DNA of 64,000 bases, taken from contig NZ_CP014226.1 of NCBI RefSeq assembly GCF_001545155.1, positions 3,181,918 to 3,245,917 of the forward strand, given 5' to 3'. Numbering within the stretch: position 1 is the first letter of the stretch; every line of letters begins with the position of its first letter. This DNA comes from Halomonas chromatireducens. GTDB taxonomy: Bacteria; Pseudomonadota; Gammaproteobacteria; Pseudomonadales; Halomonadaceae. A program made the translations under genes and the position numbers. Shown piece after piece: positions 1 through 64,000 of the stretch. Under the pieces are notes generated by a model. That model ran no database searches and had not been told where the DNA came from. It saw only the letters and a program-made list of their open reading frames with translations.

Positions 1-336
1 AACCGAGACGCCTATCGCGGAAAGTTCGCCGCCGTCACCGAGATACTCGCACCGGTCATGGAATTCCCGGTCCCCGAGGCGAGTTTCTACCTCTGGCCCG
101 CGGTGCCGGGGGGCGACGACGAGGCCTTTACCCGAGCGCTGTTCGCCGAGGCGCATGTCAGCGTGCTGCCAGGTTCCTATATGGGTCGCCCAGCTACTCG
201 CGATGGGATGGGCTGCGAAGAGGCCGATGGCGACAACCCCGGCGCGGGACGCATACGCCTGGCCCTGGTGGCTGAAATCGAGCCAACAGTAGAAGCGGCG
301 CAACGCATTCGCCGCTTCATTGAAAGGAGGGCATGA
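1..336 (+). CDS. dapC: Succinyldiaminopimelate transaminase, C-terminal part (DapC)
   Basis: The reading frame is open from the first base, so the gene starts upstream of the window. About 111 residues remain, with the class I aminotransferase tail pattern: a 'SFYLWPAV' segment, 'VSVLPGSYMGR' and 'RIRLALVAE', the last of which in this fold carries the substrate carboxylate-binding Arg. DapC makes N-succinyl-LL-diaminopimelate from the product of DapD, using PLP and glutamate. The identification rests mainly on operon position, directly before dapD and dapE; on sequence alone it could be another aminotransferase of this family. The stop codon overlaps the next gene. Confidence 0.8.
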   Translation, partial: NRDAYRGKFAAVTEILAPVMEFPVPEASFYLWPAVPGGDDEAFTRALFAEAHVSVLPGSYMGRPATRDGMGCEEADGDNPGAGRIRLALVAEIEPTVEAAQRIRRFIERRA

Positions 337-680
337 TGTTTACCCTTTTCGTGATCAAGAACTGCGATACCTGCCGCAAGGCGCGCAAGGCCCTAGATGA
401 GAAGGGCCTACCCTATCAGGTTCACGACCTGCGCGAGGATGGCCTGTCGGCGGCATTGCTCGAACATATCCTCGCGCGTGTACCGGTGATGGAAGCGCTC
501 AATCGGCGCAGCACCACCTGGCGCAACCTTCCCGAAGAGGAAAAGAAGGAGGTCGACGCCAACAAGGCCCGCTCGCTGATTATGACCAATCCCACCCTGC
601 TCAAGCGCCCGATGCTCGATACCGGTGACTCTATCATCGTCGGCTATCACGACGGCGACTATGACGCCCTGAAGGGCTGA
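336..680 (+). CDS. ArsC/Spx-family (YffB-like) reductase-fold protein
   Basis: A 114-residue thioredoxin-fold protein of the ArsC/Spx family. Near the N-terminus it has a CxxC-type motif (C-D-T-C), followed by the family's 'NRRSTTWRNL' and 'NPTLLKRPML' segments. In many gammaproteobacteria a YffB-type gene lies next to dapE, as here. Its substrate is not established; arsenate reduction should not be assumed. ATGATG offers two starts. The second (336) stands 5 nt from the strong GGAGG at 326-330 while the first (333) is only 2 nt away, so 336 is preferred. It is translationally coupled to dapC. Confidence 0.8.
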   Translation: MFTLFVIKNCDTCRKARKALDEKGLPYQVHDLREDGLSAALLEHILARVPVMEALNRRSTTWRNLPEEEKKEVDANKARSLIMTNPTLLKRPMLDTGDSIIVGYHDGDYDALKG

Positions 681-712
681 CGACTCCCCCTTACCTTCCA
701 CGAGGACACCCC

Positions 713-1738
713 ATGCTGAGCTTTGCTTTCGGAATCGGCACCCAGAACACCCAGGGCGATTGGCTAGAAGTCTACTATCCCGCCCCCCTGCTCAATCCTG
801 ACAAAAGCCTGATCGACGCCGTCGGCAAGGTACTCGACGTCCCCGCCGGCAACGCCACGGTCAGCTTCCTGCCCGAGCACTGCACCGCGCTGGGAGAGGC
901 CCTCAAGGCCGCCGGCCATACCGCCCAGGCAGAGCTGGTCGACGCCTTTGCCGCCAGCCAGCGGCCGCTGGTCGCCATGTTCCTGGAGAGCGACCTGCCG
1001 CCACAGAGCGCACCCGAGGTCTATCTCAAGCTGCATCTGCTGTCGCATCGCCTGGCCAAGCCTCACCAGCTCGATCTGACCGGCATGTTCGGCCTGCTGC
1101 GCAACATCGCCTGGAGCAGCGAAGGCCCCATCGACATCGAGGAGCTGCCCGCCCGTCGCCTCAAGGCCCGGCTTGAGGGGCGATCACTCTCGGTGGACTG
1201 TGTCGACAAGTTTCCCAAGATGACCGACTACGTGGTGCCCAGCGGCGTGCGTATCGCCGACACGGCCCGGGTCAGACTGGGTGCCTATCTGGGTGAAGGC
1301 ACCACCGTGATGCACGAGGGCTTCGTCAACTTCAATGCCGGTACCGAGGGCCCAGGCATGATCGAGGGTCGCATTTCCGCCGGCGTCACGGTCGGCAAGG
1401 GGTCCGATCTGGGCGGCGGCTGCTCCACCATGGGAACCCTCTCCGGCGGTGGCAACATCGTCATCAAGGTGGGCGAGGGCTGCCTGATCGGCGCCAATGC
1501 GGGGATTGGTATTCCGCTCGGCGACCGCTGCACCGTCGAGGCTGGGCTCTACATCACTGCCGGTGCCAAGGTCACCCTGCTCGACGACCAGAACCAGGAG
1601 GTCAAGACCGTGGCCGCCCGCGACCTTGCCGGACATGATGACCTGCTGCTGCGCCGAAATTCGCAGAACGGTCGCATCGAGTGCCTGACCAACAAGAGTG
1701 CCATAGCACTCAACGAGGCGCTGCATGCCCACAACTGA
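713..1738 (+). CDS. dapD: Tetrahydrodipicolinate N-succinyltransferase (DapD)
   Basis: This 341-residue protein transfers succinate from succinyl-CoA to tetrahydrodipicolinate in lysine and peptidoglycan-precursor synthesis. The C-terminal half shows the left-handed beta-helix with hexapeptide repeats ([13 protein letters not shown], then '[19 protein letters not shown]'). The long N-terminal domain matches the ~340-residue DapD type of Pseudomonas and Halomonas rather than the 274-residue E. coli type. It follows the ArsC-like gene by 32 bp and its last 14 bases overlap dapE, so coupled translation is likely. Confidence 0.93.
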
Positions 1739-2891
1739 GTCCCTCTCTCCGACACTGGCGCTGGCCATCGAGCTGATGCGTCGCCCGTCGGTGACCCCCG
1801 ACGACCTTGGCTGCCAGGCGCTGATGATCGAGCGGCTCGAGCGTATCGGCTTCCATATCGAGCGGTTGCCGTTCGGTGACGTGGAGAATTTCTGGGCGAC
1901 ACGTGGCCATCACGGCCCGGTGCTGGCCTTCGCCGGCCATACCGACGTCGTACCCAGCGGCCCACATGTACACTGGGAATATCCCCCCTTCGAGCCCTGC
2001 ATCGATGACCAGGGGATGCTTCGAGGGCGGGGGGCCGCCGACATGAAAGGCAGCCTGGCGGCGATGATCACCGCTGTCGAGCGGTTCGTCGCGGCCCATC
2101 CCGACCACCACGGCAAGATCGGCTTCCTGATCACCTCCGATGAAGAGGGACCTGCGGTGGATGGCACCCGCGCCGTGGTCGAGCACCTGCGCGAGGCCAA
2201 CGAACGGCTCGACTATTGCGTGGTGGGCGAACCCTCCTCGACGGATTTTCTCGGCGATGTGATCAAGAACGGCCGGCGCGGCTCGCTGGGCGGCGTGCTG
2301 CATGTCAAAGGGAAACAGGGCCACGTGGCCTATCCGCACCTGGCGCGAAATCCCATTCACCAGGCCATGCCGGCACTGGACGCACTCGTCCGCGAGCACT
2401 GGGATGCGGGGAACGACTTCTTTCCCGCCACCAGTTTCCAGATTTCCAATATCCGCGCGGGCACCGGCGCCACCAATGTGATACCCGGAGACGTGGAAGT
2501 GGTCTTCAACTTCCGCTTCTCCACTGAAGTGACCCATGAGCAGTTGCGTGAACGCACCGCTGCCATACTTGGCGACTTTGGCATCGAGTACCATATTGAC
2601 TGGACGCTCAATGGCGAGCCCTTCCTGACGCCGGAGGGGGAGCTGGTAGACGCCGCCGTGCATGGCGTCGAGGCAGTACTCGGCCGCACGCCAAGGCTCT
2701 CGACCTCCGGCGGCACATCGGACGGACGCTTCATCGCCACCCTGGGCAGCCAGGTAGTGGAACTGGGGCCGCAAAACGCCACCATTCACCAGGCCAACGA
2801 GCAGGTCCGAGCCGCCGACCTGGACGATCTGAGCCGGATCTACGAAGCGATCCTGGCCAAGCTCTTCGTCAACGGCACCGCCAAGCCCTGA
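1725..2891 (+). CDS. dapE: Succinyl-diaminopimelate desuccinylase (DapE)
   Basis: A 388-residue zinc hydrolase of the M20 family that removes succinate from N-succinyl-LL-diaminopimelate. Metal-site motifs are visible: 'GHTDVVPSG' (His-x-Asp), 'RGAADMKGS' (bridging Asp) and 'DEEG' (catalytic Glu pair). The dimerisation domain lies in the middle and a late 'GGTSDGRF' segment is present. The length agrees with the family (~375-380). The start overlaps the end of dapD by 14 bases. It closes the recognisable lysine genes of this operon. Confidence 0.95.
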
Positions 2892-2899
2892 GGGTTCGC

Positions 2900-3286
2900 A
2901 TGACTGACTACCCGGATATCGAGATCTACCTGGCCAAGGCTCCACTGGAAGCACTGAATGCCTGGCTCGGCGAGCGCCTCGACTGCGCTCCACTGAGCGC
3001 AGCAGGGCGCAGGAGGTGGCAGACCCGTGGCCGCCATGACGGACATTGCGTGCCGGTATTGCTGGTGGAGAACGCCGCCGACGGCTACGCCAGCCTGTGG
3101 TTCGATAGTGCCCATACGCCCTGGCCGCGCGACTGCGATTGCGCCGGGGAAGCCGCCGCCCGCCTCGGCTGCGAGGTGCGCTGCTCACTGGGCAGCTGGC
3201 AGCCCGGCGACGACCCCGACCGCTTCTGGCGCGTGCTACCCGACGGCAGCGAAGCGGTCATCGAATGGCCCGATCCCGGCCAGTGA
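2900..3286 (+). CDS. Conserved-type hypothetical protein, 128 aa
   Basis: I do not recognise the family. The product is a small soluble protein without signal peptide or membrane segment. It is rich in Trp, Asp and Cys; five of its six cysteines occur as two in the first half and a C-x-C plus C-x3-C pattern in the middle ('RDCDCAGEAAARLGCEVRC'). It starts 8 bp after dapE and is probably cotranscribed. A group II intron begins 3 bp past its stop codon, so its original downstream hairpin now lies 1.9 kb away. Confidence 0.6.
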   Translation: MTDYPDIEIYLAKAPLEALNAWLGERLDCAPLSAAGRRRWQTRGRHDGHCVPVLLVENAADGYASLWFDSAHTPWPRDCDCAGEAAARLGCEVRCSLGSWQPGDDPDRFWRVLPDGSEAVIEWPDPGQ

Positions 3287-3288
3287 CC

Positions 3289-5212
3289 ATCGGGTAGGGG
3301 CCGGGGTCACCCCCGGCGCCCTCCCACACCACCGGGCATACGGTTCCGTACCACGGCGGTTCATGAAGAACGGGTAAGCCTTCTTACCGTATCGAGTACC
3401 GAGATCAGGCCTAACTGATCGAACCACTTCCGCGGCAGGGCCTGATTCATGTGCGAGGCTCCCGCATTCCACCAGGCCCCTCGTCCATTCCCCGCTGATT
3501 TCCAGGCACGGTAGGTGTCCAGGCCCAGCGCCCTCAGCTTGCGGCGCCGAGTCGCTGGACGCTTCCATTGCCGCCAGATTACACAGCGCAGTCGGCGGCG
3601 CATCCATTGATCCAGCGCTTCCAGCGGGCGCTTCACGTCGACGAGGGCGAAGTAGCTGGCCCAGCCCCGCAGGACCGGGGTCAGCTCGTCGATCGCTCGC
3701 CGTATGTGGCGCCCTCTTCCGCGCCTGAGGATCTCACGGACGCGCTGCATCAGACGTTGCAGGCTGGCCTTGGCCAGCGTCAGTCGTGGCAGCTTGTGTC
3801 GGGTCAGCGTGTAGCCCAGATACCCCCGGTGCCACGGCCGGTCCACCGCGCTCTTGGCACGATTGACCTTAAGCCTGAGCGAGCTCTCGAGAAAATCACT
3901 CAGGCTGGCCATGACCCGCTCGCCCGCCCGTCGACTGCGTACGTAGATCTGCATGTCGTCGGCGTAGCGGCAGAAGCGGTGGCCCCGGCGTTCCAGTTCC
4001 TTGTCCACGTCATCCAGCAGGATATTCGCCAGCAGCGGACTCAGTGGCCCGCCCTGGGGCGTGCCCTGCCGGCGTGGCGCAGTCAGGCCGTGCTGGAACA
4101 TCCCCGCTTCCAGGTAGCGACGGATCAGGCGCAACATTCGCTTGTCGCGAACGCGACGCGCGACCCGCGCCATCAGCAGGTCATGGTTCACCCGGTCGAA
4201 GAAGGCTTCCAGGTCGAGGTCGACCACCCAGCGGTGGCCGGCGCCAACATGGGCCTTCATGGCCGAGACAGCCTGCTGGGCGCTGCGTTTCGGGCGGTAG
4301 CCGTAGCTCGATTCGGAAAAGCCCGGATCGAAGATCGGCGTCAGTACCTGAAGCAGCGCCTGCTGGATCAGCCGGTCAGTGACCGTGGGGATGCCGAGCT
4401 GCCGCGTCCCGCCCTTGGGCTTGGGGATCTCGACAGCTCGGGTTGGGCTGGGGTGGTACTCACCGGCCAACAGCCGCTCGCGCAGCGTCGGCCAGTGCTG
4501 TTTCAGGTGATCCGCCAGCTGATGCACCGTCATGCCATCGGCACCCGGCGCGCCCTTGTTGGCGACCACCTTACGGTAAGCCCGCGCCATGTTGGCTTTG
4601 TCTATCACGGCCTCCATGAGCGGGGCGGGCTCCGCTTTCGTCCACGATGACGACGCCGGGACCGTCTCGACGCCCACCGGCCGGGACGCGGGGTACTGCC
4701 CCTGCCCCTCTGGGTGAGTGACGGTATTAGCGTCAGGCTCTGTCTTCATGATCGATCCTCGAGACGTCATCGCCTACTCGCGGTTCTTCATGTTCGGCCC
4801 TTGGTGCCGCGGTGAACCGGCACTTACTATGGCCTCTGCTGACGTCTGGTGGCCCATCCCGTCGCCTCTCGGCGCCGGTAGCACCGTGGCAGACCACCAG
4901 ACCTCCCAGGGTAAGACGCGCGACCTTCCCGCTTATGCCTGTCGGATATACGTCATGGCGTTCCGTGCAAGTATCGGGCTTTGATGAGTTTGGCCATCTC
5001 ACCCCGCCATGCCGCCTCGTATCCGCTTCCTGTTCGTCAGGCCAGCGTTTTGCCTCGGGCTGCCTTGAGATTCCCCTTCGCAGGAGACACCCTTGCCGTC
5101 GGCTAGCACTTCCCCTTGCCGGGCGTGCAGGGGACTTTCACCCCCGAGTCATCCCGAGGCACCACCCTCGGGAACAGCGCCAGTCAGGCGCTGCGCGCCA
5201 TGCCTGGCGCAC
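3289..5212 (-). mobile_element. Complete group IIC intron (about 1924 bp)
   Basis: Read on the minus strand the element starts with GTGCG at 5212, the conserved group II 5' end. It runs through about 460 bases of structured RNA, encodes a reverse transcriptase, and ends in a domain V-like segment ('GGTACGGAACCGTATGCC', about 3325-3345) plus domain VI, closing with CCCGAT at 3289. The 5' exon side is a terminator-like hairpin (5221-5244) only 8 nt away. That target choice and the short RT C-terminus without an endonuclease domain are the marks of class C introns. Both splice ends were placed by eye and could be off by a base or two. Confidence 0.9.
3361..4749 (-). CDS. ltrA: Group II intron reverse transcriptase/maturase (LtrA family, class C)
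   Basis: The intron-encoded protein (about 462 aa) reverse transcribes the intron and assists splicing. The RT core has 'IPTVTDRLIQQALLQ', 'GYRPKRSAQQAV', 'DLDLEAFFDRVNHD', 'GTPQGGPLSPLLANI' and the catalytic 'YADD' box. A thumb/maturase domain X follows ('LRGWASYFAL'), and the end segment 'NAGASHMNQALPRKWFD' is typical of class C proteins. No HNH endonuclease domain is present. The start at 4749 has a GAGGA box 6 nt upstream; an alternative ATG lies at 4770. The frame is intact, so the intron is probably active or recently so. Confidence 0.93.
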   Translation of the reverse strand: MKTEPDANTVTHPEGQGQYPASRPVGVETVPASSSWTKAEPAPLMEAVIDKANMARAYRKVVANKGAPGADGMTVHQLADHLKQHWPTLRERLLAGEYHPSPTRAVEIPKPKGGTRQLGIPTVTDRLIQQALLQVLTPIFDPGFSESSYGYRPKRSAQQAVSAMKAHVGAGHRWVVDLDLEAFFDRVNHDLLMARVARRVRDKRMLRLIRRYLEAGMFQHGLTAPRRQGTPQGGPLSPLLANILLDDVDKELERRGHRFCRYADDMQIYVRSRRAGERVMASLSDFLESSLRLKVNRAKSAVDRPWHRGYLGYTLTRHKLPRLTLAKASLQRLMQRVREILRRGRGRHIRRAIDELTPVLRGWASYFALVDVKRPLEALDQWMRRRLRCVIWRQWKRPATRRRKLRALGLDTYRAWKSAGNGRGAWWNAGASHMNQALPRKWFDQLGLISVLDTVRRLTRSS

Positions 5213-5220
5213 CAAACGAC

Positions 5221-5244
5221 ATCGCCCCGCAGAAGCGGGGCGAT
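5221..5244 (-). terminator. Terminator hairpin used as intron target
   Basis: A perfect 10-bp stem (ATCGCCCCGC / GCGGGGCGAT) with loop AGAA. On the minus strand it is followed by GTCGTTTG and then the intron 5' end. Without the intron it would lie between the convergent 2900-3286 gene and the cold-shock gene and could terminate both. Confidence 0.75.
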
Positions 5245-5300
5245 GCCTTGAAAGACTTGAAACCAGCGGTGTCTACAAGCTCGAAGCTGCCGAGCGATGG

Positions 5301-5383
5301 CCAGGCTAGGCGGAAGCGCGGCGAGAGAGCGGAGTTTACTTTAGTAAATGAGCATCTCGCGTCGCGCTTCCAACAACGCCTGG
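5301..5383. repeat. Dispersed hairpin repeat, family B copy 1
   Basis: A long imperfect palindrome. Outer arms are GGAAGCGCGGCGAGA and TCTCGCGTCGCGCTTCC. The inner palindrome is TTTAC(TTTA)GTAAA at 5335-5348, preceded by GGAG and followed by TGAG. It lies just behind the cold-shock gene. Related copies are at 36961-37083 and 50350-50440. Confidence 0.7.
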
Positions 5384-5403
5384 GCGAGCGCAGGCGCTTC
5401 GAT

Positions 5404-5868
5404 TCAAGTAATCACGGTGACGTCGTCGGCCTGCAACCCCCTCTCATTCTCGATCACGTAGTAACGTACCTTCTGTCCCTCGGCCAGGGTCCGGTGCCCG
5501 CGGCCGCGGATGGCGCGGAAATGGACGAAGACGTCCTCCCCGCTGTCACGCTTGATGAAGCCATACCCCTTGTTGACATTGAACCATTTGACCTCGCCGA
5601 TCTCGCGATCGTCGTTCTCGACATCGGCGATGGCGGCAAGCTGCGGGCTCACGTCATGCACGAAAAGCGTGGCAGCCAGCAGCAGCAGGAAAACGGCTGC
5701 CAAGGTGGCAAGATAAACCACTGTGACGCCGCCGACTTCCAGGGTGGCAAAAAGCTGGCGCGACGTATCGCCGCCGGTGAAGTAGATGAACAGGGCAATC
5801 AGCAGCGGCGCCGGAGCGGCCAGCAGCAGACTGACGAGAGTGCAACGAAACATAACCTTGCGATTCAT
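5404..5868 (-). CDS. Membrane-anchored cold-shock-domain protein
   Basis: A 154-residue protein with two hydrophobic segments (about residues 10-30 and 46-70), a short linker, and a C-terminal cold-shock domain from about residue 88. The domain has the RNP1-like 'KGYGFIKR' and RNP2-like 'DVFVHFRAI' motifs, so it should bind single-stranded nucleic acid. The fusion implies tethering at the inner membrane with the nucleic acid-binding part in the cytoplasm. Ordinary CspA-type proteins are ~70 aa and soluble. The gene is monocistronic and divergent from slyX, and its transcript would end in the hairpin at 5221-5244. Confidence 0.85.
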   Translation of the reverse strand: MNRKVMFRCTLVSLLLAAPAPLLIALFIYFTGGDTSRQLFATLEVGGVTVVYLATLAAVFLLLLAATLFVHDVSPQLAAIADVENDDREIGEVKWFNVNKGYGFIKRDSGEDVFVHFRAIRGRGHRTLAEGQKVRYYVIENERGLQADDVTVIT

Positions 5869-5884
5869 GGATCCGTAATGCTCA

Positions 5885-5927
5885 CTTGTTGTGGTGAAAT
5901 GTTATTGGTGAAATCTTGTTGGTGAAA
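5885..5927. repeat. Three 14-bp tandem repeats in the csd/slyX divergent region
   Basis: GGTGAAA occurs at 5893-5899, 5907-5913 and 5921-5927, exactly 14 bp apart. Each copy is preceded by a TTG/TTAT-rich stretch. The array lies just upstream of the cold-shock gene start (5868) and before slyX, so it could be an operator array or part of the promoter. No protein can be named. Confidence 0.55.
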
Positions 5928-5986
5928 CGACAGGTTCTCAGACGACGATACGACATATGGCCACATCGCCGGACGAAGGTGTCACG

Positions 5987-6265
5987 ATGAACAGAGACAC
6001 GCAGCGCAACGATTCTAGCATGAGCCCCGATGAGACGTCCGCCTGGCTGTTATCGCGCCTGGAGGCACTGGAAAGCCGCATCGCTCACCAGGAGCACTGG
6101 CTGGATACGCTGGATGAAGCCGTGGCGGCCCAGGAGAAGCGCCTGATGCAGTTGGAAAGGATCAACAGCGTGATGCAGCAGAAGCTGCGCGACCAGCAGC
6201 AGGCGCTTCAGGAGGTCGATATGGCGGCACCGTCCCCACAGGACGAGGTGCCGCCGCATTACTAG
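5987..6265 (+). CDS. slyX: SlyX family protein
   Basis: A 92-residue, almost entirely coiled-coil protein ('RLEALESRIAHQEHWLDTLD' and the heptad-like stretch after it) ending in a Pro-rich tail and '-PPHY', as SlyX proteins do. Its biochemical role is unknown; in E. coli it neighbours slyD. The ATG at 5987 has a GAAGGTG box about 8 nt upstream. An in-frame ATG at 5957 lacks such a site, so the shorter form is preferred. The gene stands alone. Confidence 0.8.
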   Translation: MNRDTQRNDSSMSPDETSAWLLSRLEALESRIAHQEHWLDTLDEAVAAQEKRLMQLERINSVMQQKLRDQQQALQEVDMAAPSPQDEVPPHY

Positions 6266-6310
6266 CGCCGCGAAAAAGAAAAAGAGTAGCGTCGACACCC
6301 TGCAAGCGGC

Positions 6311-6405
6311 GCCGGGGAAAGGCCGAAGAGGAGGTCTTTTTCCAAGGATGGAAAAAGTAGCGCCCAGGGAAGGGTTTACAGCGCCTCCTCAAAGGCCTTT
6401 CGCCG
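6311..6405 (+). repeat. Dispersed structured repeat, family A copy 1
   Basis: The outer stem (CCGGGGAAAGGCC with GGCCTTTCGCCGG) encloses GAGGT, an 8-bp hairpin CTTTTTCC-AAGGAT-GGAAAAAG (6336-6357), then TAGCG, CCCAGGGAAGG and TTTACAGCGCCTC. It fills most of the 214-bp gap between slyX and trxB. Confidence 0.8.
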
Positions 6406-6479
6406 GACAAGCCGCGGACTGATACCACAAAGCCTATCCTTGGCTCTTTTTTACGGCAACACGTATTCACCTCGTGTCG

Positions 6480-7577
<1,098 letters not shown>

Positions 7578-7787
7578 CTAAAGGACCTCGTCGTCACGCC
7601 CCACCAGGACGTCCTCCAGTTCCCCATCGTAGGGTGAGACGATAATGCGCAGTTGGATGGGTGCGCAGCAGTAGGGGCAGTCCTCCCAGGTCTCGTGACT
7701 CCCCTGAGAAGCATCCACCAGCAGCTCGAAGGGCATGTTGCAGTAGGGGCAGTGTATCGGCCGCGTATCGAGGCGCTCTTCATTCAT
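7578..7787 (-). CDS. CPXCG-motif small cysteine-rich protein
   Basis: A 69-residue protein with two zinc-ribbon-like cysteine pairs, C-P-Y-C near residue 14 and C-P-Y-C-C near residue 38, followed by an acidic tail. It belongs to the small 'CPXCG motif' family found in Pseudomonas and Halomonas and probably binds zinc. Its function is unknown. The start at 7787 is preceded by GGGAGA. It reads divergently from acnA. Confidence 0.8.
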   Translation of the reverse strand: MNEERLDTRPIHCPYCNMPFELLVDASQGSHETWEDCPYCCAPIQLRIIVSPYDGELEDVLVGRDDEVL

Positions 7788-7962
7788 AACCAGGTCTCCC
7801 TGAGCGCCAGCTCCTCCTTCCGGCGGAACGTCGGCGCCACACAACGAACTTTCGTTCAGCATAGAAAGCCTGGGCAGCGCTTGAAAGGGGAGCCTATGAT
7901 GACCATGTTCTAAACACGAGTTCGAAGAAAAGGACCGTTCACTACCGTGACAGGAGGCTTAC

Positions 7963-10713
<2,751 letters not shown>

Positions 10714-10730
10714 ATCACATCCCTGGAGAG

Positions 10731-10763
10731 ACCTGACCTCGCCGGTTTCCGCCGAGGTCAGGT
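10731..10763. terminator. Inverted repeat between convergent acnA and the EAL gene
   Basis: Perfect 11-bp arms ACCTGACCTCG (10731-10741) and CGAGGTCAGGT (10753-10763). There is no clear T tract on either strand, so it may act as an mRNA-stabilising hairpin as much as a terminator. Confidence 0.6.
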
Positions 10764-10793
10764 CAGAGTACAAGGACGCCCTTCTCGAGCTTT

Positions 10794-12677
10794 CTACCGC
10801 TTGCCTGAAGAGCCGGGCGGGGCGAGCCCAGGGACCAACGCACGTCGACACAATGCGGGTATCTCCCCGGCAGAGACAGGTCGGGCAATGAGGAACCCTT
10901 GGGCAAAACGGCACCCTTGATCAATCAGGCATGCCAGCTGCTGCTCATCCTCAACCCCTTCTGCCACCGTCTCGAGACCGAATGCATCAGCCATGCGGAT
11001 AATCGACCGGGCAAGTGCCAGCTCCTTTTCTCCCTCGGGCAGACGCTCGATGAAGGATCGATCGATCTTCAAGCCGCTGATGGGAAGGCGGCATAGATAG
11101 GAAAGCGACGAATATCCGGTGCCGAAGTCATCGATACTCAGATGGATCTTCGCTTGTGTCAGTAATGCCAGATTGCGTGCCAGCAGCGGACTATCCGACA
11201 CCAGGGAGTGTTCCGTGATTTCAAGCCAGAGTAGCCCGGCATCGATATCTTGGGCATCCAGCATGGCCAGCAGGTCTCTGGCAAAATCCGGATGCTGCAG
11301 CTCCGCTGCGGCCACGTTGATGGCAACCGGTATCCGGCACTGGCCCAATTGCTGCCATTGCCGAATCTGTTCACAGGCTGCCTGCTGGACCCAGCCTCCC
11401 AGCAGTTGGATCAAGCCACTCTGCTCGGCAATGGGAATGAAGCGGTCCGGACCGACCCTGCCCAGCTCCGCATCTTCCCAGCGACAAAGCGCTTCCACAG
11501 CAGCAACCTGGCCGGTCCACAGGTCGATGATGGGCTGGAAGGCCAGCTCCAGGCCACGATCCTCAATAACGGTCTGAAGTCGTGACTCGATCTTCAACCG
11601 TTCCGAGATATCCAGCGCCTCCTGATGGGTAAAGAAGCAGATGCCCGGCGTTTCTCCACTTGCCGTGAAACGAATCGCCGCCGATGCCCGCTCGATCAGC
11701 CCCGCCGGCGTCGTACCATGCTGGGGAAAGACACTGGCACCGATCTTGACCTGCAGGTAGTGCTGGCGCCCGCCAGCCAGAAAGGGACGGCTCAGCCTTT
11801 CTCGAGCGTGACTGGCCTTGGCGTCGATGTAGCGATCATCACCCTTGTGGGGCGAGAAACAGATGATGAATTCATCCGCCTGAAGGCGCGCAAGCGTACC
11901 GCCCGGTGGGCACAGGGCCTGAAGGCGTTCACCAAACTGGCAGAGCAGGTCGTCGCCGACCTCGCTTCCAAAGCTCTGATTGATCAAGCGCAGCCCTGAA
12001 ATATTGAACAGCAGCACACCGATGGAGCGTTCCTCGCTGTCGGCCCACTCGATCAACTGACTCAGGCGGTCCTGCAGCAGGCGGCGATTGGCCAGGCCCG
12101 TGAGAGGGTCGTAGTAGGCTGAAAACTGAATCGAGGCGCGTAAATTTTCCAGATCATGGCGGTGGGCGATTTCACTTTCGAGTAGATCACCAAATTCCCT
12201 CAGTCGGCGACACTGCGCTTCGTCGAACGAACGTGGCTTGCGGTCCAGCACGCAGAGAGTCCCCAGCGGCTGTCCGGTAGGACCATGGACCACGGCGCCG
12301 GCATAGAAGCGGATACACGCATCGCCCGTTACCAGAGGATTATCAGCGAATCGTCGATCTTCATGGGTATCGGGTACCACCATGACACTCGGGGTATTGA
12401 TCGCGTGGGCACAGAACGATATGTCCCGACTGGTTTCACGCATATTCAGCCCACAGCAGGACTTGAACCATTGGCGATCACGATCGACCAGGGTAATCAG
12501 TACGATGGGGAAGTCGAAGATATCCGCGACCAGATTGGTATAGCGGTCAAATCGCAGGTCGGAGGTATTGTCGAGAAGCTTGAGGCTGTGCAGCTCCTCC
12601 AGCCGCACTGCCTCGTCGGACGGTATATCGGGTGCCATGTAGGCGGTAGTGCTGTCCCCTTCGTCTGTTTCTGCCAC
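10794..12677 (-). CDS. GAF-GGDEF(degenerate)-EAL protein, predicted c-di-GMP phosphodiesterase
   Basis: This 627-residue cytoplasmic protein has an N-terminal GAF domain (about 20-175), a GGDEF-type domain (about 185-355) and an EAL domain (about 370-615). The cyclase signature is lost: the loop reads 'LQADEF' in place of GGDEF. The EAL domain keeps 'EALCRW', 'EITEHS', 'DDFGTGYSSL', 'KIDRSF' and 'ETVAEGVED', the metal and catalytic residues of active phosphodiesterases. The likely role is c-di-GMP hydrolysis governed by a GAF ligand, with the GGDEF part as a regulatory site. It starts with GTG at 12677 behind a GGGGGTAAG box; an ATG at 12638 is the alternative. Confidence 0.88.
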   Translation of the reverse strand: MAETDEGDSTTAYMAPDIPSDEAVRLEELHSLKLLDNTSDLRFDRYTNLVADIFDFPIVLITLVDRDRQWFKSCCGLNMRETSRDISFCAHAINTPSVMVVPDTHEDRRFADNPLVTGDACIRFYAGAVVHGPTGQPLGTLCVLDRKPRSFDEAQCRRLREFGDLLESEIAHRHDLENLRASIQFSAYYDPLTGLANRRLLQDRLSQLIEWADSEERSIGVLLFNISGLRLINQSFGSEVGDDLLCQFGERLQALCPPGGTLARLQADEFIICFSPHKGDDRYIDAKASHARERLSRPFLAGGRQHYLQVKIGASVFPQHGTTPAGLIERASAAIRFTASGETPGICFFTHQEALDISERLKIESRLQTVIEDRGLELAFQPIIDLWTGQVAAVEALCRWEDAELGRVGPDRFIPIAEQSGLIQLLGGWVQQAACEQIRQWQQLGQCRIPVAINVAAAELQHPDFARDLLAMLDAQDIDAGLLWLEITEHSLVSDSPLLARNLALLTQAKIHLSIDDFGTGYSSLSYLCRLPISGLKIDRSFIERLPEGEKELALARSIIRMADAFGLETVAEGVEDEQQLACLIDQGCRFAQGFLIARPVSAGEIPALCRRALVPGLAPPGSSGKR

Positions 12678-12817
12678 CTTACCCCCCTGCCGGCCTTCCT
12701 TGGATAATCGCCAGCCTTTCTTTGCAGCCTAGAACAGCTGGCGTCCGATTGCCGGCCAACGCGCTGCATTGAATCAACGCTACGCGCGGCGCGTCGACTG
12801 GCATGAGACCAGGAAAG

Positions 12818-12840
12818 GCCACGCCGAACCTCGGCGTGGC
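12818..12840 (-). terminator. Hairpin downstream of malic enzyme
   Basis: A perfect stem GCCACGCCGA / TCGGCGTGGC with a 3-nt loop lies 21 bp past the malic enzyme stop codon. It has no long T run. Confidence 0.6.
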
Positions 12841-12860
12841 GCAGCGCTGTCAAGTTCCGC

Positions 12861-14540
12861 TCAGAAAGAACGGCGGCGGTAACGCCTGTATTCCGGCGCC
12901 CAGCTGCTGCGCTCGATGGCCTGACGCAGCTTGATGCCGTCGGTCTTGAGCGCGACACCTTCACCCTGGGCCTGGGCGGCGACGTCAAAGGCGATGGCCT
13001 TGGAGAGTTCGCGGATCTGCGAAAGCGCCGGCAGCAGGGCACCCTCCCCGTCCTTGACCAGCGGTGCTTCCCGTGCCAATGCACGTGAGGCGGCCATCAG
13101 CATGGCATCGGTGACGCGCCTGGCCCCGCTGGCCACGACCCCAAGGCCGATGCCGGGAAAGATATAGGCGTTGTTGCACTGGGCGATGGGGTAGGTCTTG
13201 CCATCGTAGACCACCGGCTGGAAAGGGCTCCCGGTGGCTACCAGCGCCTGGCCGTCGGTCCAGTTCAGGACATCCCAGGGTGTCGCTTCGGCGCGGGAGG
13301 TTGGGTTGGAGAGCGGCATGATCAGTGGCCGTTCACAGCCGGCATGCATGGCACGCACGACCTCCTCGGTAAAGATGCCCTTCTGGCCGCAGACACCGAT
13401 CATGACGGTGGGTTTCACCTGCCGAGCCACTTCGGCCAGCGCCTGCCCATCCCAGCCCTCGGTCATGGCGGGGTCGTGTGCCAGCCGGCGTTGGAAATCG
13501 CGCAGCCAGGCCTGGTCACTGGTGACCAGGCCTTCCCGGTCCACCATGAACACGCGCCCTCTAGCTTCTCGCTCGGAGAGGCCTTCCGTCTGCATTGCCA
13601 CCACGACCTGTTCGGCAATGCCGCAGCCCGCCGACCCGGCGCCAACGAAGACGACACGCTGATCCGCCATGGTCTCCCCCCGCGCCTGGCAGGCAGCCAT
13701 GAGGGTGCCGACGCATACCGATGCCGTGCCCTGAACGTCGTCGTTGAAGCAGCACAGCTCATGACGATAGCGTTCCAGCAACGGGACAGCGTTGGCCTGG
13801 GCGAAATCCTCGAACTGCAGCAGAACGTTGGGCCAGCGACGCTTCACCGCATCGATGAACGAATCGACGAAGGCGTCGTACTCCTCCTGGGAGATTCGCG
13901 GGTGCCGCCAGCCCATGTACATGGGATCGTCCAGCAGCGCCTGATTGTTGGTGCCCACATCGAGCATTATCGGCAGCGTATAGGCGGGACTGATGCCACC
14001 ACAGGCGGTATGGAGCGCCAGCTTTCCGATGGGAATCCCCATGCCGCCGATGCCCTGGTCACCGAGGCCGAGAATTCGCTCGCCATCTGTCACGACGATG
14101 ACCTTGACCCTGTCTTTGGTAGCACTGCGCAAGATGTCGTCCATTCGCTCCCGGTCCGGGTAGGCAATGAAGAGGCCCCGGTGGTTACGATAGATATTGG
14201 AGAACTCTTCACAAGCCTGTCCCACCGTAGGGGTATAGATGATTGGCAGCATCTCCTCGAGATGCTCGGAGACCAGTCGGTAGTAAAGCGTCTCGTTGTC
14301 GTCCTGAATGGCCCTCAGGTGAATATGGCGATCCAGGTCGCTGTGACATTGACGGTACTGCAGATAGGCTCGCTCGGCCTGCTCTTCGATGGACTCCACG
14401 TTCTGCGGCAGAAGGCCGATCAGGTTGAACTCCAGCCGCTCTTCCTGGTTGAAAGCACTGCCCTTGTTGAGTAGCGGCATCTCGAGCAGCGAAGGGCCGG
14501 AATAGGGAATATAGAGTGGGCGTCTTTGTTCGGTGGTCAT
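12861..14540 (-). CDS. maeA: NAD-dependent malic enzyme (MaeA/SfcA)
   Basis: A 559-residue enzyme that oxidatively decarboxylates malate to pyruvate. Typical segments are '[11 protein letters not shown]' near residue 100, '[20 protein letters not shown]' around 165-185 with the catalytic Lys after it, 'FEDFAQANA', 'FNDDVQGTA' (metal-binding Asp) and the dinucleotide site '[15 protein letters not shown]'. The length fits the MaeA type (~565); the phosphotransacetylase domain of MaeB (~760) is absent. Single gene with its own terminator. Confidence 0.95.
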
Positions 14541-14647
14541 CTGTGATCTCGATGCGTTGACTGGAATCCGGGCTACGGGCGCTCTAACGGCGCCTTGCCA
14601 CCAACTTTATCATGCTCCGCCCCGTGCGGGGCCGGCTCAACTACCCT

Positions 14648-15841
14648 TTACCCGTGGCGGCTGGCTCGGCCCACCGGAAAAGAAGAGGGGGCGCAGCCTG
14701 ACACCCACCATGTTGCCGGCGAAGCCCGCCACCAGCCACACCAACCGTGCAGGCTACCCGAGGCAATGCCGCTGAAATAGGCGCCGATATTGCAGCCGAA
14801 GGCCAAGCGAGCCCCGTAGCCAAGCATCAACCCGCCGATCACTGCGGCAGCCAATGATTTCAGTGGAATACGAAAGCTGGGGGCGAAGCGCCCGGCCAGG
14901 GTGGCCGCCATCATGGCGCCGAGGATGATGCCCACGTTCATGACCGTGGTGATGTCGCTCCATACGCTGGCGCGAAGCGCCGCGGCATTACCGGGTGCCT
15001 GCCAGTAGCCCCAACCACTGACGTCGCCGCCCAGCAGCTCATAACCCTTGGCACCCCACAGTGCAAAGGCCGAGGTAATACCCCAGGGCCGCCCGGCCAA
15101 GGCCAGCGTGGCGAAATTGAGCAGCGCCAGCGCTACGGCCCCGGCCAGCAGCGGCCAGGGACCCACGAGCCAGCGCTGGTTGAGAACATTGACCCTCGGC
15201 GCCTCTTCGAGCTGGCCATGACGGCGCTTCTCCATGATGACGGTGACCAAGGCGATAGCCGCAAACAGGGCCAGACTGACCAGAATCCCGCCGCCGGTGC
15301 CTAATTCATTCACCAGGGAAGTCGGCTGGAATGCCGGCAGCACCATCCACCAGCTGAAATGGGCGCTGCCGATCACCGAGCCGACTATGAAGAACAGCAG
15401 GGTGATCATCATGCGGGCATTGCCGCCGCCGGCGGTGAACAGGGTGCCCGAGGCGCAGCCGCCACCCAGCTGCATACCGATGCCGAACAGGAAGGCACCC
15501 ACCACCACCGAAACGCCGATGGGCGCGACGAATCCTGTCACTTCGCGACCGAACAGGGTGCCGGCATCCAGCGCAGGAAAGAACAGCAGCACGGCAATGG
15601 CCAGCATCACCATCTGGGCACGCAGGCCACGGCCACGGCGCTCGCTGATAAAGACCCGCCAGGCGGCCGTGAAGCCGAAGGCGGCATGGTAGAGCGCCAC
15701 GCCCAGGGCGGCCCCCACCACCATCAGCACACCCATTCTTGCCTCGAAGGCGATACCGATCGCCAGCGCACCCGTCAGTAGCAGCACAGCCAGCACCTGG
15801 GAGGCGACCAGCGGCCTGCCCGTCTCCAGCGTCGTGTTCAT
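14648..15841 (-). CDS. YeeE/YedE family sulfur-compound transporter, C-terminus frameshifted
   Basis: A 397-residue polytopic inner-membrane protein with two internally related halves, each containing a family signature: 'GIGMQLGGGCASGTLF' and 'GYGARLAFGCNIGAYFSG'. YeeE/YedE proteins are thought to import thiosulfate or related sulfur compounds. The start at 15841 has GAGGGAG upstream. After 'GSLHGW' the frame turns into an unrelated Trp/Ser/Arg-rich tail. One added base near 14740 restores a family-like last segment ('LVAGFAGNMVGVRLRPLFF') with a stop at 14637-14639. It is therefore a recent frameshift or a sequencing error. Confidence 0.85.
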   Translation of the reverse strand: MNTTLETGRPLVASQVLAVLLLTGALAIGIAFEARMGVLMVVGAALGVALYHAAFGFTAAWRVFISERRGRGLRAQMVMLAIAVLLFFPALDAGTLFGREVTGFVAPIGVSVVVGAFLFGIGMQLGGGCASGTLFTAGGGNARMMITLLFFIVGSVIGSAHFSWWMVLPAFQPTSLVNELGTGGGILVSLALFAAIALVTVIMEKRRHGQLEEAPRVNVLNQRWLVGPWPLLAGAVALALLNFATLALAGRPWGITSAFALWGAKGYELLGGDVSGWGYWQAPGNAAALRASVWSDITTVMNVGIILGAMMAATLAGRFAPSFRIPLKSLAAAVIGGLMLGYGARLAFGCNIGAYFSGIASGSLHGWCGWWRASPATWWVSGCAPSSFPVGRASRHG

Positions 15842-15974
15842 TAGCTGACTCCCTCGATTGATGCAGCCGAATGGCTCAGGCAACGATACCTATTCGCGAA
15901 TACTGCGACTCGTTAAGCCTAGCCGCTCGGAATGCGCGGGAACAGTGCGACGGATAAGTGCAGCCTGAAAGCGC

Positions 15975-15998
15975 GAGGACGCCCCGTAGGGCGCCCTC
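15975..15998 (-). terminator. Hairpin downstream of trpS
   Basis: GAGGACGCCC-CGTA-GGGCGCCCTC, a 10-bp stem with one mismatch, lies 26 bp after the trpS stop. No long T run follows. Confidence 0.5.
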
Positions 15999-16023
15999 AT
16001 GGTGATGCGGTTGGCCTGGGCCG

Positions 16024-17049
16024 TCAGACGAAGCGGCCAAGCCCCGCGGCATGACGCAGACGATCCATGAACGGCGCGGCCTCGACGCGCGCCCGCTCTG
16101 CACCCTTGAGCAGCACCTGCTCGATATGCCCCGGATCCTCCATCAGCGCCAGATAACGCTCCCGGGGCTCACGCAACTGCTCGTTGAGCATCTCGAACAG
16201 CCGGTTCTTGGCCTCGCCCCAGCCGATACCAGCCTGGTACTCCGCGCGCATGGCCGCCGTCTCTTCGACACTGGCGAAGGCCGAGTAGATCTGGAACAGG
16301 GTGCAGGTGTCCGGATCCTTGGGCTCACCCGGCTCCAGCGAATTGGTCTTGATCTTGCGCACCAGCTTGAGCAGCTTCTTCTCGGCGACGAAGAGCGGAA
16401 TGGTGTTGTTGTAGCTCTTGGACATCTTGCGTCCGTCAAGTCCGTTCAGCGTGGCGACGTTGTCGTCCACCACTGCCTCGGGCTGGGTGAAGAAGTCGCC
16501 CTTGTAGAGATGGTTGAAACGCCCGGCGATATCGCGGGCCATCTCGATGTGCTGGATCTGATCGCGGCCCACCGGCACCTTGTGGGCGTTGAACATCAGG
16601 ATGTCTGCGGCCATCAGGACCGGATAGCCGAACAGCCCCATGGTGATGCCCTTGTCCGGATCCTGGTTGCCGGCCGCCTCGTTTTCGGCCACCGCCGCCT
16701 TGTAGGCATGGGCACGGTTCATCAGCCCCTTGGCGCAGACGCAGGAGAGCATCCAGGTCAGTTCGGGAATCTCGGGCACGTCGGACTGACGATAGAAGAT
16801 GGCGTTGTCGGTATCCAGGCCCAGCGCCAGCCAGGTGGCGGCAATTTCCAGGCGCGACTCCTGCACCCGCTGGGGATCCTGGCACTTGATCAGCGCATGC
16901 AGGTCGGCGAGGAAGTAGTAGGACTGGACGGTGGGATCCTGGCTCGCGGCGATGGCGGGCTTGATCGCCCCGACATAGTTGCCCAGGTGGGGGGTACCGG
17001 TGGTGGTGATGCCGGTGAGAACGCGTGTCTTCTGGGATGCTGCACTCAT
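16024..17049 (-). CDS. trpS: Tryptophanyl-tRNA synthetase
   Basis: This 341-residue class I synthetase charges tRNA-Trp. The HIGH-type motif is 'TGTPHLGNYVGA' at about residues 17-28 and the KMSKS loop is intact ('DGRKMSKSYNN', about 202-212). 'FMAADILMFNAHKVPVGRDQ'-type sequence in the middle is the tryptophan pocket region of the family. The length agrees with bacterial TrpS (~335-345). Single gene, followed by a 327-bp gap upstream that holds a family A repeat. Confidence 0.96.
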   Translation of the reverse strand: MSAASQKTRVLTGITTTGTPHLGNYVGAIKPAIAASQDPTVQSYYFLADLHALIKCQDPQRVQESRLEIAATWLALGLDTDNAIFYRQSDVPEIPELTWMLSCVCAKGLMNRAHAYKAAVAENEAAGNQDPDKGITMGLFGYPVLMAADILMFNAHKVPVGRDQIQHIEMARDIAGRFNHLYKGDFFTQPEAVVDDNVATLNGLDGRKMSKSYNNTIPLFVAEKKLLKLVRKIKTNSLEPGEPKDPDTCTLFQIYSAFASVEETAAMRAEYQAGIGWGEAKNRLFEMLNEQLREPRERYLALMEDPGHIEQVLLKGAERARVEAAPFMDRLRHAAGLGRFV

Positions 17050-17130
17050 GAAAGGCGGACTCTGCTAGCGGAAATGCCCGCTATGGTAACGCGAGGAGGC
17101 GGACAAGGCGACTGGCCAGGATAGCGGGGC

Positions 17131-17228
17131 GCCGGGGGCAGGTTGCCAATGAGGTCATTTGCCAGGGAAGGCAAATGTAGCGTCCAGGGAAGGATTTACA
17201 GCGCCTCATTGGCAACCTTTGCCGCCGG
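17131..17228 (+). repeat. Dispersed structured repeat, family A copy 2
   Basis: The outer stem GGTTGCCAATGAG / CTCATTGGCAACC is perfect and flanked by a further CCGG pairing. Inside is the hairpin CATTTGCC-AGGGAA-GGCAAATG (17156-17177), then TAGCG, TCCAGGGAAGG and TTTACAGCGCCTC. The rest of the 17050-17376 gap shows nothing further that I can name apart from a small TAAGCGCTTA palindrome at the end of ald. Confidence 0.85.
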
Positions 17229-17376
17229 AACAGCCCCGCTGGCTGCGGCTCAGCTGTAAACAGCCAGTTGGGCTTGTTGCCCCACAAGAGCAAGAGGCCT
17301 TCCATGGCACCGGACCTCCACTACGGCCTATCCCCGGCGCCGCTCACCAAGGTTGGAATGTCTAGGTACTAAGCGC

Positions 17377-18492
17377 TTAGCTCACTAGCCGCGTGGGGTC
17401 GACGCTCTCCAGCCCAAAGGCCTCGGCCACGGCACGGTAGGTGACCTGGCCGTCGTGGACGTTGAGCCCCGGCAGGAAGTGCGCATCGTTGGCAAGCGCC
17501 TGCTGCCAGCCCTTGTCGGCCAGGGCGATGACGAAGGGCATGGTGGCGTTGGTCAGTGCCAGCGTGGATGTCTGGGCCACCGCCCCCGGCATGTTGGCCA
17601 CGCAGTAGTGGACGATGCCATCGACGATATAGGTCGGATCGGCGTGGGTCGTCGCACGGCTGGTCTCGAAGCAGCCGCCCTGGTCGATGGCGACATCCAC
17701 CAGCACGCTGCCGGGCTTCATGTCGGCGAGCATTGCACGAGTGATCAGCTTGGGGGCGGCGGCACCGGGAATCAGAACGGCCCCCACGATCAAATCGCTT
17801 TCCCGCACCACCTGGTCCAGCGCATCAGCAGTGGAGAATACGGTTTTCATGCGCCCCTGGTAACGGTCGTCAAGGACTTCCAGGCGTTCAATGGACTTGT
17901 CGAGTACCGTGACCTCGGCGCCCAGCCCCAGTGCCATGCGCGCCGCGTTCTCGCCCACCACCCCGCCACCGATTACCGCCACCTTCCCGGGAGCAACGCC
18001 GGGCACGCCGGGTAGCAGCACGCCGGCACCGCCCTGGGCCTTCTCCAGGCAGTGCGCCCCGGCCTGAACCGCCATACGCCCAGCCACGGTACTCATCGGC
18101 GCCAGCAGCGGCAGGCCACCCTGGCGGTCGGTGATGGTCTCGTAGGCAATGCAGGTAGCGCCGCTCGCCATCAAGCCCCGCGTCAGCATCTCCTCGGCAG
18201 CCAGGTGCAGGTAGGTGAACAGCGTCTGGCCAGCTGCCAGACGCGCCACCTCCTCCGCCTGGGGCTCCTTGACCTTGAGGATCAGCTCCGCGTCACGCCA
18301 GAGGGTGTCCACCTTTGCCTCGAGGCTGGCGCCCGCCGCCTCGTAGCTGGCATCGGGAAAGCCGGCGCCTTCGCCAGCGCCGGACTGAACGGCAACCGAA
18401 TGGCCACGGGCCACCAGCTCCCGCGCCCCAGACGGGGTCAGCGCGACGCGATATTCATGGTTCTTGATTTCCTTCGGCACGGCAATCTTCAT
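17377..18492 (-). CDS. ald: Alanine dehydrogenase
   Basis: A 371-residue NAD-dependent enzyme interconverting L-alanine and pyruvate plus ammonia. The N-terminus '[20 protein letters not shown]' carries the pyruvate-binding residues of the family. '[18 protein letters not shown]' around residue 170 is the NAD site, and '[12 protein letters not shown]' follows. The length equals the usual 370-374. Upstream, 18510-18660 is clearly richer in A+T than the surroundings, fitting a regulated promoter (Lrp-type regulation is common for this gene, but no site was identified). It may feed pyruvate and nitrogen metabolism. Confidence 0.96.
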
Positions 18493-18663
18493 GGAAACTC
18501 CTGAGGCATGGACAGCATTATTGTTGCTATAGGCTTTTATTACAGCACAGTCAGTCCATACACGAAGTATCCACGAATCAATACGATAAAAATTCGCAAA
18601 CCTCAGAATTTGTGCAGAAAATCATCTCATCAGAAAAGCATTTATCAGGAAATCAACGAAGAC

Positions 18664-19104
18664 TTACTCGGCCACGAGCGCATCGCCATAGGTCGCCGCA
18701 TACTCGGCCGGCAGCCGCCGTGGACGGCCAGTGGAGAGTTCAATGCAGGCAAAGCGTGTCCGTGCCCGCAGCAGGGTACGGCCGTCGGCCGGGCGTATCA
18801 GCTGAAAGCGGCGAGTCAGGGTCAGGCGGCCGTCGCAACCGACGATCCAGGTCGCCAGTTTCAGGCGCTCACCCTCGAAGGCCGGTGCCAGGTAATCGAG
18901 TTCGTGACGATGCACGGCCATGGCCCGGTCCAGCGCCCGGTAGCGATCCAGATCGAGGCCCAGGCATTCCGAATGCGCCCAGCTGACCCGCTCGACCCAG
19001 CGCAGGTAGGCGGTATTATTGGCGTGGGCATACTCATCGATATCGGTGGCATCGACCTCGATATCGATCACGAACGGGGTAGGCAGATCCCAATCCAGGC
19101 TCAT
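18664..19104 (-). CDS. Acyl-CoA thioesterase, 4HBT hotdog family
   Basis: A 146-residue single hotdog-fold protein. The YbgC/FadM-type active-site segment is 'DIDEYAHANNTAYLRWVERV' near residues 21-40, where the family uses an Asp or a His-Asn neighbourhood for thioester hydrolysis. The chain-length preference cannot be told. It is the last gene of a compact minus-strand group (rlmI, DUF2007 gene, this gene), starting 3 bp after the previous stop. Confidence 0.85.
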   Translation of the reverse strand: MSLDWDLPTPFVIDIEVDATDIDEYAHANNTAYLRWVERVSWAHSECLGLDLDRYRALDRAMAVHRHELDYLAPAFEGERLKLATWIVGCDGRLTLTRRFQLIRPADGRTLLRARTRFACIELSTGRPRRLPAEYAATYGDALVAE

Positions 19105-19107
19105 CCA

Positions 19108-19422
19108 TCACTCCCTTGCCGTTCCACACTGCCAACAGGACTCGAAGACCCCCTCAAGGGTTTCACCACACCCCGGGCAAGTCCAGTCGGCGCGATCATC
19201 GCCTTCTGCCATGGCATCCTGTATCAGCGCCACGGCACGCGCCCGATTGTGGGGTGCCACCCAGACCTCCGGTTCGCACTCCCCCAGGGGCAGCTCGCCG
19301 GCGCCACCGCCCAGGGTCATGTTGCGCAGCTCCACCGGGATATCCGCCGCGGCCAGCACGTTGCGAACGTGGCTGACCAGCAGCGCATTGGAGTGGGCGA
19401 AGACGCGAACGTAGGCGTTCAT
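19108..19422 (-). CDS. DUF2007-type protein with C-terminal zinc ribbon
   Basis: A 104-residue protein. The N-terminal half resembles the DUF2007 'signal-transducing' fold ('VRVFAHSNALLVSHVRNVLA'). The C-terminal part carries two C-x2-C pairs ('CPGCG' and 'CWQCG') that look like a zinc ribbon. Its function is unknown. The start at 19422 lies directly after the rlmI stop (TGACATG), so it is coupled to that gene. Confidence 0.75.
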   Translation of the reverse strand: MNAYVRVFAHSNALLVSHVRNVLAAADIPVELRNMTLGGGAGELPLGECEPEVWVAPHNRARAVALIQDAMAEGDDRADWTCPGCGETLEGVFESCWQCGTARE

Positions 19423-19423
19423 G

Positions 19424-20626
19424 TCAATCCCTGAACACCCTGACACCGAAGGCTTTCAGATAGGCCGTTTCGGGAATCGCCGGATGCACCGGGTGATCCG
19501 ACCCCTGATGCCCCTGGAATACCACCTGGCCATGGCGGTCTTGATGACGCACCGCTCCCCGCACGACTTCCATCAGCCGCTCCGGCGCCAGGTGCATGGA
19601 GCAGGAGGCAGACAGCAGCAGGCCATCGCGGCCCAGCAGCCGCATCGCTTCACGATTGAGCTTGGCATAGGCGCGCTCACCGTTGGGGATATCCTTGCGC
19701 TTGCGAATGAAGGCAGGCGGATCGAGGACGATCACATCGAACTGCTCGCCATCCGCCTTGAGTGCCGCCAGGGCCTCGAAGGCGTCACCCTCGCCTACCG
19801 CCACCTGCTCCTGCAGGCCGTTGAGGGCTGCGTTCTCTGCGACATGCTCCAGCGCCTGGGCGGAGCTGTCGATGCAGAGCACTTCGCTGGCCCCGTTCGC
19901 CGCCGCCTGCACGCCCCAGCCGCCCACATAGCTGAATACGTCGAGCACCCGCTTGCCGGCCACCAGGCCATTGAGCCAGGCGCGATTGGCGCGGTGGTCA
20001 TAGAACCAGCCGGTCTTCTGGCCGTCGAGCACCGGCACGCTGAAGCGCACGCCGTTCTCTTCCATCAATACCGGGCCGGAGAGCTCGCCCTTGACCACTT
20101 CGACCTGGCGTTCCAACTGCTCCTGGCGACGGCCCGAGGAGTCGTTCTTGAACACGATGACCCGCGGCGAGAGCACCTTGTCCAGCGCAGCGACGACCTC
20201 CTCACCGAGCCGCTCCATGCCAAGGGTGTTGAGCTGAACCACCAGAACGTCGTCGAAGCGATCGATGACCAGGCCGGGGAGCAGGTCGCCCTCACCGTGT
20301 ACCAACCGATAGAAGGGCTTGGCGTAGAGCCGCTCGCGCAGCGCCAGCGCCTGGTTGAAGCGATGCACCAGCAGCGAGCGGTCAAGCCGCATGCTGGGGT
20401 CGCGAGAGACGACCCGTGCGCTGATCAGCGAGTTGGGGTTCACGTAGGCCACGCCCATCGCCTTGCCGTTGGCCGCCTCGACAATCACCTGAGCGCCCGG
20501 CTCCATGCCTTTCAGCGGCGTTGCCTCGATGTCGATCTCGTTGGAATAGAGCCACAGGTGGCCGGCCTTGAGGCGGCGATCGGCGTTCTTCTTCAGGCGC
20601 AGGTTCTGGGTCACGTTGTTCGTCAT
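19424..20626 (-). CDS. rlmI: 23S rRNA (cytosine) methyltransferase RlmI-type
   Basis: A 400-residue SAM-dependent RNA methyltransferase. A PUA-like RNA-binding domain occupies the N-terminus ('RLKAGHLWLYSNEID'), an EEHEE-type domain follows, and the Rossmann domain has 'VLDVFSYVGGWGVQAA' (SAM motif I), 'DVIVLDPPAF' (motif IV) and 'SCSMHL', which carries the catalytic Cys. RlmI of E. coli makes m5C1962. The start was set at 20626; the ribosome-binding site (GAGAAG) is weak. It heads the three-gene group ending at 18664. Confidence 0.9.
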   Translation of the reverse strand: MTNNVTQNLRLKKNADRRLKAGHLWLYSNEIDIEATPLKGMEPGAQVIVEAANGKAMGVAYVNPNSLISARVVSRDPSMRLDRSLLVHRFNQALALRERLYAKPFYRLVHGEGDLLPGLVIDRFDDVLVVQLNTLGMERLGEEVVAALDKVLSPRVIVFKNDSSGRRQEQLERQVEVVKGELSGPVLMEENGVRFSVPVLDGQKTGWFYDHRANRAWLNGLVAGKRVLDVFSYVGGWGVQAAANGASEVLCIDSSAQALEHVAENAALNGLQEQVAVGEGDAFEALAALKADGEQFDVIVLDPPAFIRKRKDIPNGERAYAKLNREAMRLLGRDGLLLSASCSMHLAPERLMEVVRGAVRHQDRHGQVVFQGHQGSDHPVHPAIPETAYLKAFGVRVFRD

Positions 20627-20707
20627 GATGCTTCTCGGCAAGTGCGGGCGATGCCTGGCAGCACCCGGAAGTTCAGAAAAAAGGTACCGGTCGACGGCAA
20701 CCGTCGA

Positions 20708-21535
20708 TCAGTGCTGGCACTCGATACAGAAAACGCTGGCACGCTGCCCCAGGGTCACCAGTCGCAGTTCGCCGCCACAGCGCCGGCAAGCCTGCCCATG
20801 ACGACCATAGACGTTGAGCCGCTGCTTGAAATAGCCGGGTTCGCCGGTACCGCTGACGAAGTCACGCAGGGTAGTCCCGCCTTGCGTAATGGCGGCCGCA
20901 AGCACCTCCCGAACCGCCGCCGCCAGCCACTCATAGCGCTCGAGGGAAATCCGCCCGGCGGAACGGCGCGGGTCGATACCGGCCAGGAAGAGCGCTTCAG
21001 CCGCGTAGATGTTACCCACGCCCACGACCACCGCGTTGTCCATCAGGAACGGCTTCACCGCCATGCGCCGGCCGCGGGAGAGGCGATATAGCCGTTCCCC
21101 GTCGAAAGCGCCGGAGAGTGGCTCGGGACCCAGGCGTGCCAGGCGCGGGTCCTGCTCTACCCCACCGGCCAGCCAGTCGACGAAACCGAAGCGGCGGGGA
21201 TCGTGGTAGCGCAACAGCCCGCCATCGTCGAACACCAGGTCGATGTGGTCATGCTTCTTTGGCAGTTCGCCCAGCCTTGCAATGCGCAGGCTGCCCGACA
21301 TGCCCAGGTGCCAGATCAGACTGCCGGCCGGCTGGCCGGACTCAATCGGCAGCAGCAGGTACTTGGCGCGCCGCGTCAGATTGCCGATGCGCGAGCCTAC
21401 CAGGCGATCGATGAAGTCTTCGGGCACAGGCACGCGCAGGCGCCCTTGGCGCACGATGACCTCCACGATCTCGCGGCCCTCCACGTGAGGGGCGATGCCG
21501 CGGCGGGTTGTCTCGACTTCGGGAAGCTCGGGCAT
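20708..21535 (-). CDS. mutM: Formamidopyrimidine-DNA glycosylase (MutM/Fpg)
   Basis: A 275-residue base-excision repair enzyme that removes 8-oxoguanine and formamidopyrimidines. The N-terminus '[14 protein letters not shown]' places catalytic Pro2 and Glu3 exactly as required. The Lys-containing beta-strand ('AKYLLLPIE') and the C-terminal zinc finger ('CRRCGGEL' ... 'CIECQH') are complete. It shares direction with rpmGB but is separated from them by a terminator. Confidence 0.97.
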
Positions 21536-21603
21536 GGGGTCGCTCGCTCAACTCGGTCGATGGACTGCCCTACGCCGCCCATCAGTGGTGTTTTCACAAA
21601 CGC

Positions 21604-21629
21604 CTGAACCCGGCATAGGCCGGGTTCAG
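21604..21629 (-). terminator. Terminator after rpmG
   Basis: A perfect 11-bp stem CTGAACCCGGC / GCCGGGTTCAG with a 4-nt loop lies about 40 bp past rpmG. On the minus strand GCGTTTGTG follows. It separates rpmBG from mutM. Confidence 0.75.
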
Positions 21630-21666
21630 AAAACAGGTTTGAACACCTGCGGAAAACGACCAAGGC

Positions 21667-21822
21667 TTACTTGATCTTGGCTTCCTTGTACATCACGTGC
21701 TGGCGGATCACCGGATCGAATTTCTTCATTTCCAGCTTGTCCGGAGTGTTCCGCTTGTTCTTGTCGGTGGTGTAGAAGTGACCGGTACCGGCACTGGACA
21801 CCATTCTGATCTTGTCACGCAT
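21667..21822 (-). CDS. rpmG: 50S ribosomal protein L33
   Basis: A 51-residue ribosomal protein encoded directly behind rpmB. The sequence begins '[20 protein letters not shown]' and ends in a basic helix 'MYKEAKIK'. The '[17 protein letters not shown]' segment is the L33 signature. Length and composition match the cysteine-free L33 type, which does not need zinc. It lies 27 bp downstream of rpmB in one transcript. Confidence 0.97.
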
Positions 21823-21849
21823 GACTGCTCTCTCCCTGGACTGTATCGC

Positions 21850-22086
21850 TTAGACGGCTTCGCCGCGCTTGCGCAGATCGACGAGCACAGCGTCGATACC
21901 TTTCTTGTCGATGATACGCATACCCTTGGAAGAGACGCGCAGCTTCACGAAGCGATTCTCTGACTCCACCCAGAAGCGGTGGGAGTGCAGGTTCGGCAAG
22001 AAGCGACGACGGGTCTTGCGCTGGGAGTGTGAAACGTTGTTACCAGTCACCGGGCGCTTGCCGGTAACCTGACATACTTTGGACAT
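21850..22086 (-). CDS. rpmB: 50S ribosomal protein L28
   Basis: A 78-residue ribosomal protein ('[20 protein letters not shown]' at the start, then '[14 protein letters not shown]' and 'LRVSSKGMR'). The start at 22086 is fixed by family alignment; an in-frame ATG 4 codons upstream is less likely. It is transcribed with rpmG from the promoter at 22199-22227. Confidence 0.97.
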
Positions 22087-22198
22087 GGGAGCCTCCAACC
22101 GCTTGGCCAGGTGATTTCAACCTGAGTGTTCAAAACCTGTCGGGCAAACCGGGAACGAGCCCGTTGTCATTTGACCCAAGGGAATTCAAAGGCTGCAC

Positions 22199-22227
22199 TT
22201 TATAGCAGAGTACACCCCGTCAGGCAA
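22199..22227 (-). promoter_or_regulatory. Predicted sigma-70 promoter of rpmBG
   Basis: On the minus strand TTGCCT (22227-22222), a 17-bp spacer and TATAAA (22204-22199) lie about 110 bp before rpmB. Both boxes are close to consensus and the spacing is ideal. Confidence 0.65.
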
Positions 22228-22397
22228 TAGCAGCCGCGTATTCTACACTCTTTGCCCCCTACTCCCGCAAGCTTTCATGCCCTAGGGCTTTGCCGGCGAC
22301 AACGAGTTACCCGCCTCGATCAGCCATCGGGCCAATCTTGAACCACACTGAAAGAGCTCGGATGGTCAAGACGTTATAAATCGTCCTCCCTTAGCGA

Positions 22398-22540
22398 CTT
22401 TCTCCACCAACGTTGCCACGCCGCTGTAGGAGGAAGCTTCAGCTCACGACTGGAGGCCGCAGGCCTCCCGGCAATGTTGCCGAGGTTGGCGGCCATCGCC
22501 AGCGCTGAGGCCTCCGCCGAGGCGCCTGGCGGCGCCAGTC
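22398..22540 (+). repeat. Direct repeat, family C copy 1
   Basis: The unit begins CTTTCTCCACCAACGTTGCC, continues through CCGCTGTAGGAG and AGCTTCAGCTCACGACTGG, then has the hairpin GGAGGCC-GCA-GGCCTCC and a GGCCTCC...GGCGCCTG end. The GTAGGAG...AGCTTCAGCTC core resembles the REP-type intergenic palindromes of pseudomonads. The 637-bp gap from 22087 to 22723 contains this pair and the rpmB promoter; I see no gene in it. Confidence 0.75.
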
Positions 22541-22568
22541 GCGATGGGGACCAGCGCTCCAACAGCGG

Positions 22569-22703
22569 CTTTCTCCACCAACGTTGCCACGCCGCTGTAG
22601 GAGTAGCTTCAGCTCACGACTGGAGGCACAAGCCTCCCGGCGGTGTTGCCGACGCCAACGATCACCGCCAACGCGTCGGCCTCCACCAGGCGCCTGCTGA
22701 GTC
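22569..22703 (+). repeat. Direct repeat, family C copy 2
   Basis: The second unit is offset 171 bp from copy 1. The first 35 bases are identical. In the inner hairpin the stem is GGAGGC-ACAA-GCCTCC, so the loop differs while the pairing is kept. It ends 21 bp before the radC stop codon. Confidence 0.75.
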
Positions 22704-22723
22704 TTATGCGTAATCAGGAAGAG

Positions 22724-23398
22724 TTAAAGCCAACCCCTTTCTGCGAAGGACACCACCTCACCGTCGCCCACGACGAAGTGATCCAGCACCCGGATCTCGA
22801 ACAACCCCAGCGCCTCGCACAGCCGGTGGGTGATACGCCGGTCGGCATCAGAGGGCTCGGCCACGCCGGAGGGGTGATTATGGGCAAAGATGATGGCACC
22901 GGCACCGAGCTCGAGGGCGCGTCGTGCCACTTCACGGGGATAGACCGATGCGCTGTCGAGGGTGCCGCGAAACAGCGACTCGAACTGGATGACCCGATGC
23001 TGGGTATCGAGAAACAGCGCGGCGAACTCCTCGTGCCCCAGGTGACGCAGCTGTGCGGCCAGATAGGCCCGCACCAGGCTCGGCGAGGTCAGGGCATCGC
23101 CACGGGCAAGCTGGCTGGCCAAATGGCGCTTGGAGAGCTCCAGGGTCGCCTGCAGCTGGACGAACTTTGCCGTGCCCAGCCCCCGCTCGGCGCAGAAACG
23201 CGACTGGTCGGCCTCCAGCAATTGGCGCAGCCCGCCAAACGCCAGCAGCAGGTCGCGGGCCAGGTCGACGGCAGAGCGTCCGGCCACCCCCACCCGCAGG
23301 AAGATTGCCAGCAGTTCGGCATCCGACAGTGCCTCGGCACCCAGCGCCAGCAGCTTCTCCCGCGGGCGCTCGCCCTCGGGCCAATCACGAATCGACAT
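22724..23398 (-). CDS. radC: RadC-family JAB-domain protein
   Basis: A 224-residue protein with an N-terminal helix-hairpin-helix region ('[20 protein letters not shown]') and a C-terminal JAB/MPN metallo-domain. The metal motif is complete: Glu before '[20 protein letters not shown]' with H-x-H-P-S-G and a distal Asp. Despite the name, a DNA repair role has not been established for this family. The start at 23398 has a strong GGAGAGGG box. It is divergent from coaBC. Confidence 0.92.
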
Positions 23399-23525
23399 CC
23401 CTGCCCTCTCCTCATGCATCCTTGTTAACAAGGCATTATAGACGCAACACAAAAGATTACCGCGGCTGCGCCAAGCCCCTCACGATGGTATGGTAAGCGG
23501 TCGGATTTCAGTTCAGGAATCAGCC

Positions 23526-24797
23526 ATGTCAACGCTTCCTTCAGGCAACGGGCTGGCTGGTCGGCGCGTCCTTCTCGGTATCAGCGCCGGCATTGCCGCC
23601 TACAAGAGCGCTCAGCTCGCCCGTCTACTCAAGCAGGCGGGCTGCGAGGTGCGCGTAGTCATGACCGAGGGCGCCCAGGCCTTCATCACCCCGTTGACGC
23701 TGCAGGCGCTGACGGGAGAGCCGGTGCGCACCTCTCTGCTCGACCCCGAGGCCGAGGCCGGTATGGGCCATATCGAGCTCGCTCGCTGGGCGGATGTGGT
23801 GCTCATCGCCCCCGGCACCGCCGACCTGATGGCGCGCCTGGCCACGGGCATGGCGGACGACCTGCTCACGACCCTGTGCCTGGCCAGCGAGGCCGCGAAG
23901 GTCATGGCACCGGCCATGAACCAGGCCATGTGGCGCCACGTGGCCACCCAGCGCAACGCCGAGCGCCTGCAGCAGGATGGCTGGCGCCTGCTGGGGCCCG
24001 ACAGCGGTGACCAGGCCTGCGGCGACGTGGGGCCGGGGCGCATGCTGGAGCCCGAAGCCATCGTTGCAGAACTCCTCGCTCAGCCCGCCGAGACGCCGCC
24101 GCAGGAGCTGCCGGCGCGGGGGCTGCATATCGTGATCACCGCCGGCCCCACCCGGGAGCCGCTGGACCCCGTGCGCTACCTCTCCAACCACAGTTCCGGC
24201 AAGATGGGCTATGCCCTGGCCGCTTCCGCCGCTCGACTGGGCGCCCGGGTCACCCTGGTGAGCGGCCCGGTGACCCAGACGACCCCCGAGGGGGTCGAGC
24301 GTATCGACGTGGAGACGGCGCGGGAGATGCATGAGGCTTGCCTCCGGCTGATCGCCGGGTGCGATATTTTCATTGGCTGTGCGGCGGTGGCCGACTATCG
24401 CGTCGACGGAGTCGCTGAGCACAAGATCAAGAAGCAGGAAGGCGAGGATGGCCTGACGCTGAAGCTGATCAAGAATCCGGATATCATTGCCGATGTCGCC
24501 CTCAAGCGCGAACCGGCCAGCCACCGCCCCTTGGTGGTGGGTTTCGCCGCCGAGACCCGCGACCTGGAGGCCTACGCCCGGGACAAGCTGACGCGCAAAC
24601 AGCTGGACATGATCGTCGCCAATGATGTTTCTGCCGAAGGTCTCGGCTTCGGTGCCGATGACAATGCCGCCCTGCTGCTGTGGCGTGATGGCGAAGGAGA
24701 AAGCAGCGAAAGCCTGCCGGCTCAGACCAAGACACGGCTGGCCGACGCTATTCTGAGGCGAGCCCTGAGCTGCCTGCCCGACGGCCCGACGCACTGA
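23526..24797 (+). CDS. coaBC: Bifunctional phosphopantothenoylcysteine decarboxylase/synthetase
   Basis: A 423-residue coenzyme A biosynthesis enzyme. The N-terminal CoaC half is a flavoprotein with '[20 protein letters not shown]', the active-site His region '[12 protein letters not shown]' and 'APAMNQAMW'. The CoaB half starts at about residue 190 with '[20 protein letters not shown]' and has 'GCAAVADYR' and 'KIKK'. CoaB joins cysteine to phosphopantothenate with CTP and CoaC decarboxylates the product. The start at 23526 was chosen by family alignment. The dut gene follows after 46 bp. Confidence 0.95.
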
Positions 24798-24843
24798 ACG
24801 CGACAAACGCAAACTGAATGTAGCCGCACACAACGGAACCACC

Positions 24844-25338
24844 ATGCCCGAGACTCAGCCTATACCGCCCGTCACCCCACCGACCGACAGGCCCAGGCTT
24901 GCGGTCAAGTTACTCGACGAGCGCCTGCACGACTACATGCCCCGCTACGCCACGCTGGGCTCCGCGGGCATGGACCTGCGTGCGCTGCTCGATGCGCCGC
25001 TGACCCTCGAACCCGGCCAGTGCGAACTGGTACGTACCGGTCTCGCCATTCACATCGGCGACCCCAATCTTGCCGGCATGATCCTGCCCCGCTCCGGGCT
25101 GGGTCACAAGCATGGCATCGTACTCGGTAACCTGGTGGGGTTGATCGACTCCGACTACCAGGGCGAACTGATGATCTCGACCTGGAACCGCGGCACCACT
25201 ACCTTCGTACTGGAGCCTTTCGAGCGTCTGGCCCAGTATGTACTGGTCCCGGTGGTGCAAGCCGAACTCGAGATCGTCGATGGCTTCGAGGCCAGCCTGC
25301 GCGGCGAAGGCGGCTTCGGCAGCTCGGGGCGTCGCTGA
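24844..25338 (+). CDS. dut: dUTP diphosphatase
   Basis: A 164-residue trimeric dUTPase that keeps uracil out of DNA and supplies dUMP. All five motifs are visible: 'GSAGMDLRA', '[10 protein letters not shown]', '[15 protein letters not shown]', 'FERLAQYV' and the C-terminal flap '[10 protein letters not shown]'. The N-terminus is about 12 residues longer than in E. coli and Pro/Thr-rich. The order coaBC-dut-algC-argB is common in pseudomonads and halomonads. Confidence 0.96.
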
Positions 25339-25437
25339 TAGTCGAAACACCGCGCCGGCCGTCCCATGGAGCGGGCCGCCCGGCAGGGTCCTCGCAACCT
25401 GGCACATGAAAACACACCTGTTTGACAAGGAACCGCT

Positions 25438-26835
25438 ATGAGCCCAGTCATGAACAGCCCCGTACCGGCCTCCATCTTCCGTGCCTATGACATTCGCGGC
25501 ATCGTCGATGACACCCTCACCGAGGAGACCGTCGAGCTGATCGGTCGTGCCATCGGCTCGGAAGCCGCTGCCCGCAACGAATCCACCGTGGTGGTAGCAC
25601 GGGACGGACGCCTCTCCGGCCCCCGGCTGAGCGAGGCGCTGACCCGCGGACTAACCGCCGCCGGCCGTGACGTGATCGATATCGGCATGGTGCCCACACC
25701 GGTACTCTACTTCGCAACCCACGTTCTGGAAGGCACCGCCTCGGGCGTCATGGTCACCGGTAGCCACAATCCGCCGGACTACAACGGCTTCAAGATCGTG
25801 CTGGGCGGCGAGACCCTCTCCGGTGAGGCCATCACTGCGCTCTACCAGCGCATCGCGTCGGGGGACCTCAGCGAGGGCCAGGGCAGCGTGCGCCAGGACG
25901 ACCTGCGCGACGCCTATCTGGAGCGAATTCTCGGCGACATTACGCTCGCGCGCCCGCTCAAGGCGGTGGTGGACTGCGGCAACGGCGTGGCCGGCGAGCT
26001 GGGCCCGAAGCTGATCGAACGGCTCGGTGCCGATACCATCCCCCTGTTCGCCGAAATCGACGGCACCTTCCCCAACCACCACCCGGACCCGGGCAAGCTC
26101 GAGAACCTGCAGGACCTGATCCGCGAGGTGAAGGCAAGCGGTGCCGATATCGGACTGGCTTTCGATGGCGACGGCGACCGGCTCGGCGTGGTGACGCCGA
26201 CCGGCCAGCTGATCTATCCCGACCACCTGATGATGGCCTTCGCCGAAGACATGCTGTCACGCAACCCGGGCGCGAAGGTGATCTTCGACGTCAAGTGTAC
26301 GGGCAACCTGGCCGGCGTGATCGAGCAGGCCGGGGGCACGCCGGAAATGTGGCGCACCGGCCATTCGCTGATCAAGGCGCGCATGAAGGAGACCGGCGCC
26401 CTGCTGGCCGGCGAGATGAGCGGTCATATCTTCTTTCAGGAGCGCTGGTACGGCTTCGACGACGGCATCTACGGCGCCGCCCGGCTGCTGGAAATCCTGT
26501 CCAGGCAGGATCAGGACGCCGACACCTTCTTCTCACGCTACCCCCAGGATATCGGCACGCCGGAAATCAACGTTCACGTCACCGACGAGACCAAGTTCGA
26601 GCTGGTCGAGAAGCTGGCTCGCGAAGGTGACTTCGGTGACGATGGCGTCAAGACCACCCTGGACGGCATTCGAGTCGACTACGCGGACGGCTGGGGCCTG
26701 TGTCGTGCCTCCAACACCACGCCAGTCCTGGTCCTGCGTTTCGAAGGCAAGAGCGATGACGCGCTGGCCCGCATTCATGCACGGTTTGCCGACGCCCTCA
26801 AGCAGGTCGACCCGGCGCTGACGCTGCCGAGCTGA
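25438..26835 (+). CDS. algC: Phosphomannomutase/phosphoglucomutase (AlgC)
   Basis: A 465-residue alpha-D-phosphohexomutase for exopolysaccharide and LPS sugar precursors. The active-site phosphoserine loop 'GVMVTGSHNPPDYNGFK' is near residues 102-118, the metal loop 'DGDGDR' near 241, the sugar-specificity loop 'GEMSGH' near 325, and the phosphate-binding 'RASNTTPVLVLRFE' near 421. The length is that of P. aeruginosa AlgC (463). Two ATGs are possible (25438 and 25450); the first is kept. Confidence 0.95.
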   Translation: MSPVMNSPVPASIFRAYDIRGIVDDTLTEETVELIGRAIGSEAAARNESTVVVARDGRLSGPRLSEALTRGLTAAGRDVIDIGMVPTPVLYFATHVLEGTASGVMVTGSHNPPDYNGFKIVLGGETLSGEAITALYQRIASGDLSEGQGSVRQDDLRDAYLERILGDITLARPLKAVVDCGNGVAGELGPKLIERLGADTIPLFAEIDGTFPNHHPDPGKLENLQDLIREVKASGADIGLAFDGDGDRLGVVTPTGQLIYPDHLMMAFAEDMLSRNPGAKVIFDVKCTGNLAGVIEQAGGTPEMWRTGHSLIKARMKETGALLAGEMSGHIFFQERWYGFDDGIYGAARLLEILSRQDQDADTFFSRYPQDIGTPEINVHVTDETKFELVEKLAREGDFGDDGVKTTLDGIRVDYADGWGLCRASNTTPVLVLRFEGKSDDALARIHARFADALKQVDPALTLPS

Positions 26836-26857
26836 CGGCAGCACCCCGTTCATTTAA

Positions 26858-27787
<930 letters not shown>

Positions 27788-27793
27788 ACGCGA

Positions 27794-27823
27794 TGTCCGC
27801 GCGGCACCGTGCCGTGGCGGACA
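27794..27823 (+). terminator. Hairpin after argB
   Basis: TGTCCGC / GCGGACA arms with a further GCGGCAC / GTGCCGT inner stem lie 6 bp past the argB stop. No T run follows, so termination is uncertain. Confidence 0.45.
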
Positions 27824-27863
27824 CACCTTCAGTACCGCAATACAACCAAAAAAAGATACCAAC

Positions 27864-28475
27864 ATGACGCAGGCAACTCCCCCACCCAGCCGCCGCGAGC
27901 AGATTCTGCAGGCGCTCGCGCTGATGCTGGAGGAAGACAGCGGCAAGCGCATCACCATTGCGGCGCTGGCACGCCAGGTGGGCGTGTCCGAGGCGGCGCT
28001 CTACCGCCACTTTCCTAGCAAGGCGCGTATGTTCGAGGGGCTCATCGCCTTTATCGAAGAGACGCTGTTCGAACGTATTACCCGCATTCTCGAGGAAGTC
28101 CCCGACGCCGTGCCGCGTTGCGGGCAGATCCTCACCCTGCTGCTCGCCTTCACCGAGAAGAATCCAGGCCTGTCACGCCTGCTCGGCGGCGATGTCCTGA
28201 CCGGCGAGACTGCCCGGCTGCGCCTGCGTATCCATCAGCTCTTCGAGCGCCTGGAGACCCAGCTCAAGCAGGTGCTGCGAGAAGCCGAGCTGCGGGAAGG
28301 CTTCCGCCCCACCCTGCCGGTGTCGGCGACAGCCAACCTGCTGATGGCCCAGGTAGAGGGGCGCATCTCCCAGTATGTTCGCAGCGACTTCCGGCGCCTT
28401 CCCACCGAACACTGGGAGGACCAGTGGGCCCTGCTCTCGGCGCAGCTGATGCGCCAGGCCCGGCAGAGCGCCTGA
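27864..28475 (+). CDS. slmA: Nucleoid occlusion factor SlmA (TetR fold)
   Basis: A 203-residue DNA-binding protein that blocks FtsZ ring formation over the nucleoid. The TetR helix-turn-helix is 'ITIAALARQVGVSEAALYRH' with 'FPSKARMFEGLIAFIEE' after it, a segment typical of SlmA. The position near argB and dut is the same as in other gammaproteobacteria. The start at 27864 was chosen by alignment; the stretch before it in frame is not SlmA-like. Confidence 0.92.
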   Translation: MTQATPPPSRREQILQALALMLEEDSGKRITIAALARQVGVSEAALYRHFPSKARMFEGLIAFIEETLFERITRILEEVPDAVPRCGQILTLLLAFTEKNPGLSRLLGGDVLTGETARLRLRIHQLFERLETQLKQVLREAELREGFRPTLPVSATANLLMAQVEGRISQYVRSDFRRLPTEHWEDQWALLSAQLMRQARQSA

Positions 28476-28522
28476 CTCCACGCCCCCGTCCGTAATCCCT
28501 ATTCACGTAGCCCCTATGTACA

Positions 28523-28547
28523 AAGCCCCGGTCAGTGACCGGGGCTT
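28523..28547. terminator. Bidirectional terminator between slmA and rpoH
   Basis: A perfect AAGCCCCGGTC / GACCGGGGCTT stem with loop AGT lies between the convergent slmA and rpoH genes. Confidence 0.8.
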
Positions 28548-28577
28548 CGATGTCCATGCGAGCGGGAGCGATGCGGC

Positions 28578-29444
28578 TCAAGCGGCCAGCGTATCACCCA
28601 GCTGCTGGCGGATCTTCTTCATGGCGTTCTTCTCGAGCTGGCGAATACGTTCGGCCGAAATGCCGTAGACGTCGGCCAGCTCGTGCAGGGTGGCCTTGCT
28701 CTCGGCCAGCCAGCGGCGCTGCAGGATGTCGCGGGAGCGCTCGTCCAGCGCCTCGAGGGCGAACTGCAGCCGGCGACTGGCATCGTCTTCCCAGTCGCTG
28801 TCCTCGAGCAGGGTGGCCGGATCGGAGCCGGCATCGTCGAGATAGTGTGCCGGCGACTGGTAGGTTGACTCTTCATCATCGCTGGGCGAGGCATCGAAGC
28901 CGGCATCGTGAGCCGAGAGACGGCCTTCCATCTCGCGCACCACTTCAGGCTTGACGTCCAGGTCCTGGGCGATGGCATTGACTTCATCATTGCTCAGCCA
29001 GGCCAGGCGTTTCTTGGCGCTGCGCAGGTTGAAGAACAGCTTGCGCTGGGCCTTGGTGGTGGCGATCTTGACGATCCGCCAGTTGCGCAGAACGAACTCG
29101 TGGATTTCCGCCTTGATCCAATGCACTGCAAAGGAGACCAGGCGTACACCCTGGTTCGGGTCGAAGCGCTTCACCGCCTTCATCAGGCCGACATTGCCTT
29201 CCTGGATAAGATCGGCCTGGGGCAAGCCATAGCCGGAGTAGCTGCGCGCGATATGCACGACGAAGCGCAGATGCGACAACACCAGCCGGCGCGCCGCTTC
29301 CAGATCGCCCTCATCATAAAGGCGATAGGCGAGCTCGCGCTCCTCGTCCGCAGTCAGCATCGGGATGCCGTTTACCGCCTGAATATACCCGTTTAGGTCA
29401 TGGCCCGGTGATAACTGTCCCACCGGTAGAAGACTGGTGCTCAT
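28578..29444 (-). CDS. rpoH: RNA polymerase sigma factor RpoH (sigma-32)
   Basis: A 288-residue heat-shock sigma factor. Region 2 shows '[20 protein letters not shown]' and '[19 protein letters not shown]', followed by the RpoH box-like '[20 protein letters not shown]'. Region 4.2 has '[20 protein letters not shown]'. Compared with E. coli an acidic insert lies between regions 3 and 4 (about residues 190-225). The start at 29444 follows GGGAGAC. The 214-bp stretch upstream holds a 24-bp tandem repeat. Confidence 0.96.
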
Positions 29445-29580
29445 ATGCAGGTTGTCTCCCTCGAAACCCTGGTGCGTACTGTTCGTGACCGCCATATTTG
29501 ACGGCCACGACCACAGAATGTTCCGCATTTACTGGCTAGCGTGGCAGATTCCGCGGGTGTGTGCCAGCGAGCCGACACAC

Positions 29581-29676
29581 TGGCCCTTACCGAGGCAGTA
29601 TCTCCGCTCTTTACCACGGTCGAACCTCCGCCCATTATCGCGGCCGTATCTCCGGTCTTTATCGCGGCCGTATTTC
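29581..29676 (-). repeat. 24-bp tandem repeat (4 units) over the ftsX stop codon
   Basis: Units of exactly 24 bp at 29653-29676, 29629-29652, 29605-29628 and 29581-29604. On the minus strand the type unit is GARATACGGCCGCGATAAAG plus four bases. The first unit contains the last FtsX codons and its TAA stop; the next two units repeat that TAA-containing block in the same register, and the fourth has diverged. The array fills the upstream part of the rpoH promoter region. Confidence 0.8.
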
Positions 29677-30642
29677 CGCGAGGTGGCGACTCACGGCAAT
29701 CCAGGCACCCAGCCAGCCCAATAGTGTACTGCAGATCAGCAGCGTTGCCGAGCCCGCGGCGCCCAACTGGGGTAAACGGAAGGTGGCACCATAGCTGGCC
29801 GCCAGGGCGCTCACGGGGGCCGCCAGCCACTCGCTGCCGAGGCCCAGGAGCCCCCAGGCGAGCAGGCCACCTCCCAGGCCGTACCAGGCACCGCTATACA
29901 GAAAGGGGCGGCGCACGAAGGCGTGGGTCGCGCCGATGAGCATCACCACCTCGATTTCCCGGCGACGACTCTCCACCGCCAGGCGAATGGTGTTGCCCAC
30001 CACCAGCAGCACTCCGAGCCCGAACAGCACGCCCAGCGCCAGGGCCACGCGACTGCCGAGCTCGGCCAAGTGGCGCAGCCTCTCCAGCCAGGCCAGGTCG
30101 AGGCGCACCTCATCCACCCCGGTCATATCCTGCAACGACTCGGCCAGCTCGCGTACCGCCTCAGGCGCCGGATCCACCGGCGTCACCACCACGCTTGCCG
30201 GCAGCGGGTTGTCGTCGAGTCGACCCAGGGCGTCGGCCAGGCCCAGCGCCTGCTGGAACTCGGCCATGCCCTCGGCGGCAGTGATCAGGCGGGTACGCGC
30301 CACTCCCTCATGGGCAGCGATTGCTTCGTCGATGCGTCCAGCCTGGGCTTCATCGACCTGATGTGCCAGGTAGACGGTCAGGGTGGCGCTCTCCTCCAGC
30401 TCGGCGTCCAGCAGCCTGGCGCTGTCCAGCGCCAGCCACAGTGCCGCCGGCAACACCAGGGCGATGGCGATGGCCAGCATGGTCAGCAGGCTGCCCACCG
30501 GGTGCCTTAGCAGGCGCCGGGCGCTGTCCAGGGACATGGCACGATGGTGGCGCCCCCAGGCGCGCAGCCGACTGCCGGCGCGCGGACCCTGGCCCTGGCT
30601 GCGCGCCCCCCGTGGTGGCTGACGAGCGGCACCTCGGCTCAT
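29659..30642 (-). CDS. ftsX: Cell division protein FtsX
   Basis: A 327-residue permease-like partner of FtsE that activates septal peptidoglycan hydrolases. A basic cytoplasmic N-terminus precedes TM1 (about 48-70), a large periplasmic domain spans about 75-205, and three more TM segments lie around 208-235, 255-280 and 295-318. 'ESRRREIEVVMLIGATHAFV' is the FtsX/MacB-type coupling segment. It overlaps ftsE by ATGA. The C-terminus ends within a 24-bp tandem repeat. Confidence 0.94.
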   Translation of the reverse strand: MSRGAARQPPRGARSQGQGPRAGSRLRAWGRHHRAMSLDSARRLLRHPVGSLLTMLAIAIALVLPAALWLALDSARLLDAELEESATLTVYLAHQVDEAQAGRIDEAIAAHEGVARTRLITAAEGMAEFQQALGLADALGRLDDNPLPASVVVTPVDPAPEAVRELAESLQDMTGVDEVRLDLAWLERLRHLAELGSRVALALGVLFGLGVLLVVGNTIRLAVESRRREIEVVMLIGATHAFVRRPFLYSGAWYGLGGGLLAWGLLGLGSEWLAAPVSALAASYGATFRLPQLGAAGSATLLICSTLLGWLGAWIAVSRHLAEIRPR

Positions 30643-31307
30643 GCTGCCTCCTCGTCGGCCACCAGTCGACCATCCCGCAGCCGCAGCATGCGATGCCGCA
30701 GCCGGGTGATCAGGGCCAGGTCGTGGCTGGCAATCACCACGGTGGTACCTATCCGATTGAAGTCCTCGAACAGGGCCATGATATCGGCAGAAAGCTGAGG
30801 GTCCAGATTACCGGTAGGCTCATCGGCCAGCAGCAGCGATGGCTTGTTGACCACAGCACGTGCGATGCCCACCCGCTGCTGCTCGCCGCCGGAGAGTTCA
30901 ATGGGCAGCGCACGTTCACGATGCAACAGGCCAACCTTGTCCAATGCCGCCCTCACCCGGCGCGCTGCCTCGCGGGGCTCCACGCCGCGGATTTCCAGCG
31001 GCAGCGCCACGTTGTGAAAGATGGAGCGGTCCAGCAGCAGCTGGTGGTCCTGGAAGACCACGCCGATCTGGCGACGGTAGAACGGCACCTGGCTGGCGTG
31101 CAGCCGGGCGATATCGTGGCCCGCCACCAGCACCCGCCCCCGGGTCGGCCGTTCCAGGCGCATGATCAGCCGCAGCAGCGAGCTCTTGCCCGCACCGGAG
31201 TGGCCGGTGAGAAAGACCATCTCGCCTCGATGCACGCGAAAGTCGAGGTTGGCCAGGGCGTCGAAACGCCCACCGTAACGCTTCCCCACGTGTTCGAAGA
31301 CGATCAT
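30639..31307 (-). CDS. ftsE: Cell division ATP-binding protein FtsE
   Basis: A 222-residue ABC ATPase. Walker A is '[11 protein letters not shown]', the signature is '[16 protein letters not shown]', Walker B is 'LLLADEPTG', and the switch His lies in 'VIASHD'. It forms a membrane complex with FtsX and links FtsZ to cell-wall hydrolysis. ATGA overlaps join it to both ftsY and ftsX, so the three are one translational unit. Confidence 0.96.
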
Positions 31308-32674
31308 GCGGAGGCAGCGTCGCTATCGTTGTCCTGGTCGAAGAGAGCGTCGACAAAGTCCCGCGCCGCAAAGGGCCGCAGGTCGTCCAGGCTCTCACCC
31401 ACCCCGATGAAGCGGATCGGAGTGCCGAGCTGCTTGGCCAGGGCGAAGATGATGCCACCCTTGGCGGTGCCGTCGAGCTTGGTCAGGGTGATCCCGGTCA
31501 CCGGCACGGCCTCGTTGAAGGTGGCCGCCTGGGAGAGGGCGTTCTGGCCGGTGCCGGCATCGAGCACCAGCATCACCTCATGGGGCGCCGTGCCGTCCAG
31601 CTTGCCCATCACCCGATGCACTTTCTTGAGCTCTTCCATCAGGTGCCCCTTGTTGTGCAACCGGCCCGCGGTATCGGCAATCAGCACGTCCACCTTGCGC
31701 GCCTTGGCGGCGGCGACGGCGTCATAGATCACCGACGCGCTGTCGGCACCGGTGTGCTGGGCGATGACGGGCACGCTGTTGCGCTCGCCCCATACCTTGA
31801 GCTGCTCCACCGCGGCGGCACGGAAGGTATCGCCGGCAGCCAGCATCACGCTCCTGCCCTCGCGCTGGAAGCGCTGGGTCAGCTTGCCGATGGTGGTGGT
31901 CTTGCCCACGCCGTTGACCCCCACCACCAGGATGACGAAGGGGCCTTCACCCTTGGGCGGCAGCGCCAGCGGCTGCGCCACCGCATCGAGCATCACGGCC
32001 AGTTCGTCCTGCAGCGCCCGATACAGTGCCTGGGGGTCCTTGAGTTCCTTGCGCGATACACGCTCGGTAAGCCGGTCGATGATCTCGGTGGTGGCCTCGA
32101 TGCCCACGTCGGCCATCAACAGCTGGGTCTCCAGGTCCTCGATCAGCTCGTCGTCGATCTGCTTCTTGCCCAGGAAGAGCCCGGCGATACCATCGGTGAG
32201 GTTGGCGCGGGTCTTGCCCAGGCCAGAGCGAATACGTGCGAACCAGCCCTTTTTCTCGGAGACCGGCTTTTCCTGCAGCGGCGTGCGGGCCGGCTCAGGC
32301 TCGGGTGTCGACGGTTCGGCTTCGGGCTCGGACCCAGACGGCTCAGGTGTCGGTGGCTCGGGCTGGGTTGTGGCGGGCTGGGATTCGGGCGACAACGCTT
32401 CCTCGCGCAGCACCTCATTCTCCTCCTCCTGGCCGAGGGAATCGACCGCATCGGTCCCCTCACGCGCCTCGCCGGCCGCCGGGCCGGCCATGGCGACCTC
32501 CTCGGGCCGCTGAGCTTCGGTGATTGCCGGCTCCGAAGGGGCCGGCTCGGGGGAGGTTTCCTCAGCCGCCGGGGCCGGTGTCGCCGATGCCTCCTCCTCG
32601 GCCAGGTGCTCCGAATCCGTTGGCCGCTGCTGCTGCTCTTCCTGCTGCTTCTTGCGCTTGAAAAAACCGAACAT
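31304..32674 (-). CDS. ftsY: Signal recognition particle receptor FtsY
   Basis: A 456-residue GTPase that docks SRP-ribosome complexes at the membrane. After 'MFGFFKRKKQQ' comes a ~135-residue Glu/Pro/Ala-rich acidic A domain, then the N domain and the G domain with 'GVNGVGKTTTIGKL' (G1), 'DTAGRLHNKGHLMEELKK' (G3) and 'TKLDGTAKGG' (G4). The start at 32674 matches the family; the upstream frame does not. It heads the ftsY-ftsE-ftsX operon and is divergent from rsmD. Confidence 0.95.
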   Translation of the reverse strand: MFGFFKRKKQQEEQQQRPTDSEHLAEEEASATPAPAAEETSPEPAPSEPAITEAQRPEEVAMAGPAAGEAREGTDAVDSLGQEEENEVLREEALSPESQPATTQPEPPTPEPSGSEPEAEPSTPEPEPARTPLQEKPVSEKKGWFARIRSGLGKTRANLTDGIAGLFLGKKQIDDELIEDLETQLLMADVGIEATTEIIDRLTERVSRKELKDPQALYRALQDELAVMLDAVAQPLALPPKGEGPFVILVVGVNGVGKTTTIGKLTQRFQREGRSVMLAAGDTFRAAAVEQLKVWGERNSVPVIAQHTGADSASVIYDAVAAAKARKVDVLIADTAGRLHNKGHLMEELKKVHRVMGKLDGTAPHEVMLVLDAGTGQNALSQAATFNEAVPVTGITLTKLDGTAKGGIIFALAKQLGTPIRFIGVGESLDDLRPFAARDFVDALFDQDNDSDAASA

Positions 32675-32762
32675 GGGGGAATTCAGCCTCACGGGTGAAT
32701 GATCGCTACATCCTACCACCGCGCACCATGACTGTGGACAAGTCGAGGGGTACAATTCGGCC

Positions 32763-33401
32763 ATGACACGACACCGTACGCCTTCCCGCTCCCGCCGCAC
32801 TGCCAGCGAGCCCCGCAAGAGTCATGGCAGCGGTCGCCTGCGCCTCATTGGTGGCGAGTATCGTCGCCGCCTGCTGCCGGTGCTCGACAGTCCCGGCCTG
32901 CGCCCGACCCCCGACCGCGTTCGGGAAACGCTGTTCAACTGGCTGGCACCAGTGACACCGGGGGCGCGTGCGCTGGACCTCTTCGCCGGCACCGGCGCCC
33001 TGGGCCTGGAAGCTATCTCCCGCGGCGCCCGGGAGGCGCTGTTCGTCGAACGCGACGCCCGCGTCGCCCAGGCACTTTGCACAAACCTCGAGACCCTCGG
33101 CGCTACTCAGCGCGGCCGAGTGGTTAACGCCGATGCGCTCGCTTTTCTGGCCGCTCCCCCCACCGACGCCACCCCTCCATTCACGCTGGTATTTCTCGAC
33201 CCACCCTTTCGCCAACAGCTGGCCCAGCCCTGCTGCGAGTGGCTGGAGCGAGGCTGGCTGGCAGAGGAGGCCTATATCTATCTTGAAACCGAATCGGAGC
33301 TGGCTCCCCAGGTGCCGGTCAGCTGGCAGCTCCACCGGGAGATACGCGCCGGGGACAGCACCGGGCGGCTTTATCGACGGCTTCCGGCCGACGGCAGTTG
33401 A
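32763..33401 (+). CDS. rsmD: 16S rRNA guanine-N2 methyltransferase RsmD
   Basis: A 212-residue SAM methyltransferase that makes m2G966 in 16S rRNA. The basic N-terminus is followed by 'RLRLIGGEYRRRLLPVLDSP', then 'RPTPDRVRETLFNWL', the SAM motif 'LDLFAGTGALGLEAISRGA' and the catalytic 'LVFLDPPF'. Its head-to-head position with ftsY is standard in gammaproteobacteria. Confidence 0.95.
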   Translation: MTRHRTPSRSRRTASEPRKSHGSGRLRLIGGEYRRRLLPVLDSPGLRPTPDRVRETLFNWLAPVTPGARALDLFAGTGALGLEAISRGAREALFVERDARVAQALCTNLETLGATQRGRVVNADALAFLAAPPTDATPPFTLVFLDPPFRQQLAQPCCEWLERGWLAEEAYIYLETESELAPQVPVSWQLHREIRAGDSTGRLYRRLPADGS

Positions 33402-33521
33402 CGCTTCATCGTCGCCTTTCGGCAACGCTTGCCGAGCCGAGGCCCTCGGCGTTACGCTGCGCGTCGGAGATCGACGGCGGGCATGGGCCCGCCGCACAGG
33501 ACGTCTTTTCAGGAGGACAGG

Positions 33522-33713
33522 ATGAGCACCGAACTCTTCAATCGGCTCGAACAGAAAGTCGCCAGCGCCGTAGAAGCACTGGAATTGCTGAAGATGGAAG
33601 CCGAGGAGCTGCGCGAGGAGAACAGCCGCCTCAAGCAGGAGCGCGAGGAGTGGGAGCGTCGGCTAACCGCGCTGCTGGGCAAGTTCGAAGAGGTAGAAAC
33701 AAGCAACGACTGA
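33522..33713 (+). CDS. ZapB-like small coiled-coil protein
   Basis: A 63-residue protein that is coiled coil nearly end to end ('LFNRLEQKVASAVEALELLK' and the following Glu/Leu heptads). It resembles the ZapB-like family annotated in pseudomonads, thought to sit in the Z-ring layer, though the role is not proven here. AGGAGGACAG precedes the ATG at 33522. It lies between rsmD and the convergent rimI. Confidence 0.75.
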   Translation: MSTELFNRLEQKVASAVEALELLKMEAEELREENSRLKQEREEWERRLTALLGKFEEVETSND

Positions 33714-33719
33714 TCCAGC

Positions 33720-34280
33720 CTACAGCAGCCGGCGCGACATCAGTATCGCATCCTCACGCCCCGCGCCGGCGCCCGAAGTCCCCTCTGGCCCTGATCCTGA
33801 TGGCATGACGGCTCTCCCGCCGGCCGGCGGCTGAGCGATAGCGTCATGATCGGGCGATTCCAGCCCAGGGAGCGACAAGGCGGGATAGTAGCCACGACGC
33901 CTGCCATCCTCGTCGAAACCCGCCTGGCGATATAGGGCGATGGCGCCCGCATTACTCTCCCTGACTTCCAGCAGCAATCGCTCGCTCTCCCAGCGCAGCG
34001 CCTGGTCGATCACTGCCGTGAGTAGGCTCGCAGCCAGGCCGCGGCGACGCATGGGCGGTGCCACCAGCATGGCCTGAAGCTCGGCCTCGAAAGGCAGGCG
34101 AGCCACCACGGCGTGCCCGGCGAGCTGTCCCTCCGCCTCGACACCCAGAACGCAAACCGCTTCGTCAGTCAGGAGCGTTTCGAGCTGATCGCGGCCCCAG
34201 GGGCGAGGGCGGGTCCGCTCCAGCGCCACCAGGCGCTCCAGGTCGGCCACACCCAGGCGCCGGAGTACGCTTTCAATCAT
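33720..34280 (-). CDS. rimI: Ribosomal protein S18 N-acetyltransferase (RimI)
   Basis: A 186-residue GNAT acetyltransferase. The acetyl-CoA-binding segment reads 'MLVAPPMRRRGLAASLLTAV', followed by 'LLLEVRESNAGAIALYRQAGF' and the 'RRRGYYP' end typical of RimI. A ~35-residue Gly/Pro/Ser-rich tail extends past the usual length of ~150. The first 8 bases overlap the preceding gene, as in the holD-rimI pair of E. coli. Confidence 0.88.
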   Translation of the reverse strand: MIESVLRRLGVADLERLVALERTRPRPWGRDQLETLLTDEAVCVLGVEAEGQLAGHAVVARLPFEAELQAMLVAPPMRRRGLAASLLTAVIDQALRWESERLLLEVRESNAGAIALYRQAGFDEDGRRRGYYPALSLPGLESPDHDAIAQPPAGGRAVMPSGSGPEGTSGAGAGREDAILMSRRLL

Positions 34281-35130
34281 GCCCCGGAGCCTCGTCACCA
34301 GTGTCCGACGGCGCTCCACCCTTGCTGTTGCTGCACCAGGCCTCACGCCACGCAACCAGCGATGGCCAAAGGCCGCGCTTGGCCTCGGCGCTGTTCGCCA
34401 GCTCCTCGAGGTCGGGTACCCGCCAGCCGGGCAGGTCCAGCAGCTCGCAGTGCTCGCCGTCCAGGTTGAGTACCTGCTCGAGCGTCTCGTCGCTGCCAAA
34501 GAGCAAGACCCGCTCCGGTGCCCAGCCGTGCCGACCCGCTCCCGCAATGAAGGCCTGGACCCCTTCCCTCGCCTCTTCCAGTGGCGCCTCTGCGGGCAGC
34601 CCTTCCACCGGAGGCCAGCGCAAGCCCTGGAAGCGGGGTGAGCGTGACAGGGAAATCCCCACGGCATGCAGCAGATTGCCGAGCAGGTTCAGGTGAACTT
34701 CCGTCGGCGGCTCGTCCCCCGGCTTCAGCAGCAGCCAGCGGTCATCCAGGCACGCCACCTGCAAGGAGAAGCGCAGCGGCTCCTGGTTTAGCGGGGTTTC
34801 ACGCGGCGGGCCGGCTGCCTCGATGCCCGCCTCCGGGCCGGATCCAGCTTCCCCGGCACCTCCACCCAGCATCTGTCGGGCTCGACCCGGCTGCACGGCT
34901 CGCAAGCTGGGCGGTGGGGAAGTCACACTGGCGGGCTGCTTCGCTGCTGGCGGTTCGGCCTCCTCCAGCAGCGCATGCAGGCGCTCGGCAGGCGCAACCG
35001 CGGCGGCGGGAGCCTGCGTGACCCACTCACACGCCTCGGAGGGCCGGGCATTGGGCAGTCGGTATCTGGCCACCCAGACGGTCAGGCCCATGGCTTCCAG
35101 ATACTGCAGCCGCTGCGGCTCCGATGTCAC
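34273..35130 (-). CDS. holD: Probable DNA polymerase III psi subunit (HolD), diverged
   Basis: A 285-residue protein without obvious catalytic motifs. Three points suggest a HolD homologue. The N-terminus 'LQYLEAMGLTVWVARYRL' resembles the HolD start 'QLQQLGITQW'. The C-terminus 'ELANSAEAKRGLWPSLVAWR' resembles the E. coli end 'LRANPTARAALWQQICTYE'. And the gene directly precedes and overlaps rimI as in E. coli. It is twice the E. coli length because of a Pro/Ala/Gly-rich middle (about 40-110). Psi would link the clamp loader to SSB through chi. The resemblance was judged by eye. Confidence 0.6.
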   Translation of the reverse strand: MTSEPQRLQYLEAMGLTVWVARYRLPNARPSEACEWVTQAPAAAVAPAERLHALLEEAEPPAAKQPASVTSPPPSLRAVQPGRARQMLGGGAGEAGSGPEAGIEAAGPPRETPLNQEPLRFSLQVACLDDRWLLLKPGDEPPTEVHLNLLGNLLHAVGISLSRSPRFQGLRWPPVEGLPAEAPLEEAREGVQAFIAGAGRHGWAPERVLLFGSDETLEQVLNLDGEHCELLDLPGWRVPDLEELANSAEAKRGLWPSLVAWREAWCSNSKGGAPSDTGDEAPGHD

Positions 35131-35435
35131 GCGCTGCCGCCACGACAGTCGGGCGATTCAGGCCTGGCACCGCCGCGAGCTTCCCACTCGTCCGGGGTAT
35201 AGAGATGCAGCGCAAGGGCATGCACAGGGCCGGCAAGTTCATCGGAGAGCACCGCATAGAGTCGCTGATGGCGCTTCACCGGCATCAACCCCTGGAAATG
35301 CGCGGAAACCAACGTGACCTTGAAGTGGGTCTCGGAATTGGCCGGCACGGCATGCCGGTGACTCTCGTTCTCCACCGTCAGAAACGTGGGCTCGAGGGCC
35401 TGCAGTTTCGCTTCGATATCGGCCTGGACACTCAT
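35127..35435 (-). CDS. bolA: BolA family protein
   Basis: A 102-residue protein with the class II KH-like BolA fold: 'IEAKLQALEPTFLTVENESH', then 'ETHFKVTLVSAHFQGLMPVK' and 'LYAVLSDELAGPVHALALHL'. The His after 'VHALAL' is the conserved cluster-binding His used when BolA pairs with a monothiol glutaredoxin. The ATGA overlap couples it to the HolD-like gene. It may be BolA or its paralogue IbaG; the length fits BolA. Confidence 0.88.
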   Translation of the reverse strand: MSVQADIEAKLQALEPTFLTVENESHRHAVPANSETHFKVTLVSAHFQGLMPVKRHQRLYAVLSDELAGPVHALALHLYTPDEWEARGGARPESPDCRGGSA

Positions 35436-35470
35436 AGGGGCTCCATGGAGAAGGATAAGGCCTCATTGTA

Positions 35471-36880
35471 CTATCTAGGTGGCGACGTCGTCTGCCGCGA
35501 GCTCACCTGGGCGGCGCCGGCCAGCGGCATTCGAGCAAGGCTCGCGGCCAGGGCCAGGATACAGGCCACACAGCCGATCCACAGGGTAGCTTGTACCGGC
35601 GCATTGGCAGCCAGGAAAGCACCCACCAGCGCCACGCCGAGCGACTGCCCCACGGTGCGAGTGGTGCTGAGCACCCCCGAGGCGGCGGTACTCAACTCCC
35701 GCGGGGCACTGGTCATCATCTCGCGGTTGTTGGGCGGCTGGAACAACCCGAAACCCATGCCGCAAAGCGCCGTTCGCCACAGGCTGTCCAGCACGCTGGC
35801 GTCACTCTCCAGCAGCGCCAGCGAGGCCAGACCCAGCAGCAGCAGCAGCAGCCCGGTACTGGCCAGAATGCTGGGATTGACCCTGTCCGCCAGCCGGCCG
35901 GCAAAGGGGCCGACCAGCATGATGGCGAGCGGCCAGGGGGTGAACAGCCAGGCGGTCTCCAGCGGTGTAAAGCCCATCTCCTGCTGATAGAGGAACGTCA
36001 ATGCCACGAAGGCCAGGCCCTGCCCCACGAAGGCGAGCCCGGAGGCCGACACCGCAAGGCTGAAGCGGGGCTCCTGAAAGAGCCTGGGAGGAAGCAGCGG
36101 ATGGCTGGCGCGCCGCTGACGACGCAGGAACAGATACCCGGCCACCAGGCTCAAGGCCAGCCAGCCCAGCCACTGCCAGGCCGGTGCGTTGTGCCCCAGG
36201 GCATCCAGGGCCAGGAAGAAGCTGCCCAGCATGATCACCGAGCCCAGCGCCCCCCGGCCATCGAAGCCACCGCGCCGACCCGGCTCCCGCGGCAGCGCCC
36301 GCCACGCCAGCCACAGCGAGATCAGGCCTAACGGTATATGCAGGGCGAACAGCCAGGGCCAGTTGGCCACCGACAAGACCAATCCACCCAGGGCAGGGCC
36401 GGACGCATAGCCCCCGGCAACCATCAGCGCGCTCAGCCCGAGCGCGGAGCCCAGCAGTCGGGTGGGGAAGATGGAACGATAGAGCGAAGGGCCGATGGAG
36501 AGCGTCGCCGCGGCGCCAAGCCCCTGCAGAGCGCGAAAGACGAGCAGCAGCTCCAGGCTGCGCGCCAGGGCGGCACCCAGCGAGGCAATCACGAAGAGTG
36601 CCAGGCCCGCCACGTAGAGCCGGCGACGGCTGATCATCTCGCTGAAGGAGGCGAACACCAGCAGGAAGGCGGCACAGACGATCTGGTAGAGATTGGAGAC
36701 CCAGACAGCACGCGCGGCGGACACCTCCAGGTCGCGGGCGATCGAAGGCAGCGCCAGGTTGATCATGGTGGTGTCCACCACGGCCATCAGCGTGCCGAGA
36801 ATCAGCGCCAGTACCGCCAGGCGCCGCTCGGGGCCCGGTAGCCCATCGTCGCCAGGCCGGGTCTCGAAGAGTCGGCTCAT
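35471..36880 (-). CDS. MFS transporter, DHA2-type (14 TM) drug efflux
   Basis: A 469-residue inner-membrane carrier with about 14 hydrophobic segments. Motif C-like and DHA2 signatures are visible: 'LGTLMAVVDTTMINLALPSI' in TM1, 'VFRALQGLGAAATLSIGPSL', and 'MGFGLFQPPNNREMMTSAP' in the second half. Such proteins export drugs or dyes with proton exchange. The start at 36880 was chosen by family alignment. There is no neighbouring regulator or membrane-fusion partner. Confidence 0.88.
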   Translation of the reverse strand: MSRLFETRPGDDGLPGPERRLAVLALILGTLMAVVDTTMINLALPSIARDLEVSAARAVWVSNLYQIVCAAFLLVFASFSEMISRRRLYVAGLALFVIASLGAALARSLELLLVFRALQGLGAAATLSIGPSLYRSIFPTRLLGSALGLSALMVAGGYASGPALGGLVLSVANWPWLFALHIPLGLISLWLAWRALPREPGRRGGFDGRGALGSVIMLGSFFLALDALGHNAPAWQWLGWLALSLVAGYLFLRRQRRASHPLLPPRLFQEPRFSLAVSASGLAFVGQGLAFVALTFLYQQEMGFTPLETAWLFTPWPLAIMLVGPFAGRLADRVNPSILASTGLLLLLLGLASLALLESDASVLDSLWRTALCGMGFGLFQPPNNREMMTSAPRELSTAASGVLSTTRTVGQSLGVALVGAFLAANAPVQATLWIGCVACILALAASLARMPLAGAAQVSSRQTTSPPR

Positions 36881-36960
36881 CCTGTTTCCATCACAGCGGG
36901 GTCCGTAACGAGAAAACCGGCCGCAGCCGGTTTTCGCACCTTTAAGAACGGAAAGGCGCC

Positions 36961-37083
36961 GATTTGCGTTGCGAGCGAAGAGAGCCCGCTTTCCGCCGGA
37001 GCGCAGCAACCGGAGTTTACAGCCTGCTAAATGAGGATTGCGAGCCCCGCCGGGGAGCGGGATATCAAGCGCAGCAGCAAATC
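36961..37083. repeat. Dispersed hairpin repeat, family B copy 2
   Basis: Outer arms GATTTGC...AGCG and CGCAGCAGCAAATC pair, and GCCGG / CCGGG pair further in. The centre is GGAG-TTTA-CAGCCTGC-TAAA-TGAGG (about 37013-37035). It lies between the MFS gene and the 37094 gene and partly touches the end of the latter's downstream side. Confidence 0.65.
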
Positions 37084-37093
37084 GGGACTTTCC

Positions 37094-37480
37094 TCAGTCC
37101 TGGTCGGTTTCCAGCAAAAGCGAGTCGTCCACCTCGGAGATCTCCAGCGCCGCCTCATTGTCCAGGTCAATGGCCAGATAGCTGTGCTCGACCTGCAGGA
37201 AACGCTGGAACAGGGCCCAGTCCACGGCCTCGGGCCACTGACGCTCGTCCTCTTCCCAGGCCCTCAACTCTGTCTCGAGGATCTCCAGGTAGCGCTCCCG
37301 GACGAAGCCTTCCAGCGACTCCGGCGTGTCCATCTCGGGGATCAGGTAGACGGTGCTTTCGCGTTCGACGTCGGCCAGAGTGAGGTCGTCGTCCCCCACC
37401 GTGGGTTCCAGCGCATTGATCCATTCCACGAAATGCCGGGTCGGCCTGACGCTCAGGGCGGAGCGGTTGAGCAGTTTCAT
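37094..37480 (-). CDS. Acidic conserved-type hypothetical protein, 128 aa
   Basis: I do not recognise a family. The protein is strongly acidic, with no signal peptide or membrane segment. It starts 'MKLLNRSALSVRPTRHFVEW' and ends in a run of Glu, Asp and Leu. GGAGACC precedes the ATG at 37480. The gene is isolated between repeats (family B on one side, family A copies on the other). Similar acidic proteins are seen in halophilic gammaproteobacteria, but no role can be given. Confidence 0.6.
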   Translation of the reverse strand: MKLLNRSALSVRPTRHFVEWINALEPTVGDDDLTLADVERESTVYLIPEMDTPESLEGFVRERYLEILETELRAWEEDERQWPEAVDWALFQRFLQVEHSYLAIDLDNEAALEISEVDDSLLLETDQD

Positions 37481-37590
37481 CACGGTCTCCTCGACGTCGA
37501 AACGGTGATCATTATGGGTGCTAGTGCCGCTGCTTACCAATACTTCTGCTTTGGGGGCACAGCAGGCTCGGGGCTGATCCAGGGGCAGGG

Positions 37591-37660
37591 CTACGAGGAG
37601 GCGCACCGAGCCCATCCCTGGGCGCTACATTTGTCTTCCTTGGCAAATGACCTCCTCCCC
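37591..37660 (-). repeat. Dispersed structured repeat, family A copy 3
   Basis: A minus-strand copy. GAGGAGGCGC at one end and GACCTCCTC at the other enclose CCATCCCTGGGCGCTA and the hairpin CATTTGTC-TTCCTT-GGCAAATG (37628-37649), which has one mismatch. It shares the gap 37481-37867 with copy 4. Confidence 0.8.
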
Positions 37661-37711
37661 CCGCTCGCCACCGCTATCGCATAACCCGACGCTCGTGGGC
37701 TGAACTGGCGA

Positions 37712-37792
37712 CAAGCCTTCGAGGAGGCGCTGTGAATACATCCCTGTACGCTACCTACGCCATCCCTGGCGTAGGACCTCCTCTTCGGCTTG
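37712..37792 (-). repeat. Dispersed structured repeat, family A copy 4
   Basis: A minus-strand copy. The outer stem CAAGCC / GGCTTG encloses GAGGAGGCGCTGTGAATACA, TCCCTG and the perfect hairpin CCTACGCC-ATCCCT-GGCGTAGG (37754-37775), then ACCTCCTC. The inner stem differs from all other copies on both arms. Confidence 0.85.
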
Positions 37793-37867
37793 ATCCCCAG
37801 CGCCCCTCGCTTAGCACAGCAAGTAGCGGAGAGTGGCGAGGAAAGGCCAGGCCGAAGCACAGCCCCT

Positions 37868-39418
37868 TCAATCCACCTCAGGGCGCATGGCCGGGAACAG
37901 CAGTACATCCCGGATCGAGGCGCTGTCGGTGAACAGCATGACGAGCCGGTCGATGCCGATGCCCTCGCCCGCGGTGGGCGGCATGCCGTACTCCAGCGCG
38001 CGGACGTAGTCGGCGTCGTAGTACATCGCCTCGATGTCGCCGGCCTCCTTCTCGGCCACCTGCTCACGGAAGCGCTCGGCCTGGTCCTCGGCGTCGTTGA
38101 GCTCCGAGAAGCCGTTGGCAATCTCGCGTCCACCGACGAAGAACTCGAAACGCTCGGTGACGAAGGGGTTGCTGTCCTTGCGCCGCGCCAGCGGGCTCAC
38201 CTCGGTGGGGTATTCGGTAATGAAGGTCGGCTGCTTCAGGCGGTGCTCGACGGTCTTCTCGAAGATCTCGATCTGAACCTTGCCCAGCCCCCAGCCATCC
38301 TTGACGTCAATATCCAGGCGCTCGGCGATCTGGCGCGCGGCGGACGCATCGGCCAGCGCCTCGGCGTGGATGTCCGGATTGTATTCGAGGATGGCGTCGA
38401 ACACGGTGATACGCTTCAGCGGGCTGCCGAAGTCGTACTCGAAGGTCTCGAGCACCTCGCCCTCGCTGTTGCGTACGGTGTTGATCACGGTGGTGGTGCC
38501 CAGCACCTGCCGGGCGACGCTGCGCAGCATCTCCTCGGTGAGGTCCATCAGGTCGTTGTGGTTCGCATGGGCCTGGTAGAACTCGATCATGGTGAACTCG
38601 GGGTTGTGCCGCGTAGAGAGCCCCTCGTTTCGGAAGTTGCGGTTGATCTCGAAGACCCGTTCGAAGCCGCCCACCACCAGGCGCTTGAGGTAGAGTTCCG
38701 GTGCGATGCGCAGGTACATGTCGATGTCCAGCGCATTGTGGTGTGTGATGAAAGGGCGCGCGGTGGCGCCACCGGGAATCGGCTGCAGCATGGGGGTTTC
38801 CACCTCCATGAAGCCGCGCTCCTCGAAGAAGCGACGCATGGCGCTGATCACCCCGGCCCGGGTCTCGAACACCTTGCGCGAGTCGGGGTTCATGATCAGA
38901 TCGACGTAGCGCTGACGGTAGCGCGCTTCCATGTCGGTCAGGCCATGGAACTTGTCGGGCAGCGGACGCAGGCTCTTGGTCAGCAGCCTGGCTTCGGCCA
39001 TCATCACGTAGAGGTCGCCCTTGCCGGACTTGTGTACCGGACCACGGCCGGCCACGATATCGCCGATGTCCCAGCCCTTGATGTCCTCCAGCGTCTCTTC
39101 CGACAGCCCCTTCTTGTCGATATAGAGCTGGATCTGCCCAGTGGCATCCTGGATGACCAGGAAGGGGCCCCGCTTGCGCATGATGCGCCCGGCCACGGCG
39201 GCCTCGCGCCCCAGGGTCTCCAGCGCCTCCTTCTCCTTGTCACCGAGCTCGGCGATCAGCTCGGCGGCCTGGCTGTCACGGCGAAAGTCGTTGGGGAAGG
39301 CGCTCTCGCCCCGCGCATCGGCCAGCTTGCGGCGATCGGCCAGCTTGGCACGACGCTCGGCGATCAGGCGGTTCTCGTCCTGCAGGGGGGATTCGGAAGG
39401 GCTCTGGGGGTCGGCCAT
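37868..39418 (-). CDS. lysS: Lysyl-tRNA synthetase (class II)
   Basis: A 516-residue class IIb synthetase. The N-terminal OB-fold anticodon domain spans about 60-170. Catalytic motif 2 is '[20 protein letters not shown]' and motif 3 near the end is '[20 protein letters not shown]'. It charges tRNA-Lys. It follows prfB on the same strand by 55 bp, the same prfB-lysS order as in E. coli, and is probably cotranscribed with it. Confidence 0.97.
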
Positions 39419-39473
39419 GTCGCTACCTGTTTGAAATCACAATATTCGGTGGAACTGCTGCACATCCGGGGCG

Positions 39474-40572
39474 CTATAGACCCTGCTTGAGGCTGGCGAC
39501 GATAAACTGATCCAGGTCGCCATCCAGTACCTTGTCGCAGTTGCTGGTCTGCACGCCGGTGCGCAGATCCTTGATGCGCTGGTCGTCGAGGACATAGGAG
39601 CGGATCTGGCTGCCCCAGCCGATATCGGCCTTGGAGTCCTCGGCCTCCTGCTTGGCAGCGTTGCGCTTCTGCATCTCATGTTCCCACAGCCTCGCCTTCA
39701 GCTGCTTCATGGCGAAGTCGCGGTTGGCGTGCTGGCTGCGCTGGCTCTGGCAGGCCACCACGATGCCGGTAGGCTCGTGGGTGATGCGCACGGCCGAGTC
39801 GGTGGTGTTGACGTGCTGGCCGCCCGCGCCGCTGGAGCGATAGGTGTCGGTGCGCAGGTCCGCCGGGTTGATCTCGACCTCGAAGCTGTCGTCCACTTCC
39901 GGCGACAGGAATACCGAAGCGAAGGAGGTGTGGCGACGGCCGCCGGAGTCGAAGGGACTCTTGCGCACCAGCCGATGCACGCCGGTCTCGGTACGCAGCC
40001 AACCGAAAGCGTAGTCGCCCTGCACATGCACGGTAGCCGACTTGATGCCCGCCACTTCGCCGGCGGAGACTTCGGTGATCTCGGCCTTGAAGCCGTGATG
40101 CTCAGCCCAGCGCAGATACATGCGCAGCAGCATGTTGGCCCAGTCCTGGGCTTCGGTGCCGCCGGAGCCCGCCTGAATATCCAGGTAGGCGTTGTTCTCG
40201 TCCATCTCGCCGGAGAACATGCGCCGGAACTCGAGCTTCTCGAGGCTGGCGTTGAGGCCATTCAACTCCTTCTCGACCTCGGCGACGGTGTCCTCGTCCG
40301 CCTCCATCTCGGCCAGCTCGAGCAGGTCGCGGCTATCCGCCAGGCCCTGGTCGAGTTCATCGATGGTCTGGACGATCTGCTCCAGCGAGGCGCGCTCCTT
40401 GCCCAGTTTCTGGGCATAGTCCGGATCGTTCCAGACTGCTGGATCCTCCAGCTCGCGTGAGACTTCCTCTAGCCGATCCTTGCGTTCGGCATAGTCAAAG
40501 ATACCCCCTCAGGACATCTGTCCGCTCGGACAGGTCCTTGATGAGGTTATGAATGGGGTTGGTTTCCAGCAT
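39474..40572 (-). CDS. prfB: Peptide chain release factor 2, with programmed +1 frameshift
   Basis: RF2 is encoded in two frames. The first 25 codons run from the ATG at 40572 to 40498, followed by a TGA at 40497-40495. A +1 slip skips base 40497 and continues in frame to 39474, giving 365 residues as in E. coli. The slip site is AGGGGGTATCTTTGAC: an internal Shine-Dalgarno, CTT and TGA-C, the classical autoregulatory signal. The second part has 'GAGGQHVN' (the GGQ loop) and the SPF-type region for UGA/UAA recognition ('[16 protein letters not shown]'). Confidence 0.97.
40485..40510 (-). promoter_or_regulatory. prfB recoding signal
   Basis: On the minus strand AGGGGG stands 3 nt before CTT-TGA-C. 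Low RF2 favours slippage over termination at the TGA, so RF2 controls its own synthesis. The sequence is the same as the well-studied E. coli site. Confidence 0.93.
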
Positions 40573-40708
40573 GGGCTCGCTCGCCTGAATCGCATGGGAA
40601 AAACGGCCGCCGCGTCACAGGCGTCAACCTGAGCCACAGCGGCGCGGAAAAGGCAGCTAGTGTAGCGAATTCGCCAATGGGACGCATCCACCGCACGGCC
40701 TCAATGCA

Positions 40709-40732
40709 AGGACCCGGCCGAAGCCGGGTCCT
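40709..40732 (-). terminator. Terminator after fadL
   Basis: A perfect stem AGGACCCGGC-CGAA-GCCGGGTCCT lies 38 bp downstream of the fadL stop. Read on the minus strand it is followed by TTGCATTG. Confidence 0.7.
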
Positions 40733-40769
40733 GTACGAACGCTTGATTTATATCAATCGTTTGACTGAC

Positions 40770-42104
40770 TCAGAAGCGATAGGTCAGCTGAGCACCGAAG
40801 CCATGGGCCTCGTTCTTGTAGTCGGCGGTATAGGTAGAAGTAATCGCTCCACCTGCATCTTGTCGCTCCTGATCGACATGCGTACTGCGCTCGGTCAGGT
40901 AGGAGTAGGCAAGATCGACGGTCAGGTTATCCACCGGGGTCCAGCCAGCGCCAACGGAGAAGATGCGCCTGTCATCGGAAGGAATCCGTGCACTGCGGAA
41001 CTCGTCGCTGGTCGGCGTAAAGTCGAGGGTAATGCCAGCACGCAGCGCCAACTGCGGATTGAGCTGATACTCACCGCCTAGAGCGTAGGCCCAGGCGTTG
41101 GAGTAATCCTGCTGTTCGAACGTGATGGGATCGCCGCCCGGGTCGTTGGGGTCGATGACGCGGATTTCATCGAAGCGACTCCAGCGGGTCCAGGAGGCGC
41201 CCGCCATCAGCTTGAGGCGGTCACTCATTTGTTGAGTGACAGAAAAGTTGATGGTTTCAGGGGTCGTCAAGTCCAACTGAGCATCGCGAGGGATAACTGT
41301 ACCTTCAGGTACTACACCAACGCCATCGAATATATCCCCAGTCGCTGTCGCACGAAAATCTCCCGTAAGGGTATAGCTGACCTTGGAGCGATAGGTCAGG
41401 CCAAGCGTGGTTTCCGGCACAGGCTGGTAAATCACCCCCAGGTTATAGCCCCAGCCATCGTCGTCACCCTCGATTCTCGCATCAAGCTCTTCCGTTGCAC
41501 CAGGAGCAGTGCCAGGCGCCGGCACTCTGCGATGCAGCTCCCCATCCACGCGGTTATAGGTAATACCGGCACCCACCGACCACTGATCGTTGAAGCGATA
41601 AGACACCGTCGGCTGGGCGCTCATGACTCGCAGCTCGGTATAGTTGCCCAGGTTGCGTCCAACGAAGCCGTCCTCGTATTCGGTCTTGGAGCCGAACGGC
41701 GCATAGACGCCGAAACCGAAGGCCAGCTGCTCATTGACGGGATGGGCATAGAAGGCAAAGGGAATCAGGGTGCCCGGCACCATATCGCCTTCAGAAGTAC
41801 CTTCTACATCTACCGCGGGGCCAGCGCCAAGAGTCCGAGTCGCCTCGGCATTGCGAATGCGGCTGTTGACGTTCAGGTAGGTCCCGCCCGCGGTCAGCTG
41901 GGCGCGGTCGAGGAAGGACATCCCCGCCGGGTTGCCGAAGACGATGGTGGCGTCGTTGACGTTGGAGCTACGCCCGGCGTGGCCGTAACCCTGGCCGCTG
42001 ACGCTCTGCTCGTTGATCTGGTAGCCGCCAGCGTTGGCCTGGCTGGCGAAGGCAGCGGCAGCAACCGCCACGGCCCAGGTAAGCTTGTTGAACTTGTTGT
42101 GCAT
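40770..42104 (-). CDS. fadL: FadL/OmpP1 family outer-membrane long-chain fatty acid transporter
   Basis: A 444-residue outer-membrane beta-barrel. A signal peptide of about 24 residues ends at 'ASQANA' before 'GGYQINEQSVSGQGYGHAGR', the plug-forming N-terminus of the family with its NPAGMS motif ('FGNPAGMSFLDRAQLTAGG'). The final residue is Phe ('AQLTYRF'), as required for BAM assembly. It admits hydrophobic compounds, usually long-chain fatty acids. A FadR/PsrA-like operator at 42215-42228 is shared with fadE. The start at 42104 was chosen by the signal peptide. Confidence 0.92.
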   Translation of the reverse strand: MHNKFNKLTWAVAVAAAAFASQANAGGYQINEQSVSGQGYGHAGRSSNVNDATIVFGNPAGMSFLDRAQLTAGGTYLNVNSRIRNAEATRTLGAGPAVDVEGTSEGDMVPGTLIPFAFYAHPVNEQLAFGFGVYAPFGSKTEYEDGFVGRNLGNYTELRVMSAQPTVSYRFNDQWSVGAGITYNRVDGELHRRVPAPGTAPGATEELDARIEGDDDGWGYNLGVIYQPVPETTLGLTYRSKVSYTLTGDFRATATGDIFDGVGVVPEGTVIPRDAQLDLTTPETINFSVTQQMSDRLKLMAGASWTRWSRFDEIRVIDPNDPGGDPITFEQQDYSNAWAYALGGEYQLNPQLALRAGITLDFTPTSDEFRSARIPSDDRRIFSVGAGWTPVDNLTVDLAYSYLTERSTHVDQERQDAGGAITSTYTADYKNEAHGFGAQLTYRF

Positions 42105-42214
42105 GTCTCGACGTCCTCTTCCAGACGAGCTGGAGCTGGTTATGAAATGCACCCTCGCCGGGGTGCTTTGCTACTGAACACAGTTTTCGCCCAAAGGGGG
42201 GTCGGGATCAAGGC

Positions 42215-42228
42215 CAAACGTTCGTTTT
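42215..42228. promoter_or_regulatory. PsrA/FadR-like operator upstream of fadL
   Basis: CAAAC-GTTC-GTTTT lies 111 bp before the fadL start. The pattern CAAAC-N4-GTT matches the known PsrA box form (CAAAC, 2-4 bp, GTTTG) except at the last base, and a second site of this form precedes fadE. Confidence 0.5.
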
Positions 42229-42321
42229 AATGCCGATTTTCCTCATACTTTAGCCTAACCCATCGCCTTAACCATGAACTTTCAAGGCCCAGGGCAATAC
42301 ATGTCCGGGTCGCGCAGCCCC

Positions 42322-42353
42322 TTGACCTTTGTGTCACCCATAGGTTTTACACT
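42322..42353 (+). promoter_or_regulatory. MerR-type promoter and operator of the metal operon
   Basis: The -35 box TTGACC (42322-42327) and -10 box TACACT (42348-42353) are 20 bp apart, the overlong spacing that MerR-family activators need. Within it lies the dyad ACCTTTG-N7-CATAGGT (42325-42345) with one mismatch, the same 7-7-7 layout as CueR operators (ACCTTCC-N7-GGAAGGT). Confidence 0.75.
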
Positions 42354-42385
42354 GCTCACATCGCACAGATGCTAGGAGTGTTTTC

Positions 42386-42832
42386 ATGAAGGTCAGCGAA
42401 TTGGCCCGGCGTGCCGGCGTCACCGCCGAGACGGTGCGTCACTACACCAGAGAGGGGCTGCTGAGCCCCCTCCGCGACCCGGACAACGGCTACCAGCTCT
42501 TCGACCAGGCCGACCTGGAGCGGCTGCGCTTCATCCAGCGTGCCCGCACGCTGGGCTTCAGCGTGGCTGAAATCGCCGACATCCTCTCCCATGCCGACCA
42601 GGGCGACTCGCCCTGCCCCATGGTGCGCGACCTGCTGGCCAGCCGGCTGCCGCAGATCCGCGCCCGCATTGCCGAGCTGCAAGCGCTGGCGGCGCGCATG
42701 GAGCAGGCACTCGACGCCTGGGCCGAGATGCCCGACGGCACCCCTGACGGTCACAGCCTGTGCCGCCTGATCGAAAGTTTCCCCGAGGCAGCTCCCGAGG
42801 CATGCCTCCACGCCGACGAGGAACGCACATGA
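42386..42832 (+). CDS. MerR-family heavy-metal-responsive regulator
   Basis: A 148-residue activator. The winged helix-turn-helix is '[20 protein letters not shown]', followed by '[20 protein letters not shown]' and a dimerisation helix. Candidate metal ligands are Cys77 (in 'SPCPMV'), Cys126 (in 'HSLC') and Cys140. Copper(I) sensors of the CueR type have Ser at position 77, whereas divalent sensors such as ZntR have Cys nearby, so the ligand set looks divalent-type although the partner pump looks copper-type. The stop overlaps the ATPase start (ATGA). Confidence 0.88.
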
Positions 42833-45444
42833 CCCTCTCTGATCTCGAGCGCAACGTGCCGGGCATGAACTGCCAGGGCTGCGTGAAGCGCATGCGCGAG
42901 GCGATCCAGGCGCTCGACCCCGAGGCCGAGGTCACCGGCTTTCCCGCCGAGAAGCGCCTGGTAGTGAACACCACCCTCGACGACGCCGAGTTAGATGATG
43001 CCCTCAATGCAGCAGGTTATCCGCCCGGGGCAGCACCCGGCGGCGAGTCCGACGAGACACCAGGCGAGGCGCCCACCGCCGCGTTGTTCCAGGAAAGCGA
43101 AGCCGAGCCGGCAGCACGCAGCGAAGGCGGCGTGACCCACCGCCTGTCGGTCTCGGGCATGACCTGCGCCAGCTGCGTGAAAAGCGTGGAACAGGCGCTT
43201 TCGCGCACGCCGGGTGTGGCCAACGCATCGGTGAACTTCGGCACCCGCGTGGCCCAGGTACATGGCCGTGTCGATGCCGACGCGCTGGTCGCAGCCATAC
43301 AGGCGGCCGGTTACGATGCCGAGCCCATCGTCGACCTGCGCCAGGCCGAAGAGGCCCGCACCGCCAAGGATGCCGAGACCTATCGCCGCCGCCTGCGCGG
43401 CAGTTTCTGGTCCTTGGCACTGGCCGTGCCGCTGATGGCCAGCATGTTCTTCTACCACCCCCACCCCGTCGGCACCGGCCGGCTCTTCTGGCTGGTGATC
43501 GGCCTGCTGACGCTGGCGGTTCTCGTCGTGCCGGGTCGACACTTCTTCGTCAATGCCTGGAAGAACCTCAAGCATCACCAGGCCAACATGGACCCCCTGA
43601 TCGCCATGGGCACCGGCACCGCCTGGCTCTACTCCATGGCGGTGGTGGCCTTCGCACCCTGGCTGCCACACGTGGCCCACGGCATCTATTTCGAAGCCTC
43701 GGCGATGATCATCGGCCTGGTGCTGTTGGGGAACGCACTGGAGCTGCGCGCCCGCGGACGCACCAGCGAGGCGCTCAAGCGCCTGCTCGACCTGCAGAGC
43801 CGCACGGCGCGGGTGATTCGCGGCGACGACGAGCGCGAACTGCCCATCGAGGAAGTACGTGAGGGCGACCATATCCGCGTGCGACCCGGCGAGCGCCTGC
43901 CGGTGGACGGCGTGGTGACCAGCGGTGCCAGCCATATCGACGAGTCAATGCTCACCGGCGAGCCGTTGCCGGTGAGCAAGGGCGAGAGCGACGAGGTCAA
44001 TGCCGGCACGGTGAACGGCCGGGGCGGCCTGATCTATCGCGCCACCCGTGTCGGCGCCGACACGCGCCTGGGGCAAATCACCGAGCAGGTGGCCCTGGCG
44101 CAGAACTCGCGCCCACCCATCGGCGAGCTGGCCGACAAGGTGTCGAGCATCTTCGTGCCCACGGTGATGATTATTGCCGTGCTCACGGCGCTGGCCTGGT
44201 TCAACTTCGGCGCCGAGCCGCGGCTGATCCACATGCTGGTGACCGCCACCACGGTGCTGATCATCGCCTGCCCCTGCGCACTGGGCCTGGCCACGCCCAT
44301 CTCCACCATGATCGGCGTAGGCAAGGCCGCCGAGCACGGCGTACTGGTGAGAAACGGCGAGGCGCTGCAGACTGCCAGCCGTCTCACCACCCTGGTGGTA
44401 GACAAGACAGGCACCCTGACCGAAGGCAAGCCCCGGGTCACCGAGGCGCATTTTCTCACTGACAATGGGCACTCTGGCGAAGGACTTCCCGGCGAAAGGC
44501 TTGCCGACGACGAGGCGACGCTGCTCGGGCTGGTGGCGGCACTGGAGCGCGGCTCGGAGCATCCGCTGGCTGCCGCCCTTATGCAGCACGCCGAGCAAGC
44601 CGGCGCCGAGGCAGCCGCGATCAGCGATTTCGACAGCGTCACCGGGGGCGGCGTAAAGGCCACTGGGCCGCAGGGCGAAGTGCTGCTGCTGGGTAATGCG
44701 CGCTTGCTGCAAGAGGCTGGGCTCGACCTCTCCGCCGGCGAGGAGTTTGCCGCTGGACTGGAGCGCAAGGCGCGCACCGTAGTCTACCTCGCCGTGGATG
44801 GCCGCCTGGCCGCCCTGTTCGGCATCAGCGATCCGCTGCGGGCCGATACCGTGGAAGCAGTGAAGCGGCTCCAGTCCGACGGCCTGAAGGTGGTGATGCT
44901 CACCGGCGACAACGAACACACCGCCGCGGCCATCGCCCGGGAGGTCGGCATCGACGACTTCCGCGCGGGGCTGCTGCCCGAGGACAAGCACACCGAAATC
45001 GAGCGCCTGCAGCAGGCCGGCGAAGTGGTCGGCATGGTGGGCGACGGCATCAACGACGCCCCCGCCCTGGCCCGGGCCAACGTGGGCTTCGCCATCGGCC
45101 AGGGCACCGATGTCGCCATCGAGAGCGCCGGTATCACGCTGATGCGCAGCTCCCTGCACGGTATCGCCGATGCCATCGAGATCAGTCGCATGACCCTGCG
45201 CAACATCAAGCAGAACCTGGTCGGCGCATTCGGCTACAACGTGCTGTGTATCCCCATCGCCGCCGGGGTGCTCTACCCCTTCACCGGCATGCTGCTGTCG
45301 CCGATGATCGCCGGGGCGGCCATGTCGCTCTCTTCGATCACGGTAGTGAGCAACGCCAACCGGCTGAGGCTGCTCAAGACTCGCGGCGATATTCGCTCAG
45401 GCTGCCAGCCAGCCCCTGCCGAGACAGAGGAGGCACTGTCATGA
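42829..45444 (+). CDS. copA: Copper(I)-exporting P-type ATPase (CopA)
   Basis: An 871-residue P1B-type pump. There are two N-terminal metal-binding domains, 'GMNCQGC' (about residue 13) and 'GMTCASC' (about 108), separated by an acidic linker. Eight TM segments follow, with '[10 protein letters not shown]' in TM6, the phosphorylation motif '[11 protein letters not shown]', the 'SEHPLA' His-Pro motif and '[10 protein letters not shown]'. TM7 'YN' and TM8 'MSLSS' are the P1B-1 (Cu+) specificity residues. It expels cytoplasmic copper. Its stop overlaps the next small gene by ATGA. Confidence 0.95.
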
Positions 45445-45515
45445 GCTGGATCGTCAATTTTGCCGGCCTGGCAATGATCGCCGCCATCGTCTGGTGGTTC
45501 TGGTGGCGCCGCTGA
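45441..45515 (+). CDS. 24-aa single-pass membrane peptide of the copper operon
   Basis: A short frame starts with an ATG that overlaps the copA stop (ATGA at 45441-45444). It encodes 24 residues: '[16 protein letters not shown]', four Trp and one Phe in the next six positions, then two Arg and a TGA. It is one hydrophobic helix with a positive C-terminal end. The position suggests coupled translation and an accessory role to CopA, comparable to other tiny partners of transporters (KdpF, for example). No function is known and expression is not shown. Confidence 0.6.
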
Positions 45516-45582
45516 GCCTGGCTCGCAGGTAGGCGGAAGGGGAGCTGCTACGCTATAGGAATAAAGCCGCAGGGAGAACGCC

Positions 45583-45690
45583 ATGCCTAGACTCAACGGC
45601 GTACTCGAGACCGCGCTCTACGTCGACGACATGGATCGGGCGCGGGTCTTCTTCGAAGGCGTGATGGGCTTGGAACCCTTCAACGCCGAC
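45583..45690 (+). pseudogene. VOC/glyoxalase-like gene, 5' remnant
   Basis: About 36 codons with the start of a vicinal-oxygen-chelate protein ('LNGVLETALYVDDMDRARVF', then 'FFEGVMGLEPF'). Homology stops at about 45690, where the sequence continues as the 3' part of iadA in another frame. A start codon and ribosome-binding site (GGGAGAAC) are present, but only a truncated fusion could be made. Confidence 0.75.
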
Positions 45691-45691
45691 C

Positions 45692-46102
45692 ATCGACTTC
45701 ACCACCAGCACCACGCCGGAGCTGCTGGCCGGCGGCGAGGTTCCGGCATCCGAAGCGGTAGCCCGGGCTCTGGAGGCCCGCGTGGAGCCCTCGCGAATCA
45801 CCCTCTCCTCGGATGCCAACGCCTCACTGCCCCAGTTCGACGAGGCACGCCGCTTCGTCGGCCTGAGGGCAGGTCGCCTGGGCAGCCTGTTCGAGGTGCT
45901 GGGCCAGTGCATCAACGACCACGGCATTCCGCTGGAACGCGCCATCGGTGTCGCCAGCACCCATGCCGCCGACGCCCTCAAGCTCCCACGCAAGGGGCGC
46001 CTGCAGGTGGGCAGCGACGCCGATCTGCTGGTGTTGGCCGAAGACGAATGGGCCACCGATGAAGTGTGGGCAATGGGTCGGAGGGTCTATCGGCGGGGCT
46101 GA
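45692..46102 (+). pseudogene. iadA: Isoaspartyl dipeptidase (iadA), 3' remnant
   Basis: About 136 codons of the C-terminal third of IadA: 'IDFTTSTTPELLAGGEV', 'ITLSSDANASLPQFDE', 'AIGVASTHAADALKLP' and 'GSDADLLVL'. The N-terminal two thirds, including most metal ligands, are missing. The fragment is joined directly to a VOC remnant in another frame, so no functional dipeptidase can be made. Its 3' end overlaps the convergent 46087 gene by 16 bp. Confidence 0.85.
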
Positions 46103-46806
46103 TGGGAACGTACCAGAATGCCGCGCCCGGCGAAGAAACGTTCGAAGACCGCGGGCTCGAGGCGGGCATCCGCCTGGCTAGTGCCGGATAGCCCGGATGG
46201 ATTATGGAAGCGCAGGCGTCTGCGCCCATCCAGGCCGAAAAGGTAGACCAGATGCCCGCCCCGATGTGGCGGGCTCAGTTCGGGCGTGCGAATGGAAGGG
46301 TGTACCGAAGCGATAATACGATGCCCCTCACCGAGCCACTGTAGAAAATGCCCCGTATCCACATGCTCTATCACTCCGGCGTCCAGTTGATGCCACTCCC
46401 TCAATAGCTGAACCAGCGGGCGATAGTAGAGCCCCTTGATGCCCTCCTCGGTGATAACGTAACCACCCGCTTCACGGCACTGCGTCAACAGCTCAAAGAG
46501 GCTTCGCCGCTCACCTCGCAGGTCCTCCAGCAGCATCTTGGTGCAAGCCATACCACAGATGTGCCTTGCCCAGCTGGCATACTCAGTGGCGCTTGCAGCG
46601 CCGGATTCCGCCCAGCGCGGGTCGTCGGAGGCGTTCATGTTCCCGTCGAGAAAGCCGGGGATAAGTTCACTAGAAACCCACTGTGAATAGTACGCAGGAA
46701 CGTTCCTGTCTGGCATTGATTCCCTCAAGAATGGTTCAAGGCTCTTGTGCGACTCTGGCACATCGCTTCGCACACCGGCCACGCCACCCAGTTGGATGGT
46801 CACCAT
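46087..46806 (-). CDS. C39-like (papain-fold) cysteine peptidase family protein
   Basis: A 239-residue protein without a clear signal peptide. A Cys in 'HICGMACTKMLLE' (about residue 84 or 88), a His in 'RGGHLVYLFGLDG' (about 187) and an Asn in 'RFHNPSG' (about 202) have the order and spacing of C39-type papain-fold enzymes. No ABC exporter or precursor peptide lies nearby, so a bacteriocin-processing role is not indicated. It is the last gene of the amine cluster, 59 bp after the amidotransferase gene, and may act on amide bonds in that pathway; this is conjecture. Confidence 0.7.
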   Translation of the reverse strand: MVTIQLGGVAGVRSDVPESHKSLEPFLRESMPDRNVPAYYSQWVSSELIPGFLDGNMNASDDPRWAESGAASATEYASWARHICGMACTKMLLEDLRGERRSLFELLTQCREAGGYVITEEGIKGLYYRPLVQLLREWHQLDAGVIEHVDTGHFLQWLGEGHRIIASVHPSIRTPELSPPHRGGHLVYLFGLDGRRRLRFHNPSGLSGTSQADARLEPAVFERFFAGRGILVRSHQPRR

Positions 46807-46865
46807 GACCCGTGTCAGCTGGATTAGCGGCTCGGGGCCACTGCCTGGTCTCGTCAGCTGTCAGC

Positions 46866-47582
46866 TCACCTGCCCTCCATGGCACGCCTCATGAAGTTGA
46901 GGATCCAGCGCACCATCAGGGTGTCATCCACTGGCGCCGAGAGCGAGGCCTCCCCCTCGCGTACTCGCTCTTCGCCCACCAGCTCGGCGCGCAGCGCCAT
47001 CAGGTCCCGCGAATAGGGCTTGGTGAATTCCGGATGTCCCTGTACGCCGAGGAAGTGCGCGCCGATCTGGATCAGATAGAAGGGACAGAAGTCGCTACCG
47101 GCGAGCACCCGGGTTTGTAGTGGCAATTCGCTGACCTGATCCTGATGGCTGACCAGCAGGTCCAGGCTCGGCTGCCAGGGCGCCATCCACTCCGTTCCTG
47201 TCTCGACACGATTGAACGACATCCCCACGCCCCAGCCCTTGGGGCTCTTCACCACTGCGCCGCCCAGTGCCTTGGCCATCAACTGATGGCCGAAGCAGAT
47301 GCCCACCAGCGGCTTGCCCGCCTCCCACAGCCGCCGCACGAAGCCGCAGAGGTCATCGACCCAGGCAAGGCCGTCATTGACGCCGTGCTTGGAGCCGGTG
47401 GTCAGCCAGGCATCCACCGCATCGATATCGTCGGGAATCTCCCCATCCTGGCAGCGCCAGACGACGAACTCGAGCGCCGGGTCGACCTTATGGAAGAGCG
47501 CCGCGAACATCCCCGGATAGTTGCCATGGGCCTCGCGCAGCTCAGGCGCCACATCATCGCACTGCAGAAGCCCTATACGCAT
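46866..47582 (-). CDS. Class I glutamine amidotransferase-like hydrolase
   Basis: A 238-residue protein of the GATase1 fold. The nucleophile elbow is 'GICFGHQLMA' (Cys about 92) and the His-Glu pair is in 'GVQGHPEFTK' (about 181). It resembles GMP synthase-type amidotransferase domains without a synthetase partner. In gamma-glutamyl amine pathways a related class I amidotransferase (PuuD) hydrolyses the gamma-glutamyl amide and frees the product. Its position behind the synthetase and dehydrogenase genes supports that role here. Confidence 0.88.
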   Translation of the reverse strand: MRIGLLQCDDVAPELREAHGNYPGMFAALFHKVDPALEFVVWRCQDGEIPDDIDAVDAWLTTGSKHGVNDGLAWVDDLCGFVRRLWEAGKPLVGICFGHQLMAKALGGAVVKSPKGWGVGMSFNRVETGTEWMAPWQPSLDLLVSHQDQVSELPLQTRVLAGSDFCPFYLIQIGAHFLGVQGHPEFTKPYSRDLMALRAELVGEERVREGEASLSAPVDDTLMVRWILNFMRRAMEGR

Positions 47583-47651
47583 CGCTCAGTCTCCCTGTGG
47601 GGTTACGGCCACTCTGTTTACGGTCGTCCATCCTGTTCACCGCCTTTCTTA

Positions 47652-47705
47652 CTGCTTACCGTCGCCCTGCTGATTACAGTCGCCCTGCTGATTACAGTCG
47701 CCCTG
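47652..47705 (-). repeat. 18-bp tandem repeat over the alcohol dehydrogenase stop codon
   Basis: Three 18-bp units at 47688-47705, 47670-47687 and 47652-47669. On the minus strand the unit is CAGGGCGACTGTAATCAG, identical in two copies and changed at three positions in the third. Each contains TAA in the same register. The first TAA (47692-47694) is the real stop of the dehydrogenase. Weaker copies seem to extend to about 47612. Confidence 0.85.
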
Positions 47706-48876
47706 CTACGGCGGCAACGAAGATATCGCAGTAGTCGTCGGCAGTGAACTTGATCGGGTTGGAGCCCGATGACGGGTCGGCCACGGCCATCCTGCCCACC
47801 TTGTCGGCCTGGCGGGTATCGATGCCGAGGTCGGCCAGGGTGTGCGGTATGCCCAGCCGCTCACGCATTTCCAGAACCCAGTCGATCACCGCCGCCGTGC
47901 CCGGCTGGTCCAGATCGAGGTAGCGGCCCAGGCGCACCATGGGCTCACCGATGGCGCGCTCGTTGGCACGCAGCACATAGGGCATCAGGATGGCGTTGAG
48001 CGTTCCGTGGTGGGCATCATGCAGCGCGCCGAGCGGATGCGCCAGGGCATGCATCGCCCCCAGACCGCGCTGGAAGGCGGTAGCGCCCATGCTCGACGCC
48101 ACCAGCATGTTCATGCGCGCTTCCAGGTCGTGCCCGTCGGCATAGGCGCGGGGCAGATAGTGATGGATGCGTCGCATCCCCTCGACCGCGATGCCCTCGG
48201 CCATGGGGTGATAGAGCGGTGAGCACCAGGCTTCCATGCAGTGGGACAGGGCATCCATGCCGGTGGCGGCGGTCATCGCCCGTGGCAGTCCCACGGTCAG
48301 CTCGGGGTCGAGGATCACCGTGGCCGGCACCATGCCAGGATGGAAGATGATGCGCTTGACGTGCTCGACCTCGTCGGTGATCACCGAGGCACGCCCCACC
48401 TCCGAACCGGTTCCCGCGGTGGTCGGCACGGCAATGATGGGCGCAATGGCCTCGGCATCGGCGTTTTTCCAGTTGTCGCCGATATCCTCCAGCGACCACA
48501 GCGATAGCCCTTCCCGCTGATTGGCCATCAGCGCCACGGCCTTGGCGGCATCCAGCCCCGAACCGCCGCCGAAGGCGATCACGCCGTCATGGCCGCCGTC
48601 CCGAAAGGCTGCCATGCCGTCGAGGACGTTCTTCCCGGTGGGGTTGCCCTTCACCTGGCTGAAGACGGCAATCCCGAGCCCGCTGTCCTCGCAGGCTTGC
48701 ACGCTCTCCTGCACCATCGGCAGCGCGGCGAGGCCGGGGTCGGTGATCAGCAGCGGTGCCTGCATGCCGAGCGCCTTGCAGGCCGCGGGCAGCTCACGAA
48801 TGCGTCCCACCCCGGTGAGGATATTGGCGGGGTAGTTCCAGCCCGTGGTGAACGGCTGCATATCCGGATGATTCAT
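47692..48876 (-). CDS. Iron-containing (type III) alcohol dehydrogenase
   Basis: A 394-residue NAD(P)-dependent dehydrogenase. The nucleotide site is 'GGGSGLDAAKAVA' (about 95), 'TTAGTGSEVGRASV' follows, and metal ligands lie in 'TGMDALSHCMEA' and 'AMHALAHPLGALHDAHHGTL' (one Asp, three His). It would oxidise an alcohol to an aldehyde. The aldehyde dehydrogenase gene lies 27 bp upstream in the same operon, so a two-step alcohol-to-acid oxidation is likely. The C-terminus 'AAVAGRL' ends in an 18-bp tandem repeat. Confidence 0.92.
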   Translation of the reverse strand: MNHPDMQPFTTGWNYPANILTGVGRIRELPAACKALGMQAPLLITDPGLAALPMVQESVQACEDSGLGIAVFSQVKGNPTGKNVLDGMAAFRDGGHDGVIAFGGGSGLDAAKAVALMANQREGLSLWSLEDIGDNWKNADAEAIAPIIAVPTTAGTGSEVGRASVITDEVEHVKRIIFHPGMVPATVILDPELTVGLPRAMTAATGMDALSHCMEAWCSPLYHPMAEGIAVEGMRRIHHYLPRAYADGHDLEARMNMLVASSMGATAFQRGLGAMHALAHPLGALHDAHHGTLNAILMPYVLRANERAIGEPMVRLGRYLDLDQPGTAAVIDWVLEMRERLGIPHTLADLGIDTRQADKVGRMAVADPSSGSNPIKFTADDYCDIFVAAVAGRL

Positions 48877-48903
48877 ATTGAGCTCCTGGGCGGTGCTGCC
48901 CGT

Positions 48904-50289
48904 TCAGGCATGCTTGAGGTGAAAGGACTTGGGCCGCGTCAGCGTCTCGTAGCCCAGCCGCGAAAGGGAACAGCCGCGCCCCGACTGCTTGACCCCGGTC
49001 CAGGCCAGCTCCGGGTCGAGGTAGTCGCAGCGGTTGGTGAAGACGGTGCCGGCGTCGAGCCGATGGACCAGCGCCTCGCCGATGGCCCTGTCACGGGTGA
49101 ACACCGCCGCGGTGAGGCCGAAGTCGCTGTCGTTCATCAATGCGACGGCTTCGTCGTCGGAGTCCACCGCCATGATGCCCACCACCGGACCGAAGCTCTC
49201 TTCGGTCATCACCCGCATCGAGTGGTCGACCCCGGTCAGCACCTGGGGTGCCAGGTAGGCGCTGCCCGGCACCGAGAGCGGATAGTCGCCGGGGTCGATC
49301 CAGGCCCTGGCCCCGGCGGCAACCGCCTCCTCGATCTGGCCGCGCACGAAATCCGCCGCCGCCGGCCGCACCAGCGGGCCCAGGGAGGTGGCCGGGTCGG
49401 TAGGATTGCCGAGCCGAAGCTGCCTGACCCAGGCCACGGCACGCTCGACGAAGGCATCGAAGATGTCGCGATGCACGTAGAGACGCTCGATGCCACAGCA
49501 GCTCTGGCCCGAATTGAAGAAGGCACCGTCCATCACCCCGTCGACGGCGGCATTCAGGTCGACGTCGGCACGGATATAGGCCGGGTCCTTGCCGCCCAGC
49601 TCGAGCCCGGTGGCAATGAAACGCCCGGCGACGTTGCGCTCGACCATCGCCCCGCCGGGAACCGATCCGGTGAAGGAGACATGGGCGATGCGGCGGTCCT
49701 GGATCAGGCCTTCGGTGGCCTCGTGGGAGAGATGCAGGTGCTGGAAGACCCCTTCCGGCAGCCCGGCCTCGTCGAAGGCCTCTTGGAATCGTTCGGCGCA
49801 AAGCGGTGTCTGCGCCGAGTGCTTGAGGATCACCGTGTTGCCGGCCATGATCGCCGGCACCACCGCATTCACCGCGGTCATGAACGGAAAGTTCCAGGGC
49901 GCGACGATGAACGACACCCCCAGCGGCTCGCGGGTGATGTAGCGGGTGAAGCCAGGCTTGTCCTCGAGCACGATGGGGGCCAGCGCGTCGTCCGCCAACG
50001 CAATCATGGTGCGCGCCCGCTCCTCGAAGCCACCGATCTCGCCCGCAGCGGCGGCGATTGGCCGCCCCATCTGCCAGGTCAGTTCCTCTGCCATCGCGTC
50101 GCGGCGCGCCACGAAGGCATCCACCATGCGCGAGCAATACCGGGCACGCTCGGAGAGCGGCACGTCGCGCCAGGCCCGCTGCGCCGTCACCGCCCGCGCC
50201 AGCGTCGCCTCCACCAGGGCCGGATCGGCCTGTTCCCGCTCCACATAGACGGAGCCATCCACCGGTGAAATCGTCTTCTGTAAGGCCAC
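48904..50289 (-). CDS. Aldehyde dehydrogenase family protein
   Basis: A 461-residue NAD(P)-dependent enzyme. 'APWNFPFMTAVNAVVPAIMA' is the cofactor-binding start, catalytic Glu lies in 'LELGGKDPAYI' (about 236), and catalytic Cys in 'FNSGQSCCGIERLYV' (about 270). The end 'GVKQSGRGCSLSRLGYE' matches the family. It converts an aldehyde to a carboxylate. In the cluster it would oxidise the aldehyde produced by the neighbouring iron-type alcohol dehydrogenase, probably while the amino group is gamma-glutamylated. Confidence 0.93.
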   Translation of the reverse strand: MALQKTISPVDGSVYVEREQADPALVEATLARAVTAQRAWRDVPLSERARYCSRMVDAFVARRDAMAEELTWQMGRPIAAAAGEIGGFEERARTMIALADDALAPIVLEDKPGFTRYITREPLGVSFIVAPWNFPFMTAVNAVVPAIMAGNTVILKHSAQTPLCAERFQEAFDEAGLPEGVFQHLHLSHEATEGLIQDRRIAHVSFTGSVPGGAMVERNVAGRFIATGLELGGKDPAYIRADVDLNAAVDGVMDGAFFNSGQSCCGIERLYVHRDIFDAFVERAVAWVRQLRLGNPTDPATSLGPLVRPAAADFVRGQIEEAVAAGARAWIDPGDYPLSVPGSAYLAPQVLTGVDHSMRVMTEESFGPVVGIMAVDSDDEAVALMNDSDFGLTAAVFTRDRAIGEALVHRLDAGTVFTNRCDYLDPELAWTGVKQSGRGCSLSRLGYETLTRPKSFHLKHA

Positions 50290-50349
50290 TTGGCGTTCTC
50301 CTGCTGATTCATTGCATCGAGAGAAACAAGGGAAGACGCGTCATGAGCG

Positions 50350-50440
50350 AACGCAGGTCGTGCGCGGCCGGAGCGCAGGAACCGGAGCATACTTCAGTAT
50401 GTGAGGATTCCGAGCACCGCCCGCGTGCGAGATGCGGAGC
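50350..50440. repeat. Dispersed hairpin repeat, family B copy 3
   Basis: The core is GGAG-CATAC-TTCA-GTATG-TGAGG at about 50386-50405. It is flanked by CGGAGCGCAGGAACC on the left and GATTCCGAGCACCGCC on the right, with imperfectly paired outer arms. It occupies the gap between the glutamine synthetase-like and aldehyde dehydrogenase genes. The inner palindrome is CATAC/GTATG here but TTTAC/GTAAA in copy 1. Confidence 0.7.
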
Positions 50441-50462
50441 GCAATAGCGTGTTACTTGTTTC

Positions 50463-51842
50463 TCAAATGATTTCGAAATAGCGATCCAACTCCCAGTCAG
50501 TAATATGTCGCCGGAACTGCCGCTCCTCCCATTCGCGGGTCGCTGCAAAATGCTCGACGAAGTCGTCGCCGAACAGGGACCGTGCCGGCCCCGAGGCCTT
50601 GAGCCGCTGGGCGGCTTCCCACAGGGTCTGCGGCAGGGCCTGGCTGGCGGGGTGGGTCAGCTCGTAGGCGTTGCCGCTCACCGGCTCGCCCGGCTCGAGC
50701 CGCTGCTCGATGCCATGCAGCCCGGCACCGATCGCCGCGGCAAGGGCCAGGTAGGGGTTGGCGTCGGCACTGCCCAGGCGATATTCCACCCGCTGCGACT
50801 TGGCGCTGCCCGGTATCACCCGCAGCGCCGTGGTACGGTTCTCTACCCCCCAGGTGGCATCGGTGGGCGCCCAGAAGCCGGGGATCAGGCGGGTATAGCT
50901 GTTGACGGTCGGAGCGAACATGGCCAGGAACTCCGGCATCAGCTGTTGCTGCCCGGCCACGAAGTGACGCTGGATTTCGCTCATCTGGTGCGGCTTGTGG
51001 GCATCGAAGAAAGCCGACTCGCCGCTGTCGGCGTGATTGAGCGACAGGTGAATATGACCGCTCTGCCCGGGGTAGTCCGGCGACCACTTGGCCATGAAGG
51101 TGGCCATCAGGCCGCGACGCTGCGCCCACACCTTGGTGAACGTCTTGAACAGCGCGCCCTTGTCGCCGGCAGCCAGCGCCTCGTCGACGCCGATGGCCGC
51201 TTCCAGCACGCCGGGGCCGGTCTCGGTATGCAGGCCTTCGATGGGGAAATCCATCGCCTCGGAGAGCGCCAGTAGTTCGTGATAGAGCTCGCTGTGGACC
51301 GAACTTCTGAGCATCGAATAGCCCATCATGTCCGGCGTCAGCGGCTTGAGGTTGCGAAAGCCCTTTTCACGGATCGACTCCGGTGTCTCCTGGAACACGA
51401 AGAACTCGTATTCCAGCGCACCATGGGCAATAAATCCCATTTCGCGAGCCTTGGCCAGCACGCGGCGAAGCAGCCCGCGCGGACAGATCGCCTCGGCGGG
51501 GCCGGTGAACTCGGCGAGAAACAGCAGCATGTCACCTTCGCAGGCAAGGTCGCGACAGCTGTCGGGCAGAATTCTCAGGCCGGCATCCGGGTAGCCGGTA
51601 TGCCAACCGGTGTATTTGACGTTGTCGTAGAGCTCATCCTTGCTGTCCCAGCCCAGCACCACGTCGCAGAAGGCGAAGCCCTCTTCCAGCGCATGGAAGA
51701 ACTTGTCGCAGCGCATGTACTTGCCGACCATGATCCCGTCGATATCGAACAGGCCGACCTTGACGTGGCTCAGGCCGCGCTCCTCGACGATGCGCCGGGC
51801 ATCCTCCGCACTCTTGATCTCTCTTGCCTGAAGTCGGCTCAT
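50463..51842 (-). CDS. Glutamine synthetase-fold gamma-glutamylamide synthetase (PuuA/IpuC-like)
   Basis: A 459-residue ligase of the GS superfamily. Metal and ATP motifs include 'HGALEYEFFVF' (Glu ligands), 'TETGPGVLEAAIG', 'GQSGHIHLSLNH' (His ligand) and 'ENRTTALRVI' with the substrate Arg. It lacks the Tyr adenylylation signature of GlnA. Homologues such as PuuA (putrescine) and IpuC (isopropylamine) attach glutamate to a primary amine using ATP. The neighbouring alcohol and aldehyde dehydrogenases suggest an amino alcohol as substrate. The start at 51842 has GGGAGAGA upstream; a longer frame upstream is unlikely. Confidence 0.88.
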   Translation of the reverse strand: MSRLQAREIKSAEDARRIVEERGLSHVKVGLFDIDGIMVGKYMRCDKFFHALEEGFAFCDVVLGWDSKDELYDNVKYTGWHTGYPDAGLRILPDSCRDLACEGDMLLFLAEFTGPAEAICPRGLLRRVLAKAREMGFIAHGALEYEFFVFQETPESIREKGFRNLKPLTPDMMGYSMLRSSVHSELYHELLALSEAMDFPIEGLHTETGPGVLEAAIGVDEALAAGDKGALFKTFTKVWAQRRGLMATFMAKWSPDYPGQSGHIHLSLNHADSGESAFFDAHKPHQMSEIQRHFVAGQQQLMPEFLAMFAPTVNSYTRLIPGFWAPTDATWGVENRTTALRVIPGSAKSQRVEYRLGSADANPYLALAAAIGAGLHGIEQRLEPGEPVSGNAYELTHPASQALPQTLWEAAQRLKASGPARSLFGDDFVEHFAATREWEERQFRRHITDWELDRYFEII

Positions 51843-51946
51843 GGTCTCTCCCTTGGCTACCTTATTGTTGTCTATCGACACCCCGGCGATGGCTGAACGG
51901 GGCAAGCGGCAGGCGCCGCTTGCCCCACGCTTTCACTGTTTGACAC

Positions 51947-53011
51947 TCAGCTGTAGCGGTAGGGAGGACCGGCCTGCTGCATGGTCTGGCGATAATCCTT
52001 GAGGATCTGCACCACCCGTGCATTGCGATCGCTCTGTTCGGCGATCTCGTCCCAGAACTCCAGCGCCGCATCCTCCAGGGTTTGCCACTCCTCTTCGGGG
52101 ATGGAGGTCAGCTCCAGTTTGCCACCGGTGGTGCGATAGTGCGCCTCCCCCCACCAGTACCAGTGCTGCCGATAGTAGTGGGAGTTGTCCATGCACAGCT
52201 TGAACAGCGTCTGCAGATGCTCGGGGACCTCATTCCAGCGATCCGAATTGGCGAAGTAGGAGCCGGCCCAGGCGCCGGAAATATTGTTGGTCAGGTAATA
52301 GTTGGCAACGTCAGCCCAGCCAACGGTGTAAGCCTCGGTGATCCCCGCCCAGGCGATGCCATCGAGCTCCCGGGTCTGCATGGCAACCTCGATGTCTTCC
52401 CAAGGCAGCGTCACCGGCACCACACCGAAGCGGCTCAGGAAGCGTCCCGCCGTGGGGAAGGTGAAGACGCGCTTGCCGCGCAGGTCCTCGATGCTGCGAA
52501 TCGGGTCGCGGGTCACGAAGTTGCAGGGATCCCAGGCGCCGGCGCCGAGCCAGGTGACGCCGTCGATCTCGGCGTAGGCTTCCTCCCAGATCTCCCTGAG
52601 GCCGTAGTGGTTGAACAGTACCGGCACATCGAGGCTGTAGCGGGAGGCGAAGGGGAAGTAGCCACCGAAGACCGACACATCCACCGGTGCGGCGATGGAG
52701 TCGTCGTCGCTCTGAACCGCGTCGATGGTGCCGCGCTGCATGGCACGGAACAGCTCACCGGTGGGCACCAGCTGGTCGGCATAGAAGAGTTCGATCTCCA
52801 TCTCGCCGTTGGCGGCCTTGTTGAAGGCGTCGATGGAGGGCTTGATGACATGGGCAGCCAGCGCCGGTCCGGCATAGGTCTGCATGCGCCAGCGAATGGG
52901 GGCGCGGGACTGGGCGTGGACATAGGGGGCGCCGACGGTGGCCGCCCCTACGGTGGCGGCGGTGGCGACCCCGGCCTTCTTGAGGAAGTCCCGCCTGTTG
53001 CGATTGGTCAT
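51947..53011 (-). CDS. TRAP transporter substrate-binding protein (DctP family)
   Basis: A 354-residue periplasmic binding protein. The N-terminus is a Tat signal: 'NRRDFLKKAGVATAATV' with the RRDFLKK box, cleaved near 'VHAQS'. The body has the DctP pattern, with the substrate-anchoring Arg region 'LRGKRVFTFPTAGRFLSRFG' and 'QTRELDGIAWAGITEAY', where anchoring of a carboxylate is typical. Its aromatic-rich late section ('NSHYYRQHWYWWGE') is more common in binders of amphiphilic or amine-type ligands. It feeds the two permease genes upstream in the operon. Confidence 0.92.
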   Translation of the reverse strand: MTNRNRRDFLKKAGVATAATVGAATVGAPYVHAQSRAPIRWRMQTYAGPALAAHVIKPSIDAFNKAANGEMEIELFYADQLVPTGELFRAMQRGTIDAVQSDDDSIAAPVDVSVFGGYFPFASRYSLDVPVLFNHYGLREIWEEAYAEIDGVTWLGAGAWDPCNFVTRDPIRSIEDLRGKRVFTFPTAGRFLSRFGVVPVTLPWEDIEVAMQTRELDGIAWAGITEAYTVGWADVANYYLTNNISGAWAGSYFANSDRWNEVPEHLQTLFKLCMDNSHYYRQHWYWWGEAHYRTTGGKLELTSIPEEEWQTLEDAALEFWDEIAEQSDRNARVVQILKDYRQTMQQAGPPYRYS

Positions 53012-53074
53012 AATGATTCTCCCGATCTGGTTTGTTGTTGTTTCACTTGTCCACGGCCAGGCGCCAGGAAAGCG

Positions 53075-54397
53075 TCAGTAGCCGTAGTAGAGTTCCGGCA
53101 GCCATAGCGCCAGCTGCGGAAAAACGGTAATCAGGCCCAGTCCCAGCAGCATGATCAGCACGAACGGCCAGACGCTGCGATAGATGTCACCAAGGGACAC
53201 CTCCGGGGGCGCCATGGCCCGCATCAAAAACAGGTTGTAGCCGAACGGTGGCGTCATGTAGGCGATCTGCACGGTGATGGTGTAGAGCACCCCGTACCAC
53301 ACCGGGTCGAAGCCCAGGCTCACCACCAGCGGCACGTAGAGCGGCGCCACGATCACCAGCATTGCGGTATCGTCGAGGAACATGCCCATCAGGATGTAGG
53401 AGAGCTGCATCATCAGCAGGATCTCCCAGGGGCCGAGGCCCATGCGGTCGAGGAAGACATTCTCGATCGCACGTACCGCGCCCAGGCCGTCGAAAACCGC
53501 TCCGAAGCTGAGCGCGGCAAGAATGATCCACATGAACATGCAGCTGATGCCCAGGGTGCGGCGCACCGTGACCTCGATCACTGCCCGGGTCAGGCGACCC
53601 TTGAACAGCGCCGCCAGGGTCGCCGCGAAGGCACCATAGGCGGCACTCTCCACCAGGCTGGTGACCCCCATCAGGAACAGGCCTGTCATGGAGAAGAAGA
53701 TCAGCAGCGGCAGGATGCCGGCACGCAGCAGCTTGAGCCTTGCGCCCAGGCTCATGTCGCGCTCCTCCGGCGGCAAGGCCGGCCCCAGGCTCGGCTGCAG
53801 CCGGCAGCGCACCACGATATAGATCACGAACATGGCGGCCAGGATGAGCCCAGGGATGGCCCCGGCCAGCCACAGCTTGCCCACCGGCTGGCGGGCGATC
53901 ATGCCGTAGAGCACCAGCACCACACTGGGCGGCACCAGGATCCCCAGCGAGCTTCCCGCCTGGATTACACCGGTGACCATGATCTTGTCGTATCCCCGAC
54001 GCAGCAATTCAGGCAGGGCAATGCTGGCCCCGATCGCCATGCCGGCCACGCTCAGGCCGTTCATGGCCGAGACCACCACCATCAGGCCGATGGTACCCAC
54101 CGCCAGGCCACCCCGCAGCGAGCCCATCCAGACATGGAACATCTCGTAGAGGTCACCGGCGATGCCCGACTCGGAGAGCATGTAGCCCATGAACACGAAC
54201 AGCGGCAGGGTCAGCAGCGGATACCAGTTCATCAGCACGAAGCTGGCGTTGAACGGCATCTCCACGCCGCCATCTCCCCACAGCAGCAATGCCGAGGCGG
54301 CGCCGACAAAGCCGATGACGCCGAACACCCGCTGCCCGGTCAACAGCAGCAGCATCATGCTCGAGAACATCATCAGCGCGATCATCTCGTAGCTCAT
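53075..54397 (-). CDS. TRAP transporter large permease subunit (DctM family)
   Basis: A 440-residue inner-membrane protein with about 12 hydrophobic segments. Typical DctM stretches are 'LLTLPLFVFMGYMLSESGIA', 'GVIQAGSSLGILVPPSVVLV' and 'FLDDTAMLVIVAPLYVPLV'. It moves the ligand with sodium exchange. The start at 54397 overlaps the small permease stop by 4 bases, so the two are coupled. Confidence 0.94.
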   Translation of the reverse strand: MSYEMIALMMFSSMMLLLLTGQRVFGVIGFVGAASALLLWGDGGVEMPFNASFVLMNWYPLLTLPLFVFMGYMLSESGIAGDLYEMFHVWMGSLRGGLAVGTIGLMVVVSAMNGLSVAGMAIGASIALPELLRRGYDKIMVTGVIQAGSSLGILVPPSVVLVLYGMIARQPVGKLWLAGAIPGLILAAMFVIYIVVRCRLQPSLGPALPPEERDMSLGARLKLLRAGILPLLIFFSMTGLFLMGVTSLVESAAYGAFAATLAALFKGRLTRAVIEVTVRRTLGISCMFMWIILAALSFGAVFDGLGAVRAIENVFLDRMGLGPWEILLMMQLSYILMGMFLDDTAMLVIVAPLYVPLVVSLGFDPVWYGVLYTITVQIAYMTPPFGYNLFLMRAMAPPEVSLGDIYRSVWPFVLIMLLGLGLITVFPQLALWLPELYYGY

Positions 54398-54921
54398 TCG
54401 GCATCCTCCGCATAGATGTCCACCCCGCGGGCAATGGCGACATCCTTGAAGAAGGTCGCGACGGCCTGCAGCAGCATCAGCAGGATGCCGATACACATGA
54501 TGATCTTGATCGGCGCCAGCGGCGGCGCCCAGGCCGAGTAGTTGCGCTGCCCGTACTGCAACGCGTACTGGGTGCTGGAGATGCCGCCAAGCAGCAGCGT
54601 GACCAGGAAGAAGATCAGGAAGAGGATGGTGATGGCGTCGACCAGCGCCTGGGTGCGAGGCGTCCAGCGGCTATAGAAGAGGTCCATGCGAACATGGGCT
54701 CCCATCTGCATCGCATAGGCTCCGCCCAGCAGGTAATAGCTCACCAGCATGAACTGGGACATCTCAACGCCCCACATCAGCGGGCTGTTGAGCACCGTAC
54801 GCGAGAAGGAGGCATAGAGCAGCAGCCCCATCATGACGAAGACCAGGTACATGATCACCCGGCCCACCCCGCGATTGAGGCGGTCGACGAGGCGCACATA
54901 GCGTCTTATTGTTCTTGGCAT
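54394..54921 (-). CDS. TRAP transporter small permease subunit (DctQ family)
   Basis: A 175-residue protein with four TM helices (about 17-38, 50-70, 92-114 and 134-155). 'GAYAMQMGAHVRMDLFYSRW' after TM2 is the DctQ pattern. It pairs with the large subunit. The start was placed at 54921 by alignment; the ribosome-binding site is weak and 23 further codons are open upstream. It is the first intact gene of the minus-strand cluster. Confidence 0.88.
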   Translation of the reverse strand: MPRTIRRYVRLVDRLNRGVGRVIMYLVFVMMGLLLYASFSRTVLNSPLMWGVEMSQFMLVSYYLLGGAYAMQMGAHVRMDLFYSRWTPRTQALVDAITILFLIFFLVTLLLGGISSTQYALQYGQRNYSAWAPPLAPIKIIMCIGILLMLLQAVATFFKDVAIARGVDIYAEDAE

Positions 54922-55052
54922 CTCGGGGAAAACCCTGTGCGGCTTGAAACATTGCGTTTCAGTCTTGGCCGCTCTTTCCCCGGACTGCAAAGAGCATCGG
55001 TGTTGACTGGACTGGGACTATCGATAAAAACGATAGTGCACCATGTGAGGGC

Positions 55053-55310
55053 TCAGGAGCGGGTAGAAACCGCCTCGGAGAGCCATGGCAGGGCCTGGTC
55101 GAGCTGGCGGCGGAAACGTTGCTCCAGCAGGCGGCGGCTGTCCCGGGCCAATAGCGCGGGCAGGTCGCCCAGCTCGTCTCGCCGCGCGACCAGGGTCAGT
55201 TCCCGGGTAAGCGGCGCCACCGGCAGCGGCGCCACCCGGACATTGAGATTCTCGAGCCCGGCCTGATAGAGACACAGCGGCGTGGTGATGGTCCAGCCGG
55301 CCCCGGCACT
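55053..55310 (-). pseudogene. LysR-type regulator, C-terminal remnant
   Basis: About 85 codons of the effector-domain end of a LysR-family regulator: '[20 protein letters not shown]', then 'VRVAPLPVAPLTRELTLVAR' and a terminal helix ending at the TGA 55053-55055. The DNA-binding N-terminus and most of the domain are absent; at about 55310 the sequence changes into betA on the other strand. A small hairpin ACTATCG / CGATAGT (55017-55037) after the stop may be its old terminator. It probably was the local regulator of the cluster. Confidence 0.75.
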
Positions 55311-56652
55311 GACCGACTGGTCCTATGCCGACTGCCTGCCCTATTTCCGCAAGGCCGAATGCCGCGATATCGGACCCGACGACTACCATGGTGGCGACGG
55401 CCCTGTCTCTGTCACGACCCCGAAGCCCGGCAACAATCCGCTGTATCGGACCTTTATCGATGCCGCCGTGCAGGCCGGCTACCCCGAGACACCTGACGTG
55501 AACGGCTACCAGCAGGAGGGTTTCGGCCCCATGGACCGTTTCGTCACCCCCAAGGGGCGCCGCGCCTCCACCGCTCGCGGCTATCTCGACCAGGCCAAGC
55601 AGCGGGAGAACCTCACCATCGAGACCCACGCCACCACGGACGTGATCGAGTTCGAGGGCAAGCGCGCCGTGGGCGTGCGCTATCTGCGCCGCGGCCAGCC
55701 CCACCAGGTCCGCGCCCACCGCGAGGTGCTGCTGTGTGCCGGCGCCATCGCCTCGCCGCAGATCCTGCAACGCTCCGGCGTCGGCAACCCCGATCACCTG
55801 CGTGAGCTCGACATCCCGGTGGTCCACGCCCTGCCCGGCGTCGGCGAGAACCTCCAGGACCACCTGGAGATGTATATCCAGTACGAATGCACGCAGCCGA
55901 TCTCCCTTTATCCCGCACTGAAATGGTACAACCAGCCCAAGATCGGCGCCGAGTGGCTGTTCAAGGGCACCGGCGTCGGCGCCAGCAACCAGTTCGAGGC
56001 AGCGGGTTTCATTCGCAGCAACGACAACGAAGCGTGGCCCAACCTTCAGTATCACTTCCTGCCCATCGCCATCAGCTACAACGGCAAGAGCGCGGTACAG
56101 GCCCACGGCTTCCAGGCCCACGTCGGGTCCATGCGCTCGGAGAGCCGGGGCAGGATTCGGCTGACCTCCCGGGACCCCGAGGCCGCGCCCAGCATTCTGT
56201 TCAACTACATGTCGCAGGAAAAGGACTGGCAGGAGTTTCGCGACGCCATCCGTCTGACCCGGGAGATCATTGCCCAGCCCGCCATGGATGCCTACCGCGG
56301 AAGGGAAGTGTCACCGGGTCCGGATGTCGAATCCGATGAAGCGCTCGACGCCTTCGTGCGCGAACACGCCGAAACCGCCTATCACCCCTGCGGCAGCTGT
56401 CGCATGGGGAACGATGAGATGGCGGTGGTCGATGGCAGCGGTTGCGTGCACGGCCTCGAGGGGCTGCGCGTCGTGGACGCCTCGCTGTTTCCGGTGATCC
56501 CCACCGGCAACCTCAATGCGCCGACGATCATGCTGGCCGAAAAGCTGGCCGACAGGATACGCGGGCGTGAACCGCTGCCCCCCTCGGACGCCCCCTACTT
56601 CGTCGCACAAGGCATCCCGGCGCGCAAGGCGCCTGAACGCCGACTCTACTGA
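55307..56652 (+). pseudogene. betA: Choline dehydrogenase-like gene (betA), 5'-truncated
   Basis: About 448 codons of a GMC-type flavoprotein, beginning at '[20 protein letters not shown]', which aligns near residue 125 of BetA. The FAD-binding N-terminus with its GxGxxG motif is missing. The remaining part is intact and includes '[18 protein letters not shown]' (active-site His) and '[20 protein letters not shown]'. An ATG at 55282 lies inside the lysR remnant. Without the FAD domain it should be inactive. It lies in reverse orientation directly against the lysR remnant. Confidence 0.85.
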
Positions 56653-56819
56653 AACGCAAGCCTGTCCCACCGTTGGCGCCCCGCCCTGCGGGGCGCTCTT
56701 GAATGTGTGTATCCGACACGCCCCAGCAAGACTGGACCCTCCAGGAAATGGCCGCCAATTGACATAGCTGCTACAAGTAGGGGCTGGTCACTCTCTGCAT
56801 CATCGGCTAGGCTGATAGA

Positions 56820-56837
56820 TTCAAACATTTGTTCGAA
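56820..56837. promoter_or_regulatory. Operator-like palindrome upstream of fadE (PsrA/FadR-like)
   Basis: TTCAAACATTTGTTCGAA is an 18-bp dyad with conserved half-sites and contains CAAAC-N4-GTTCG. It ends 25 bp before the fadE start, so it overlaps the expected transcript start. A similar CAAAC-N4-GTT site precedes fadL. Confidence 0.6.
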
Positions 56838-56862
56838 ACGCCATTCTCAACGGAGACGAGGC

Positions 56863-59310
56863 ATGCTCACCCTGATACTGCTCCTGCTGACGATCGTCGG
56901 AATCCTGGTGGTCATGCGCCGCGAAGCCGGCGCCGTGCCCGCCTTGACGGTCCTGGCCGTGCTCGGCCTGGCCGGCCTGCTCCTCGGGTCGCCGGTGCTT
57001 GGCGTGCTGCTCCTGATCGGCGCTGTCATCGTGGCCGCCGCCGGCCTCCCGGCACTGCGCATCCAGTGGTTGTCGCCGCGGCTTTTCGCGATGTTCAAGC
57101 GGGTCGCTCCCCGGGTTTCCGACACCGAACGCACCGCCCTGGAAGCCGGTACCGTTGCCTGGGATGGGGAGCTGTTCTCGGGACGGCCACAGTGGACCAG
57201 CCTGATGCGCTATCGCGATGACGGCTTGAGCGACGAAGAGCAGGCCTTTCTCGACAACCAGTGCTCGGTTGCCGCCGGCATGTGCAATACCTGGGAAATC
57301 GCCAAGGAGCGCGCCGACCTCCCGGAGGAGCTATGGCAGTACCTCAAGAAAGAGGGCTTCTTCGGCATGATCATTCCCAAGGAGTATGGCGGCCTGGGCT
57401 TCTCCGCCAAGGCGCAGTCCATGGTGCTGCAGAAGCTGACCGTCAGCGAAATGCTGATGATCACCGTGGGCGTACCCAACTCCCTGGGACCGGGCGAGCT
57501 GCTGCTGAAGTACGGCACCCAGCAGCAGAAGGACCACTACCTGCCACGGCTGGCCGATGGCCGCGAGATCCCCTGCTTCGGCCTGACAGGCCCTCGCGCC
57601 GGGAGCGACGCCACTTCACTGCCGGACACCGGCATCGTGTGCAAGGAGGTCGTCGACGGCAAGGAGGTGCTGGGCCTGCGACTCAACTTCGAGAAGCGCT
57701 GGATCACCCTGGCACCCATCGCCACCGTGGTCGGGCTGGCCTTTCGCCTGTTCGACCCGGACCACCTGTTGGGTGAAGAGGAAGACCGCGGCATCACACT
57801 GGCGCTCGTACCCCGCGATACGGCCGGCATGGAGATCGGTCGCCGTCATCATCCCATCGGCAGTCCTTTCCTGAACGGCCCCATCAAGGGCACGGATGTC
57901 TTCGTGCCGCTGGATACCATCATCGGCGGCACCGAGATGATCGGCCAGGGCTGGCGCATGCTGGTGGAGTGCCTCTCCATCGGCCGCTGCATCACCCTCC
58001 CCTCCGGCGCCAGCGGCACCATTCGCTACGCCATCGGCTGGACCGGGGGCTTCGCCCGGGTACGCCGCCAGTTCAATGTCCCCGTGGCCGAAATGGAGGG
58101 CGTACAGGAACCCCTGGCCCGCATGGCTGCCCTGGGCTATATCGCCCAGGCTGCCGTCTACCAGACCGCCAACACCATCGATCGCGGCGAGAAGCCATCG
58201 GTACCCTCGGCGATCCTCAAGAGCCAGCTCACCGAGTTCCAGCGGGACGCTCTCTCCCACGCCATGGACATCCACGGCGGCAAGGCCGTGACCCTGGGGC
58301 CACGCAACTACATCGGCATCGGCTACAGCAGCAACCCCGTCTCCATCACGGTGGAGGGCGCCAATATCATGACCCGCAACCTGATGATCTTCGGGCAGGG
58401 CGCCATACGCTGCCACCCCTTCGTCCTGGAGGAACTGGCCGCCATGAATGCCGACGACCTCAAGGCCTTCGACCGTGCCTTCTTCGGCCATGCCGGGCTG
58501 ATCTTCGGCAACGTGGCGCGGGCGTTCACTCTGGCCTTTGGTATCGGCAAGGGCAGTGTCCCCTTCGATGCCGCCGCCGCGCCCTATGCCAAGGACATCA
58601 ACCGGATTTCCGCCGGCTTCGGGCTCTGTGCCGATGCCGCCATGGCCAGCCTGGGCTCCTCATTGAAGCAGCGCGAGCTGCTGTCGGCGCGGCTGGGCGA
58701 CGTGCTCTCCAACCTCTACCTGGCCTCCATGGTGCTCAAGAGCTGGAAGGAAGGCGACAAGGTCGAGGGTGAGGCCGCGCTGTTGCATTACAGCTGCACC
58801 TTCCTGCTGGAGCGTGCCGAACAGGCACTGGACGAACTGTTCGACAATATGCCGAATCGCATTCTTGCGGGCACACTGCGTGCGGTGGTGATGCCGCTGG
58901 GGCGTCGCTGGAAGCGCCCCCACGATACCCTGACCCGAGAGATCGCCCAGGCGGTATCCCGTGACAGCGCGCTCCGCACCAAGCTGCTGCGGAACACCTG
59001 GGACGCCCAGGATGGCGTCAAGGACAATCCTCTCGCCCACTACAACGCCCTGCTGCACGAGTACGACCGCGCCGAAGCGCTCTATCGCACGCTCAACAAG
59101 GCCTTCGCCAAGGGCGAGCTGCCGATGTATGCACTCCATCCGGAACAGCGTGTGGAAGCGGGCCTCGAGGCAGGGATCATTTCCGAAGAGGATGCGGTCT
59201 TCATGCGGGCCTTCGAGGCGGAAGTGCTGGAAATGCTCACCGTCGACGACTTCGAATACGACGAATTCGCCACCGACAAGGAAAATATCCTGCGCCACAA
59301 CGCTGCCTGA
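56863..59310 (+). CDS. fadE: Acyl-CoA dehydrogenase FadE
   Basis: An 815-residue enzyme for the first step of fatty acid beta-oxidation, equal in length to E. coli FadE (814). The N-terminus has two to three hydrophobic segments (about 1-75), then the acyl-CoA dehydrogenase core: 'MIIPKEYGGLGFSAKAQSMV', 'GLTGPRAGSDATSLPDTG' (FAD/substrate) and 'HGGKAVTLGPRNYIGIGYSS'. The C-terminal DUF1974 half ends near 'ATDKENILRHNAA'. GGAGACGAG precedes the start at 56863. An operator-like dyad lies just upstream. Confidence 0.95.
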   Translation: MLTLILLLLTIVGILVVMRREAGAVPALTVLAVLGLAGLLLGSPVLGVLLLIGAVIVAAAGLPALRIQWLSPRLFAMFKRVAPRVSDTERTALEAGTVAWDGELFSGRPQWTSLMRYRDDGLSDEEQAFLDNQCSVAAGMCNTWEIAKERADLPEELWQYLKKEGFFGMIIPKEYGGLGFSAKAQSMVLQKLTVSEMLMITVGVPNSLGPGELLLKYGTQQQKDHYLPRLADGREIPCFGLTGPRAGSDATSLPDTGIVCKEVVDGKEVLGLRLNFEKRWITLAPIATVVGLAFRLFDPDHLLGEEEDRGITLALVPRDTAGMEIGRRHHPIGSPFLNGPIKGTDVFVPLDTIIGGTEMIGQGWRMLVECLSIGRCITLPSGASGTIRYAIGWTGGFARVRRQFNVPVAEMEGVQEPLARMAALGYIAQAAVYQTANTIDRGEKPSVPSAILKSQLTEFQRDALSHAMDIHGGKAVTLGPRNYIGIGYSSNPVSITVEGANIMTRNLMIFGQGAIRCHPFVLEELAAMNADDLKAFDRAFFGHAGLIFGNVARAFTLAFGIGKGSVPFDAAAAPYAKDINRISAGFGLCADAAMASLGSSLKQRELLSARLGDVLSNLYLASMVLKSWKEGDKVEGEAALLHYSCTFLLERAEQALDELFDNMPNRILAGTLRAVVMPLGRRWKRPHDTLTREIAQAVSRDSALRTKLLRNTWDAQDGVKDNPLAHYNALLHEYDRAEALYRTLNKAFAKGELPMYALHPEQRVEAGLEAGIISEEDAVFMRAFEAEVLEMLTVDDFEYDEFATDKENILRHNAA

Positions 59311-59333
59311 TCGCTTACGGCGCTCTAAAAAAA

Positions 59334-59362
59334 CGCCCCGGCACACTCACCGTGCCGGGGCG
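59334..59362. terminator. Bidirectional terminator between fadE and the SLC13-type gene
   Basis: A perfect 11-bp stem CGCCCCGGCAC / GTGCCGGGGCG with a 7-nt loop. T-rich tracts follow on both strands: CTTTCATTTT on plus and TTTTTTT on minus. Confidence 0.92.
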
Positions 59363-59375
59363 CTTTCATTTTGCG

Positions 59376-61307
59376 CTAGGGTGGCCAGACCAATAGAATC
59401 ATGGGAATTGCCACCACCAGCACTACAAGTGACAACGGCAGGCCGAACTTCCAGTAATCGCCGAAACGATATCCACCGGGACCCATCACCAGAGTATTGG
59501 ACTGATGCCCGATGGGCGTCAGAAAGGCGCAGGAGGCGCTGACTGCCACTACCATCAGAAAGGGGTCGGGAGAAGCCTCAAAGCCACCGGCCAGACTTGC
59601 CGCTATCGGTGCCATAAGAACGGCGGCAGCGGCATTGTTGATCACGTTGGAGAGCAGCATCGCGAGCAGGAACAGCACCACCAACGTCACCACGATGGGC
59701 CAGTCAACGCCGAGAACCAGCAGGTTCTCGGCAATCAGTGCCGCCCCTCCGCTGGTTTCCAGCGCCTGCCCCACCGGGATCATTGCCGCAAGCAGCACGA
59801 TCACCGGGCCGTCCAGGGCCTGATAGCCTTCACGCAGCGGCAGCACCCCAACCAGCAGCGCAAGCAGCGCTGCAGATGCCAACGCCACCGCAGCCGGCAG
59901 CAGGTCGAACATCATGGCAAGGATCGCCGCCGCAAAGATCAGGACCGATACAGCCAACAAGCGCGGTTGGCCAAGGGTCAGATTGCGGCTCGCCAAAGGC
60001 AAACAACCCAGCGTAGCCAGGCTCTCGGTCAGGTTGCTCTCACCACCCTGCAACAACAGGACATCGCCGGCACGAAAGCGAATATCGCGCAACCGCTGCC
60101 TGAGCCGACTGCCGTCACGAGCCACAGCAACAAGATGCAAGCCATACTGGTTATGCAGACGCAGCTGGGTGACAGTTCGATTGACCATCATCGAGTCATT
60201 GCGCACCACCGCTTCGACCAGTTCAAGCCCCTCGGTATCGATCCCCCTCTTCTCTTTCTTCTTCGTCCTTTCCTTCTCTGGCTTGTTGCTCTCTTTGCTA
60301 TGCGGCTCCACGCCCGACGCAGGCTGCTTGGAAGTTCTGGGTTGCTCTTTCGATACGTCGTCCTCTTCCCCCTCTTGGCTTTCGTCTTCAGCTTCCTCGT
60401 CTACTGCTTCCGCGTCCTTCGGGTCGATACCCAGCCGCAATCCGGCCTTGTCTTCGAGCAGCTTCATCTCCTCCGGCCCCGCTTCGACCAGCAGTATGTC
60501 CCCCTCTTTCAGGACACTCAGAACCGCGTGACCGGCACGCCGCTTGTCGTCCCGCACCACCGCCAGCACCGGGATGGTTTCCTCCAGCTCTTGCTGCAGC
60601 TCACGCAGGGTCCAGCCCACTGCCTTGGACTCTTCCTCCACCCTTACTTCGACCAGATAGTGGGCGGTATCAAACATGTCTTCAGTGGATGCCTTGCCAG
60701 CACGCTGCGGCGCTAGCCGCCACCCAACCAGAACAATGAACAGCAAGCCTGCCAGGGCAACCGCCGCCCCGACCGGAAAGAAGGAAAACATACCGAAGTT
60801 GTCCCCGGTGATGGAGCCGCGATAACTGGAAATGATGATATTGGGTGGCGTACCGATCAGAGTCGTCAAGCCGCCGAGCAGTGATCCGAAGGCCAGCGGC
60901 ATCAACAGCAGTGAGGGGGAGGTGTCGTGCTCCCGCGCCAGGCGCATGGCCACGGGCAGCAGCAGAGCCAGTGCGCCGACATTGTTCATGAAGCCCGAGA
61001 GCACGACGACAGTGCCACTCAACGCCACCAGCTGCAGGAATAGACGATCGCCTACCTTGAGCACCTGCTCGGCGATCACGTCCACCACCCCGGAGCGCTC
61101 GAAGCCGCGGCTCAGCACCAGCACGGCTGCCACGGTAATCACCGCCGGATGGCCAAAACCGAGGAATGCTTCCTCGCCGGGCACCAGGCCCAGCATGACC
61201 GACCCCAGCAGGGCCGTCAGCGCCACCAGGTCGTAACGGAAGCGCCCCCATACGAAGGCGGCAAGGGTCAGGCCGAGAACGATGAAGACCAGCGTATGGT
61301 CGGCCAT
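59376..61307 (-). CDS. SLC13/DASS-type anion carrier with two TrkA-C (RCK) domains
   Basis: A 643-residue membrane protein. Two hydrophobic halves (about 1-190 and 440-643) each contain a family-like loop, 'TTLIGTPPNIIISS' and 'TPIGHQSNTLVMGPGG'. Between them are two TrkA-C-type domains separated by a ~60-residue linker rich in Asp, Glu and Lys ('DEEAEDESQEGEEDD', later 'ERTKKKEKRG'). Family members carry sulfate, dicarboxylates or related anions with sodium. GGGAGGTGA precedes the start at 61307. Substrate unknown; the gene stands alone with its own terminator. Confidence 0.88.
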   Translation of the reverse strand: MADHTLVFIVLGLTLAAFVWGRFRYDLVALTALLGSVMLGLVPGEEAFLGFGHPAVITVAAVLVLSRGFERSGVVDVIAEQVLKVGDRLFLQLVALSGTVVVLSGFMNNVGALALLLPVAMRLAREHDTSPSLLLMPLAFGSLLGGLTTLIGTPPNIIISSYRGSITGDNFGMFSFFPVGAAVALAGLLFIVLVGWRLAPQRAGKASTEDMFDTAHYLVEVRVEEESKAVGWTLRELQQELEETIPVLAVVRDDKRRAGHAVLSVLKEGDILLVEAGPEEMKLLEDKAGLRLGIDPKDAEAVDEEAEDESQEGEEDDVSKEQPRTSKQPASGVEPHSKESNKPEKERTKKKEKRGIDTEGLELVEAVVRNDSMMVNRTVTQLRLHNQYGLHLVAVARDGSRLRQRLRDIRFRAGDVLLLQGGESNLTESLATLGCLPLASRNLTLGQPRLLAVSVLIFAAAILAMMFDLLPAAVALASAALLALLVGVLPLREGYQALDGPVIVLLAAMIPVGQALETSGGAALIAENLLVLGVDWPIVVTLVVLFLLAMLLSNVINNAAAAVLMAPIAASLAGGFEASPDPFLMVVAVSASCAFLTPIGHQSNTLVMGPGGYRFGDYWKFGLPLSLVVLVVAIPMILLVWPP

Positions 61308-61409
61308 CCGGTCACCTCCCTGTGATTGCAATGCGTTCCAGCACAACAGCAGTCAGGGAAAAAATCCAGCCTTTTCCGCAGGATCCCGCCCTACGCTGAG
61401 GCACAAAAA

Positions 61410-61429
61410 AACCCGGACTGAGCCGGGTT
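61410..61429 (-). terminator. Terminator after the enoyl-CoA hydratase gene
   Basis: Stem AACCCGG / CCGGGTT with a 6-nt loop. On the minus strand seven T residues follow, which makes it a standard intrinsic terminator. Confidence 0.9.
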
Positions 61430-61445
61430 CTCTGCCTGAAGGTGG

Positions 61446-62255
61446 TTACTTCGCCATTTTCTCCAGCATGGCATTTACCGCATCGAGGTGTTCCGGTTCG
61501 TTGTGGCACATACCCTGGAAGACGGCACAGACGTCGAGGAAGTCCTTGAGCTCCATGCGACTGCCCATCTTCATCAGACGCTTGGTCAAGCGAGTCGCCC
61601 TGGGGGGCTGGGTGGCCATTCGGGTGGCAAGCTCTCCGACACGCGCCATCAGGGCCTCCGGTTCGGTGACTTCCAGCACGATGCCGTACGTCTTCGCTTC
61701 ATCGGCATCGATCACGCGGCCGGAGAGAGTCAGCTCGAAGGCGCGCTGATAGCCGATCAGTCGCTGCATGAACCAGGCACCGCCGTCTCCGGGAATGATG
61801 CCCAGGTTGAGGAAGGTCTCGCCGAACTTCGCCCTTTTCGAGGCGATGCGGATATCCGCCATATTGGCCAGGTCGAAGCCGGCACCGATGGCCGGGCCGT
61901 TGACCGCGGCGATGATCGGCACCTCCACCGCCTGAAGCGCCAACGGGATACGCTGGATGCCACGCCGGTAGCGAGCGGCGACCTCGGCCACGTCGCCGGC
62001 GAAGTCGCCGCCGCGGTTGGCCATGTCCTTGACGTTGCCACCGGCCGAGAAGGCACTGCCCTCGCCGGTGATCACCAGTACCGAGACATCGTCACAGTGG
62101 TTGACCCACTCGGCGGTGGCGACGATGTCATCCACCAGGGCGGTGCCGGTCAGGGCGTTACGCACGTCATGGCGGTCAAGGGTCAGGGTCGCCACCCGCC
62201 CTTCCAGGCTCAGGCGCGCGTCGGTCAGAGTCGGTTGAGACGTGGAGTGGCTCAT
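61446..62255 (-). CDS. Enoyl-CoA hydratase/isomerase family protein
   Basis: A 269-residue crotonase-fold enzyme. The oxyanion segments 'GEGSAFSAGGNVKDMANR' and 'AAVNGPAIGAGFDLANMADI' are present. A catalytic Glu is seen in 'FGETFLNLGIIPGDGGAWF', where the second usual Glu position is Asp. It hydrates or rearranges acyl-CoA esters. Its start overlaps the stop of the acyl-CoA synthetase gene (ATGA), so both work in one pathway, perhaps activation and beta-oxidation of a small or unusual acid. Substrate unknown. Confidence 0.9.
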   Translation of the reverse strand: MSHSTSQPTLTDARLSLEGRVATLTLDRHDVRNALTGTALVDDIVATAEWVNHCDDVSVLVITGEGSAFSAGGNVKDMANRGGDFAGDVAEVAARYRRGIQRIPLALQAVEVPIIAAVNGPAIGAGFDLANMADIRIASKRAKFGETFLNLGIIPGDGGAWFMQRLIGYQRAFELTLSGRVIDADEAKTYGIVLEVTEPEALMARVGELATRMATQPPRATRLTKRLMKMGSRMELKDFLDVCAVFQGMCHNEPEHLDAVNAMLEKMAK

Positions 62256-64000
62256 GCGTGGGCTTCCTTGTCAGTGCTCTCTATGGTGCGATCCACGATA
62301 ACCCGAGCATCCACCACCGCATAGCCATCGGCGTGGGCAATCACTGGGTTGAGGTCCAGCTCGGAAAGCTGGGGATAGGCTTCGACGATCCGCGATACCG
62401 TCAACAGCAGGTCGACCAGAGCCCCCTTATCCACAGCCGACTCGCCACGCACCCCGGAAAGGATCTTCTTCGCCTTGATCTGTTCGACCATGCTGGAGGC
62501 ATCTTGGCGCGTCAGCGGTATCGAGCGGAAGGCCACGTCCTCGAGTATCTCGACGAAGATGCCACCCAGGCCGAACATGAGCACCGGGCCGAAGATGGGG
62601 TCCCGGATCACGCCGACGATCACCTCCACCCCCTTCCTGGCCATGGGTGTCACCAGCAACCCTTCGATTTCGGCATCGGGATCGTAGGCCCGACAGGCAT
62701 CCAGTATCTCCGCACGGGCCTGGCGCAGCGCCTGCTCGCCAACCAGGTTGAGCTTGACGCCACCGGCGTCGGACTTGTGCAGGATGTCCCTTGAAACCAC
62801 CTTCATGGCCAGCGGCGTATCACCGGCGGTCCCACGGAACCGGGCGGCGGCCTCGACCAGCTCCTCTTCACTACGAACCACCAGTTCAAGGGGCACATCG
62901 ATGCCATGATCGCGCAGGAGCTGCTTGGCCTCGTACTCGAAGAGATCGCGCCCCTCGGCCTGGGCTTGCGCGAACAGGGCGGAAAGCGCCGGCTTCGGTT
63001 CCACGGCGGTTTCGGGTGGCTGGCCATGGCTCTGCGCCAGGTACTGGCCACGCTCACCCAGGGCCGCCAGCACCCTGACCGACTGCTCGATGGAGGCGTA
63101 GATGGGCAGGCCAGCCTCGTGCAAACGGCGCAGGGCAGGCGGCTTGATCGGCGTATAGAGGCTGTAGATCACAAGCGGCTTGGTGGTGGCCTTGGAAAGA
63201 TCCACCATGGCCTCGGCGCCGCGCATCTCATCGCCCAGCAGCGACTCTGCGAAGCGAATGCTGTAGCCACCGAACATGCCGACCAGGAACACGCTGTCGA
63301 CATTATCGTCCTCGGCGACGATCTCCATGCAGGTGGCCAACAGGGAGGGGTGGGCGTCCGTGGAGCCGGCCACGTCCACCGGATTGACCGTGGAAGCCTG
63401 GGGAATCAGGATATCGCGCAGGCGCTGACGGGTGGCATTGGAGAGTTCGGCGAGTTCGAGTCCCGCCTCGGCCAGGCGATCCGAGGCGATGGTCGCCTGG
63501 CCGCCACCGTCCGAGATCACCGCCACGCGCTTGCCCCGCGCCTTCTGCAACAACCCCAGCCCCTCGGCAACCGGCAGGATCTCGTCGGAATACTGCACGA
63601 CGCTGACTCCGGCCTGGCGCAGCAGGTCCACGGTCATGGCGTAGCTGCCGGCCAGGGCGCCTGTGTGGGAGCTGGCGGCTTTCTGGCCCTGCTCGGTGGA
63701 GCCGGACTTGTAGACCACCACCGGCTTCATGGCGGTGACATCGCGGGCGACTTCCAGGAACTTGCGACCGTCGCGAAAGCCTTCCACATAGAGGGCGGCG
63801 ACCCGTGTGTTCTCATCCTCGCCCAGGTAGCGAAGGTAGTCGTTGAAGCCAATGTCGCTCTGGTTTCCCGGGCCCACATAGGTGCTGAAGCCTACCTGTC
63901 CGTTGTGCTGTGCCTCCAGCGCCAGCGACAGCAGCATGTTGCCGGACTGGGAGATGATGCCCACATCGCCCGCCTTGACGTTGTCGAGCGCCAGCAGGTT
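62252..64000 (-). CDS. ADP-forming acyl-CoA synthetase (acetate-CoA ligase family), partial
   Basis: About 582 residues are visible; the frame is open to the edge of the window, so the N-terminal CoA-binding part lies outside. Visible are the succinyl-CoA ligase-like phosphohistidine region 'KAASSHTGALAGSY', 'NPVDVAGSTDAHPSLL', and a C-terminal ATP-grasp domain (about 350 onward) with 'LAMKVVSRDILHKSDAGGV' and 'GPVLMFGLGGIFVEI'. The enzyme forms acyl-CoA from acid, CoA and ATP, releasing ADP. It is translationally coupled to the enoyl-CoA hydratase gene downstream. Confidence 0.92.
   Translation of the reverse strand, partial: NLLALDNVKAGDVGIISQSGNMLLSLALEAQHNGQVGFSTYVGPGNQSDIGFNDYLRYLGEDENTRVAALYVEGFRDGRKFLEVARDVTAMKPVVVYKSGSTEQGQKAASSHTGALAGSYAMTVDLLRQAGVSVVQYSDEILPVAEGLGLLQKARGKRVAVISDGGGQATIASDRLAEAGLELAELSNATRQRLRDILIPQASTVNPVDVAGSTDAHPSLLATCMEIVAEDDNVDSVFLVGMFGGYSIRFAESLLGDEMRGAEAMVDLSKATTKPLVIYSLYTPIKPPALRRLHEAGLPIYASIEQSVRVLAALGERGQYLAQSHGQPPETAVEPKPALSALFAQAQAEGRDLFEYEAKQLLRDHGIDVPLELVVRSEEELVEAAARFRGTAGDTPLAMKVVSRDILHKSDAGGVKLNLVGEQALRQARAEILDACRAYDPDAEIEGLLVTPMARKGVEVIVGVIRDPIFGPVLMFGLGGIFVEILEDVAFRSIPLTRQDASSMVEQIKAKKILSGVRGESAVDKGALVDLLLTVSRIVEAYPQLSELDLNPVIAHADGYAVVDARVIVDRTIESTDKEAHA

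Follow-up and report, generated by a model that had tools for sequence, protein, structure and literature searches.

The principle of capping an amine with a glutamyl group, oxidizing an aldehyde and then removing the glutamyl group is known from the Puu pathway of Escherichia coli. The locus described here has this principle in common with Puu, but carries an alcohol dehydrogenase (ADH) where E. coli uses the oxidase PuuB. For ethanolamine, the same pathway has been published from Chromohalobacter, Phaeobacter and Streptomyces (PMC9397018, PMC10132767, PMC6529630). The EtoVWX operon of Phaeobacter MED193 (with the enzymes ETAGA, GAADDH, GETADH and GGAH; PMC10132767) shares with our window (the whole stretch of 64 000 nucleotides of Halomonas chromatireducens DNA that was analysed) a TRAP carrier with an EtoX-type binding protein, the order ligase–aldehyde dehydrogenase (ALDH)–ADH and a single hydrolase, but the hydrolase gene of Phaeobacter is at the 5' end and the amidotransferase gene of the window operon at the 3' end. 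For the Csal_0678 system of C. salexigens, the same steps are proposed with proteins of the families PF00120, PF00171 and PF00465 (PMC9397018, Table 2). Plasmid loci of Ruegeria and Paracoccus also have the order TRAP carrier with EtoX binder, ligase, ALDH and ADH, as in the window. The last enzyme of these loci (type A hereafter) is a formylglutamate-amidohydrolase-type protein (PMC9397018, Table 2; Ruegeria and Paracoccus annotations), whereas that of the window is a GMP-synthase-like amidotransferase.

Two further systems are comparable. GlnA4 of Streptomyces is a gamma-glutamylethanolamide synthetase in vitro (Km 0.47 mM for ethanolamine; PMC6529630), and its cluster (SCO1610-1615) resembles the window by its described gene content: a glutamine amidotransferase (orf5), an ALDH and a putative ethanolamine transporter (PMC6529630, Fig. 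2 legend), with no TRAP carrier among the parts described there. Its dehydrogenase is of the short-chain type according to the same legend (versus PF00465 in PMC9397018, Table 2), and the text of PMC6529630 assigns the last step to a member of the formylglutamate amidohydrolase family. The IpuC clusters of Paenarthrobacter aurescens TC1 have amidotransferase and ALDH genes nearby, as in the window, but encode a P450, a ferredoxin and a short-chain dehydrogenase (SDR) where the window encodes an iron-type ADH.

In the window, seven uninterrupted open reading frames (ORFs) follow one another between 46866 and 54921, all on the minus strand (Table 1), and each of the seven proteins has a Pfam match above the gathering score, in agreement with the genes and families named in the first-pass annotation of this DNA; the gene content, order and family membership of the operon are thus observed directly. 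The start of DctM overlaps the stop of DctQ. The starts of the ligase, DctM and DctQ were trimmed to a downstream ATG (51842, 54397 and 54921, respectively); the ligase ORF as listed begins at a TTG (51905), and we placed its start at the ATG since this fits the length (459 a.a.) of most close homologues. The gene order is not due to chance: ligase, ALDH, ADH and amidotransferase are arranged identically, strand included, in 35 out of 37 same-genus loci fetched (the two exceptions, L037 and L038, run out at contig ends). ORF 46087–46806 was considered as an eighth gene but excluded, because its homologue lies beyond a P-type ATPase gene in L036, L039, L043 and L052, the only four relatives in which it was found in range.

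Table 1. Genes of the operon and the adjoining regulator remnant (positions in the window)
Feature	Product and predicted role	Position	Strand	Evidence
GATase	Class I amidotransferase; predicted gamma-glutamylglycine hydrolase	46866..47582	-	PF00117, E 1.5e-13
Fe-ADH	Iron-type alcohol dehydrogenase; predicted gamma-glutamyl alcohol oxidation	47692..48876	-	PF00465 and PF25137
Aldedh	Aldehyde dehydrogenase; predicted gamma-glutamyl aldehyde oxidation	48904..50289	-	PF00171, E 2.8e-125
Gln-synt_C	GS-like gamma-glutamyl-amine ligase, type B clade	50463..51842	-	PF00120, E 1.9e-97
DctP	TAT-signal binding protein, EtoX-like; predicted ethanolamine binder	51947..53011	-	PF03480, E 2.4e-18
DctM	Large membrane subunit of TRAP carrier, EtoW-like	53075..54397	-	PF06808, E 1.9e-65
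DctQ	Small membrane subunit of TRAP carrier, EtoV-like	54394..54921	-	PF04290, E 3.8e-24
LysR	Regulator remnant, residues 234-319 only	55056..55313	-	94% to intact LysR of relative G005

The regulator gene beside the operon is broken: residues 1–259 of LysR are encoded at 3824936–3825712 of contig C1, and lysR is split over 588 kb in this assembly. Relatives of the window have a LysR regulator, whereas the EtoVWX system has RpiR. A GMC oxidoreductase fragment (55282–56652) adjoining the operon was considered as the missing FAD oxidase and rejected; it is not counted in the operon because the match to its first part in the same genome is some 2 Mb distant, and because in the relative G005 the gene with a 600-a.a. 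frame is on a different contig from the operon.

It is highly probable that the operon serves ethanolamine uptake, gamma-glutamyl capping, oxidation and glycine release. We infer the substrate, the order of the reactions and the amidotransferase step as follows: the EtoX-type TRAP carrier would import ethanolamine; the ligase would couple it to glutamate at the expense of ATP, yielding gamma-glutamylethanolamide; the iron-type ADH and the ALDH would oxidize the alcohol end to gamma-glutamylglycine; and the cysteine of the class I amidotransferase would cut the gamma-glutamyl bond, releasing glycine and regenerating glutamate. The glutamyl cap would prevent reaction between amine and aldehyde. 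The first-pass annotation had drawn this route, from an amino alcohol through its gamma-glutamyl amide, the aldehyde and the acid to a free amino acid, and had named ethanolamine first among the substrates; both are supported by the EtoX-type binder, an ethanolamine permease homologue in place of the TRAP carrier in some relatives, the intact amidotransferase triad and a separate Puu set elsewhere in the genome. That interpretation was largely right, but the pathway is not new, since it was already published for the three genera above; what appears novel, judged from sequence, is that the first and last enzymes are from families other than those in the published proteobacterial version. For the route we count the EtoX kinship, the Phe in place of Arg, the permease homologue, the published gene order of Phaeobacter and proposed steps of C. 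salexigens, the triad and closest solved relative of the amidotransferase, the lack of a PF05013 match in the genome, the pairing of enzymes across loci and the separate Puu set; against it, the NCBIfam scores below cut-off, a ligase nearer to IpuC, loci without amidotransferase or ligase, a Burkholderia locus and the broken regulator in this assembly.

The published operons of the ethanolamine-binding EtoX family use the same chemistry, and the Phaeobacter EtoX homologue binds ethanolamine with a Kd of 7.9 uM (PMC10132767). Of the TRAP ligands discovered recently, ethanolamine is singled out as especially surprising (PMC5812351), and it is described as an atypical ligand of Csal_0678 (PMC4646407); a TRAP carrier for an amine, which had seemed unusual at first pass, therefore has precedent (PMC5812351, PMC4646407, PMC10132767). 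The closest solved relative of the window DctP is PDB 4uab/4xf5 (E 3e-160), and the TAT signal of DctP scores above the cut-off of model TIGR01409. Where DctP has F183, two ordinary TRAP binders, nearly identical to each other, have the Arg that binds carboxylate; this position is Phe in 106 and Tyr in five of 111 sequences (the window sequence included). As in type A, the binding protein is thus EtoX-like and lacks this Arg. In L063, the protein encoded immediately upstream of the ligase passes the cut-off of the ethanolamine permease model TIGR00908 (548 versus 381.75 bits). In nine out of 47 relative loci, L063 included, a homologue of this protein takes the place of the TRAP genes. L094 has both the TRAP genes and a permease homologue. 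In the three same-genus loci with neither carrier (L038, L054 and L069), inspection by eye found no transporter gene adjoining the ligase; a different set of TRAP permease genes (DctM 26% identical) lies ∼3 kb upstream in L069.

The window ligase is 32% identical to the Ruegeria ligase, a close relative of 5dm3. In a tree of 26 chosen sequences, in which the Ruegeria ligase stands in for 5dm3 (itself absent), the window ligase falls outside the 5dm3-like clade of type A, the two groups forming separate clades (support 100/100). Ligases of the window type (type B) occur in halomonads, Pseudomonas, Vibrionaceae, Legionella and some other lineages. As for the genome's own GlnA, five out of eight glutamine-synthetase motifs were found in a motif check. 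The nearest specifically annotated ligases are IpuC, the isopropylamide synthetase of P. aurescens TC1 (38–39% identity), and this kinship would suit another short amino alcohol as main substrate of the same route, such as L-alaninol oxidized to alanine, with ethanolamine secondary. The presence of alanine dehydrogenase at some 2.6 and 8.6 kb in the IpuC clusters (which carry amidotransferase, SDR, ALDH and P450 genes) points the same way, as does 4xf5, a structure of the 4uab protein with (S)-2-amino-1-propanol. We nevertheless regard alaninol as an unlikely main substrate: support for IpuC as sister of the window ligase is weak (89/84), no P450 or ferredoxin gene is found among the operon's proteins (a P450 system beside the ligase is annotated in L175 and L176), the alternative carrier, as tested in one relative, falls by family model among the ethanolamine permeases, and the ligand measured for Phaeobacter EtoX is ethanolamine, with alaninol not among the analogues named there (PMC10132767).

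Behind the ligase come an ALDH and an iron-type ADH, as in type A, 56% and 54% identical, respectively, to the Ruegeria enzymes (own-genome paralogues of the ADH reach at most 36%); the ALDH has FFNSGQSC at 257 and LELGG at 229. Among the NCBIfam matches listed (for the ALDH, the best 25 of 45), all four operon enzymes score below the curated cut-offs. The best models, 4-hydroxybutyrate dehydrogenase for the ADH and succinic semialdehyde dehydrogenase for the ALDH, would favour a longer amino alcohol, such as 3-aminopropanol (oxidized to beta-alanine) or 4-aminobutanol (to GABA), but both are far below cut-off and the carrier evidence favours ethanolamine, which makes such a substrate very improbable.

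The amidotransferase has an intact triad (C96, H183 and E185) and its nearest solved protein is gamma-glutamyl peptidase 1 (E 1.2e-21), as expected for a class I amidotransferase-like hydrolase. It has a weak match, still above cut-off, to PF07722 (Peptidase_C26), the family to which PuuD presumably belongs; E. coli PuuD itself has no BLAST match to it at E 1e-2. Out of four IpuC-cluster amidotransferases, three are 28–30% identical to it over 125–172 residues and one has no match. The type A hydrolase was not found: PF05013 (N-formylglutamate amidohydrolase type) has no match in the genome.

A blastp search with E. coli PuuB and PuuE gave zero matches among the operon's proteins, and the first-pass annotation was correct that both are missing from the locus. 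The genome has a separate Puu set at about 2.73 Mb of C1 (PuuA 47%, PuuC 55%, PuuD 46% and PuuB 65% identical to E. coli) and a second PuuA/PuuB-like pair at about 1.21 Mb (34% and 44%); in the stretches of this genome that were searched, PuuE was not matched. A Puu-like route for polyamines, its oxidase encoded elsewhere, could draw on these PuuB homologues, but is scarcely credible: both adjoin a PuuA-like gene of their own (one also PuuC and PuuD), the PuuA branch of the tree does not include the window ligase (31% identity to E. coli PuuA), and an alcohol dehydrogenase is not known to have a role in the E. coli route.

Returning to the ethanolamine route, we surveyed enzyme pairing in 130 classified related loci. 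Of the 75 loci with a window-type ligase, 55 show the amidotransferase, as against none of the 36 with the other ligase; the formylglutamate-amidohydrolase-type hydrolase is seen in none of the 75 and in 32 of the 36. Some of the 20 window-type loci without a visible amidotransferase are cut by contig ends; in several Pseudomonas loci that are not cut, no replacement was found at the locus. In the Burkholderia locus no ADH is annotated, and the amidotransferase there shares only 26% identity with that of the window. For 19 out of 83 named or plasmid EtoX-type loci there is no ligase within range. In a quickly built EtoX tree, some forks of which are weak (90 of 111 sequences, 21 same-genus rows having been dropped beforehand), the ligase type beside EtoX switches at least seven times, a count that ignores the 19 rows without a nearby ligase. 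With modest confidence, we lean towards two enzyme sets for one pathway, with paired first and last enzymes, a mobile TRAP cassette that joined them repeatedly, and a permease in other lineages. In the loci seen, the predicted pairs are strict: an IpuC-side ligase with a GMP-synthase-like amidotransferase, and a 5dm3-like ligase with a formylglutamate-amidohydrolase-like hydrolase. The middle enzymes appear related between the sets, and a single ethanolamine TRAP cassette may have been joined to either.

Ethanolamine from phospholipids is an important oceanic nitrogen source (PMC10132767). Surveys that use the published-type ligase or hydrolase could overlook the second enzyme set, and the proposed route offers a testable function for proteins named merely glutamine synthetase, GMP synthase or amidotransferase.

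The first-pass annotation had described seven consecutive genes on one strand, and this is borne out by gene calls and Pfam matches: all seven are real, and dctQ and dctM share 4 bases once their starts are moved to downstream ATGs. All functions of the operon are predicted; none of its four enzymes reached an NCBIfam cut-off among the matches listed. A ligase search of 117 genomes gave 61 matches at E 1e-60 or better: 38 genomes of the same genus (82–100% identity, the window's own included), 10 genomes of other families (11 places, 48–72%) and 13 genomes at 32–36%. Leaving the window's own place aside, the two upper bands hold 48 places, of which we analysed 47 (the one omitted, a partial gene in genome G116, sits at the end of a contig). 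Ligase, ALDH, ADH and amidotransferase follow one another in this order in 35 of the 37 same-genus relative loci, the other two being cut by contig ends. Beside the operon lies an ORF that, judged by eye, looks like a C39-type cysteine protease; Pfam and NCBIfam profile searches gave no match for it, and its homologue lies past a P-type ATPase gene in four relatives.

A LysR gene is found upstream in 33 of the 47 relative loci, and a truncated copy remains in the window. The two lysR places in the genome (3.97 Mb, a single contig) have an exact 57-base stretch in common, and a betA-like GMC gene across the junction is broken at the same point as lysR; the break is either a rearrangement or an assembly join. 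Puu-type genes are found elsewhere on the contig (see the table).

Positions of the features discussed (window coordinates, or C1 for the contig of the same genome)
Feature	Position	Remark
Seven-gene operon	46866-54921	minus strand
ORF beside the operon	46087-46806	239 aa
lysR, part in the window	55056-55313	last 86 residues alone remain
lysR residues 1-259	C1:3824936-3825712	588 kb off
GMC gene, first-part match	C1:1280934-1282357	near 1.28 Mb, about 2 Mb from the window part
Puu pathway set (L086)	C1 about 2.73 Mb	
Second PuuA/PuuB-like pair (L087)	C1 about 1.21 Mb	followed by an ORF resembling a polyamine binding protein by eye

The closest named relatives of the window ligase (97–98% identity) are from Halomonas alkalisoli, Halomonas sp. 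M5N1S17 and Billgrantia montanilacus, which marks the host as a halomonad. It shares 32% identity with the ligase of the Ruegeria operon, a close relative of PDB 5dm3 (E 1.9e-240), which we take to be the C. salexigens ligase. In a 26-row tree the window ligase falls in a clade (type B, support 100/100) with sequences from, among others, Pseudomonas, Grimontia, Thalassospira, Desulfopila, Legionella and Burkholderia, and the Ruegeria type (type A) forms a second, distinct clade (100/100); two annotated IpuC proteins adjoin type B with weaker support (89/84), and PuuA lies outside. Eight glutamine-synthetase motifs were looked at, and five of them allowed a comparison. The metal motif ExE is conserved, as is NRT..R; the next metal motif has V in type B versus Q in the others compared (except Burkholderia, with A), and the residues aligned with the ammonium-site Asp region differ, in a part where the alignment is poor. 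ALDH and ADH are 56 and 54% identical between the two types and likely belong to the same subfamilies; the other iron-type ADHs of the own genome that gave a match are 35–36% identical to the window ADH.

The last gene encodes an amidotransferase with an intact triad (C96-H183-E185). Among solved structures it is closest to gamma-glutamyl peptidase 1 (E 1.2e-21), presumably a plant enzyme; the window protein has a weak Peptidase_C26 match above the Pfam cut-off and no BLAST match to PuuD at E 1e-2. A profile search for PF05013 (formylglutamate amidohydrolase type) found no match anywhere in the own genome. The C. salexigens hydrolase is assigned to PF05013 (Table 2, PMC9397018) and the Phaeobacter hydrolase gene lies at the 5' end of its operon (PMC10132767), and an annotated N-formylglutamate amidohydrolase stands at the 5' end of the Ruegeria and Paracoccus plasmid loci. 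With tblastn we typed 130 loci, made up of the 47 relatives, three plasmid loci and the named genome loci that are the best 80 of 568 EtoX-alignment matches. The amidotransferase accompanies type B ligase in 55 of 75 loci and the formylglutamate type in none, and type A ligase has the formylglutamate type in 32 of 36 loci and the amidotransferase in none; the formylglutamate type is also found in three of the 19 loci without a ligase in range. These counts are not independent, because the loci share ancestry and EtoX likeness guided the choice of the named ones. Contig ends cut some of the 20 type B loci in which the amidotransferase is not visible, and in four from Pseudomonas and Serpens (L125, L149, L161 and L163, with type B ligase, ALDH and ADH) no hydrolase was seen by eye among the ORFs behind the ADH.

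The annotated plasmid loci agree in part with this typing. In Legionella lytica, ligase, ALDH, ADH and a 'GMP synthase' (47% identical to the window amidotransferase) stand in line, with the carrier absent; the Burkholderia vietnamiensis locus comprises RpiR, ligase, ALDH and an amidotransferase (26% identical to the window's), with no ADH annotated; the ligase and ALDH genes of Rhizobium leguminosarum lie near a gene of the gamma-glutamyl hydrolase family. The Tistrella locus is annotated with carrier genes and no ligase; the Paracoccus versutus stretch is unannotated.

The pathway idea itself is published for C. salexigens and S. coelicolor (PMC9397018), and also in PMC6529630 and PMC10132767. 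As the glnA4 cluster contains a glutamine amidotransferase (Fig. 2 legend, PMC6529630), the amidotransferase association is not wholly new; for an EtoX operon with type B ligase and amidotransferase we found no publication in the partly accessible, mostly non-subscription literature searched.

The best solved relative of the window DctP is 4uab/4xf5 (E 3e-160; runner-up 2.4e-17), and we take 4uab to be the Csal_0678 protein. Csal_0678 of C. salexigens is described as an ethanolamine binder without the usual Arg (PMC4646407). Window F183 aligns with the Arg of two near-identical ordinary TRAP binders, and this position is F in 106 and Y in five of 111 sequences (the window's counted). The Phaeobacter EtoX homologue has a measured Kd of 7.9 uM, with operon proteins raised on phosphorylethanolamine (PMC10132767). 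EtoX is present in 27 of the 47 relative loci; nine others (seven same-genus, two from other families) have a permease homologue upstream of the ligase with TRAP genes absent, and 11 have neither in range (three same-genus: L038, L054 and L069). The permease of L063, the one checked, scores above the cut-off of the ethanolamine permease equivalog TIGR00908 (548 versus 381.75 bits). The carrier is thus swapped before an unchanged enzyme set, which gives independent support for ethanolamine. Litchfieldella anticariensis (L094) has both TRAP carrier and permease. EtoX-type loci without a ligase in range make up 19 of the 83 named or plasmid loci (e.g. L099, L102, L105, L110, L116, L123 and L124); behind the carrier genes of L099 (Parvibaculum) lies a 600-aa ORF.

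A quick tree of 90 EtoX sequences, in which several deep forks are weak, shows at least seven changes of the adjoining ligase type; well-supported forks alone, with no-ligase rows as a third state, require at least four (label A) and at least five (label B) gains or losses. Two loci with type A enzymes, from Pseudomonas guryensis (L146) and Pseudomonas sp. 8AS (L158), have their EtoX among that of type B pseudomonads. One contig titled Bacillus subtilis SK6B4 (L109) groups with Brucellaceae, and is probably a mislabelled or contaminated record.

EtoX is not universal within the family: among its 151 genomes, 35 have a match at E 1e-80 or better, of which 24 show 86–100% identity (own included) and 11 show 68–70%. 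Because four of these 11 (G027, G056, G058 and G062) also fall in the 32–36% ligase band in genome-level searches, both enzyme versions seem to occur in the family. Given the changes of ligase type on the EtoX tree, one carrier seems to work with either enzyme set, a further argument that the two sets share a substrate.
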